39,732 bases of DNA from Candidatus Poseidoniaceae archaeon (GTDB taxonomy: Archaea; Thermoplasmatota; Poseidoniia; Poseidoniales; Poseidoniaceae), in NCBI GenBank assembly GCA_938075675.1, contig CALJHE010000003.1:115738-155469 (forward strand), given 5' to 3'. Shown here in pieces: positions 1-39,732 of this stretch. The position numbers and the translations under genes are program-made. Every line of letters starts with the position of its first letter. Positions within the stretch are counted from its first letter, which is position 1. The notes under the pieces are model-generated. The model made no database searches. It was not told the origin of the DNA and was given only the letters and a program-made list of their open reading frames with translations.

Positions 1-1
1 T

Positions 2-3000
2 GTTAGCGATGCGGGTGGTATCGTTCAATTTGATGTGGCGAACTGCACCTCTGTGATGGACTCTGCAGGTCAGGTCACAATTCGTATGCCAATGTCAGTG
101 AATTGGACATGGGACGATGAAAGTAATTTGCAGGCACTGATCTCAGTTGATGATGAATTAGGTCAAGCGGTTGCTGCATGGGAGACCGATTCATTGGACA
201 TGATTGTGGAAAACGATATCCAACTTGACGGACTTCGAGTGTATGAAGAAACAGGCAGGCAATTGTATTCTCAAGATTGGGTGCGGGGTGGATATCTGAT
301 TTCGTTTACCGGCGTCATACACTTCCAAAACTCACAGCTCACTCCGCTAGGTGGTCAATTTGCACTACGAATCTTGGGTCAAAATGTAACCTATGATGGA
401 GACCCAATCGGTGAACCTGTTGAACTTGCACGTGAACAGAATCCTGCATTTGGTGCATTCAACATCACCATCACTTCTCCAATGGAATCAGCTCCTGGCG
501 GCATGGTATTCTATGTGGAAGCCACTGAATTGAAAAACGGTTCAATGTTTACCAATCCAGGGTACAACACAATCCGCCTCGTTCTGGACGGAAACTCGCC
601 TCTCGTCTTGGGCTCCACTCCCCAAGATGGCTCTGAACGTCATGCAGGCCCACCTGCTCCTGGTGGTCAAGCCCTCAGTTTCCTCATTCAAGACTCAGTT
701 GACCCACCGAGCCAAATTACGCTCAACTACTGGATTGGATGCAAGGCAAGTGAATCAATAGGTTGCAGTGATTACAATTTTGATGGTCTGCCGAACGCTA
801 ATGAATACGAAATGAAGGTGCTTAATTCACCGGATACTCAAACAGGAGGTCTAAACATCTTTGATGGGCTTATCGATGACTCAATGCTCGAACATGGCCA
901 ACTTGTTTCCTACTTCATCACCGGTAAGGACGCTCAAGATAACGCTATTGCAATGGGTGGTGGGCCTGTCTGCCCCGACAGTAATACTGCTTGCGGTTAT
1001 GTACCTGGAGAGACTGAACCTGATTGGGACAATGACCTAGGGACATATCGAATACGCGTAGAGTTTGAGCCTGAATTGGACTTAGACAATTCCACAATCC
1101 TAGGCCATGATGATTCATCGCCGCTCCATCCAGGAATCCCGTATACTGCTCAAATTGTTCTCTCAGACCGTAATGGATGGGAAGACATTCAATACATTCA
1201 ATTGGCGCTTGGCGGAGACTTTGAAGACGATGAAAGTTCACTTTTCATCTCCTTGACAAAAGGTCACGATGATATGCCAATCGCCGTAATGGAGTCTGGC
1301 TCGGCGAATATCGCCGTTTCAAACCTCTATTCGAGCGTGAGTCTTGATGAAACTGATAATTCCATCATCAAGATTCTTGCCCGATTCCAACTCACATGGA
1401 CGTTCCCTGAAATCTTTGATACCGACGGGCTAAGTTTGGTGATTCCAAAGATTCTGGTCACAGACTTACCGTGTAACGATATGGAAGTTACGCCGTGTTT
1501 CGAAGCCAAGGAAGGTTTGGGTAACGATGCTTGGAGTCTCGACAACGATTTCCGATTTGATACAATGGAAGGTCACATACGTGCAGTCGAACTCCGTGAT
1601 GGGACAAACCACTACAATTCTGACTTCGAAGAAACTCTCATTGGTGCTGGACAAGCACTTCGAGTCAACGGCAGAATTCTCTTCGCTGAAGATGAAACTC
1701 CGGCGCCTGCAGGTGCATTTGATGTCGTATTTGGGGACTACGATAATACATGGACGACATCAACCCGTGATGATGGTGAGTTCAGTCTCGATTTATTGAT
1801 ACCGTCCGTACCTTCCGGGCATCTTGATTTGCAATTGGGCCTCGGTGATTTGCCAGGTTTCGCAATGGATGAAACCTCTGTCACTCAACGTGTCCGCTTG
1901 GCAGTGGACAGTTCACGACCAACGATTGCAGCCATCACTCTCGACGAAGTCACATCTGGTTCGCCACTCTCGATTGGTGCCTGCGGCGACTTACTTGTGA
2001 TGCTTGAAACACTCGACGACTATGGATTTGATCTGGACGAACCAGCAGTTCTTCACTACAGAGTTCGAGCAGGTGAGGCTGAAATTTCTCGGGGTAGTGT
2101 TCCTCTTCCGGACACGACCCCATTCGGTGAACAGTTCTTCTGGACCGGTAACCTCGACTTGACAGATGCGGGAGCCACGACCCTCCTACCATCGTATATG
2201 GTGGATGTTTGGGTTTCTGGCTCTGATTCTGCCGGTAATCCATTCGATACGATTGGTAATTCAATCTATGAGCCAATTGCGTCATGGTCACTGGCCTTGC
2301 TTGGCCCAAGCATCGACCTCAACGCCGCAACAAGCAGTTTCTCTTGGGACGACCCAAGCCCAATCGCGCAACAATCTGTGAACCTTGATTTTGAGGTACG
2401 TAACCTTGGCGGTAAGGGAGATGTTGCTCTGGTTCTACAACGTGCTGTTGAAGGTGGCTTTTGGGAAAACATTGCTCGTGTTGACATTGTGGCAACGGCT
2501 GGCGGCGACCTCACCGGTTCTCTCCCAACTGTAGCGAACGCTGATGTCGGTGAAAGCATCGAATTCCGTCTCGTTGTCTTAGTTGATGAGGTCGAAATGG
2601 ACCGCACATCACTCGACCCTCTGTTCATCAAGGAACAGACGATTCGTGACGGAGAAGCATTAGCCAAGCAAGCCCAAGAAGGCACTTTCAGTATTGTTCT
2701 CTACATTATAGCGCTCCTTTCACTAAGTATGGCTATGTATCTCTTGGTAATGAATCGCCGAATCCGTGAAGGTGAGTTAGAATCCGGTGCTGAGGACCAA
2801 ACCGAAGAAGTGCTTGAAGAGCTGGAAAAAGGAAAAATGCTTCCAGCAATTGATTCCAACCTGCCTGCTCCAACTGGTTTGACGTCTGGAATACCTCAAC
2901 CAAATCCGTCGGTTGTTTTCAACCCAAATGTTGAGCCAACACCTGCCTCTCTGTCTGCTTCCCTTTCTGCATCTAAACCTGATTCGTCTTCACCAGGTCT

Positions 3001-3187
3001 GGTCCAAAACATCACTTACAATATCACGGATAGTGCAGTCGGAGCAATTCCAACCACGAATTCAGTTAATGATGGTGTGCCAGTTAAAGCTCCTCCACCT
3101 CTACCTCCGACAGGTCTGCCTGAAGGATGGACCCTTGACCAGTGGAATCATTTCGGTTGGCAATACGTTGAATCGATGAAGAAGTGA
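2..3187 (+). CDS. Giant surface protein, type I membrane topology (5' truncated)
   Basis: The reading frame is open from the first bases of the window, so the true start lies upstream; the GTG at 35 is probably internal. The visible ~1060 residues are mostly beta-rich, Asp/Ser/Thr-rich extracellular sequence with occasional Cys pairs. A single hydrophobic segment (about 2687-2755) is followed by basic residues (NRRIREGE) and a cytoplasmic tail of about 145 residues. The tail is acidic, then Pro/Ser-rich, and ends in a GLPEGWTLDQWNHFG motif (3113-3184). The giant subtilase at 28858-33855 has a closely similar C-terminus, so the two share an intracellular tail type. I recognise no catalytic motif; Ig-like or CARDB-like folds are likely. 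Role is inferred as cell-surface binding or structural. A small unknown gene begins 9 bases after the stop, suggesting co-transcription. Confidence 0.85.
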   Translation, partial: VSDAGGIVQFDVANCTSVMDSAGQVTIRMPMSVNWTWDDESNLQALISVDDELGQAVAAWETDSLDMIVENDIQLDGLRVYEETGRQLYSQDWVRGGYLISFTGVIHFQNSQLTPLGGQFALRILGQNVTYDGDPIGEPVELAREQNPAFGAFNITITSPMESAPGGMVFYVEATELKNGSMFTNPGYNTIRLVLDGNSPLVLGSTPQDGSERHAGPPAPGGQALSFLIQDSVDPPSQITLNYWIGCKASESIGCSDYNFDGLPNANEYEMKVLNSPDTQTGGLNIFDGLIDDSMLEHGQLVSYFITGKDAQDNAIAMGGGPVCPDSNTACGYVPGETEPDWDNDLGTYRIRVEFEPELDLDNSTILGHDDSSPLHPGIPYTAQIVLSDRNGWEDIQYIQLALGGDFEDDESSLFISLTKGHDDMPIAVMESGSANIAVSNLYSSVSLDETDNSIIKILARFQLTWTFPEIFDTDGLSLVIPKILVTDLPCNDMEVTPCFEAKEGLGNDAWSLDNDFRFDTMEGHIRAVELRDGTNHYNSDFEETLIGAGQALRVNGRILFAEDETPAPAGAFDVVFGDYDNTWTTSTRDDGEFSLDLLIPSVPSGHLDLQLGLGDLPGFAMDETSVTQRVRLAVDSSRPTIAAITLDEVTSGSPLSIGACGDLLVMLETLDDYGFDLDEPAVLHYRVRAGEAEISRGSVPLPDTTPFGEQFFWTGNLDLTDAGATTLLPSYMVDVWVSGSDSAGNPFDTIGNSIYEPIASWSLALLGPSIDLNAATSSFSWDDPSPIAQQSVNLDFEVRNLGGKGDVALVLQRAVEGGFWENIARVDIVATAGGDLTGSLPTVANADVGESIEFRLVVLVDEVEMDRTSLDPLFIKEQTIRDGEALAKQAQEGTFSIVLYIIALLSLSMAMYLLVMNRRIREGELESGAEDQTEEVLEELEKGKMLPAIDSNLPAPTGLTSGIPQPNPSVVFNPNVEPTPASLSASLSASKPDSSSPGLVQNITYNITDSAVGAIPTTNSVNDGVPVKAPPPLPPTGLPEGWTLDQWNHFGWQYVESMKK

Positions 3188-3196
3188 GTTGACGAA

Positions 3197-3649
3197 ATGT
3201 CTGGTGAAGATACATCCGCTGTGGATGGAATGGTGACGATGCAAGAGCGGATGGTCAACTTGATCAACCAACTCAATATGCCTCTCATTGAGGTTAGTCT
3301 CGTACTCAGTAAACACATTGCAGGTCTCTCGCGTTCACTTGATGAGCACATCAATGCAACCCAGCAAGAGTTTCCCGAAACGGTCACCCATCCATGGCCT
3401 ATTCAGAACGGTGGGGACGAAGAATCGAGTTTCCAATTTGATTTGGAAAAAATCTTCAAGATTATCGATGAAGATAGAATGGATATTTTGGCGACACTCA
3501 TTCGCGTGACTTTGGTTGAAATCGATGCCTCACTCGCAGAGGGGCTTCTTGCTTTACGGCCTTGGGAGGCACTTTCAAGAACACAGTTGTCGAACGCTAA
3601 GAGCCCAGGACAATTGTTTTCACCGATCGAGATTCCTGAAGAGTGGTAA
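3197..3649 (+). CDS. Small helical protein of unknown function
   Basis: A 150-residue protein that I do not recognise. It is predicted mainly alpha-helical and acidic, with no signal peptide, membrane segment or cysteine cluster. Its ATG lies 9 bases after the stop of the giant surface protein, so the two are probably co-transcribed. Inference: a cytoplasmic partner of the upstream protein, perhaps contacting its intracellular tail. An antisense frame across this gene is longer in places but has no protein-like composition. Confidence rests on the tight spacing and on amino acid composition like its neighbours. Confidence 0.7.
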   Translation: MSGEDTSAVDGMVTMQERMVNLINQLNMPLIEVSLVLSKHIAGLSRSLDEHINATQQEFPETVTHPWPIQNGGDEESSFQFDLEKIFKIIDEDRMDILATLIRVTLVEIDASLAEGLLALRPWEALSRTQLSNAKSPGQLFSPIEIPEEW

Positions 3650-3685
3650 GCAATGGTTTGAAAATAACCACCTCCACGGCATATC

Positions 3686-4477
3686 ATGGAGCGACTTCGC
3701 CGCATTGGTATCGGTTTACTTGTTCTCCTCTTATTGCCGGCACTTTCTGGTTGTCTTGGCTCAGATGGAATACTTGGCATTCCGGAGAGCAACGGAGTTC
3801 CTGGGGGATTGACCCTTGCGTGCTTGGACAGTTCGAAATACACTTCGATGACTGTTGAGATTGATTATGAAGCGGGTTATTTGCCAGAATCCACTTCAAC
3901 CGACATGCTAAAACAACGCCTTGAATCTGTTTGCGATAAACCGGACGGTATTAATATCCAATTTACGGAGACTGATTTTTCGAACGATGAGACCTGGTCT
4001 GCCAATGATGTCCGGGACTTGGGTGACGAAGCAAAGGCTGTATCTCCTCAATCGGGTTCGACGCTAACTTGGCAGATTCTTTTTCCCGCTGGAACTTACG
4101 ATGATACCAGCGTTCTCGGGGTTGCAGTAGATGCGTCGACCGTTGCTATTTTCAAAGATTCTATCGATGATGCAGAGAACATTTTCCGTCGACCTTCCGC
4201 TGAAAAAATTGAGAACAGCGTTTTGGTTCATGAGGTCGGACATCTCTTGGGATTAGTCAATTTGGTATACACCTCTCCAGCAGAACATGAAGACAGTTCA
4301 CATCCTGGTCATTCAAATAATGAAGATTCAGTCATGTATTGGGCCATTGAATCGTCGAGTATTGCTAATTTCTTCGACAATGATTTGCCTACAGAGTTTG
4401 ACAGTGACGACCTCAATGATTTGTCTGGACTCGCAGATGGCAGCATCAAGTGCACAGATCAACTTTGGCGACCTTAG
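3686..4477 (+). CDS. Lipoprotein zinc metalloprotease, metzincin-like
   Basis: A 263-residue secreted lipoprotein. Arg-rich N-terminus, hydrophobic stretch (residues 8-20) and lipobox LSGC with Cys23 as the likely lipidation site. Residues 182-192 read HEVGHLLGLVN, a zinc-binding HExxHxxG motif with catalytic Glu183; the usual third metzincin ligand position holds Asn. A His-rich stretch follows about 12-20 residues later (EHEDSSHPGH), then SVMYW (around residue 216), which resembles the Met-turn. I recall bacterial lipoprotein proteases with this HExGHLLGLV...HED..HPGH...MYW arrangement, so the third ligand probably comes from the His-rich stretch. Role inferred: extracellular peptide degradation. 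The stop overlaps by 4 bases (TTAG) with the stop of the convergent minus-strand gene. Confidence 0.8.
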   Translation: MERLRRIGIGLLVLLLLPALSGCLGSDGILGIPESNGVPGGLTLACLDSSKYTSMTVEIDYEAGYLPESTSTDMLKQRLESVCDKPDGINIQFTETDFSNDETWSANDVRDLGDEAKAVSPQSGSTLTWQILFPAGTYDDTSVLGVAVDASTVAIFKDSIDDAENIFRRPSAEKIENSVLVHEVGHLLGLVNLVYTSPAEHEDSSHPGHSNNEDSVMYWAIESSSIANFFDNDLPTEFDSDDLNDLSGLADGSIKCTDQLWRP

Positions 4478-4812
4478 TCCTTCGATTTGGCTATCGACTG
4501 TGTGGCGACTCTCCATGCGTCGAATATTGAATAGAGCCATAAGCCAACCCAAAGAACGATTGTTAGTGCGAGAGGAATTTGCAAAAGCGACCAATCAAAT
4601 GCTTTCCTATGCTGGCGATTTGCATGCTGCCCGAGGAATAAAAAAGGTACAAACGCAATGAGTGCGGTGAAAAGGGGGCGTAAAGTACCCCATGCACCGA
4701 CGCCAAAAGTGAATTCCTTCCAGATTTCACGAAGGAGTCGAACTGGCCTCAAATCTGAGATTCCGTCACTCTCCTCTTCAAGGGTCATTGAAACTTCATC
4801 AGCCGAATCCAT
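4474..4812 (-). CDS. Small membrane protein with two transmembrane segments
   Basis: A 112-residue protein from the ATG at 4812. The frame is also open to a TTG at 4881, but that would run into the divergent peptidase gene. It has an acidic N-terminus, an amphipathic helix (LLREIWKEF), then two hydrophobic segments (around WGTLRPLFTALIAFVPFLF and IPLALTIVLWVGLWLYSIF) separated by a basic loop (HANRQHRKAF), and a short C-terminal tail. The loop and second helix resemble the pattern of small uncharacterised membrane proteins, but I do not recognise a family. Its stop shares TTAG with the convergent metalloprotease gene. Likely transcribed alone from the gap before the divergent Pcp-NUDIX gene. 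Confidence 0.65.
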   Translation of the reverse strand: MDSADEVSMTLEEESDGISDLRPVRLLREIWKEFTFGVGAWGTLRPLFTALIAFVPFLFLGQHANRQHRKAFDWSLLQIPLALTIVLWVGLWLYSIFDAWRVATQSIAKSKD

Positions 4813-4905
4813 GCTCCCCACAATACGACGTAGCGGCTCTTGTTTGTCAAGATGACGCAAGATGTGAGGCAAGAGAATCAAAAACCCTCACCTCAACGAC
4901 CGTTC

Positions 4906-5943
4906 ATGGCTCGAGTGCTGGTTACTGGATTCGAACCGTTTGGTGACAATTCAAGAAACATTTCGATGGAAGTTTTGTCGCAACTTCCCTCGTTTTGGGA
5001 TTTCATCGACCCGTGGACGGGTTTGAGGGCCACTGAACTCGAACCAATTCATGCCATGATTGAGACAAAAGTTCTCGCTGTGGATGAACTCGGAGCAAAC
5101 ACTGTTTCGAATCTTCTTACTTCTGGAGAGGTTTGGGACGTTATCGTTCATCTTGGTCTGTGCGAATCGTGCGAAGTCCCGAAAATCGAAACTCGAGCCC
5201 AAAACAAGATCAGTATGCGGATTCCCGATAACTCTGGTCGCCAAATTTCCGAGGGAAGTTTATCGCAGGACGGTGATTTGCATGTCTCAGTCCCCGTTCA
5301 AACATGGGTGAAGCAAGGCCTTGACGCCGGTTGGGAACTCTCGGTTGATGCAGGTACATTCGTTTGCAATGAGACATTATACAGGACACTCCACACCCTC
5401 GGGGGGCAACATGTTGCAGACACGCCGTGCCTCTTTGTTCACTTGCCAGATTTCGAACGTTGCACTCTGGTTCAAGCTTCAAGCCTCGTTCTTGAGGTCA
5501 TTGAGAGAATGTTGTTTCGACCGGTTCTCCCGGTCGTTGGTGGCCTACTCATTCGTGATGATACATACCTCATAGCGCGTCGTGCTCAACACGAAAAGCA
5601 TCCCGGGAAATGGGAGTTCCCCGGTGGGAAAGTCGAAGAGGGCGAATCCTTGCAAGAAGCCATTGTTCGAGAATTCAAAGAAGAGCTAAGTTGGAATGTC
5701 CGTTCAGGCCCATCCATTGGCGTTTGGCATCATTCGTTGGATAAATTCGATATCGCTTTGAACATCCTGCAAGTTGAGTTTACGGGTGAGCTGCCCGATG
5801 AACACGACCAAAGCGGTTGGACTGCACATGATGCGGTGGTTTGGAGATCGATAGACGATGATTCAGCACTTGATTGGCTCGGGAGTGATGAGCAAATTGT
5901 TCACTGGATGAGGGAAACAGGATACCTTACTAAACCCAAGTGA
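4906..5943 (+). CDS. Pyroglutamyl peptidase I / NUDIX hydrolase fusion
   Basis: A 345-residue two-domain protein from the ATG at 4906 (MARVLVTGFEPFGDN, the canonical Pcp N-terminus); in-frame TTG 4840 and ATG 4852 lie upstream. Residues 1-205 are peptidase family C15, which removes N-terminal pyroglutamate. The triad is visible as Glu95 (PKIETRAQ), Cys154 (DAGTFVCNE) and His179 (LFVHLP). Residues 208-345 are a MutT-like NUDIX domain (WEFPGGKVEEGE) with NUDIX box G241, E247, R255, E256, E259, E260; the usual Gly after EEx is Ser262. NUDIX enzymes of this kind hydrolyse nucleoside triphosphate derivatives such as oxidised dGTP or modified CTP. Both active sites look intact and there is no frameshift. 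The two activities have no obvious metabolic link, so the fusion is unusual. The 3' end overlaps the convergent minus gene by 14 bases. Confidence 0.9.
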   Translation: MARVLVTGFEPFGDNSRNISMEVLSQLPSFWDFIDPWTGLRATELEPIHAMIETKVLAVDELGANTVSNLLTSGEVWDVIVHLGLCESCEVPKIETRAQNKISMRIPDNSGRQISEGSLSQDGDLHVSVPVQTWVKQGLDAGWELSVDAGTFVCNETLYRTLHTLGGQHVADTPCLFVHLPDFERCTLVQASSLVLEVIERMLFRPVLPVVGGLLIRDDTYLIARRAQHEKHPGKWEFPGGKVEEGESLQEAIVREFKEELSWNVRSGPSIGVWHHSLDKFDIALNILQVEFTGELPDEHDQSGWTAHDAVVWRSIDDDSALDWLGSDEQIVHWMRETGYLTKPK

Positions 5944-6469
5944 CAGCTTCACCATCGGCTCCCATTGCATTTTCATCCTTGATGCCTCGTGGGACAGCGT
6001 CACGCCCTTTATGCCATGTTGCAGCCTCAAGCCAATCACCCAAATTTTCACCTTCAAGGTGTACTGTAATGACTCCTCCAAGTGGATGCTCACCAGGCAG
6101 TGGAAAGGCTACTTTTCCAACTATGGCTGCTTGTCGCAGTAAAGCAAAGTGTGTTTTGGAACCGTCGAAGGCAGCGGTCATGGAATCCAAGGCAGTGTCA
6201 AGAATTCGCTGTTCGTGTAAAAGTTTGAGAAACGCACCAAGCGGCACACCCTCTGCACGCCACACAGTATCGCTGGCCTGTCCAAGTTTCGGTTCCTCCG
6301 GATGTGTTGGGACAGGAAACTCAGGAAATAATGCAAGGAGCGATGCTTCGACACGTTTTGGGACATCTGCGCCTTGCAATACAGTTTCAATGCGAATCTG
6401 CAAGTTTTCATTAACGCCGTTAAGACGCAACAGTGGTTCTTGCATGAACCTGCGAACAGCCTCTTGCAC
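5930..6469 (-). CDS. Protein of unknown function
   Basis: I do not recognise this gene. The frame is open to an ATG at 6604, but that would overlap the divergent glycosyltransferase start at 6535 by 70 bases. I chose the GTG at 6469, which has an AAAGG purine stretch about 9 bases upstream and gives 179 residues; TTG 6562 and ATG 6445 are alternatives. The protein is soluble and mixed alpha/beta, without signal or membrane segments. The N-terminal half is helical with many charged residues. The C-terminal half (GKVAFPLPGEHPLGGVITVH) looks like a compact domain. Codon use matches the neighbours, supporting it as real; the 177-residue plus-strand frame over it (5940-6473) is Ser/Arg-rich and looks like a shadow. 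Confidence 0.65.
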   Translation of the reverse strand: MQEAVRRFMQEPLLRLNGVNENLQIRIETVLQGADVPKRVEASLLALFPEFPVPTHPEEPKLGQASDTVWRAEGVPLGAFLKLLHEQRILDTALDSMTAAFDGSKTHFALLRQAAIVGKVAFPLPGEHPLGGVITVHLEGENLGDWLEAATWHKGRDAVPRGIKDENAMGADGEAVTWV

Positions 6470-6534
6470 ATGAACATGCCTTTCAAGTTCATTTTCAGGG
6501 AACAGGTGAAAGAGGTGAGCACATACGGGAGGGT

Positions 6535-7566
6535 ATGGGTGATTCAGGGCCGGTGGTAGCAACCGTTGTACCTGTTTTGAACGAAGCGTCTTACATCGAA
6601 GCATGTTTGAAATCGCTTATTCAGCAAAGTTTGTCACCTGAACAGCATATGGTCCTCGTCTTTGATGGAGGTTCAACGGATTCGACTCGAAACATAGTCG
6701 AGAAAATGATTTTGTTGAGTGAAAAGTCGGGTGGGCCACGAATCGAACTGCACGAAAACCCGGGAAAGTTTGTTTCACAAGCTCGAAATCTGGCACTTGA
6801 ACTTCTGCCGGCCTCTGTTCAATTCACCGTCGAAATGATTGGTCATTCAACGGTCGATTCAGACCACCTTGAACTTCGACTTAGCGAATGGAATTTGATT
6901 CAAGCGGAACATTCGAAACCTCTCGGTGCGGTGGGTGTCAAGGTCTTGCCTCGACAAGGTGAGCACGGTCGGGTTGAGTCATGGATTGAAGGTTGCCTAA
7001 AATCGCCATTCGGAAGTGGCAATGGCCAATTCGACGGCTTTAATCAGCGTGGACTTACTCAAGTGCCAGCCTTCGCCATGCATTCACGTAAAGCAGTCGA
7101 ATCCGTACATGGGTGGGATGTCGATTTCATTACCAGTCAAGACAGCGACCTCTCAATGCGACTCCTCAACGCAGGCTTTGTGCTTGCGCGTACACCTGCG
7201 ACGCATGTTCGTATGGTTAAGCGATCCAGTTTAGGGAAGTGGTGGAAGATGGGGCATCGATATGGTTTTTGGCGAATGAAAATCTTGAGGAAGTATCCAA
7301 AACGAGCGAGTCTGCGAGAATTTTTACCATGGCTTGGGGCGTTGATTACAGTTTCTCTTCTCGCCCTTCAGTCCTCCTATGCAGGTGTATTACCCGCATG
7401 TTACCTTGCGGTTTTGTCGCTTGAGGGTCTACGAGGTGCACTGATGTCCAAACGATTTTCGTTGGTTCTCGGTATTCCTGTTTGTCTCTTCATGCTTCAT
7501 TCCAGTTTTTCAGTCGGTCTTTTGGATGGATTTGTTCGGAAAGGACGTGCTCCGAAGGACCGTTGA
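6535..7566 (+). CDS. Family 2 glycosyltransferase, membrane-associated
   Basis: A 343-residue GT-A fold glycosyltransferase. It starts with VVPVLNEASYIEACL (residues 12-26), followed by DGGSTDST (44-51), the nucleotide-sugar-binding region. The later SQDSDLSMRL (201-210) takes the place of the usual acidic ED motif. The order resembles ExoA-like family 2 enzymes. The C-terminus has two or three hydrophobic segments (about residues 263-335), placing the enzyme at the membrane with a cytoplasmic active site. Likely role: adding sugars to a lipid carrier or surface glycoprotein, fitting the heavily secreted proteome around it; donor and acceptor cannot be read from sequence. The ATG follows a GGGAGGG stretch. 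The zinc-ribbon gene starts 16 bases downstream, so they may be one operon. Confidence 0.88.
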   Translation: MGDSGPVVATVVPVLNEASYIEACLKSLIQQSLSPEQHMVLVFDGGSTDSTRNIVEKMILLSEKSGGPRIELHENPGKFVSQARNLALELLPASVQFTVEMIGHSTVDSDHLELRLSEWNLIQAEHSKPLGAVGVKVLPRQGEHGRVESWIEGCLKSPFGSGNGQFDGFNQRGLTQVPAFAMHSRKAVESVHGWDVDFITSQDSDLSMRLLNAGFVLARTPATHVRMVKRSSLGKWWKMGHRYGFWRMKILRKYPKRASLREFLPWLGALITVSLLALQSSYAGVLPACYLAVLSLEGLRGALMSKRFSLVLGIPVCLFMLHSSFSVGLLDGFVRKGRAPKDR

Positions 7567-7582
7567 TCCCTTCAATCAATTT

Positions 7583-8611
7583 ATGCCAACATACTTGAGT
7601 GTAGTATGGAAGCGCATGTCGTTAACCATGGCGAAAGAGCGTTCAGTCACGGCCCGTGGTGTTGCGGTATTGCCGCTCTTGCTGATGGGGGCCATTCACC
7701 TGTCTGTCACGCCGCTTCGCCAAATTTTTGACATCGAGCCACTTTTCATGTACGCATGGTATGGCATTGCACTCGCCCTTGGTTTTGTTTTGTTTAGAAA
7801 AACACGTACTGTGCGAGATTTCGAGTTCCACCGGTCTCAGACGATGAAGTCGATGAAAAAGGTGTATCAGGCCGAAGAAGCAGGTGTTTGGCAAACCAAT
7901 GTTCAACTTGACGCTAGCTTAAGCCCTGAAGGAAAGTTAGCCTTGCAGAGGCAGGTTGCTAGTATTGACAAGGAGACGCCAGAACTTGAACTGCATGAAG
8001 ATGAGAAAGTCGAAGTAGACCTCTTGTTGGAATCGAAACAAGTTCGTACTGCAAACAACAGAGTTTCTGGTAACGAAGTGTTCGGGGATGGACAGGTCCA
8101 CTCAACAATCGGAGCCAAACGCAAAGCATCTCCAATGGATTCTTTTCTTGATTTCGTCGGCGCACTTTTCGGTCGTGGCAATGCGGACGAGCGCCGTGAA
8201 GAACGCCGGCAAGCAGCACTTCGGGCGGCCTCAAATGCTGCACCAGTAACTGCTCAACGACCAGTTGCTCCGATGCGTACCAGTTCAAACAGAGATGATT
8301 CGGAACTGAAAATGACATCAATGAGTGATGATGGGGGTATTGACTCGGTCATGACTGAATCGGGTACGAGTCTCTCAGATACCCAAGCGTTCGCCCAGCC
8401 TGCCGATACAACGTATGCATGGGATTCCTCTCCCACCCCATCAGCCCAGGGTAGCATCGAGGATATGGCCATGATGGGGACCGGCCAGTTTGCAACCGCT
8501 CCCGTTGCTAGAGTCGCAGAACCACCGCCTTCTGGGAATCGTTGCAAGGGATGCAGTGCAGTTATTCCGCCTGGCGAACCGTTCTGCCTTCATTGTGGTC
8601 TTGACGCCTGA
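7583..8611 (+). CDS. Membrane-anchored protein with C-terminal zinc ribbon
   Basis: A 342-residue protein from the ATG at 7583; the frame is open back to 7526 inside the glycosyltransferase gene, and ATG 7616 is another possible start. Two hydrophobic helices lie near the N-terminus (about residues 26-45 and 54-70). A long cytoplasmic part follows, acidic then basic (DERREERRQAALRA), with a Ser/Thr/Pro-rich low-complexity linker. The C-terminus is a single zinc ribbon, CKGC...CLHCG (about residues 320-340). Such ribbons usually mediate protein or nucleic acid contacts; I do not know a named family. Co-transcription with the upstream glycosyltransferase is likely. Confidence 0.8.
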   Translation: MPTYLSVVWKRMSLTMAKERSVTARGVAVLPLLLMGAIHLSVTPLRQIFDIEPLFMYAWYGIALALGFVLFRKTRTVRDFEFHRSQTMKSMKKVYQAEEAGVWQTNVQLDASLSPEGKLALQRQVASIDKETPELELHEDEKVEVDLLLESKQVRTANNRVSGNEVFGDGQVHSTIGAKRKASPMDSFLDFVGALFGRGNADERREERRQAALRAASNAAPVTAQRPVAPMRTSSNRDDSELKMTSMSDDGGIDSVMTESGTSLSDTQAFAQPADTTYAWDSSPTPSAQGSIEDMAMMGTGQFATAPVARVAEPPPSGNRCKGCSAVIPPGEPFCLHCGLDA

Positions 8612-8677
8612 GTCGATGGATTTTGAGCGTGATGTTGAAAGAGGACTTCACTACCCCTAGGCTTGTTCGGTGAGCAT

Positions 8678-9805
8678 ATGTCTGAGAAACGTGACTATTA
8701 CGAAGTTCTCGGTGTGGATAAACAAGCCACATCTGCAGAACTCAAGAATGCCTTCCGCAGCCTTGCTCGCAAGTACCACCCCGACCGGAGTGAAGAAGCG
8801 AATGCAGAGGACATGTTCAAAGAAATCCAAGAAGCATATGCAGTACTTTCCGATGACCAAAAGCGAGCACAGTACGACCGCTTCGGGCATAATGGACCAG
8901 GTGGTTCACCGTTCGGTGGATTCGGAGGTGGTGGATTCAATATCAATCTCGAAGACATTCTTGGAGGGGATTTTTTCTCCAATATATTCGGTGGAGGCGG
9001 TGGAGGCTCTCGGCGTTCTCGCCGTCGAGGTTCAGACATTCGAATGATTCACACTGTTGATATGTTCAAAATCTATGAAGGTAGCACAGAAGAAGTTGAA
9101 GTTGAACTTCCAGTCGCTTGTACTCATTGCGATGGTACGGGTGCAAAGGACGGCAAGACATCTGAATGCAGTGATTGCAGTGGTCAAGGACGCGTCCGAA
9201 TGAGGCAACAAGTTGGACCCTTTGTTCAAGATGTTGTCCGTGAATGTCCAACTTGCGGCGGAACAGGCAGTTCGGCTGATGAATCATGTTCTCCGTGCCG
9301 GGGCAACGGTAAGGAAATCAAATCCACTACGCTTCGATTCAATATTCCTGCCGGCGCAGAAGCTGGCACTCGCCTACGAATGCGTGGCAAAGGGGAACCA
9401 GCCCCTCAAGGCAGAGGTGAAGACGGTGATTTGTTTATTGAAATCGACATTGAACCTCACCCATGGTTTGAACGCTCAAATGCAGACCTCATCATGTCTT
9501 TGCCGCTCGGTTATTCAGACTTGGTGCTCGGAACAACCGTGACCGTTCAACACGTCGACGGAAAAGACCTGAACATTAAGGTGCCAGCTTATTCCAATTC
9601 CGGGGACACCCTCGAAATTCGAAAACGAGGTCTACCTCGGAGCAGAGGCAGCGGCCGAGGTGATGTTGTTGTACTTCTGAAATTGCATATGCCGAAGAAA
9701 GTAGACAAGAAATCGAAAAAGGCTCTACAGGAGTTGAAGTCAACCCTCGCACCAACTGATATTTTGCAACGCATCAAGGATGATGCCAAGGATCGACGCA
9801 ATTGA
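8678..9805 (+). CDS. dnaJ: Chaperone protein DnaJ (type I Hsp40)
   Basis: A 375-residue full-length type I J-protein that delivers unfolded proteins to DnaK and stimulates its ATPase. The J domain (residues 5-70) has the HPD motif at 34-36. A Gly/Phe-rich region follows (about 73-112), including a poly-Gly run. The zinc-binding domain has four CxxCxGxG repeats beginning at Cys148 (CTHCDGTG, CSDCSGQG, CPTCGGTG, CSPCRGNG), then the substrate-binding C-terminal domains. Start chosen at the ATG at 8678 (MSEKRDYYEVLGV), preceded by GGTGA; an in-frame ATG 15 bases upstream is less likely. dnaK and grpE are not in the window. dnaJ in archaea is generally considered acquired from bacteria. A small acidic gene with the same MSEKR N-terminus follows 89 bases downstream. 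Confidence 0.97.
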   Translation: MSEKRDYYEVLGVDKQATSAELKNAFRSLARKYHPDRSEEANAEDMFKEIQEAYAVLSDDQKRAQYDRFGHNGPGGSPFGGFGGGGFNINLEDILGGDFFSNIFGGGGGGSRRSRRRGSDIRMIHTVDMFKIYEGSTEEVEVELPVACTHCDGTGAKDGKTSECSDCSGQGRVRMRQQVGPFVQDVVRECPTCGGTGSSADESCSPCRGNGKEIKSTTLRFNIPAGAEAGTRLRMRGKGEPAPQGRGEDGDLFIEIDIEPHPWFERSNADLIMSLPLGYSDLVLGTTVTVQHVDGKDLNIKVPAYSNSGDTLEIRKRGLPRSRGSGRGDVVVLLKLHMPKKVDKKSKKALQELKSTLAPTDILQRIKDDAKDRRN

Positions 9806-9846
9806 TTTTGCAATCATTTACCCTTCATAATCCAACTTTGCTTGGA

Positions 9847-9855
9847 CATAAATAT
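9847..9855 (+). promoter_or_regulatory. TATA-like promoter element
   Basis: An AT-rich CATAAATAT stretch lies about 40 bases before the ATG of the small acidic coiled-coil gene. An archaeal TATA box there would place the start of transcription near 9875-9880 and give a leader of about 15-20 bases. It is the clearest TATA-like sequence between dnaJ and this gene and suggests the latter has its own promoter. Confidence 0.45.
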
Positions 9856-9894
9856 CGTATAAGTCTTCATAACCTCTAGGCATTTGGTAGTGGC

Positions 9895-10203
9895 ATGTCC
9901 GAGAAGCGTGTACTGCGCAAGATGAAGAAACTCGCTTCTCGAATCCATGACAAAATGGAAGCAGTTCGTGATGTCATGGAAGACTTGGAAATCGAGTTTG
10001 AGTTGCTTCAAAATCAGATTACTAAACTTGAATCCAAGAAGGGCTTGACCCGTGACGAAAAGATCGTCGAGAAAAAGTCAACTAAACGTGTCGTAAACGA
10101 CTCCGCAGCTGAACCAGAGTTGGATGATGATGATGAAGATGATGACGATGGTATTCTCGACTTGGAGAACACTTCCGTTGTTACCGTCCGTCCAAAGTTC
10201 TGA
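9895..10203 (+). CDS. Small acidic coiled-coil protein
   Basis: A 102-residue protein that I do not recognise. Residues 1-50 are a charged helix with heptad-like spacing (probable coiled coil). A Lys-rich segment follows, then a run of about eleven mostly Asp residues with Glu (encoded by GAT/GAC repeats at about 10122-10150), then a short hydrophobic C-terminus (VVTVRPKF). No signal peptide, no cysteines. The acidic run suggests interaction with a basic partner such as a ribosomal protein or histone-like protein, or simply solubility. It follows dnaJ on the same strand with its own TATA-like element, and shares the N-terminal MSEKR. A link to protein folding is only a guess from position. 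Confidence 0.75.
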   Translation: MSEKRVLRKMKKLASRIHDKMEAVRDVMEDLEIEFELLQNQITKLESKKGLTRDEKIVEKKSTKRVVNDSAAEPELDDDDEDDDDGILDLENTSVVTVRPKF

Positions 10204-10254
10204 GCCAATTCCGAGGTTCAGGAACTGCCCACTTTCAATGAATAGATGACTTTG

Positions 10255-12492
10255 TCATTCTTCTTCAAGCGATTGAATATGAAGCGTTGAAGGGATTCTT
10301 GCTGCGCTTGGCTCTCCGTCCATGCGACCGTTGAGTTCGATATCAACAGCGGTAGCAGTGCCACTGATTTCAGCCATGATGAATGTGCGATTTCCCTTTG
10401 CCATTGTGTCGAGGAATACCTCCTCTCCTCGGTTCAGGAATCTCGGTTCAACATTTTCAACATTCCACGCCTGTCCAACAGGTGCATCAAATCGTAGTGC
10501 CGCCAAGTCCCAATGGCCCTCAACAATGTGAATTCCGACCATGAGTGGTATTGCCCCTTCAGACTTCGCTAATCTTTCGTCAAGTTTCCATACTGCCATC
10601 GCCACGCTATCGGTACGGTAATCAAGGTCAGGTTTGCCCCAAGCCGAGTTTGCTTCATCCCAAGACAGCAACGACACGGCTTGAAGAGCTCGTGCAAGAT
10701 TTGCACGCGATTGCTTTGGTGTAGTTTCTCCTGAATCTAATTGTGATTTGAACCAAGCGAGTTGTTCAGATTTCTTCGAGAATTCTCGGGCTGTTTTCGA
10801 ATTGCGATATTGAATGAGACCAAAGTACAGAACTGGTAAAAGGAACAAGGATCCAAGGAAGAAGCGAGCCCTAACTCCCCATTTTTGAGCATTTTCATCC
10901 GGTGGGAAATACGGTTCTTCTCCTTCATCAATCACCGAGTAGGTAGAGGATAGGAGGTATGCCAACGCAGGCGCATCTTCGCCCCACGGATGCGGGGTGT
11001 TGTTGCTCGCATCAACAAGAGCAACACGCAGGAAATGTGTTCCAGGGCCCACCTCAAGCGATGTTTGGATTTTACCGTTGGAGTAGGTGCTTCGTCGAGA
11101 ATCAATGACTCCCCAAGATTCTTGGTCAATGCTCCATACCTCCAACTCAAATTGTTCGATGCTCATGCTTTCAAGCGTGAGTCGAATGATGTGCTTGGAT
11201 TCAACCCATCCGTTTACTTCTAGCCGATAGACATCCGCAGTGTCATGAACGGCGAGAGTCATTTCACCTCCAACAGGTCCTGAATCAAGATTCATTAATG
11301 GCCATGAGGAGTTGTCGCTCTGGAGAGACAGAGGTCGCACTGATGGTGCTTCATGACCTGAGCCAAAGTCTGAGAAATCTTCGACCAATAAGGTGACATA
11401 ATGAACCGGGGAATCGAAATGCACACGAACAGCACTGATGTTTGGATATGGATAAAAAGTGTATGTTGGGTCTGGAGTGATGTTCTTTTGGGCGCCCAAT
11501 ATCCATGTGCCTCCAACGAGTTGGTCCACAGTGATCGACGTGTTTGTAAACAAGGGTTCGAAGGTGAATTTTTCGGTGTCATTCATGGCAAGCATTACCG
11601 TAGTCGAATGGTGGCCAGCAAAGTGCATGTTTTCAGAACTTTCAGTGAGTTGGAGTGATGCGTTGTGAGCATAAAGCATCGTTTTTATGGCCCATGCAGT
11701 ATGAGGTAGACTTGTTTCAATCTTCACCACAACTCGACCTGAATCCTCGAAGAACCAAAAGCCACTTTCGCCGTGTATTGACGCACTTAGTCCTTGAGCA
11801 TGAATCAATTCGTCATCGTACAAAGTTTCAGTCAAATTCTGTTGAAAGTAGATTGAAATCTTGAGGTCATTTGTAGCATGCATTCCTTGAAGTTCAAGTG
11901 TGTCTCCAGCCTCCACGCTGAACGCTACGTACTCTGAACCTGCGAGTTCATGGATACCCGTAGTAAAATCGGGGGACGAATATTCTCCGTTCGGTACGCC
12001 GTTGAGATGCCCTTTGGTTGGTTGAATGCATTCGTTGATGTCCGAGCAGTGTTCAATTGTTCGAGGCACGACTGCTTCAGATGGGGATGGGCGTACCGTT
12101 GGGAAGGATTCATCGATGGATTCGATTAAAGAATAGTACACATTCTCCTCAAGAGGTGAATTGATGCTGAGGGTAACTGTGCCATTTGCAGTGGCTTGAA
12201 CAGTAAGGATATTTTCAGTTTGGTAGTTCGTTCCGGCGAGGTTGATTTCTGCGGTGCATTGCTGGCATTCGAGGACAAGGCTTGTCCACTGCCCTTCTTC
12301 AATGGTCCATTGACGCGAGTGGTTATCGACTCCGTTTGATGAATAGCCAGTGATACGCCCGTCCGTATGGAAGGTGTTTCCTGCTTCATTTTCCGCTGCA
12401 ACGAAGGGTAATGGAGTCAATCCAAGGATACAGAGTAGGCATGCCATGAACACACCTGCGCTCATCCGACGTAGTGACATGTTGCCGTCCAT
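10255..12492 (-). CDS. Secreted membrane-anchored protein with cytoplasmic C-terminal domain
   Basis: A 745-residue protein starting at the ATG at 12492 (a second ATG at 12480 is equally good). The signal peptide (residues 8-33) ends near PFVAAENE. About 520 residues of beta-rich extracellular sequence follow, with N-glycosylation sequons (for example NGT, NAS, NDT, NNS) and paired cysteines (CQQC; C..INEC). A transmembrane helix (about residues 552-570) is followed by a cytoplasmic part of about 175 residues with a basic helix and a beta-rich globular domain. This differs from the other surface proteins here, whose tails are low-complexity. I do not recognise either part. A receptor or sensor linking outside to inside is possible. 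Transcribed divergently from arcS with a gap of about 50 bases. Confidence 0.82.
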   Translation of the reverse strand: MDGNMSLRRMSAGVFMACLLCILGLTPLPFVAAENEAGNTFHTDGRITGYSSNGVDNHSRQWTIEEGQWTSLVLECQQCTAEINLAGTNYQTENILTVQATANGTVTLSINSPLEENVYYSLIESIDESFPTVRPSPSEAVVPRTIEHCSDINECIQPTKGHLNGVPNGEYSSPDFTTGIHELAGSEYVAFSVEAGDTLELQGMHATNDLKISIYFQQNLTETLYDDELIHAQGLSASIHGESGFWFFEDSGRVVVKIETSLPHTAWAIKTMLYAHNASLQLTESSENMHFAGHHSTTVMLAMNDTEKFTFEPLFTNTSITVDQLVGGTWILGAQKNITPDPTYTFYPYPNISAVRVHFDSPVHYVTLLVEDFSDFGSGHEAPSVRPLSLQSDNSSWPLMNLDSGPVGGEMTLAVHDTADVYRLEVNGWVESKHIIRLTLESMSIEQFELEVWSIDQESWGVIDSRRSTYSNGKIQTSLEVGPGTHFLRVALVDASNNTPHPWGEDAPALAYLLSSTYSVIDEGEEPYFPPDENAQKWGVRARFFLGSLFLLPVLYFGLIQYRNSKTAREFSKKSEQLAWFKSQLDSGETTPKQSRANLARALQAVSLLSWDEANSAWGKPDLDYRTDSVAMAVWKLDERLAKSEGAIPLMVGIHIVEGHWDLAALRFDAPVGQAWNVENVEPRFLNRGEEVFLDTMAKGNRTFIMAEISGTATAVDIELNGRMDGEPSAARIPSTLHIQSLEEE

Positions 12493-12543
12493 ATCTGTCC
12501 CTGTGAAGTATGCTCTTTGAACTTAGGCCCTTCTTTGTGTCCA

Positions 12544-14352
12544 ATGCTTGAAGAAGCAATGGCTTTTGGCTCAACCATGGATGATGGTCTCGGTCGAACC
12601 GTTACAGCACGTTACCGCTTTGCTCGTCAGTGGGCTTTGGGCGACCGCAAGAGCCCGCTGTCGTCAACACCAGCCCTGGTTTTACTTGACGGTGATCCGG
12701 ATGTAGCGACTCATATTGCTCCATTCCGTTCTTCAACCGATGATGCGATTCCGGCTACACTTCATTTTGAATCTCGACTGCCACTGTCTCCCCCAGACTT
12801 TTCGAGCAATTCCCCTTCATGGAGTGTTTCGATCGGCCATGTGCTCCCTCCCTCTCTCGACGAAGCAGATGCAGGTGAGGCAGCTGGCACTGCTCAAGTT
12901 TTGCCGGTTTCTTGGCAGAGGCTCAATCACGATGCAAGCCTCACAGATCCTGAACTCAAGCCAGATGTGGTCGTTCTTGTTGACGCAGTACAACTTGCCG
13001 CACAACCAGGCAGGCTTGTAGAGGCAATCTCCATTTTGAAGCAACAATTCCCGGGTGCTCTTTTGTGGACTCCTGGATTAGGTGGGCCTGATAATTTGGC
13101 CGTACTTGTCTGGTTCGGCGTTGATTTGTTTGACCTCTCTCGGTCTCGGCAAGCAGCCGCTGCTGGAGTTTTATTGACCGAACAAGGCCCTCGACATATC
13201 GTTGACTCAATGGACGAATCTGCTGATATGGAACAACAAATCTCCCATTGGAGGAACGCTATCGCATCAGTTCGAGGTGCATTGGCCTCGGACCAGATGA
13301 GGTCTCTTGCAGACCGCCAATCCCTTACCAGCCCAAGACTGGTTGAGCATTTGCGCCGTCATGACCTCTTGTGCCAGAACATCCCCGGACTGCTCTCGTC
13401 GCACGTGGCTGCAGATTTCAAATTTCCATGCCATTCAGTTTCCGTTCAAACCGACCCATTGATCACCGACTGGGAATCCTATATGACCACGGAATATTCT
13501 GCCCCTCTTGGCTTGGACACCATTTTGGTTTTACTGCCGTGTTCCGCTCGAAAGCCATATCGACTTTCCAAATCCCATGGTCGCTTCATTCGTGCAATTG
13601 GGACCAGTGCTTGCCACGAAGTAATGGTCACATCACCTCTTGGACTTGTTCCTCGTGATCTCGAAGAGGTCTGGCCTGCTGGACATTATGATGTCCCAGT
13701 TACTGGCGACTGGACTGGTGATGAACTTGCAAGGATTCAGCGTATGTTCCGAGTTTTGGTTGACAGACAAGAGTACAAGAGAATAATCAATCATTCTGGC
13801 ATCCATTTTGAACACCCTTCTGTTGAGGTCGTCGATACTCGACAAGGTGATTCTGCAGGCTCACACGATGCATTAGAGCGTCTCTCAGAAGCAGTTCGTT
13901 CTGCCGTTGATACCTTTAGCGCCCGAGGACGTAAGACTGAGAAGATTTTACTGGATAATTTTGCAAGCATTTCTCGTAAGCAAATGAACAATGATGCTTG
14001 GCTTGCCGACATGAAAGTACGGGGAAAGCCTCCTCGCTATAGACTCGAACGAGATAAAAACCAAATGGCTCTTTGGTCGATAGACCGGAGTGGGTTTTCT
14101 CTACCAAAGGCAGTTATCCCAACATTGGATGAGCTCAACTCGTTGCCTACCGTCCACCTTCGACCAGATGTCGCATGGAAAGGTGACATCTTCGGAGTAC
14201 TCGTCGAATCATTTGACAAATCAATACGTGCAGGAAGCGATGTCTTGGTTTACCAAAACGGTACAGTGATCGGACTGGCTCGTGCCCATGCTCCCGCTTG
14301 GGAATGGCCCAACACTCCGGGACGCTTAGCCAAATCTCACCAACGACTGTGA
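12544..14352 (+). CDS. arcS: Archaeosine synthase ArcS (TgtA2)
   Basis: A 602-residue protein from the ATG at 12544; the frame is open a little further upstream, and ATGs 15 and 33 bases downstream are alternatives. The signature PCSARKPY (residues 332-339), followed by SKSHGRF and then TSPLGLVPRDLEEVWPAGHY, is characteristic of ArcS. The N-terminal ~280 residues correspond to a TGT-like domain that has lost catalytic features, and the last ~75 residues (DVLVYQNGTVIGLARA) are a PUA RNA-binding domain. ArcS modifies preQ0 at position 15 of archaeal tRNA on the way to archaeosine; in several archaea it attaches lysine and a radical SAM partner (RaSEA) finishes the reaction. Neither tgtA nor RaSEA is in the window. 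Length and domain order are typical. rps15 follows after 114 bases. Confidence 0.92.
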   Translation: MLEEAMAFGSTMDDGLGRTVTARYRFARQWALGDRKSPLSSTPALVLLDGDPDVATHIAPFRSSTDDAIPATLHFESRLPLSPPDFSSNSPSWSVSIGHVLPPSLDEADAGEAAGTAQVLPVSWQRLNHDASLTDPELKPDVVVLVDAVQLAAQPGRLVEAISILKQQFPGALLWTPGLGGPDNLAVLVWFGVDLFDLSRSRQAAAAGVLLTEQGPRHIVDSMDESADMEQQISHWRNAIASVRGALASDQMRSLADRQSLTSPRLVEHLRRHDLLCQNIPGLLSSHVAADFKFPCHSVSVQTDPLITDWESYMTTEYSAPLGLDTILVLLPCSARKPYRLSKSHGRFIRAIGTSACHEVMVTSPLGLVPRDLEEVWPAGHYDVPVTGDWTGDELARIQRMFRVLVDRQEYKRIINHSGIHFEHPSVEVVDTRQGDSAGSHDALERLSEAVRSAVDTFSARGRKTEKILLDNFASISRKQMNNDAWLADMKVRGKPPRYRLERDKNQMALWSIDRSGFSLPKAVIPTLDELNSLPTVHLRPDVAWKGDIFGVLVESFDKSIRAGSDVLVYQNGTVIGLARAHAPAWEWPNTPGRLAKSHQRL

Positions 14353-14466
14353 ATTCAACCTTCTTTCACCTCGCAATCCTGCGTTAAGACGATGCGATTC
14401 GAGCTTGGTTGAAGCGGAGCGGTTAAGAAGGGGTGACAAGTCGGCTTTTTCCTTGGAGTTGTCCTT
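14353..14466 (+). promoter_or_regulatory. Upstream region of rps15, probable promoter
   Basis: This 114-base gap between arcS and rps15 holds no open frame or tRNA. It contains a T-run (GGCTTTTTCC, near 14443-14452) just after a purine-rich stretch (AAGAAGGGGTGA). The T-run could end arcS transcripts, while a weak TTAAG element could serve rps15. Nothing stronger is visible. Confidence 0.3.
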
Positions 14467-14925
14467 ATGGCACGGATGTATAAATCACGCAAAGGAAAGA
14501 GTGGGTCCAGTAAGCCCTATGTCAGCGAAGCACCAGAGTGGTCAAACACGGATGCTGCGGCGGTAAAGCAACTTGTAATCGACCTCGGCAAGGAAGGACA
14601 TTCTTCCGCAGTCATCGGCACAATTCTACGGGACCAACATGCAGTCCCTAACGCTCGGCTCGTTCTCGGTAAGAGAATCGGTGCAGTTCTCGCAGAGAAC
14701 AACATCGGTGGTACATATCCTGAAGATTTGATGAACCTGATGCGACAAGCTGTCGGAATCATAAACCACCTTGGCAGCGGAAATCACAAAGATTTGCACA
14801 ACAAGCGTTCTCTTGAAATTACTGAAGCAAAGATTCGCCGACTTTCCAACTACTACAAGTCTGAAGGCCGTTTGCCATCTGATTGGCGATACAAGCGAGA
14901 AGAACTCCGCCTCATGGTCGAGTGA
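14467..14925 (+). CDS. rps15: 30S ribosomal protein uS15
   Basis: A 152-residue archaeal/eukaryotic-type uS15, longer than the ~89-residue bacterial form because of the N-terminal extension (MARMYKSRKGKSGSSKP). It binds 16S rRNA early in small-subunit assembly. The conserved core is clear: GHSSAVIGTILRDQHAVPNA, the IGGTYPEDLMNL helix, the NHKDLHNKRSLEITEAKIRR region and the C-terminal SDWRYKREELRLMVE. In many archaea rps15 lies beside a RecJ/GAN-type gene and KEOPS or rps3ae genes; here the following gene is a candidate degenerate RecJ-like protein. Start at the ATG giving MARMY, as in homologues. Confidence 0.97.
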   Translation: MARMYKSRKGKSGSSKPYVSEAPEWSNTDAAAVKQLVIDLGKEGHSSAVIGTILRDQHAVPNARLVLGKRIGAVLAENNIGGTYPEDLMNLMRQAVGIINHLGSGNHKDLHNKRSLEITEAKIRRLSNYYKSEGRLPSDWRYKREELRLMVE

Positions 14926-14995
14926 TTCACAACGCTCTTCACATTTGATGTGAGACTTCATCAACGTTCACCTTCTCGATACAAAGGGTGCGAAC

Positions 14996-15898
14996 ATGAA
15001 CGACTTGCTTCAAACAGCCCCGTTCCACGACATTCAATCACACATTGAAGGTCTTGTTGAAAAAATCCGTGAGGCTGAGATGGTGCATATTCATGCGCCA
15101 GCGGACCTACAGGGTTTGCTCTCTCTAACAACACTCGAATCTGCATTCTTGGATACTGGTGTCTCGTACAGGCGGCGGTTTTTGCCCCCGCACCAACACA
15201 TACCACGAGATGAACGCCAAGCACCTCAATCATCACTTGACGGACTCCTCATTTTCATTGACCCATTCGAAGATACATGGACGATTGAGGATCTTCCGCT
15301 AACAGACTTTATCCACATCACTCCACTTTCGGTTACCGTTCGTTTGGGTTCGAACCAGTCTGAGCGCAGGGGTGCATTGGACACCGTTGCCCAGTGTGCG
15401 GCAATAGCCGCTGCGTTGTCACCGAACGGACAAAAAACTCGTCTTATCCGTCCATTTGCCTCCACTGGCCTCTGGCTTCGCGAAGCACTTGATACCACAT
15501 TCGATCCGATTCACACAACTGTTCGTGATCACTTACGCGCTGAAGGAGCATTCAGAATCGTCCCTTTGCCAGAAGTTCCGACACCTGCCACTGGAATGAT
15601 TCCTGACCTTTCGGAGAGAATGCTTTCTCGTCTCCGTAAGGGTTGGTCGAAAATGGATGCTGAAGCACGTTCAGGGGCACTAAGTGAACTCCTTATGCCT
15701 GCACTTCGAAACCCTACTCTTTCAACACCCCGTTTGGAGGAATTGGTTTGGCATCGATTGATGTTGGGTGCTTCAGATGTCGATGTCATGAGTCAAGTTC
15801 ACTTGGCTGAGCAGTCATGGCCGAATGAAGCAGGTAAAGCAAAGATACATGCTTCCAAAGTCGCTGACAACTTCCTCAAATCAGGTCTTTTAATTTGA
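14996..15898 (+). CDS. Candidate degenerate RecJ/Cdc45-like (DHH family) protein
   Basis: A 300-residue soluble protein that I do not recognise with certainty. Residues 28-62 (MVHIHAPADLQGLLSLTTLE and on to FLDTGVSYRRRF) follow the pattern of the first DHH motif of RecJ-like proteins: strand, HxDxDG, helix, small-residue gap, strand. Here only His33, Asp37 and Gly40 remain and the spacing is altered, so the metal-binding acidic residues appear lost. The middle (LIRPFASTG) and a later DLSERMLSRL stretch also resemble the archaeal RecJ layout. rps15-recJ adjacency is common in euryarchaea, where GAN/RecJ or Cdc45-like proteins join the GINS-MCM helicase. Inference: an inactive Cdc45/RecJ2-type replication factor. 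It is shorter than typical GAN (~450 residues). Alternative: a lineage-specific unknown. Confidence 0.7.
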   Translation: MNDLLQTAPFHDIQSHIEGLVEKIREAEMVHIHAPADLQGLLSLTTLESAFLDTGVSYRRRFLPPHQHIPRDERQAPQSSLDGLLIFIDPFEDTWTIEDLPLTDFIHITPLSVTVRLGSNQSERRGALDTVAQCAAIAAALSPNGQKTRLIRPFASTGLWLREALDTTFDPIHTTVRDHLRAEGAFRIVPLPEVPTPATGMIPDLSERMLSRLRKGWSKMDAEARSGALSELLMPALRNPTLSTPRLEELVWHRLMLGASDVDVMSQVHLAEQSWPNEAGKAKIHASKVADNFLKSGLLI

Positions 15899-15944
15899 AT
15901 CTCGTCATCGACGGGTTGAAACCAAAGAACGAACTGGACTGTAC

Positions 15945-16295
15945 ATGGCCATTGAACGATTGCTCACAGGTAGTATTCGAGACCAAGTTCAAGATTTAAT
16001 GTCGACCGAAGACCTCGTCATCGAAGCATTCCGTGATTTGGTGAAAGATGAACTCAAGGCACACATCCGCAGTAAAGTGGATGAGGATCCTGAATTGAAG
16101 GCCGAAATTAAAGAAGCAGTCGCTTACTATTTCCATACCAAGGCGCGAACCGTCTATGCCGAACTCAAGGCTACACGAGCTGCGACCAGACTCGGACTAC
16201 GCTTGTTGCCTGATGATTTGCAGGGCGAAGTTGGTGAGGCAGTTGTTTCTCTGTTTGAGAAGGAATTGGGAGCGCTTCTCGAGAAGGCACTTTGA
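15945..16295 (+). CDS. Small helical protein of unknown function
   Basis: A 116-residue, almost entirely alpha-helical, charged protein (for example LVIEAFRDLVKDELKAHIRS) with no cysteines, signal or membrane segment. I do not recognise it. It follows rps15 and the RecJ-like candidate on the same strand, with gaps of 70 and 46 bases, so the three are probably one transcription unit. In other archaea this place may hold pcc1 or rps3ae, but the sequence fits neither. It could be a small helical partner in replication or ribosome biogenesis; this is inferred from position only. Confidence 0.75.
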   Translation: MAIERLLTGSIRDQVQDLMSTEDLVIEAFRDLVKDELKAHIRSKVDEDPELKAEIKEAVAYYFHTKARTVYAELKATRAATRLGLRLLPDDLQGEVGEAVVSLFEKELGALLEKAL

Positions 16296-16363
16296 CGCTG
16301 TTTGTTCACTGAAAGGCGCTTCTCTTATGTGCCATGCGCGCTGCCATAGCACACGGTGAGGTT

Positions 16364-18439
16364 ATGTCTGCACGCCCATTGTTGATTGTGCTGATTTTTT
16401 TGGCATCAATGGCTGCACCCTTTTCTGACAATTATATTGGTGATGCGTCCGCTGAGGACACCCTCGTATGCTGCGAGACTGCGGCTGTTGACTTGTATCT
16501 ACTTGGCTCCGCATCTGCTGGAACATTGTCACCGTTTTCTCAGGACCTTTCTACCGATACGTCTTCTTCTGCCACGATAGCAGGTTCAGTTACTTCGGAA
16601 GAGTCAGTTGGGAAATGGGTTCTCCCGAATGTTTGGCCAGGGACAGTTCCAGCAAACACATGGAAGGTCTCCATTGAATACGAATTAACCAATGCGGCGA
16701 GCGCCCAAATTAACGCAACAGCCTCACTAAAAATAGGTAGTCAAACATTCAGTGCTTCGACTGAGCCCGGCAGTTCAGTGTTAGCACAAGGCACGGGTAC
16801 ACTTACCTTTGACATTGAAGTAGACGCCACCTCAATCTCCGATATGGGAGCAATTGAACTCTCACTTACCGCCCGCTCACTTGTTTTCACGATTCCAACT
16901 GGTGATGCACAACTTGAGTTCCTCTGGGGTTCGGAGGATGCTGACTCCCATGTTGAGGCTGAGGTGCCACTCTTTGATCTTACATTGTTGGAGCCTGAAG
17001 TTGAAGGTTCGGATGTTTACTTTTCAGTATTGATTGATTCAAATTGGGGAATGGATTTGTTATCAAAGTCGGACTCACTGCAAATATTCGTTGCTGGGAC
17101 AGAACTCTCTGGCGACCCTATTGAGACCGGTGCTGATGGTGCTGTACGAGTTACTTGGACCTGGCAAGGTGCCAAAGGTGGTACAGAAACCGTTAGCGTG
17201 GAGGCGCGTCTCACCATCGAATCCGGCGGGCAATCACTTTCCGGCTCAACAACATTTGAAATCGAAACCTTCGACACCAGCGGTGGTACAGGGACATACT
17301 ATCCTCCGGATGAACCACTCAAGTCAAACGGGGATGGAAGCCCCATCTCAGTATCTGGAACGTTCTCCCTCGGTAAGAACTCCGACGGCCTTCTTCAACT
17401 TGACCGAACAACCCGAATTGAGGTCGGTGGGGAAATGGCATTTTGGATGCGATGGGGAATGGACCACATCGGCGATGAAGTGACCACACTTTCCCCAGTT
17501 CTGAAGAGTTTTGACGCTGGAAGCGTGGGTGACGATGAACGCGTTAGCCGTAACATCGAACAAATTGAGGTCATGGAAATGGAACGACAGTTGCTGAGCG
17601 CCTCGGGCTCATCCGGACTTCTTTCTTACTACCTAAGCGTCGGGTTGGGTCTAGAAGTTGAAGAACTACTTGGAGGCAATATTAATCAATTCCTTAGCCG
17701 GGACATCGATGTTGAACTGAACGGTGAATCGCAAGTCGTCAATCATCCTGTGACTCTTGTTGTCAAAACAGTAATGCTGTTTGATGGTGACGATGGTCCG
17801 GATGAAGGAGAACGAATCGAACTCATTGGTGGCTTTATCACCGCTCAACCAACTCCATTATGGGGTGAAGTTTCTCTCTCTTTAGTTGGTAAATCTTCTG
17901 GCATGACTTCGTTCGCTTTCCCCAAGGTTGTGTCGTCAGACTCGGTCACTTATCGCCATCTTCGAATGCCGTGGGGTGAAACACTTACCCTTGAGGGGTC
18001 CAATATCGCTGTTGATGATTATTTTGCTTTCAAAATCACGCCATCGAATTCTCTTGTGACATCGCCAGGCGTTTTGACCATACTTACACTGTTTGTCCTT
18101 TTACTTGGTTTCATGTTTGCACTTGCATTCTCGCGCAGTCGGCGCAGAGGAATTCTCCTTCTGGAGTTGATTCTCATACCCTTGGTCGGGATTATTCATT
18201 GGCTTGCTTATCCGTCCGTATTTGTTGGAGGTTCAGCAGCGACTGTTGTCGTCATTTGGTGGGTTACAGCAGTCACGAGTCCACGGAAACGCAGCCAACT
18301 TCTTGAACAAGCGATTAAAATCACCACACCAGTCATTAATTGTCCAGCGTGTTCGACACCGAATCCAGTGGAAAGTCAAGAACGTCCGCTTCGGTTTGCA
18401 TGCGTTGGATGCCAGCGTGTGATTCGGATTGAAGCTTGA
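16364..18439 (+). CDS. Secreted multi-TM surface protein with C-terminal zinc ribbon
   Basis: A 691-residue protein from the ATG at 16364 (MSARPLLIVLIFLASMAAPF, a clear signal peptide); an in-frame ATG at 16334 is less likely. About 540 residues of beta-rich Ser/Thr/Gly-rich extracellular sequence follow, including repeated beta-sandwich-like segments. Then come a transmembrane helix (about 18063-18130), a basic turn (FSRSRRRG) and two or three more hydrophobic segments. The last 50 residues are cytoplasmic and carry a zinc ribbon: CPAC, 18 residues, CVGC. I do not know a named family. The outside-sandwich, membrane, inside-zinc-ribbon design suggests a surface protein that recruits a cytoplasmic partner. 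It ends immediately against the convergent CBS gene (stops share no bases). Confidence 0.82.
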   Translation: MSARPLLIVLIFLASMAAPFSDNYIGDASAEDTLVCCETAAVDLYLLGSASAGTLSPFSQDLSTDTSSSATIAGSVTSEESVGKWVLPNVWPGTVPANTWKVSIEYELTNAASAQINATASLKIGSQTFSASTEPGSSVLAQGTGTLTFDIEVDATSISDMGAIELSLTARSLVFTIPTGDAQLEFLWGSEDADSHVEAEVPLFDLTLLEPEVEGSDVYFSVLIDSNWGMDLLSKSDSLQIFVAGTELSGDPIETGADGAVRVTWTWQGAKGGTETVSVEARLTIESGGQSLSGSTTFEIETFDTSGGTGTYYPPDEPLKSNGDGSPISVSGTFSLGKNSDGLLQLDRTTRIEVGGEMAFWMRWGMDHIGDEVTTLSPVLKSFDAGSVGDDERVSRNIEQIEVMEMERQLLSASGSSGLLSYYLSVGLGLEVEELLGGNINQFLSRDIDVELNGESQVVNHPVTLVVKTVMLFDGDDGPDEGERIELIGGFITAQPTPLWGEVSLSLVGKSSGMTSFAFPKVVSSDSVTYRHLRMPWGETLTLEGSNIAVDDYFAFKITPSNSLVTSPGVLTILTLFVLLLGFMFALAFSRSRRRGILLLELILIPLVGIIHWLAYPSVFVGGSAATVVVIWWVTAVTSPRKRSQLLEQAIKITTPVINCPACSTPNPVESQERPLRFACVGCQRVIRIEA

Positions 18440-18850
18440 TCAAAGATTCAAACTCTTGAGTGATGATACAAGTTCACTTGCCTCTTGGTAATCGCTGGGT
18501 GAGAAGTATCCCGCGAATTCACCGTTCTCATCTACAGCCACAACGGCTTGTGGTGCACGCTTTTGGACATCATTGAGAACAGATTTGAGCGTATCGCTCA
18601 GTTGAACTTCTAGGAAATCCATTTCCATCCATTCAGAGCATTTCGAAGTGGTTGCGTCCACGTTTTGAGAGAGTGCTTTAAGGAATTGGCGGTGTCCGAT
18701 GACGCCCTTCGTTTTGGAATCTCCATCGAGTACGACAAGTATGCCACCAGTCATTGTTAGCAAGCGGCCAGATGCTTCAGCAATGCTGTCATCGATGCCA
18801 ATGGTCATGTGTTCATCGCCAAGGTCTAAATCTGCCACCGTCTTTACCAT
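18440..18850 (-). CDS. CBS-domain protein
   Basis: A 136-residue protein made of one CBS pair (Bateman module). The first CBS motif covers roughly residues 14-65 (GILVVLDGDSKTKGVIGHRQ) and the second roughly 70-130 (QAVVAVDENGEFAGYFSPSD). Such modules bind adenosine nucleotides such as AMP, ATP or SAM and regulate a partner. No effector domain is attached, so it must act on another protein. The ATG at 18850 is preferred over a GTG at 18859. It lies at the 3' end of the minus-strand rnhB-gltX series, 51 bases after gltX, with its stop abutting the convergent surface protein. Confidence 0.88.
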   Translation of the reverse strand: MVKTVADLDLGDEHMTIGIDDSIAEASGRLLTMTGGILVVLDGDSKTKGVIGHRQFLKALSQNVDATTSKCSEWMEMDFLEVQLSDTLKSVLNDVQKRAPQAVVAVDENGEFAGYFSPSDYQEASELVSSLKSLNL

Positions 18851-18901
18851 GCTCGCCACTATGTAGTGGTGGCGTTCCGGAATTATATTCTTACCCGTAG
18901 G

Positions 18902-20650
18902 TCAAGAATGGGTGAAGACGAGCGTCGAAGCGTCGACCACCTTGGCGTACCCGATTCTTTCTATCTGCAACATGGTTCCTTCCGGATAGTTGTGTTTTTC
19001 CATTTTGCCATCAAGTCGAACAATATCTCCATCTTCTGCGAGTAGAAGTGTAGCATCGATGGCATTGGATTCACTTAACCAGTGAACGATTGGACGACGG
19101 TCATTTCGTCCAATTGAACCTACAGTTGCTATTTTCCCTGAAACCTCAATGTCGGCAAACCCTTTCAATCGGATTTCTGCTTTCTCAACATCTTCCTCTT
19201 CTGCCCATACGGTCTTGCCGGTTAGGTCAAACTTGCGAGTGCCGAGTTTCGGGTGGTTCGGGTGGACATCCACCTCAATGGAATCTTCATGTTCTCCGAC
19301 CAGTACGAGTTTTTTCGGGTTTCGAACAAATGCGAGCCTTGGAGCATCATCATCGATACTCTTGGTATTGTGAGAGTATAGTGTCGACAGCGGTACTGAA
19401 ATATCCTTCTGAGTGACGCCTAATTCAACCCAGAAGTTGCGAAGTGCTTCAGCGGTGATGCCTCTGTTTCTCAGGCCTGTTAGTGTCGGTAATCGTAAGT
19501 CATCCCAGCCTGAGAACAATCCTGCTTCGATGTCTCGTCTCATCTGTGATGTAGAGAATCCCCCCCATTCGTGAACCTTGACACGACCCCAATACATGGT
19601 TTCTGGGTAGGTCCAACCGAAATGTGCGTAAAGTAGGGTCTGCTTTCGAGTAGAATCCATGAGGTCTTTTCCACGGATGATGTGGGTCACGCCTTGAAGG
19701 TGGTCTTCAACAGCACTTTGGAAGTCGAGTAGCGGCCAAACCCGGTACTTAGAACCAATCTCGGGGCGTGGGTGTGGGTGTTCAGCAGTGTTTTGAATAC
19801 GAAGTGCTGGCCAGTCTCGAAGTGCAGGATTCTTCAAATCCATTGCTGTTTTTACACGAACGACAGCATCACCTGGGACGAAGGTTCCATCGAGCATCTT
19901 TGTCCATAATTCCATGTTCAATTCAACGGTATTGACTCTACACGGGCATTCCGTTTTGGAAACTCGGAATTCCTTGAATGCTTCACCACTGCATTGGCAG
20001 ACATAACCAAAATCTCTCTGCAACATCATCTCGGCATGTTCGTAATACTGAGGGATGCGATCGCTGGCAATGACAATCCGATGAGGTTTGAAGCCCAACA
20101 ACCATTCTGCTTCTTCAGGGATTTGTTGGTAAGCCACTGGGAGTGGTGGCTTGACGACGGTATCCGTATCATCGAATCGAAGAATAAGTTCTCCATCCCA
20201 TTCTTCAGCATACTTGCCGTTAATGACGATGCCACGGGCGTGTCCAAAGGACAGTGGCCCGTTTGGGTTCGGTGCAAACCGAAGTACCACTTTTCCCTTC
20301 GTTGCATTTTTGAGTTCAGGTAGCCCTTCTCGACGCTCTTTCTTTTCTCTCTTTTCGAGCAAATGTGGCGCTTCTTGTTCAAGAATCGCTTGTAATGCTT
20401 CAATGCCTTTCTCAGCTGCCATTGCGTTTGCTTCAGACACTGCTTTGGCAATGAGCGGTGAAATTATCTTTCCATGTGGGCGAAGATCACTCCGAGTGCC
20501 CATGAGACGGCCAATAACTGACCCAGGGGCAGCCTTCCCTTCGTATTCAATTGCATTCTGAAGAGCGAGGTGTCTGAACGATGCAAGCGTTTTTTCATCC
20601 GGTGTCCACGTCATGGGGTTCAACCTTTCCTGTAACCATTGCTTCATCAA
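18902..20650 (-). CDS. gltX: Glutamyl-tRNA synthetase (archaeal type)
   Basis: A 582-residue class I aminoacyl-tRNA synthetase. The N-terminal ~120 residues are the archaeal extension. The HIGH-type motif is PNPNGPLSFGHARG (residues 127-140) and the KMSKS-type loop is FSTSQMRRD. ELILRFDDTDT is the adjacent ATP/glutamate-binding region. The C-terminal beta-barrel anticodon-binding domains are of the archaeal/eukaryotic GlnRS-like type. Many archaeal GluRS enzymes are non-discriminating and also charge tRNA-Gln, which the amidotransferase GatDE then corrects; which applies here cannot be told from sequence alone. Starts 14 bases after rnhB on the same strand, so co-transcription is likely. Confidence 0.96.
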   Translation of the reverse strand: MMKQWLQERLNPMTWTPDEKTLASFRHLALQNAIEYEGKAAPGSVIGRLMGTRSDLRPHGKIISPLIAKAVSEANAMAAEKGIEALQAILEQEAPHLLEKREKKERREGLPELKNATKGKVVLRFAPNPNGPLSFGHARGIVINGKYAEEWDGELILRFDDTDTVVKPPLPVAYQQIPEEAEWLLGFKPHRIVIASDRIPQYYEHAEMMLQRDFGYVCQCSGEAFKEFRVSKTECPCRVNTVELNMELWTKMLDGTFVPGDAVVRVKTAMDLKNPALRDWPALRIQNTAEHPHPRPEIGSKYRVWPLLDFQSAVEDHLQGVTHIIRGKDLMDSTRKQTLLYAHFGWTYPETMYWGRVKVHEWGGFSTSQMRRDIEAGLFSGWDDLRLPTLTGLRNRGITAEALRNFWVELGVTQKDISVPLSTLYSHNTKSIDDDAPRLAFVRNPKKLVLVGEHEDSIEVDVHPNHPKLGTRKFDLTGKTVWAEEEDVEKAEIRLKGFADIEVSGKIATVGSIGRNDRRPIVHWLSESNAIDATLLLAEDGDIVRLDGKMEKHNYPEGTMLQIERIGYAKVVDASTLVFTHS

Positions 20651-20664
20651 GTGCTCGCACGAAG

Positions 20665-21399
20665 TTATCTCTTTTGCTCGAACAATGTTGATTGATGTTT
20701 ATCACGAAAAGGCCGCTTAGGTGGGTCTGTACCGTAGATTTCATTCCATGCCCGCTTCACGGTTTTCCACGACCATCGAAGCGCTGGATGGGGTGTCTTT
20801 TCACCCAAGAGGCCTGCTAAGGCAGCTTTCGTATTCGGGTCACTCGGATATCCTGAACCAAGAGGTGAACCTATTTCTTCAGTCAGTTGATGAATTACAT
20901 CGTCTCGCTTCACTTTTGCGAGAATACTTGCCATACCAACAATCGCATGGTTCGTGTCGGCCTTGTGCTCTGAGTGGATGGTCGAATCGTCCCATGGCCA
21001 ATTCGGGAGTCGAGCAGCAATCCGGTCACTGAATCGTTGTTCATTGACGTCACATGCATCGTTTAAGATGGATAGCGGCTCATTCACCTGAGCTCGAATC
21101 TCTACAAGTGCCTCAGAGAATAATTCTACTTCCAGCAAATTAAGGCCAGTTGATTGAACCGCATGGTCGATACGTTCGGGGTTGCATACGATAACTGAAT
21201 GCCTCCAGTTCCGTTGATGAGCGTTTGTGTGATACCACTCGACAAGATCGAGTCGTTTCTTGTGCGTCAAGTCTTTTGAATCCTTCACGCCATGTTCAAT
21301 GAGCATGTGTACATCATCGGTAGGAATCGCAACTGCACCAACCACCAACGGACCCAACACAGGCCCTCGTCCGGCCTCATCTACACCAACGTCCCACAT
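20665..21399 (-). CDS. rnhB: Ribonuclease HII
   Basis: A 244-residue RNase HII, which cuts RNA in RNA-DNA hybrids and removes single ribonucleotides from DNA. The DEAGRGP motif (Asp7, Glu8) is at the N-terminus. An acidic NDACD segment (residues 113-117) and HKAD (Asp148) supply the remaining metal ligands. The SILAKVKRD helix and the Gly-Tyr (GSGYPSDP) region match the family. The C-terminal end QSTLF resembles a minimal PCNA-interacting (PIP) motif, as seen in some archaeal RNase HII. Upstream on the same strand is a large surface protein gene, with only 9 bases between its stop and this ATG. Confidence 0.96.
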   Translation of the reverse strand: MWDVGVDEAGRGPVLGPLVVGAVAIPTDDVHMLIEHGVKDSKDLTHKKRLDLVEWYHTNAHQRNWRHSVIVCNPERIDHAVQSTGLNLLEVELFSEALVEIRAQVNEPLSILNDACDVNEQRFSDRIAARLPNWPWDDSTIHSEHKADTNHAIVGMASILAKVKRDDVIHQLTEEIGSPLGSGYPSDPNTKAALAGLLGEKTPHPALRWSWKTVKRAWNEIYGTDPPKRPFRDKHQSTLFEQKR

Positions 21400-21408
21400 T
21401 TGAACACC

Positions 21409-23829
21409 TCATATATCCAAGTCATCGTCGATTGGTAGACCAATGTTTCGTGGCTGAGCAGGAATACTTGTCTGAACTTGACGTGGTGGTGGTTGGACGG
21501 CTGACGCTTCAGTGTCTCGGGAAGGATGTGGTTTAGCTTGGACATCGGCCAAGAGTGCATCAGCGGAGGAAAGCAAATCATTGGAACTGTGGTGTTCAAG
21601 AACAGTCGTGGCGGCCTTCGTTAAGGATGCATCAACTGGTGCTTTTGCTTCTTTGTACCCCCCTGAACGTCTTTGAAATGCTTGTTTAAAATGCTCTGGA
21701 TTGACCTCGAACGATGATTCTTGGACAGTTTCTTGCTCACTTGGTGCAAACTTGTTCATCCAATCTCCTACCGCTTCTTGTGGTTTTGTCTGATTGAGGG
21801 CATCCATTTCCATCTGCTCAGTAGTTCGTTGATTGCGTGCAACAACGGATTTGTAAATGACGACTCCGGAAAACAGAATCGCTCCAATCATCAATGACCA
21901 CGCCTTGAGAACATCAAAACCAGTTGACATCATTCCGAACAGGTCGAATGATTCCTCTTCAACCTCCTCTTGCCAAGGTACACCTGTATATTCTCCAGTT
22001 GAGGTGTGAACAAACTCGGTGCTCGGTTGGAATTGTGATCGTACGGTTGTTTTAACCAAAACTGTTCCGTTGCTCGGTTGATCTTGAGGTAAATCAATCC
22101 AGGCTCGAACAGTAAAGTTGTATCCTATTGGAATATCACTCACTTCAAACGATCTTGGAAATTCAACCCCCTCCTCATAAACCGCCATGTTTGGGGGTAG
22201 GAATGACATTGGCGTCGAATGTGATGACTGCAATTGGACAAGTAAACCGTCTGCAGTGTTCCCTTCGTTCCTCAACGTCATGGCGATTGACAACCTTCCG
22301 TTGGAATCAGTTTCTTCAATGACATCGGTGAAGTTCCATCGAATGACTGGCGCAATTTTTACTGGTATGCGAGAAATCCCAACTGTTGTGTCCGAGTTGA
22401 ACAGGAATGTCTCAACAACAACTTCTCCGAGTTCGAATGCCAATGCAGATGCGTTCGCAGTTATTTCGATCAGTGTCAAGTTGATGTACTCACCAGGTTG
22501 TAATTCAGTTGTCGTTTGAATCAATTGGGCCGAAACAAATTCGGGCACTTGCTTAATCGAATATTCGAAAGAGTCAACAGCATTGCCTCCGTTGTATACC
22601 TCTACATCAGCGCTGCAACTCTCGGATGGCAACAGGGATTGACATGCATCAGTTCGGAGTTGAACGCTACCGCTACGTTCCCAACCAATTGATGCGCCGA
22701 TGTCGACAATTCGCGTGTTTTGAATTGCTCCACCTGCGAACACCCGTAGTCGGATATCGATTTCACTCGAGTACTCCAACGGTGCTTGAAAACCTATTTT
22801 GATTGTTCTCGATTCATTCGGCTGAAGGATGTTCTCTTCAAGTCCACCAAAGATGGCCATTGTCCAACCGTCAATTGCTATTCGGTCAAAGTTTGGAATG
22901 TCCGGAATTGCCTCTCCTTGAGCGTTAATTGCTTCGAGTGTGATGTTAAGATAATTTGGAGAGTTGCCAGTGTTTCTTACATCGATGGAGACTCTCTCGA
23001 CACCTCCAGGTTCAATGACTGCATCATCCCCAACTTGATCGATTGAGGCGTTTTTGAATTCGTTCATGAGCATGTCAAAAGACCATTGTACAATTCTACC
23101 ATCAATGCCAGATACCGCACTGATTTGAAACCGAGGCCCATCGTTATACAGCGGTGAACCATCGATAACTGACGGTACGTCGACCCACAAATAAACGTAA
23201 GTGGCCGTGCCTCCTTGAACGGTTTCATAGGCGTTCAGTCCATCGGTTGAATTCATCGTCCAGCCCCAATTCCAACCGGATACTGTGTAGAGATTGAAAG
23301 TAACATCATCATCCATGGAGGCGTTGTTGGTGATGTTCATGGCCACGGACGTTCTCGTGTTTGGCGATACGATGAATGAAGACACACCTGTTGCGCCAAA
23401 ATTGAGATTTGAGTATGGTGCTACTTTGGCTTGAAATGTTTCGGTTTGGTTCCAATTCACATCGTTTGGTGACGTAAACAGAATCGATAGATTGTAGAGA
23501 CCATACCCGGCATCGAGACTGGCAGAAAGATTGAATTTAACCTGTCGCAAATATCCACTTTCCAGAGTTTTACTCAGCGGCAGCCCCGTTATTGTCAAAT
23601 TATCGACTGCATCTACCAAGTCAAAATGGAATGTGCCTGCTTGGTCACCCAGATTGTGGAGTGTGAACAAAACTTCAATTTGTTCTCCTCTATGGACAAT
23701 AAATTGATTGAGACCAATCACGTCAACTTGCGTCTCCCGGCCCTCAACTGTCGATGTCTCACCTGCAGCACCCACGAGAGGAACAATTACATGCATCAGT
23801 ATGAGTATCCCAATGAACACACTGCGCAT
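21409..23829 (-). CDS. Large surface protein with repeated Ig/CARDB-like domains
   Basis: An 806-residue type I membrane protein. I chose the ATG at 23829 (MRSVFIGILILMHVIVPLVG, a signal peptide), which has GGAGGGTTT directly upstream; the open frame continues to 23958 but that part lacks protein character. The ectodomain (about residues 25-630) has several repeats of a beta-sandwich with an N-G/T-G-N motif (VRNTGNSPN, VYNGGNAVD, LRNEGNTAD), typical of CARDB/NEW3-like domains, plus many N-glycosylation sequons. A transmembrane helix (641-661) is followed by a cytoplasmic tail of about 145 residues with DWMNKFAPSE and Pro/Gln-rich ends. It lacks the GWTxxQW tail motif. No enzyme motif; adhesion or structural role inferred. 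rnhB follows 9 bases downstream. Confidence 0.85.
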   Translation of the reverse strand: MRSVFIGILILMHVIVPLVGAAGETSTVEGRETQVDVIGLNQFIVHRGEQIEVLFTLHNLGDQAGTFHFDLVDAVDNLTITGLPLSKTLESGYLRQVKFNLSASLDAGYGLYNLSILFTSPNDVNWNQTETFQAKVAPYSNLNFGATGVSSFIVSPNTRTSVAMNITNNASMDDDVTFNLYTVSGWNWGWTMNSTDGLNAYETVQGGTATYVYLWVDVPSVIDGSPLYNDGPRFQISAVSGIDGRIVQWSFDMLMNEFKNASIDQVGDDAVIEPGGVERVSIDVRNTGNSPNYLNITLEAINAQGEAIPDIPNFDRIAIDGWTMAIFGGLEENILQPNESRTIKIGFQAPLEYSSEIDIRLRVFAGGAIQNTRIVDIGASIGWERSGSVQLRTDACQSLLPSESCSADVEVYNGGNAVDSFEYSIKQVPEFVSAQLIQTTTELQPGEYINLTLIEITANASALAFELGEVVVETFLFNSDTTVGISRIPVKIAPVIRWNFTDVIEETDSNGRLSIAMTLRNEGNTADGLLVQLQSSHSTPMSFLPPNMAVYEEGVEFPRSFEVSDIPIGYNFTVRAWIDLPQDQPSNGTVLVKTTVRSQFQPSTEFVHTSTGEYTGVPWQEEVEEESFDLFGMMSTGFDVLKAWSLMIGAILFSGVVIYKSVVARNQRTTEQMEMDALNQTKPQEAVGDWMNKFAPSEQETVQESSFEVNPEHFKQAFQRRSGGYKEAKAPVDASLTKAATTVLEHHSSNDLLSSADALLADVQAKPHPSRDTEASAVQPPPRQVQTSIPAQPRNIGLPIDDDLDI

Positions 23830-23922
23830 AAACCCTCCAAGCCATTCACCCTTTGAACTTCTCCTAATCTTTGCATCACGGCAGTTCGCAGTCTTCATCA
23901 AGCAGGAGTGGTTCGGAGCGTT

Positions 23923-24303
23923 ATGCCTCCTTTCTGGCCCTTCGGGAAAAAGAAGCAACCATTACAGTTGGATGAGCCTGAACCTCAAGCGATTGTTTAC
24001 CGTAAAGACTCAGGAACCACCGAACAAACACTAGCGGACTCCTCTCACCGTGAATCAGACGATTATATGGCAGCAGTGTCGTTGTTCGGCAACGGTGATA
24101 CTACAATTAAAAGAGCTGAAGAACAATCACAATTTTACGAAGGTATCGTCGATTCAAGTACGCATGAGACTTCTACTCAAATTGATTTCACATGGATTCA
24201 TCATTCGGATGGATACCATTACAAGAAAAAGCAAGACGGTTCATTTGACCCTGTTCCTCACCAAAAGAACGACGATGGAACATATGTTCCTTACCAATCT
24301 TAG
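23923..24303 (+). CDS. Small protein of unknown function
   Basis: A 126-residue protein from the ATG at 23923 (MPPFWPFGKKKQP). It starts with an aromatic/basic patch, then an acidic linker, and ends with a compact segment rich in His, Tyr and Lys (DFTWIHHSDGYHYKKKQDGS, then DPVPH and YVPYQS), which could be a small beta domain. No signal or membrane helix, though the N-terminal WPFGKKK could contact a membrane. It is divergent from the surface protein start at 23829, with a gap of 93 bases that probably holds both promoters. Its stop overlaps the stop of pheT by the four bases TTAG. I do not recognise the family. Confidence 0.7.
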   Translation: MPPFWPFGKKKQPLQLDEPEPQAIVYRKDSGTTEQTLADSSHRESDDYMAAVSLFGNGDTTIKRAEEQSQFYEGIVDSSTHETSTQIDFTWIHHSDGYHYKKKQDGSFDPVPHQKNDDGTYVPYQS

Positions 24304-26048
24304 ACAGGGTCTGGAAGTACAGATTGCAACGCTTGGATATCAAATTCAGCACCATTGAGCGGGACTTTGAGTTCATAGTGCGCACTGACGGAAGGATCCA
24401 TCTCTCCAAAGCAACCCACATGCTCACCTTTGACCATGACCTTTGCACAACGCCCAGCAAGCCATGGCCCCATCTCTCCACCGAGAGGTTCTATGGTGTA
24501 GTCTGAAGCTCCCAAGTCTCTCATCAACGCTTGAATTCGGCCTCGAACTGCGGCAAAACCACCACCTTGCTCAGCCACAAGGAAAGCGAATCGGTCACCG
24601 TTTGAATGGTTGCGTACAACTGTTCCCAGTTCATAGACAGCTTGCGGGAGGTCATGATGCCTGTTCGATGCCATCAGTCGAAATAATCCTGGAAGCAAAT
24701 ATTGTCGAAGCAGAGTGTGTTCGATGGTAATCGGATTTGTAATTCGGGTCACCTCACCCATAGCAGGCCATCTCATTGCTTCAAATTGGTCGAAATCATT
24801 GGAGAGTGTCAACGATTGAATTTGCATCAAACCAAGACCTTGCAGTGACTCACGAATCCGCCTACGAATTTGTGAATCCGGCCGGGGAATTGCGGTCATC
24901 GGTGCCTTGGGGACATCGTTGCCGAGGTCTTCGTAGCCGTGTCCAATTGCAACGTCTTCCACCAGGTCGATTGGGTGCAAGATGTCGAATCTCCATCTTG
25001 GCATTGCGAAAGTGAGGACAGTATCGCCTTGAACCACATCTGACATTCGATTTTGCGGGTTCGGGGTCAAGATATCTGCTGGTTTGCGTCCAAGGAATTG
25101 ACCTCCCATTCTGTTCGTCGCTGTTTTTATTTCTTCATCTGACAAACTGCGCCCGAGTAAGCCGTCGAGTAATCGCTGCGTTACTTCATGTTGAATCGGC
25201 TCAGGATTTGGCAAACTTTCTGACACACCGTTGAAGGCGTTCACTTCTATGGTTTCTATCGAACCGCCTCGTTCAGCAAGTTGGAGTGCAATTAACATCA
25301 TGCTCGATTCACAGGCTCTTCGGTCCCATCCTGTAACTTCAATAAAGAAATCTGTTGTTGAGTGTGTGACGGTGGTCTGAGCACCGTTAATGATGGGCGG
25401 GAAAGAAAGAACTTGGCCTTCGGAATCGGTAATGAGCGGGAATGAACTCAAACCGTCGAGGAGATGAGCATAATCCACACCTTTCGGATGGGATGTCAAC
25501 ATTTCCGAGAGTGACATTTCTTCATCCATCCCTAACGGACAAAATCGGGTATCGGGGGAAGCTGCACGAACACGAAACGGAGGTGAGATCGTTGAGAGGT
25601 CATGCACGCCAATGGATGCCCTGCGTCGACCACGACCGAGAGCAAAATGCAGTTTTTCTTGGTGGTCCATGAGTGCCTTGATGAAAGCGTCTTTTTCTTC
25701 ACTATCCCCGTCAATCGTGATTCCACGTACGACTGCACCAACAACGACTGGGCGAATATGTTCTAATTCAGCATCGACGGTCATTGAGATGTCGCCTTTC
25801 ATCACTTCCAAACTTGGCTCACTTTCGACACCATGCAAGAACGGTCGAATGGCTTTCGTTAGCGTTTCTCCTGACAACAAGTCTGGGCGGTCAGGGAATA
25901 TTTCGATATCAAGGACATTTTCATCACAGGTGTCAATGTCTGTTCCGAGAAGAGGCAATTGTTCATCCATCATGGCAACATCATGCACGAGGCCGTGCTT
26001 TGCAAGAAGACTACGAATGAGATTTTGTTCTACTGAGATTGTCGGCAT
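24300..26048 (-). CDS. pheT: Phenylalanyl-tRNA synthetase beta subunit
   Basis: A 582-residue archaeal/eukaryotic-type PheRS beta chain, shorter than the ~790-residue bacterial form because it lacks the N-terminal EMAP-like and C-terminal anticodon domains. Recognisable parts: the B1 start (MPTISVEQNLIRSLL), DIEIFPDRPDLLSGE (residues 47-61), GRGRRRASIGVHDL in B3/B4, and the C-terminal catalytic-like region (HPIDLVEDVAIGHGY). It pairs with PheS as an alpha2-beta2 enzyme and includes the editing site for misacylated tyrosine. pheS is not in this window, so the subunits are unlinked or lie elsewhere. The GXGXG gene ends 9 bases upstream on the same strand. Confidence 0.95.
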   Translation of the reverse strand: MPTISVEQNLIRSLLAKHGLVHDVAMMDEQLPLLGTDIDTCDENVLDIEIFPDRPDLLSGETLTKAIRPFLHGVESEPSLEVMKGDISMTVDAELEHIRPVVVGAVVRGITIDGDSEEKDAFIKALMDHQEKLHFALGRGRRRASIGVHDLSTISPPFRVRAASPDTRFCPLGMDEEMSLSEMLTSHPKGVDYAHLLDGLSSFPLITDSEGQVLSFPPIINGAQTTVTHSTTDFFIEVTGWDRRACESSMMLIALQLAERGGSIETIEVNAFNGVSESLPNPEPIQHEVTQRLLDGLLGRSLSDEEIKTATNRMGGQFLGRKPADILTPNPQNRMSDVVQGDTVLTFAMPRWRFDILHPIDLVEDVAIGHGYEDLGNDVPKAPMTAIPRPDSQIRRRIRESLQGLGLMQIQSLTLSNDFDQFEAMRWPAMGEVTRITNPITIEHTLLRQYLLPGLFRLMASNRHHDLPQAVYELGTVVRNHSNGDRFAFLVAEQGGGFAAVRGRIQALMRDLGASDYTIEPLGGEMGPWLAGRCAKVMVKGEHVGCFGEMDPSVSAHYELKVPLNGAEFDIQALQSVLPDPV

Positions 26049-26057
26049 TGTATCAAC

Positions 26058-27659
26058 TCAACGTGAAAACCAGTGCGGTAATGGGCGGTCGTATCCAACC
26101 AGTCGTAGCCCGCTGATTGCTGCAGTCTCATAGTCGAGCGCTCGCAGGTGCTGGCGCTCGAGTTGGTCGATAGAATCGAGTCCAATGCGCTTTAGGATGG
26201 ACGTAAGTTCGTTGGAGATGCTCTGGAGCCAGTGGGCTAAATCCTGTGCGTCTTGCATTGGGACTTCACAGCATATGACGTCAATGCCAGATGCACGAAG
26301 AATGGCAATGTCTGTACCGCTAGCGGAAAGTCCAAGCAACATTCCAGTCTGAGTCGATGTTTCTGAGAGGTGACTTTTGGTTGACCTGCCAATCATTGGC
26401 AGGGCTGCTGCCTCTGCGAGACCAGATCCGTCCTCAATACGGCTGACAGCCAAGTCAAGGCCATGGTGTGCGGAGCGTACATGCAACGATTCAACACGGC
26501 CGACCGCATTAAGGAAACCAATTGTCTTCTCCATCCCAAGAAGCGTTCTAACAGCGACAATGAATCCATCAATTTCTTCGGAATTCATGGCAGGCAAATC
26601 ATCAATATCGGCAAGTGCACCGTTTGAAACTTCCAGCAACTCTGGTGCATCAGCAAGGTTTTCAGAATTGAGAAGGATGATATCGATAGGTCTTGGGTTC
26701 ATCTGGGTGATGAACGGTTGCTGAGCCAATATTTGTACTTCGAGTGGGTCGCTGTTTTTGCCTAGCGAGAGTGAATTTCCATCGGTGACAATTGGCAGTA
26801 AAGGCAAGGGTAAAGCCACAGGAGTGTTACTTCCGCCCCGTTCGGCAACCAATGTGATGGTGTCGCATGTTTGGTAAGACACCGAGTGATGCAAGTCACC
26901 TGCAACCAAGCCAATACTGGATAAATCCGAACTTGAGACCGGTATTTCCGGTGATTCTACTTGGAGTAGAGGTGAGTGGACAAGGCAGACCGCATCTTTT
27001 GGAACCTCCATCTCAGGGTCATTGAGTTCCTTGTTAATGGATTTGACTTCTGCAGCGGTGAGTGGCCGTAATGCTACTCCCGCAGGAGGCGTTGGGCATC
27101 TGCCGTTGATGACAATTTTTCCACCGGTCATTCCCGCACCGGGGTCGCTACCGACATCGCCGTGGATGACGATGAGGCCGTCTTTCATCCCGCCGCCGAT
27201 TCGAGTTCCAGCAGCACCACGAATGAGCAGAAGTCCGCCGTTCATCAATGCACCAGCATCGTTGCCAACGCCATCCATGATGCTTATTCGCCCGCTTCGC
27301 ATAGCATAACCTGCAAAATTTCCTGCGAGTTGTTCGCAAACAATTGTGTTGCCACGGTTTCCTGCACCAAGAAATGAACCAGCGTCGCCTTGAATGATAA
27401 AGTTGCCACCGCTACCAAAAGCGGCAACCCAAGAACCGAGTTTCCCGAGCGCTCTCATGCGTGAGCCTGTAGGAAGGTTAGGGCAAAGTCCAAGCTCTCC
27501 ATTCTTCGGAACAGGTTCACCTGCATTCGTCCATCCAATACGCAGGATGGCGTTTTGTTCGGCTGCTGCAATGAGTCTTGGTCCAAGTTTCTTGTTGATG
27601 TTGAATGAGCGTTCAACAACCTCTCTTGGTTCGGCCATGTTGTTCGGCTGTTGCTCCAT
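26058..27659 (-). CDS. Stand-alone GltB-like protein: GXGXG domain plus degenerate FMN-domain-like part
   Basis: A 533-residue protein from the ATG at 27659 (TTG 27665 and ATG 27638 are alternatives; GGGAGG lies about 10 bases upstream of 27659). Roughly residues 20-190 form a right-handed GXGXG beta-helix like the C-terminal domain of glutamate synthase large subunit and FwdC, with repeats such as GNFAGYAMRSG, GNDAGALMNGG, GTRIGGGMKDG and GSDPGAGMTGG. The rest has TIM-barrel-like strands (LLGLSASGTDIAILRASGID) and a C-terminus (ELTSILKRIGLDSIDQLE) resembling the end of the GltB FMN domain, but I see no Fe-S cysteine cluster and no clear FMN motifs. Normal GltB has the GXGXG domain last; here it is first. 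Possibly a split or inactivated glutamate-synthase relative. FwdC is unlikely, as no other formylmethanofuran genes are here. Confidence 0.82.
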   Translation of the reverse strand: MEQQPNNMAEPREVVERSFNINKKLGPRLIAAAEQNAILRIGWTNAGEPVPKNGELGLCPNLPTGSRMRALGKLGSWVAAFGSGGNFIIQGDAGSFLGAGNRGNTIVCEQLAGNFAGYAMRSGRISIMDGVGNDAGALMNGGLLLIRGAAGTRIGGGMKDGLIVIHGDVGSDPGAGMTGGKIVINGRCPTPPAGVALRPLTAAEVKSINKELNDPEMEVPKDAVCLVHSPLLQVESPEIPVSSSDLSSIGLVAGDLHHSVSYQTCDTITLVAERGGSNTPVALPLPLLPIVTDGNSLSLGKNSDPLEVQILAQQPFITQMNPRPIDIILLNSENLADAPELLEVSNGALADIDDLPAMNSEEIDGFIVAVRTLLGMEKTIGFLNAVGRVESLHVRSAHHGLDLAVSRIEDGSGLAEAAALPMIGRSTKSHLSETSTQTGMLLGLSASGTDIAILRASGIDVICCEVPMQDAQDLAHWLQSISNELTSILKRIGLDSIDQLERQHLRALDYETAAISGLRLVGYDRPLPHWFSR

Positions 27660-27748
27660 ATCCAAATAGCCTCCCGTAACTTGGCCTCACTTCTTTTCGT
27701 TTGGGCAAGGATTTTTTGCACGCAAATTCTCTCTCGTTTCGACGATGT

Positions 27749-27756
27749 GTTAATAG
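27749..27756 (+). promoter_or_regulatory. TATA-like element upstream of gap
   Basis: GTTAATAG lies about 32 bases before the chosen GAPDH start, in the 128-base divergent gap between the GltB-like gene and gap. The distance suits an archaeal TATA box with a short leader, and an AGGTG ribosome-binding stretch follows at 27772-27776. A T-run (27712-27717) in the same gap is probably part of the divergent promoter region. Confidence 0.4.
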
Positions 27757-27787
27757 AGGGTCTTCAAGGGCAGGTGTAATGAGAACC

Positions 27788-28825
27788 ATGACAATCAAGG
27801 TGGCAATCAACGGATACGGAACAATCGGAAAGCGGGTTGCTGACGCAGTCGACGCTCAAGACGATATGGAAATTGTTGGTGTGACAAAGACGCGACCGGC
27901 TTTTGGCTGCGATTTAGCAGTCCGAAAGGGGTATCCAATCTACTGCACATTCGATGATGCAGACAGAATCGCAGCATTCGCTGATGCTGGTTATACCTGT
28001 CATGGTGGCCTTGCTGACCTGCTCAAAGTTGCTGACATCGTGATCGATTGTTCTCCCGGCAAGGTCGGGGCTTCGAACAAAGACACCTACGATAAAGCAG
28101 GCGTGAAGTGGATTTTCCAAGGCGGAGAGAAGCATGCCATGACCGGAATGTCGTATACCTCTTCTGCAAACCACAAGGAAAACTTGAATGTTCAAGGCAC
28201 CCGTGTGGTCTCATGCAACACCACTGGTCTTTCACGAACACTCGTTCCATTGTACGAACACTGCGGTGAGCTGCGCGTTGAATGCACCATGATTCGTCGT
28301 GCTGCAGACCCAGGTGACTCGAGTAAAGGGCCCATCAATGCCATCAAACCGGTTCTCAAGGTGCCCTCACACCATGGCCCTGACGTAATGACTGTGAAAC
28401 CAGAAATTCAGATTAATTCCATGGCAGTTGCAGTTCCAACAACCATCATGCACGTTCACGTGGTCACAGCAACACTTCCGGAAGGCCACGGCCTGACAAC
28501 CGAGTCCGTATTGGAGATGTGGTCAAACCGTCCTCGCTTGGTCATTATGAACGGTGCTGACACCGGTATCACTACCACTGCTGAGGTCATGGAATTTGCC
28601 CGTGATATTGGTCGGAAGTGGGGTGACCTGCATGAAATATTCATATGGGAAGATGGTGTGAAACTCGAGGGTAATACGCTCTATTACTTCCAGGCGATTC
28701 ACCAAGAGTCTGATGTGATTCCGGAAAACGTTGATGCAATCCGTGCATTGATGGGGGTTGAAGACGACTGGATGGCATCGGTCGCAAAAACTGATGCAGC
28801 CATTTCCAAGTACAACAACCTGTGA
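27788..28825 (+). CDS. gap: Type II glyceraldehyde-3-phosphate dehydrogenase (archaeal)
   Basis: A 345-residue archaeal (type II) phosphorylating GAPDH, which converts glyceraldehyde 3-phosphate and phosphate to 1,3-bisphosphoglycerate with NAD(P). The Rossmann motif NGYGTIGKRV is at residues 8-17. The catalytic Cys143 lies in SCNTTGL and is followed by RRAADPGDSSKGPINAI, typical of the family. Length matches. I chose ATG 27788 (MTIKVAING) because it begins at the canonical first strand; ATG 27779 is 9 bases upstream and also plausible. In archaea this enzyme often serves gluconeogenesis, with other enzymes for catabolic oxidation. No other glycolytic gene is adjacent. Confidence 0.96.
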   Translation: MTIKVAINGYGTIGKRVADAVDAQDDMEIVGVTKTRPAFGCDLAVRKGYPIYCTFDDADRIAAFADAGYTCHGGLADLLKVADIVIDCSPGKVGASNKDTYDKAGVKWIFQGGEKHAMTGMSYTSSANHKENLNVQGTRVVSCNTTGLSRTLVPLYEHCGELRVECTMIRRAADPGDSSKGPINAIKPVLKVPSHHGPDVMTVKPEIQINSMAVAVPTTIMHVHVVTATLPEGHGLTTESVLEMWSNRPRLVIMNGADTGITTTAEVMEFARDIGRKWGDLHEIFIWEDGVKLEGNTLYYFQAIHQESDVIPENVDAIRALMGVEDDWMASVAKTDAAISKYNNL

Positions 28826-28857
28826 ACTGATGCCCCGTAGGGGCACATTCAAGGGGC

Positions 28858-31800
28858 GTGTTGAAAAAGGTAATTGATTTCGACAAGGCCATGCAGGGCA
28901 TTCGACAACCATTGCTCATGCTCCTTGTGCTTCTGCTTACATCGGTAAGCCCGATGTTAATCGATGATTCTTCTTCGACCGATTCACTTGCTAGTAATGA
29001 TTCAAAGCAACTTTCAGAGGCTGAACGCCTCAACTTGGCTCAGCAGTTATGGTCTCCGCTTGACTCCTCGAGCATTTTCGCCACAGATCTTCAAGATTCA
29101 AGCGGTATTTTACGACTTCAATCAGGCGAGTATGACCCGTTGTTAACCGACGGACCTGTCCTCAACAATGCCTTCATCGATTCGCAAGACCCTTCACAAA
29201 CTGGACTGGCGATGCTTCAATTGCACGAACACGATGGAACTGTTCTTCATTCACTCTCGAAAACATATGGCTTAACGCCTCTCGATTTCATCGCTGATGA
29301 AGGATGGCTTGTTCGACTACCAGAACCTCCAATGGCTTCGTTAGAATTGCTTCAATCCGATGAACGTGTCCGCTGGGCAGGTCCGCAACACCCGGGTTGG
29401 AGGATTCACAGTGAGCTACTCTCGCCTTCAGAGCACACACATCTCGCTCTTGTTCCATCTTCTGATTTGGCACTCGGTGGTCTCGAGTCATTAAGCCTTG
29501 ACTTGTTGAAAATGGGTGCAACTGAAGCATGGTGCGGTGTTGGATTGTGTGAACTAAACTTCCATTCAAACCTACAGTCAACTTTGCTCACCAATATCAT
29601 GCATGACGGCCGTATCATTTGGACAGAACCAACCCATGGATTGACTCTACACAACGCGTTAGCCGGTGGTATTGTCGGAATTGACGGCGTTGCTACGAAT
29701 GCTTCTTTCACACTTGATGGCTCGGGTGAAACAATTGCCATCGCCGATACAGGCATCGATCAAGATCATCCAGATATCAGCGGGAGAGTAGCAGGTGTAT
29801 TCACGAACTTTGGTCTAGATCCATCGCCAATCGATTCGAATTCTGGGCATGGCACTCACGTGGCGCTTTCGGTACTTGGGGACGGTACTGGTGACTCAAG
29901 TGCGCAAGGTGTTGCTCCGTCTGCAAACCTCGTCATGTATGCTCTTGAACACGACCCAACTGGAGTCTTCGGAAGACTTGGCTCCATCTATGACTTACTC
30001 GACGATGCGGAGCAACGAACTGCCCGCATTTCTGTCAATGCATGGGGTTTGAATGGTAATTATGGCCAATACACTGCAGACTCACGTTCAGTCGACCTGC
30101 TGGTAAATCAGAAGAATACTGTCCTTCCGCTGTTTTCTGCTGGAGACCGTGGTACGAGTGGCACTTCACAAGTCACTGCGCCATCGACTGGTAAGAACGT
30201 TCTTTCAGTGGGTACCTCCGAGACTGGCGGCTTAACCGGCACAGTGGCAAACATCTCAAGCCTCGGTCCGAGTCTTGACGGACGAATCAAGCCCGACATT
30301 GTTGCTCCAGGAATTGACATTTGCTCAGGTCTGGCTGAGGAGGCCAAGTATCCAATCGGTTCTTCTTGCGCCACTGGAGTACATGCCGACGGAACGACGA
30401 ATCTCTACATGACGCTTTCTGGTTCGTCTCATGCAACCGCAATTGCTGGTGGTACGACCGCTCTGGTTAGGGAGTTCTTGCGTGAGCAAGTGAACATCAA
30501 TTCGCCTTCCGCATCCCTCATCAAAGCAGCTGTAATCAACGGCGCTACAGACCTTGGAACCCCCGACATCCCAAATGCTGAGGAAGGATGGGGGCAGATC
30601 AATTTGGAGCGTACAGTTCTACCTATGGATGGTTCGTTCGCATTGGATACCTTTTTCGACCACAATAAGGAATTAAATGCAGGATTCGGTTTGCTCTATT
30701 CCTTTGATCTAGACCCGAGCCATGGCGTTGATATCACGCTCGCATGGTCGGATACTGAGGGCAGTGCCAACGCTGCTCAGTCCTCTCCTCGACTCGTCAA
30801 TAATCTTGATTTGGTCATGGTCGACCCTGACGGCAATGAATGGCTTGGTAACGATTTCTTAAATGGGGTTTCGACTACAGGGGGTAGCGCAGACACGCTC
30901 AACAATGTTGAACGGATCAAGGTTGAACCTGGTGTTCTAACCACATCGGGCCAGTGGCAAATCAAAGTACTGCACTCAGGAGGCGTTTCACAGAAATTCA
31001 GTCTCGTTGTTGTTGCTGATGCTACGCCAAATCCACAAGCTGATCTGGCGACATACGATGGTAGCATTGTACCTTCATCCGCAGAACCTCTCAAGAACGA
31101 TTTGATTACTCTTCAACTCGGTTGGATTAACCAAGGCACCCTTTCATCTGGTTCATTTCGGGTGACTCTTGAAGACTTGACAACCGGCCAGACGTTATTC
31201 GATGCGGATCGCTCGTCACTTGGAGTCGGAGAAATCGATTCGTTCTTGTTGCAACACCAATTCACAACAACTGGAACACATTCCATGCGCCTGAGTATCG
31301 ACACACTCGACCAAGTGAACGAAATGAACGACGGAGTATCTGGTGTGGACAATAACATTTGGGAACAAGATATCGAAGTTACAGCACTCGGTGTCCGAGT
31401 TGTCGCCTTGGACGATACAGGCTCAGCACCTACATCTGCAGAGGACCGTGCATTGTCTGCAATCCACACGTTTGACGTTCTCAATGCCTCATCGATTGAT
31501 ATTCCGATCCATATTCTGCATGAGGGGACTGGGGAGCAGCCAGTGACGCTAGCGGTTACAAATGTCCAGAAACCTCAACCCGGCCGTCCTGATTTCCTCC
31601 TCGCTCCTGAAGATTCATGGTCAAAGTCTGTATCTGAAATCGGACCGTACATTGTGCAAGGACAAGGCGAAGTTGGCGATTTCAAAGAACTCAATGTCAC
31701 GCTCGTCAATAATCTCGTCGACCTCTCAAACTCAGAATCACCACGATACGCTCGTGCGGGTACATTCGTCGTTGATATCACTGCACGATACCAATCGCAA

Positions 31801-33855
31801 CCGACGGTCTCTCACACCCAACGAATTACCATCATCGTTCCTCAAGTCACGGATGTTAACATTGGAGCAGCTGGTATCTCAGGTCTCTCGGCAGCACCTG
31901 GTGAATCGACAGGATTCAGCATATCCGTCATGAACATCGGAAACACTCCTGCGCAGTATTCAGTATCGTGTGAATCAGAGAATAGATGGCAGATTCAACT
32001 CGGAAATTCCAATTCATCGACTCTCGAGTTTGAACCGCTGAACATCAAGGAATCCTTGCCAATGCTCATTCAAATCTGGGTTCCACCGGTCTCTAATGGA
32101 GTGCCTGAAGCCGGCTCTACCGATACAGTGACTTGTCAAGTGAATTCACCATCAGACCCGACACTCAACTTCACTCAATCTGTAGAAGTGTTGGTTTTAG
32201 CTCAAGAATCATTTGACAGCGACCTCTATGATGACATTGGACCGATTGGTCCTTCATCTTCAAATCGAAATATTATGGTTGATACAGGTCAACAAGTCAA
32301 TTTGAGTCTAACTGTGGAGAACACAGGTAACACAGAAATCGACTTGGATATCAAAATTCAACCAAGCAACCCACTCTGGCCTATTGAGGTCACCTACATG
32401 GAACAACAAAACAGCCGCCAAGTCTCCCTAACATTACTCGGTGGCCAAGTGGCAACAGTTCATTTCATCATTGGAGTCCCCCCAGTTGCAGAGGAAGGCG
32501 AAGTCAACAATTTCGTTATACGGACTGAACGTACACCGCAATCATTCATTTCCAACACGACTGTATTGAAGGTACGAGATGACCTTTCTATGGACCTCTT
32601 TGGACCCGAATCGGGTGTCATTGAAACTGTCATTTCTTCGGATTTTTCGTTTGGTGAATTTACCGTCGTAAACACCGGTAATGCACCATTAACGCTGAAT
32701 TGGAGCAACGGACTACCTGCTGATGGTTGGGTGGTTGGTTATGCGAATCCGAGCACATACATCGAACCTCGTGAGGAACGAACAGTCCGCCTAGGTTTCA
32801 TACCACCCGCAAATTCTCCTGCAACAGAAAAGGCGTTTGAACTGGTCGCAACCGTCACCGGATTTAGCAATGGCAGATCGGTGCAAAACTCCATCACAGT
32901 CGATGTGGCAGTTGTTGAATCAGTTTTTGCTAATTTTACCGTTCAAGACCCAACAGTTGCGCCGTTTTCCTCTGTAGCCCGTGGTGTTGCTGCAACTCAA
33001 AACATCGTGATACGTAACGATGGTAATGTCCCACTCACCGGGGACCTTCTCTCTCAAGTTCTTGACCAAGAAGGAAATGTTTCATCGGACTGGACTCTTG
33101 TTAGTTCGCCTCTTTCACTCCAAAACCTCGGAGTTGGCGAAGAACTGATTGTTTCTCTGGAACTTACTCCAAGCGCAGAGGCCAAGAAAGGCCTGCACTT
33201 TTCGACATTGAGTCTCACTTCTGATGGGGTCATCATCGGAGTAATTTCCATCGATACGACTGTTAAATCAGCTACAGGAACTGAAGGAATCTTGGGTGAA
33301 TTACCAATATATGTCAGTATCCCTCTTGTTACTATCGTACTGCTTGTAGCAATCGTTGGCGCATTGCGGCTGAAGAAGAGCGGTGAACTCACCGACTCGG
33401 GTGAAGAACTGGTTGCTCCAGATGCCTTTGTCAATCCCGACCATCTCGGGACTCGGCGCAGCGACGCACTTGATATCGGTCAGTCTGTCAATGAACTTGC
33501 AAGCGGTGAGGTTTCATCTGACGAAATAGCCGCTGCTTTGGCTCAATCTCTAGACATCCCATCACCCGTTCCTCAAGCACTACCGCCTGCGGGATTGCCG
33601 CCGACTGGAATGCCTCCAAGAGGTCTGCCACTACCTATGCCTGCTGGCATGCCACCTGCTGGGTTACCGCCAAAGGCACTGCCCCAACTTCCCTTGCCGA
33701 TGCCGGCTCAACCGATACCAGCTCCAATACCAGTCCCTGCTCCAGTAACTCCTGCACCTGCTGCTGGACCGCCACTACCGGCGAGTGGTTTGCCGAATGG
33801 GTGGACAATGGAACAGTGGCAGCACTACGGTCAGCAATGGTTGGACAGGCAGTGA
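28858..33855 (+). CDS. Giant secreted subtilase (S8, KP-43-like) with C-terminal membrane anchor and tail motif
   Basis: A 1665-residue surface serine protease. Start GTG 28858; ATG 28891 is an alternative close to the signal helix (about residues 15-30). A propeptide-like region (about 100-285) precedes the catalytic domain, with Asp297 (IAIADTGID), His331 (NSGHGTHVA) and Ser524 (SGSSHATA, where the usual SMAT is SHAT). A jelly-roll domain with LVNNLDLVMVDPDGNEWLGN matches the beta-barrel of KP-43 type subtilases. Next come CARDB/NEW3-like repeats (MNIGNTPAQ, VENTGNTEI, VVNTGNAPL, IRNDGNVPL), a transmembrane helix (about 1482-1503) and a Pro-rich tail ending GLPNGWTMEQWQHYG (33787-33852). 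Likely role: breakdown of extracellular protein while tethered to the cell. Confidence 0.93.
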   Translation: MLKKVIDFDKAMQGIRQPLLMLLVLLLTSVSPMLIDDSSSTDSLASNDSKQLSEAERLNLAQQLWSPLDSSSIFATDLQDSSGILRLQSGEYDPLLTDGPVLNNAFIDSQDPSQTGLAMLQLHEHDGTVLHSLSKTYGLTPLDFIADEGWLVRLPEPPMASLELLQSDERVRWAGPQHPGWRIHSELLSPSEHTHLALVPSSDLALGGLESLSLDLLKMGATEAWCGVGLCELNFHSNLQSTLLTNIMHDGRIIWTEPTHGLTLHNALAGGIVGIDGVATNASFTLDGSGETIAIADTGIDQDHPDISGRVAGVFTNFGLDPSPIDSNSGHGTHVALSVLGDGTGDSSAQGVAPSANLVMYALEHDPTGVFGRLGSIYDLLDDAEQRTARISVNAWGLNGNYGQYTADSRSVDLLVNQKNTVLPLFSAGDRGTSGTSQVTAPSTGKNVLSVGTSETGGLTGTVANISSLGPSLDGRIKPDIVAPGIDICSGLAEEAKYPIGSSCATGVHADGTTNLYMTLSGSSHATAIAGGTTALVREFLREQVNINSPSASLIKAAVINGATDLGTPDIPNAEEGWGQINLERTVLPMDGSFALDTFFDHNKELNAGFGLLYSFDLDPSHGVDITLAWSDTEGSANAAQSSPRLVNNLDLVMVDPDGNEWLGNDFLNGVSTTGGSADTLNNVERIKVEPGVLTTSGQWQIKVLHSGGVSQKFSLVVVADATPNPQADLATYDGSIVPSSAEPLKNDLITLQLGWINQGTLSSGSFRVTLEDLTTGQTLFDADRSSLGVGEIDSFLLQHQFTTTGTHSMRLSIDTLDQVNEMNDGVSGVDNNIWEQDIEVTALGVRVVALDDTGSAPTSAEDRALSAIHTFDVLNASSIDIPIHILHEGTGEQPVTLAVTNVQKPQPGRPDFLLAPEDSWSKSVSEIGPYIVQGQGEVGDFKELNVTLVNNLVDLSNSESPRYARAGTFVVDITARYQSQPTVSHTQRITIIVPQVTDVNIGAAGISGLSAAPGESTGFSISVMNIGNTPAQYSVSCESENRWQIQLGNSNSSTLEFEPLNIKESLPMLIQIWVPPVSNGVPEAGSTDTVTCQVNSPSDPTLNFTQSVEVLVLAQESFDSDLYDDIGPIGPSSSNRNIMVDTGQQVNLSLTVENTGNTEIDLDIKIQPSNPLWPIEVTYMEQQNSRQVSLTLLGGQVATVHFIIGVPPVAEEGEVNNFVIRTERTPQSFISNTTVLKVRDDLSMDLFGPESGVIETVISSDFSFGEFTVVNTGNAPLTLNWSNGLPADGWVVGYANPSTYIEPREERTVRLGFIPPANSPATEKAFELVATVTGFSNGRSVQNSITVDVAVVESVFANFTVQDPTVAPFSSVARGVAATQNIVIRNDGNVPLTGDLLSQVLDQEGNVSSDWTLVSSPLSLQNLGVGEELIVSLELTPSAEAKKGLHFSTLSLTSDGVIIGVISIDTTVKSATGTEGILGELPIYVSIPLVTIVLLVAIVGALRLKKSGELTDSGEELVAPDAFVNPDHLGTRRSDALDIGQSVNELASGEVSSDEIAAALAQSLDIPSPVPQALPPAGLPPTGMPPRGLPLPMPAGMPPAGLPPKALPQLPLPMPAQPIPAPIPVPAPVTPAPAAGPPLPASGLPNGWTMEQWQHYGQQWLDRQ

Positions 33856-33899
33856 ACGGTGACAGCATCTCTATTACGAGATGCCTCCACCCCACCTAC

Positions 33900-34529
33900 A
33901 TGAGCAGTATTGTATTGTTTGGACCGCCAGGTGCTGGTAAAGGTACACAAGCCGAGCGAATGATGGACGCAACAGGCCTTCCACAAGTTTCGACTGGAGA
34001 TATGTTGCGGGCTGCAGTGAAGGCAGGCACTCCGACTGGCCTCGAAGCAAAGGGATTCATGGAAGCAGGACAACTTGTCCCGGATTCCGTAATTATCGAT
34101 CTCATCAAAGACCGGATTCTTGAGTCAGACGCCAAAAATGGAGTTATGTTTGATGGATTCCCTCGAACCATTCCTCAGGCAGAGGCTCTGGAACAAATCA
34201 CTGCAGTAACACACGTGATTGCCATTGAGGTGCCTGACGAGCGTATTGTAGAACGCATTTGTGGACGATACTCATGTTCTGGCTGCGGAAGTGTATATCA
34301 TGACACATTCAATCCCGTACCTGCTGATGGATGTGCGTGCGGTAACTGGGAAGAAAAACGTCGAGCGGATGATAATGAAGAAACCGTGAGTTCAAGGCTG
34401 TCGGCTTACCATCAACAAACTTCACCACTGGCAGATTGGTACCGTAGTAAGGGCATTTTCCATGCAGTTAATGGTGACAGGGCTATCGATGAGATTACTG
34501 TCGATATTCTCAACGCTTTGAAAGTTTGA
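33900..34529 (+). CDS. adk: Adenylate kinase
   Basis: A 209-residue bacterial-type (long) adenylate kinase, which interconverts ATP + AMP and 2 ADP. P-loop GPPGAGKGT at residues 8-16, the AMP-binding STGDMLR motif, and FDGFPRT. The LID has a zinc-type cysteine set (CSGCG ... CACG). Many archaea instead have AdkA of a different family; the zinc-LID form is consistent with transfer from bacteria, though it is also found in several archaeal groups. ATG 33900 begins MSSIVLFGPPG; the frame continues upstream into the subtilase gene end. The gene starts 44 bases after the subtilase stop. Confidence 0.96.
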   Translation: MSSIVLFGPPGAGKGTQAERMMDATGLPQVSTGDMLRAAVKAGTPTGLEAKGFMEAGQLVPDSVIIDLIKDRILESDAKNGVMFDGFPRTIPQAEALEQITAVTHVIAIEVPDERIVERICGRYSCSGCGSVYHDTFNPVPADGCACGNWEEKRRADDNEETVSSRLSAYHQQTSPLADWYRSKGIFHAVNGDRAIDEITVDILNALKV

Positions 34530-34541
34530 GGTGGCATTTTG
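34528..34541 (+). promoter_or_regulatory. Ribosome-binding site overlapping adk stop, deciding the TTG start of rnp4
   Basis: GAGGTGG begins at the adk stop codon and sits 5-8 bases before a TTG at 34539. The frame has no ATG for 19 residues, and the N-terminus from TTG (MGSQNKRRRKGKVDRR) is basic as expected for Rnp4. The overlap of stop codon and ribosome-binding site suggests translational coupling. Confidence 0.6.
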
Positions 34542-34889
34542 GGTTCGCAGAACAAACGTCGTCGAAAAGGCAAGGTCGACCGTCGTCAGGCTGCAATGAA
34601 CAGTCAGTTAGAATTGGTTGAACTCATCCTAGGACGCAATGAGCACGACGATGTGGTCGTTCAATCCAGTATTCGACACCTCGTTAGAATTTCGAGGCGG
34701 CACCGGCTACCAGTCCCTGAATCAGTCCGCCATCTTTATTGTAAAACATGCCTAATCCCGTTCATTCATGGTGAAAATGTACGCACACGAATTTCTGGTG
34801 GGCAACGAATTGTCACTTGCCTATCATGTGCAAATATTCGTCGTTTTGGCGGTGGTCCTAAATTCCACCGAAAGCAACAGAATCGCTGA
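34539..34889 (+). CDS. rnp4: RNase P protein subunit Rpp21 (Rnp4)
   Basis: A 116-residue archaeal RNase P component that forms a pair with Rpp29 on the specificity side of the catalytic RNA and helps cut 5' leaders from pre-tRNAs. It has a basic N-terminal helical part and a zinc ribbon with CKTC and CLSC (about residues 68-71 and 95-98), followed by IRRFGG. Length fits (about 110-120). Start codon TTG at 34539 as argued at the ribosome-binding site. It is placed between adk and a YhbY-family RNA-binding gene with tight spacing, suggesting a small RNA-processing operon. Confidence 0.9.
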   Translation: MGSQNKRRRKGKVDRRQAAMNSQLELVELILGRNEHDDVVVQSSIRHLVRISRRHRLPVPESVRHLYCKTCLIPFIHGENVRTRISGGQRIVTCLSCANIRRFGGGPKFHRKQQNR

Positions 34890-34943
34890 GAGGGTTTTGT
34901 CGCACACTTCTTCAACAAGGTCCCCCACGGGTGAATGAGAATC

Positions 34944-35210
34944 ATGGCTGACCGCATACCTGAGTCCATACGCCGAGAGGCATTATCGCATGATTTTCAA
35001 CCCACCATCCGCATTGGCAAATCGGGTATTACTGAGACCTTAATTACTGAAATCGATGCTCAGTTAAACACGAGAAGTCTTGTAAAAATCAAGATTAACC
35101 GTGGACTGTTTGAAAAAAAAGATATTCCAAGCGTCTGGTCTCACCTTGCGGAATCAACCCATTCAGTTCTCGTCCTGGCCCGCGGAAATGTAGGCGTTCT
35201 TTGGCGTTGA
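34944..35210 (+). CDS. YhbY/CRM-domain RNA-binding protein
   Basis: An 88-residue single CRM (CRS1-YhbY) domain. The family hallmark GKSGITE (residues 24-30) and the later KIKINRG are visible, along with the C-terminal strand VLVLARGNVGVLWR. In bacteria YhbY binds the large ribosomal subunit precursor, and plant relatives help splice group II introns; archaeal members are associated with ribosomes or RNA processing. ATG 34944 (MADRIPESIRREA) has GGGTGA about 10 bases upstream; ATG 34935 in the same frame is too close to that site. Follows rnp4 by 54 bases. Confidence 0.9.
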   Translation: MADRIPESIRREALSHDFQPTIRIGKSGITETLITEIDAQLNTRSLVKIKINRGLFEKKDIPSVWSHLAESTHSVLVLARGNVGVLWR

Positions 35211-35262
35211 GCATTGATTCTTTAGGAAATACTCAATAGTGACCCTCAGTTGGATTTTCAAC

Positions 35263-37014
35263 ATGAACGGTACAGAATTGCTCCGGATGCGTCGCAGACA
35301 CCCCTCGCAATACATTGCCATGGGTCTTTTAGCCTTCACAGGTACGATGATGTTCACCTCGCATTCCATTGCCGGTGGCGGAGGTTCTTCCTCATCCTCA
35401 CCCTTCGAAGATATCGATAATTCACAAGCAGTCCTTGTTGGTTTGGGTATTCTTCTCGGTGTTTACGCCCTTATCATTACCGAAGTAGTTCATCGAACTT
35501 TAGCTGCTGCCGTTGGGGGCCTCCTTGCAATCATCGCGCTAAGTTTCTATTCTGAGCAGTCGTTCACGCTTGGAGAAGTTACCACGCTCATTGACTGGGA
35601 GACAATTGGTCTTCTGCTTGGCATGATGGTTATGGTCGGAATTCTCTCTCACACAGGTTTGTTTGAGTGGTTTGCAGTTCAAGCCTACAAACGCAGTGGG
35701 GGTTCAGTTTGGACACTCGTGGTGATTCTGTGCTCGGTGACTGCTGTTCTTTCAGCGTTCCTTGATAACGTGACAACCATGCTGCTCCTTACACCTGTTA
35801 CCATTCAGCTTGCGAAGGTCCTCGACTTGAAACCCATACCCTTACTCATCTCTGAAGTACTGTTTTCTAATATCGGTGGAGCTGCAACCATGATAGGCGA
35901 CCCACCAAACATCATGATTGGCTCCGGACTTTCCTCTGCAGCCATCGAAGACGCCGCAATGAAAAAAGAGGGTCTGATGCAAGAAGGATACTTGGAATTG
36001 GTAAGTTCTGGTGTGACTTTCAATGATTTCATTATCGAAATGGCTCCTGGAATTCTCATGACCATTGTGCCAAGTTTCATGTTCATCAAGTGGTTTTATG
36101 CTGAAGAGTTTTCAGGAAGCCGTGTTCGTGATATTGCAGAACTTGAGTCAATGTACGGCATTAAAGACGCTGCAATGCTGAAAGTTAGCGGCTTCATTCT
36201 AGTTCTGGTTGTGCTCAACTTTTTCCTTCATCCACTCACGCACATCGCTGTCTCGTGGATTGCCCTCGTTGGGGCTGTCGTCATGCTGCTTGCAACTGAT
36301 CGGCACGAACTTGAAAAACCTCTAGAGCACGTCGAGTGGACAACACTTCTGTTCTTTGCAGGTTTATTCGTTCTGGTTCACGCGCTGCAATATTTAGGCG
36401 TCATTGCGTTCATTGGCGACTATGTCACGAAGGGTATCGAAATGTTCGGTACTTCGGCAGACGGTGACATTGTTCGCCTTGCCGCTGCAATTCTCATCAT
36501 ACTGTGGGTTTCAGCCGTCGCCTCTGCCTTCATTGACAACATACCTTACACGGCAACAATGATTCCAGTTATCTTACAGATTTCTTATGAACTCAACATC
36601 GATCTTGGCCCCTTGATTTGGGCGCTTGCTTTTGGTGCCTGCCTTGGTGGAAACGGGACATTAATCGGTGCCTCTGCAAACGTCGTCACCGCCGGTATGT
36701 CGGAAGAAGCGGGATACCCGATTTCATTTAACGAGTTTTTCAAAGCCGGTTTCCCAATAATGATTCTCACTACTGCGATTGTGTCGCTTTACATGATGCT
36801 GGTTTACGTTGTCGGCGCCGAAAATGGTGGAGGCGTCTGGAAGCTTGTCTGTATTGGCATAACCGTGTTTGGTATTGTCGCTCAATTGGCTCGTGGACGC
36901 TCGAAAGGTAAGAATTTCGCTGATTCATTGGTTGACGATGACTTGGATGCATTAACTGACATCGCAGAGCGAGCAGTTGATATTATCAAGGGAGTCAAGA
37001 GTTCCGAAGAATGA
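35263..37014 (+). CDS. NhaD/ArsB-superfamily ion transporter
   Basis: A 583-residue polytopic membrane protein of the ion-transporter (IT) superfamily, with about twelve hydrophobic segments. The duplicated signature is clear: SAFLDNVTTMLLLTP in the first half and SAFIDNIPYTATMIPV in the second; SNIGGAATMIGDPPNIMIG and GACLGGNGTLIGASAN are the paired re-entrant loop motifs. It is closest to NhaD-type sodium/proton antiporters and the P-protein (OCA2), so Na+/H+ exchange is likely in a marine cell, but arsenite or dicarboxylate transport cannot be excluded. The N-terminus includes a signal-like helix and a Gly/Ser-rich loop (residues 36-46). Start ATG 35263 chosen; GTG 35239 is an alternative. 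The zinc-ribbon/TPR gene starts 61 bases after its stop. Confidence 0.92.
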   Translation: MNGTELLRMRRRHPSQYIAMGLLAFTGTMMFTSHSIAGGGGSSSSSPFEDIDNSQAVLVGLGILLGVYALIITEVVHRTLAAAVGGLLAIIALSFYSEQSFTLGEVTTLIDWETIGLLLGMMVMVGILSHTGLFEWFAVQAYKRSGGSVWTLVVILCSVTAVLSAFLDNVTTMLLLTPVTIQLAKVLDLKPIPLLISEVLFSNIGGAATMIGDPPNIMIGSGLSSAAIEDAAMKKEGLMQEGYLELVSSGVTFNDFIIEMAPGILMTIVPSFMFIKWFYAEEFSGSRVRDIAELESMYGIKDAAMLKVSGFILVLVVLNFFLHPLTHIAVSWIALVGAVVMLLATDRHELEKPLEHVEWTTLLFFAGLFVLVHALQYLGVIAFIGDYVTKGIEMFGTSADGDIVRLAAAILIILWVSAVASAFIDNIPYTATMIPVILQISYELNIDLGPLIWALAFGACLGGNGTLIGASANVVTAGMSEEAGYPISFNEFFKAGFPIMILTTAIVSLYMMLVYVVGAENGGGVWKLVCIGITVFGIVAQLARGRSKGKNFADSLVDDDLDALTDIAERAVDIIKGVKSSEE

Positions 37015-37075
37015 TGAACACATTTCTCCGTTGAATTGAAGTGCCATGGGTTCATGGTAAACATTGGGGAACGCC

Positions 37076-38602
37076 ATGTTTGAATGCAAAGTCTGTGGCC
37101 TTCTCTCTTTGGGAGGCTCTGCCTGTCCTGCGTGTGGGAGTCTACTTTTGGTCGACTTGACCCTTGAAGACGATGATACAAGTCCGCTTCCAACCGAAGT
37201 TCCGGGACTCGATGATGCCGTTGCCTCATGGTATGAACTTGAGGGAATTGAAAAGCCTGAAGTAAAGGAGGAAGAACCAACGCAAACCCCATCCAGTACA
37301 GGTTCTCTACCATTTGGATTCTCTGGAGAATCGAACACAAATGTCTCTAGATTGCCGTTTGGTGTGGGGAGTTACGCTACTGGAATGCCCTTTGCTGAAG
37401 ATGATGAGGCACTTCCATTGGTGAGTGAACAAGCACGTCAAACAGTAACGCATCCAGAGGTTCCAGTCGAATCCACATCTCCAACCCCGCTCCAAACCAA
37501 ACCTCTCATCTCTCCACCTCAGGAGCAGGAGACTCCACCAGTCCAGCTTGTGCCGGAATCAGTATCGCTGCCTGCAGTCGAACCCCATACAGCCGCTCAT
37601 CAAGTCTACGCACAGCCTCCCGCCCCGGCTCCGCAGACTGCTTCAATTCCTGTTGCAGTGCCTCAAGCATTCTCTCAACCCGCCTATGTACAGCCTCCAA
37701 CTCCAGTGCCGCAACCTGCCCCAACCCCTGTGGCTATGCCTACAGTCGAAGCACAGCCTTCAATGGAGCCCCTTCGTGTCGAGCCTGCCCCTTCTCTGCC
37801 GCGAGTCGAGGTTGTTGAACAACAAGAAGTCCGAGTGGCAGCAGTAGAACTCATGTCACCTCCGCCTTCGAGCAATGAGCCTCTTTTTGAAGAAGTCCCA
37901 GATATGTGGCGGATTGATGCATCCCCGGTGAATATGGATGAACTCTATGCAGTGGAGGATCAAGTCGTTGAGGTCGTACACTCGATGGATGAAGTCGATG
38001 AGACATACATGCATGATACCGGTGTCGGCGATCTGCATCCAGACACGGGTATCATCTCGCTCGAACTTCACCCTGCTAAGGCTCTTGGAGTCAATCTTAA
38101 CGGCATGCCTGAACTTGAAGATGTGCTCGCTGAAGGATTCTATGCTATTGGCGAAGAATCTTGGGCGCAGGCAGCAATTTCATTTCAAAAAATGGCTGCT
38201 AAAATGCCCGGCGATTCAGCGGTATTCAACAACTACGGCTTGGCACTTTTGCAACGGGCTTTGGCAATGGCTAAAAGCAGTGATTTGGAAGTTCAACAAC
38301 TTTCATCGACACAATTTGAGTCGGCAATATTGGCTCTTCGCGAAGCTGCAAAATCATCGCCGGCGAACGGTACTATCCTTCTAAATCTCACGCACGCTTT
38401 GCTGGTAAGTGGTCGAGCCGAGAAGGCGTTGAACCTGCTTTTCATGTATCAAAAACACAATGAGAATACCCCCGAAAGTGCTAACTTAGAGGCGGCAACT
38501 CTTGTCAGTATGGGTGAAAGTGGACGTGCTCTTGAAGTTCTCAAGGCAGTTCCACAAGACTCAACAATCGCCTCAAACATTGCCAAATTGACATATTCGT
38601 GA
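37076..38602 (+). CDS. Zinc-ribbon, proline-rich, TPR protein
   Basis: A 508-residue cytoplasmic protein from the ATG at 37076 (MFECKVCGLLSLGG) with GGGGA just upstream; an in-frame TTG lies 12 bases before. The N-terminal zinc ribbon is CKVC...CPAC (residues 4-21). A long low-complexity linker (about 60-265) is rich in Pro, Gln and Val with repeated PQ/QP units. The C-terminal half (about 335-508) has TPR-like helix pairs (for example EGFYAIGEESWAQAAISFQK, GTILLNLTHALLVSGRAEKA). No enzyme motif. It looks like a scaffold joining a zinc-ribbon contact to a protein-binding TPR domain. It is the last gene before the 23S rRNA leader. I do not know a named family. Confidence 0.82.
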   Translation: MFECKVCGLLSLGGSACPACGSLLLVDLTLEDDDTSPLPTEVPGLDDAVASWYELEGIEKPEVKEEEPTQTPSSTGSLPFGFSGESNTNVSRLPFGVGSYATGMPFAEDDEALPLVSEQARQTVTHPEVPVESTSPTPLQTKPLISPPQEQETPPVQLVPESVSLPAVEPHTAAHQVYAQPPAPAPQTASIPVAVPQAFSQPAYVQPPTPVPQPAPTPVAMPTVEAQPSMEPLRVEPAPSLPRVEVVEQQEVRVAAVELMSPPPSSNEPLFEEVPDMWRIDASPVNMDELYAVEDQVVEVVHSMDEVDETYMHDTGVGDLHPDTGIISLELHPAKALGVNLNGMPELEDVLAEGFYAIGEESWAQAAISFQKMAAKMPGDSAVFNNYGLALLQRALAMAKSSDLEVQQLSSTQFESAILALREAAKSSPANGTILLNLTHALLVSGRAEKALNLLFMYQKHNENTPESANLEAATLVSMGESGRALEVLKAVPQDSTIASNIAKLTYS

Positions 38603-38682
38603 AGTTCAGGTCCGGAAAGCGTCATAAATTTCATTGTTCATATACCCTCGATTTGAAGTATTTACTGGACAAGAAATTGAAA

Positions 38683-38688
38683 TTTTTT
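38683..38688 (+). terminator. Oligo-T stretch, possible archaeal terminator
   Basis: A run of six T follows the TPR gene stop by about 80 bases in an AT-rich stretch without strong hairpins. Archaeal RNA polymerase commonly terminates at oligo-T, so this could end the upstream transcript before the rRNA promoter. Confidence 0.35.
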
Positions 38689-38778
38689 GATGAAATTTGA
38701 GTGTCATCAAATGGCGTTCAATGGGTCATTTCATTGAGAATTTTTGGTGCCATTTCTCCGAGGACCAAACCGATTCGT

Positions 38779-38787
38779 TGATATATG
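38779..38787 (+). promoter_or_regulatory. Likely TATA box for 23S rRNA
   Basis: TGATATATG lies about 160 bases before the 23S start, after an A/C-rich stretch that could be the BRE. An archaeal start site about 25 bases downstream would fall at about 38808, inside the palindromic TGCTTAAGCA. It is the best promoter candidate in this gap. Confidence 0.5.
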
Positions 38788-38801
38788 GGTGGTAAGTCGG
38801 G

Positions 38802-38819
38802 GGGATGCTTAAGCACCCT
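38802..38819. repeat. Palindrome at predicted rRNA transcription start
   Basis: A perfect 10-base palindrome TGCTTAAGCA (38806-38815) with flanking GGG/CCT that extends pairing by three positions after one mismatch. It coincides with the predicted start of transcription, so it may be an operator for a dimeric regulator or the first hairpin of the leader. Confidence 0.5.
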
Positions 38820-38822
38820 GAT

Positions 38823-38897
38823 ATGCCATGTATCGGGGGAAGGGCAGAGGAGAACCGTCCTTGAGGAGGCGGTTTTCTGTGGAAGCCGAATTGGCAT
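38823..38897 (+). ncRNA. Structured leader element upstream of 23S rRNA
   Basis: The transcript can fold into an outer stem with two paired blocks, ATGCCA (38823-38828) with TGGCAT (38892-38897) and TCGG (38833-38836) with CCGA (38886-38889). Within it is an inner hairpin, GAGAACCG (38850-38857) with CGGTTTTC (38870-38877), containing TCCT/AGGA. This is read by eye, not by a folding program. It is either part of the pre-rRNA leader or a separate small RNA. Confidence 0.5.
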
Positions 38898-38944
38898 GAA
38901 TTAGATACCGAAGGGTTACTCATATGGTGTGTGATAACATACAT

Positions 38945-39732
38945 GTGATGCTACAACCCAACTGGGGGATCGCTCGGCTCTAGTACCGAAGAAGGTCGTG
39001 ACAAGCTGCGATAAGCTGCGGGGAGGTGCATGTATACCATGGATCCGCAGATGGCCGAATGGGACTTCCTGACGCTCCGGCGTCAATCGCAAATGCGATA
39101 GGGAACCCTCCGAATTGAAGCATCTTAGTAGGAGGAGGAAATGAAATCAAAAGAGATTCCGTTAGTAGTGGCGAATGAACACGGAATAGGACAAGCCGAA
39201 TCCCGAAACGAAAGTGAGGGAGATGTGGTTGTCAGTCTATCGTCTAAGTCATGGAAGGTGAAGTTGCCTGGAACGGCACAGCCAGAGAGGGTGAAAGTCC
39301 CGTAACCGTACATGATATGACCACGTGACTGTCAAAGAGTAGCATGCGTTGGAAATCGCGTGTGAATGTGGGAGGCAGATACTTCCAATCCTAAATATAG
39401 CTAGAGACCGATAGTTTACAAGTAACGTGAGTGAAAGCTGAAAAGTATCCTTAGCGGGATGTGAAAAGAACGTGAAACCAGTTGGGTACAGGCTGTATGG
39501 GCGTGAAAGCGATGATATGAGCAGCGTCCATACGTGCGTTTAGAAAAATGCCCCAGGGAGTCTTGATCATTGGCGAGGTTAAGCGGTTGATCCGCGTAGC
39601 CGAAGGGAAACCGACAAGTCCGCAGCAGTTTACTGTGAGGGACGAAGTGTGCTCGCTTGGAGTCAATGGTGGAGGACCTGAAGCCCGACGATCTATGCCT
39701 GGCCAGATTGAAGCCCGTTGAAAGATGGGTGG
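38945..39732 (+). rRNA. 23S ribosomal RNA (5' part, truncated by window end)
   Basis: The first ~790 bases of 23S rRNA. The mature 5' end is estimated near 38945 (about 10 bases uncertainty), from GGGGGATCGCTCGGCTC shortly after. Landmarks in order: GAATGGGACTTCCT (39057-39070), GCATCTTAGTAGGAGGAGGA (starting near 39119), GTTAGTAGTGGCGAATGA (39161-39178), GTGAAGTTGCCTGGAACG (39258-39275), and CCGAAGGGAAACCGAC (39600-39615). These are universal positions of domain I and the start of domain II. I see no intron in this part. The gene continues beyond the window. No 16S gene lies upstream, implying unlinked rRNA genes. Confidence 0.97.

Follow-up and report, generated by a model that had tools for sequence, protein, structure and literature searches.

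A short conserved tag on the predicted cytoplasmic tails of surface proteins in the archaeal order Poseidoniales

In the PGF-CTERM/archaeosortase, LPXTG/sortase and MYXO-CTERM systems, many surface proteins of a lineage have one C-terminal signature in common, and this signature precedes a transmembrane (TM) helix and a short basic end. Among the nearest working analogies for the tail reported here are the tips of the SSB and FtsZ tails. The described module nearest in kind to it is the SHOCT domain, which we take to be PF09851. SHOCT is a very short, mostly terminal module of unproved function carried by many different proteins, and its authors obtained a negative result in an oligomerisation test and raised the possibility of a ligand other than SHOCT itself (passages of PMC3581485). 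The C-terminal pentapeptide of chemoreceptors, a further working analogy, recruits the cytoplasmic proteins CheR/CheB (PMC7390727 and PMC8609364).

The tag described here resembles PGF-CTERM, LPXTG and MYXO-CTERM in being a single signature at the C-terminus of many surface proteins of one lineage, but it lies far past the TM helix, on what the charge pattern predicts to be the cytoplasmic side. As in chemoreceptors, a conserved tip ends the cytoplasmic tail of membrane proteins, but here the tip is about 26 residues long and is found on various surface proteins; there is no methyl-accepting receptor among the tag carriers, which match S8 subtilase, arylsulfotransferase, PKD or CARDB families or no Pfam family. 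SHOCT is widespread in bacteria, whereas the tag has been found only in one archaeal order, and unlike SHOCT, the tag has a Pro-rich lead-in and keeps to the predicted cytoplasmic side of TM proteins. Membership in SHOCT was rejected, since Pfam-A scans of the tag and its sister tags gave no SHOCT match at E ≤ 10, a scan limited by the HMMER filters, which drop most matches above about 0.1. The LPxGW start is reminiscent of a WW domain, and the two best matches in a PDB profile search with the tag are the WW-containing Salvador homolog 1; the best E value of 0.05 is not significant, Pfam gives no match and the tag is predicted to be helical, not beta, so that the WW domain was also rejected.

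The window, which is the whole stretch of 39,732 nucleotides that was analysed, contains the features listed in Table 1. The translation of giant surface protein 1 (2-3187) terminates in GLPEGWTLDQWNHFGWQYVESMKK, exactly at 3113-3184, and that of giant surface protein 2 (28858-33855) terminates in GLPNGWTMEQWQHYGQQWLDRQ at 33787-33852. The likeness of the two tails begins earlier, with a common PPLP stretch from 3089 and 33760. The tail is the best match in a whole-protein BLASTP comparison of protein 1 with protein 2 (E 7e-6), and the two tails have 16 ungapped identities, compared with a maximum of 11 in 20,000 shuffles. The sequence-only reading had held that two unlike giant surface proteins end in a nearly identical motif, that a TM helix and a Pro-rich tail precede it and that a third large surface protein lacks it; each of these statements is borne out. 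K/R residues follow the TM helix in both tagged proteins. The frame of protein 1 is 1864 aa long in the source genome and shows no match in a Pfam and NCBIfam scan at E ≤ 1.

Table 1. Coordinates of the surface-protein features in the window.
Feature	Position	Strand	Remarks
Giant surface protein 1	2..3187	+	N-terminal part cut off by the left edge of the window
Protein 1, C-terminal TM helix IVLYIIALLSLSMAMYLLV, then MNRRIREGEL	2693..2749	+	Kyte-Doolittle mean 2.52
Protein 1, predicted cytoplasmic tag APPPLPPTGLPEGWTLDQWNHFGWQYVESMKK	3089..3184	+	Last 24 residues are 3113-3184
150-aa soluble-looking protein directly downstream of protein 1	3197..3649	+	
Third surface protein, C-terminal TM, without tag	21409..23958	-	No profile match there
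Giant surface protein 2, S8 subtilase with long ectodomain	28858..33855	+	
Protein 2, N-terminal hydrophobic stretch, putatively signal-peptide-like	28912..28959	+	
Protein 2, Peptidase S8 domain, residues 288-579	29719..30594	+	PF00082, E 4.9e-39
Protein 2, C-terminal TM helix LPIYVSIPLVTIVLLVAIV, then GALRLKKSGE	33301..33357	+	Kyte-Doolittle mean 2.63
Protein 2, predicted cytoplasmic tag AAGPPLPASGLPNGWTMEQWQHYGQQWLDRQ	33760..33852	+	AlphaFold2: extended Pro stretch, then helix over last ~14 residues

The tails have a common layout, in which a TM helix is followed by K/R residues, a variable Pro/acidic linker and the tag PPLPxxGLPxGWTxEQWxxYGxxYL. The retrieved loci, which are part of all the places found, gave 147 distinct tails, many of them mutually orthologous; without six that have at most 120 residues upstream, 141 remained. 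A TM helix, defined as a hydrophobic 19-mer with a Kyte-Doolittle mean of at least 1.6 no more than 250 residues before the tag, is present in 139 of these 141 tails; the remaining two rows are one protein, whose TM helix comes after the tag. By the same definition, a TM helix is seen in 12 of 317 control segments of 250 residues taken from the ectodomains of the same frames. In five genomes for which every strong match was examined, a TM helix precedes the tag in 34 of 35 cases. The linker from the nearest TM helix to the tag is 25-140 residues long with a median of 65 (139 tails), is not conserved and is rich in Pro, Ala, Glu and Ser, and 0-69 residues (median 3) separate the end of the tag from the stop. 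The mean number of K/R residues is 3.01 just after the TM helix and 0.27 just before it, with more after than before in 132 tails, equal numbers in 6 and fewer in 1. By the positive-inside rule, this K/R pattern puts the tag on the cytoplasmic side, the topology being based only on hydropathy and charge. The charge pattern and the distance from the TM helix thus uphold two earlier proposals, namely that the motif is cytoplasmic and that it is not a sorting signal of the PGF-CTERM type.

A lineage-specific enzyme or export factor might nevertheless read the tail as a cue for placing, anchoring or shedding the surface protein. The C-terminal position of the tag after a TM helix in 139 of the 141 tails would suit such sorting or processing, as would the sub-threshold choice-of-anchor matches of some ectodomains and an archaeosortase A homologue encoded in the source genome (TIGR04125, E 1.8e-28). 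A sortase-type signal as such was rejected on the position of the tag 25-140 residues after the nearest TM helix in 139/139 tails, and this distance and the K/R residues set the tag apart from sortase-type signals. The tag also occurs N-terminal of the TM helix in a SAP-domain protein, and no dedicated enzyme gene recurs beside the tag genes of different carrier clusters, so that sorting or processing appears unlikely. The archaeosortase A homologue is at L258:1622-2623 (minus strand, G000:C30) and adjoins a gene with an EYPxGSG tail on the opposite strand. PF09721 exceeds its cut-off in 0 of 26 genomes, a model that also missed the homologue matching TIGR04125.

A profile of the two tails detects 10 copies of the tag in the source genome at E ≤ 3.6e-9, the next match having an E value of 0.03. 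Profile A2, which was built from these ten copies, has a match at E ≤ 0.01 in every one of the 145 genomes sampled from the order (145/145); genomes in the family of the source genome (f1) have 5-12 matches each, and those in the sister family (f2) have 1-7. Most genomes of the order encode several tag proteins, and some have one detected copy only. In a sample of 252 genomes of the phylum, A2 matches 66 genomes, all of which belong to the order (66/66), and none of the 186 genomes outside it (0/186), five of which are of the same class; when the non-matching genomes are sorted by kinship, the first ones are already outside the order. A scan for the pattern GLPxGWTx[ED]Q in one genome per species (84,980 species) found at least 445 relatives and at least 79 loci, and the loci among the matches listed are labelled Euryarchaeota, euryarchaeote, MGII, Poseidoniales, one of its families or Poseidonia, save L052. 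The tag is found only in one archaeal order and is broader there than had been stated from the window; the further occurrences in the lineage on which the sequence-only reading depended are many. L052 (CALDQY010000050.1) lies in a MAG labelled Rhodobiaceae bacterium; this contig encodes a typical relative of protein 1 and probably belongs to Poseidoniales and was mis-binned. Viruses were rejected as carriers, because the two loci on viral contigs look like chance matches and their frames are not of the TM-linker-tag type.

Eight positions are invariant in all 34 tails from five genomes (P-8, G-5, L-4, P-3, W0, Q4, W5 and G9, where the W of GWT is 0), and G-1 differs once among the 34. The position count over 147 tails agrees with this set, a count that is partly biased because 79 of the loci were chosen with GLPxGWTx[ED]Q. 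All synonymous codons occur at the counted Pro, Gly, Leu, Thr and Gln positions, indicating that selection acts on the protein. A recently spread DNA element was rejected on this full use of synonymous codons, together with the finding that the tails track their carriers. AlphaFold2 run on 94 tails predicts an extended stretch followed by one helix at residues 44-57 of 58, with a mean pLDDT of 80.7 and block pLDDT values of 85-89 over the last 28 residues; since the pTM is 0.42, packing of the Pro stretch on the predicted helix is not established. Foldseek with the 58-residue model gives no match in the PDB, and no family covers the tag in Pfam and NCBIfam scans of the proteins or segments.

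The predicted helix has an invariant Gly among conserved aromatic residues, raising the possibility that tag helices pair with each other and thereby cluster or dimerise the surface proteins with no separate reader. The presence of several tag proteins in most genomes and the lack of a clear partner gene nearby would agree with such self-association. However, the invariant P-8, G-5, L-4 and P-3 exceed the needs of a pairing helix, and some genomes have a single detected copy. The oligomerisation test was moreover negative for the analogous SHOCT domain (PMC3581485, in part), and self-association is considered improbable. The same short predicted helix with its conserved aromatic residues could instead lie with its Trp/Tyr side chains on the inner face of the membrane and merely pin the tail there. 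Such an interfacial anchor seems quite improbable, since the conserved PPLPxxGLPxG and the invariance of Gln and Gly point to specific contacts and basic residues are rare at the conserved positions of the helix.

When ectodomains are grouped by BLASTP matches of 120 or more residues at E ≤ 1e-10, those of 137 tails fall into nine clusters. The best matches between clusters have E values of 2.7e-7 (cluster 2 with 6), 3.4e-6 (2 with 4) and 1.4e-5 (4 with 6), and the best match between clusters 1 and 3 has an E value of 0.001. To judge from these similarities, clusters 2, 4 and 6 probably share distant domains, and since they are linked, the independent carrier groups are fewer than nine. The Pfam matches of the carriers are to S8 subtilase, arylsulfotransferase (PF05935, E 4.5e-20), PKD and CARDB families, and five of eight cluster representatives have no Pfam match at E ≤ 0.01. 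Some ectodomains show sub-threshold NCBIfam matches to the choice-of-anchor T and V families, and choice-of-anchor families elsewhere carry exchangeable anchors. Clusters 2, 3, 4 and 5 have members in both f1 and f2, suggesting that the tag is older than the split between these families if the cluster members are orthologs. For 100.7 of 137 tails, the nearest tail comes from a protein of the same ectodomain cluster, compared with a shuffled mean of 21.9, and the corresponding values are 48.4 and 21.8 when only tails sharing 20 or fewer of 26 residues are compared. These observations suggest that the tags are old and have been kept with their carriers.

The exception in topology is a SAP-domain protein (L133; L156 is the same protein), in which a SAP domain (PF02037, E 1.1e-8) is followed by an acidic linker, the tag, a TM helix and an ectodomain. 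This protein has strong relatives (best E ≤ 1e-24) in 135 of 145 genomes of the order. Among 50 loci of SAP proteins, comprising the 30 best matches and 20 picked for spread, the tag is present in nine, from genera g17 and g15, and absent from 41, three of which (L164, L184 and L185) end at a contig edge. Since the tag is internal and precedes the TM helix in the SAP-domain protein, a terminal position is not required, and the predicted topology places the tag on the cytoplasmic side in either membrane orientation. The earlier description of the motif as C-terminal, after a TM helix, thus holds for most tails, in which the tag is near the stop and a TM helix precedes it, but not for this protein; unrelated soluble carriers did not turn up, as none of the 141 tails preceded by more than 120 aa is on a protein that lacks a TM helix. 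The SAP-domain membrane protein is a possible tether between chromosome and membrane. The protein at L156:2320-4644 and its relatives L157-L206 are conserved, and the acidic linker often has EAEVxEAEV-like repeats.

Terminal hydrophobic helices can act as degrons, and the tag, which is predicted to be cytoplasmic and is mostly near the end of the protein, might be a handle for turnover or quality control, recognised by an AAA+ protease or a chaperone in the cytoplasm. It would be atypical of a degron, however, to be nearly invariant across different proteins and to stay with the same carriers, and the copy in the SAP protein is internal, making this role very unlikely.

There are also sister tags, one of which takes the place of the main tag on orthologs of protein 1. 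A tandem divergent tag, PxGWSxExxxxWLxGPxPxGWxxxQWxxF, reaches E < 1e-10 in 31 of the 36 f1 genomes sampled and in 0 of 30 f2 genomes, and a profile comparison relates it to the main tag with 93%. It terminates a different surface protein after a TM helix in the three loci read (L014, L152 and L155). The copy in the source genome lies at G000:C5:91747-91884 (L208), and the carrier frame is about 1750 aa long in most genomes. The DEQLL tag, [WY]TDEQLLxxGWTxEQIxxxR, is found at E ≤ 1e-4 in 20 of 66 genomes of the order and 0 of 186 others, and a profile comparison shows weak similarity between it and the main tag (44%). In 28 loci it lies after the last TM helix in 17, four of which have two TM helices, before the first TM helix in 10, and in a short frame without a TM helix in one. 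On the protein-1 orthologs of g14 and g18 (L310, L311 and L313), the DEQLL tag replaces the GLPxGWT tag. These orthologs are about 43% identical over 980 residues of protein 1 and about 43% identical to full-length protein-1 relatives over 1740-1845 residues; a DEQLL tag at the same place on orthologs is expected if the function of the tail is kept. The DEQLL-tag loci are L310, L311, L313 and L314-L341, with the tag at C-terminal or N-terminal ends predicted to be cytoplasmic, and at about 4300-4520 of L310 the cytoplasmic tail with this tag has an EF-hand-like segment (EF-hand_6, E 5e-4, below the cut-off). A third type, the EYPxGSGxWxxRxxxxxxW tail, occurs in 39 of 66 genomes of the order, and the two matches outside the order each span a stop codon. 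It is the C-terminus in the seven loci read and has no Pfam match. In the source genome, other surface proteins bear the Trp-rich form DGxEYLEYPxGSGxWxxRxxxxxxWxxW after a TM helix, at G000:C30:31681-31788 and G000:C29:4778-4873 (L258 and L261).

We infer, with a probability of about 0.6, that the tag is a cytoplasmic docking module on a flexible tether and that it is recognised by one common partner. The tails have the layout of docking tags, with a cytoplasmic side as predicted by charge, a variable linker, an invariant tip and several different carriers. Presence throughout the order, the TM helix with its K/R pattern, the nine ectodomain clusters, the SAP variant and the invariance of the tag argue for docking, and so do the codon use, the retention of tags with their carriers, the predicted helix and the exchange of tags on orthologs. 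The Pro-rich part and the aromatic face of the short helix would be read by one cytoplasmic or membrane-peripheral partner, and a single intracellular scaffold may thus recruit or cluster proteins as different as the subtilase, the predicted arylsulfotransferase and the PKD/CARDB-type proteins. Against docking stand the failure of neighbour genes and candidate families to yield a partner, the pTM of 0.42 and the Foldseek search without match, the number of independent carrier groups below nine, the 41 of 50 SAP-protein loci lacking the tag and the protein-1 orthologs of g14 and g18, which do without the main tag; invariance alone would also fit self-association or a sorting/processing signal. 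The mode of action, tethered docking, would be of a known kind. The tag family, its predicted cytoplasmic placement across a whole archaeal order and the exchange of sister tags are undescribed as far as searches of the available portions of the open-licence literature go: no description of such tails was found there, including the searchable parts of PMC6461757, PMC6864105 and PMC6741140, and the motif strings occur only in one unrelated paper.

The suggestion that the tag docks to a common intracellular partner thus survives as a probable function, but the search for a co-occurring partner found none. No convincing neighbour gene is shared across clusters in 79 loci of 3-14 kb. When tag genes and loci not assigned to a cluster are put aside, each neighbour family present in at least four loci accompanies one carrier cluster, with the single exception of a family of 272 aa in five loci of clusters 3 and 7. 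The family of the 150-aa protein downstream of protein 1 is specific to the order, being present in 64 of 66 genomes of the order and 0 of 186 others in the phylum sample. This protein is disfavoured as the reader, because it also adjoins a gene of about 1900 aa unlike protein 1 in L308, L309 and L312 and was not found in the tag-bearing genomes G017 and G044. The EYPxGSG tails were rejected as universal readers of the PPLP part, because they occur only in the 39 of 66 genomes given above. Flotillin and thrombospondin genes have been described as widespread in the order by Rinke et al. (part of PMC6461757). In our scans, Band_7/flotillin-type proteins are present in 139 of 145 genomes of the order, in 30 of the 33 better ones and in 14 of 14 controls, a distribution that neither supports nor excludes a role as reader.

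Poseidoniales have been described as more abundant than any other planktonic archaea in the surface ocean and have no cultured representatives; the traits inferred for them include adhesion and protein degradation (sections of PMC6461757). It is a tentative and rather doubtful idea that this order has its own inside-out organisation of the cell surface, in which a few cytoplasmic mini-tags (GLPxGWT, tandem PxGW, DEQLL-GWTxEQI and EYPxGSG), on membrane proteins in both orientations, would engage dedicated intracellular adaptors that link proteases and adhesin-like proteins of the outer face to a common scaffold, and through the SAP member perhaps to the chromosome. If this were true, the system would correspond, in archaea, to the cytoplasmic tails by which eukaryotic adhesion receptors bind adaptors. 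The tag also suggests that a tail common to several surface proteins of a prokaryote need not be an anchoring signal but can be a docking tag inside the cell. Since the tag is nearly invariant, specific to the order and unannotated, a 26-residue bait peptide would offer a direct handle on surface organisation.

The genome G002 belongs to the same genus as the source genome. A crude filter for proteins with a single C-terminal TM helix gave 21 candidates in a 400-kb sample of it; two of the 21 bear the main tag, and a third tag gene in this sample was missed by the filter. Two more tail types follow a C-terminal TM helix in the same sample, at L248 (g186) and L254 (g284); one terminates in GGDYDYALDQTVYKGEECGTWRMNEDKTFTRIE, and the other has PPLPPLP repeats and a zinc-ribbon-like end.
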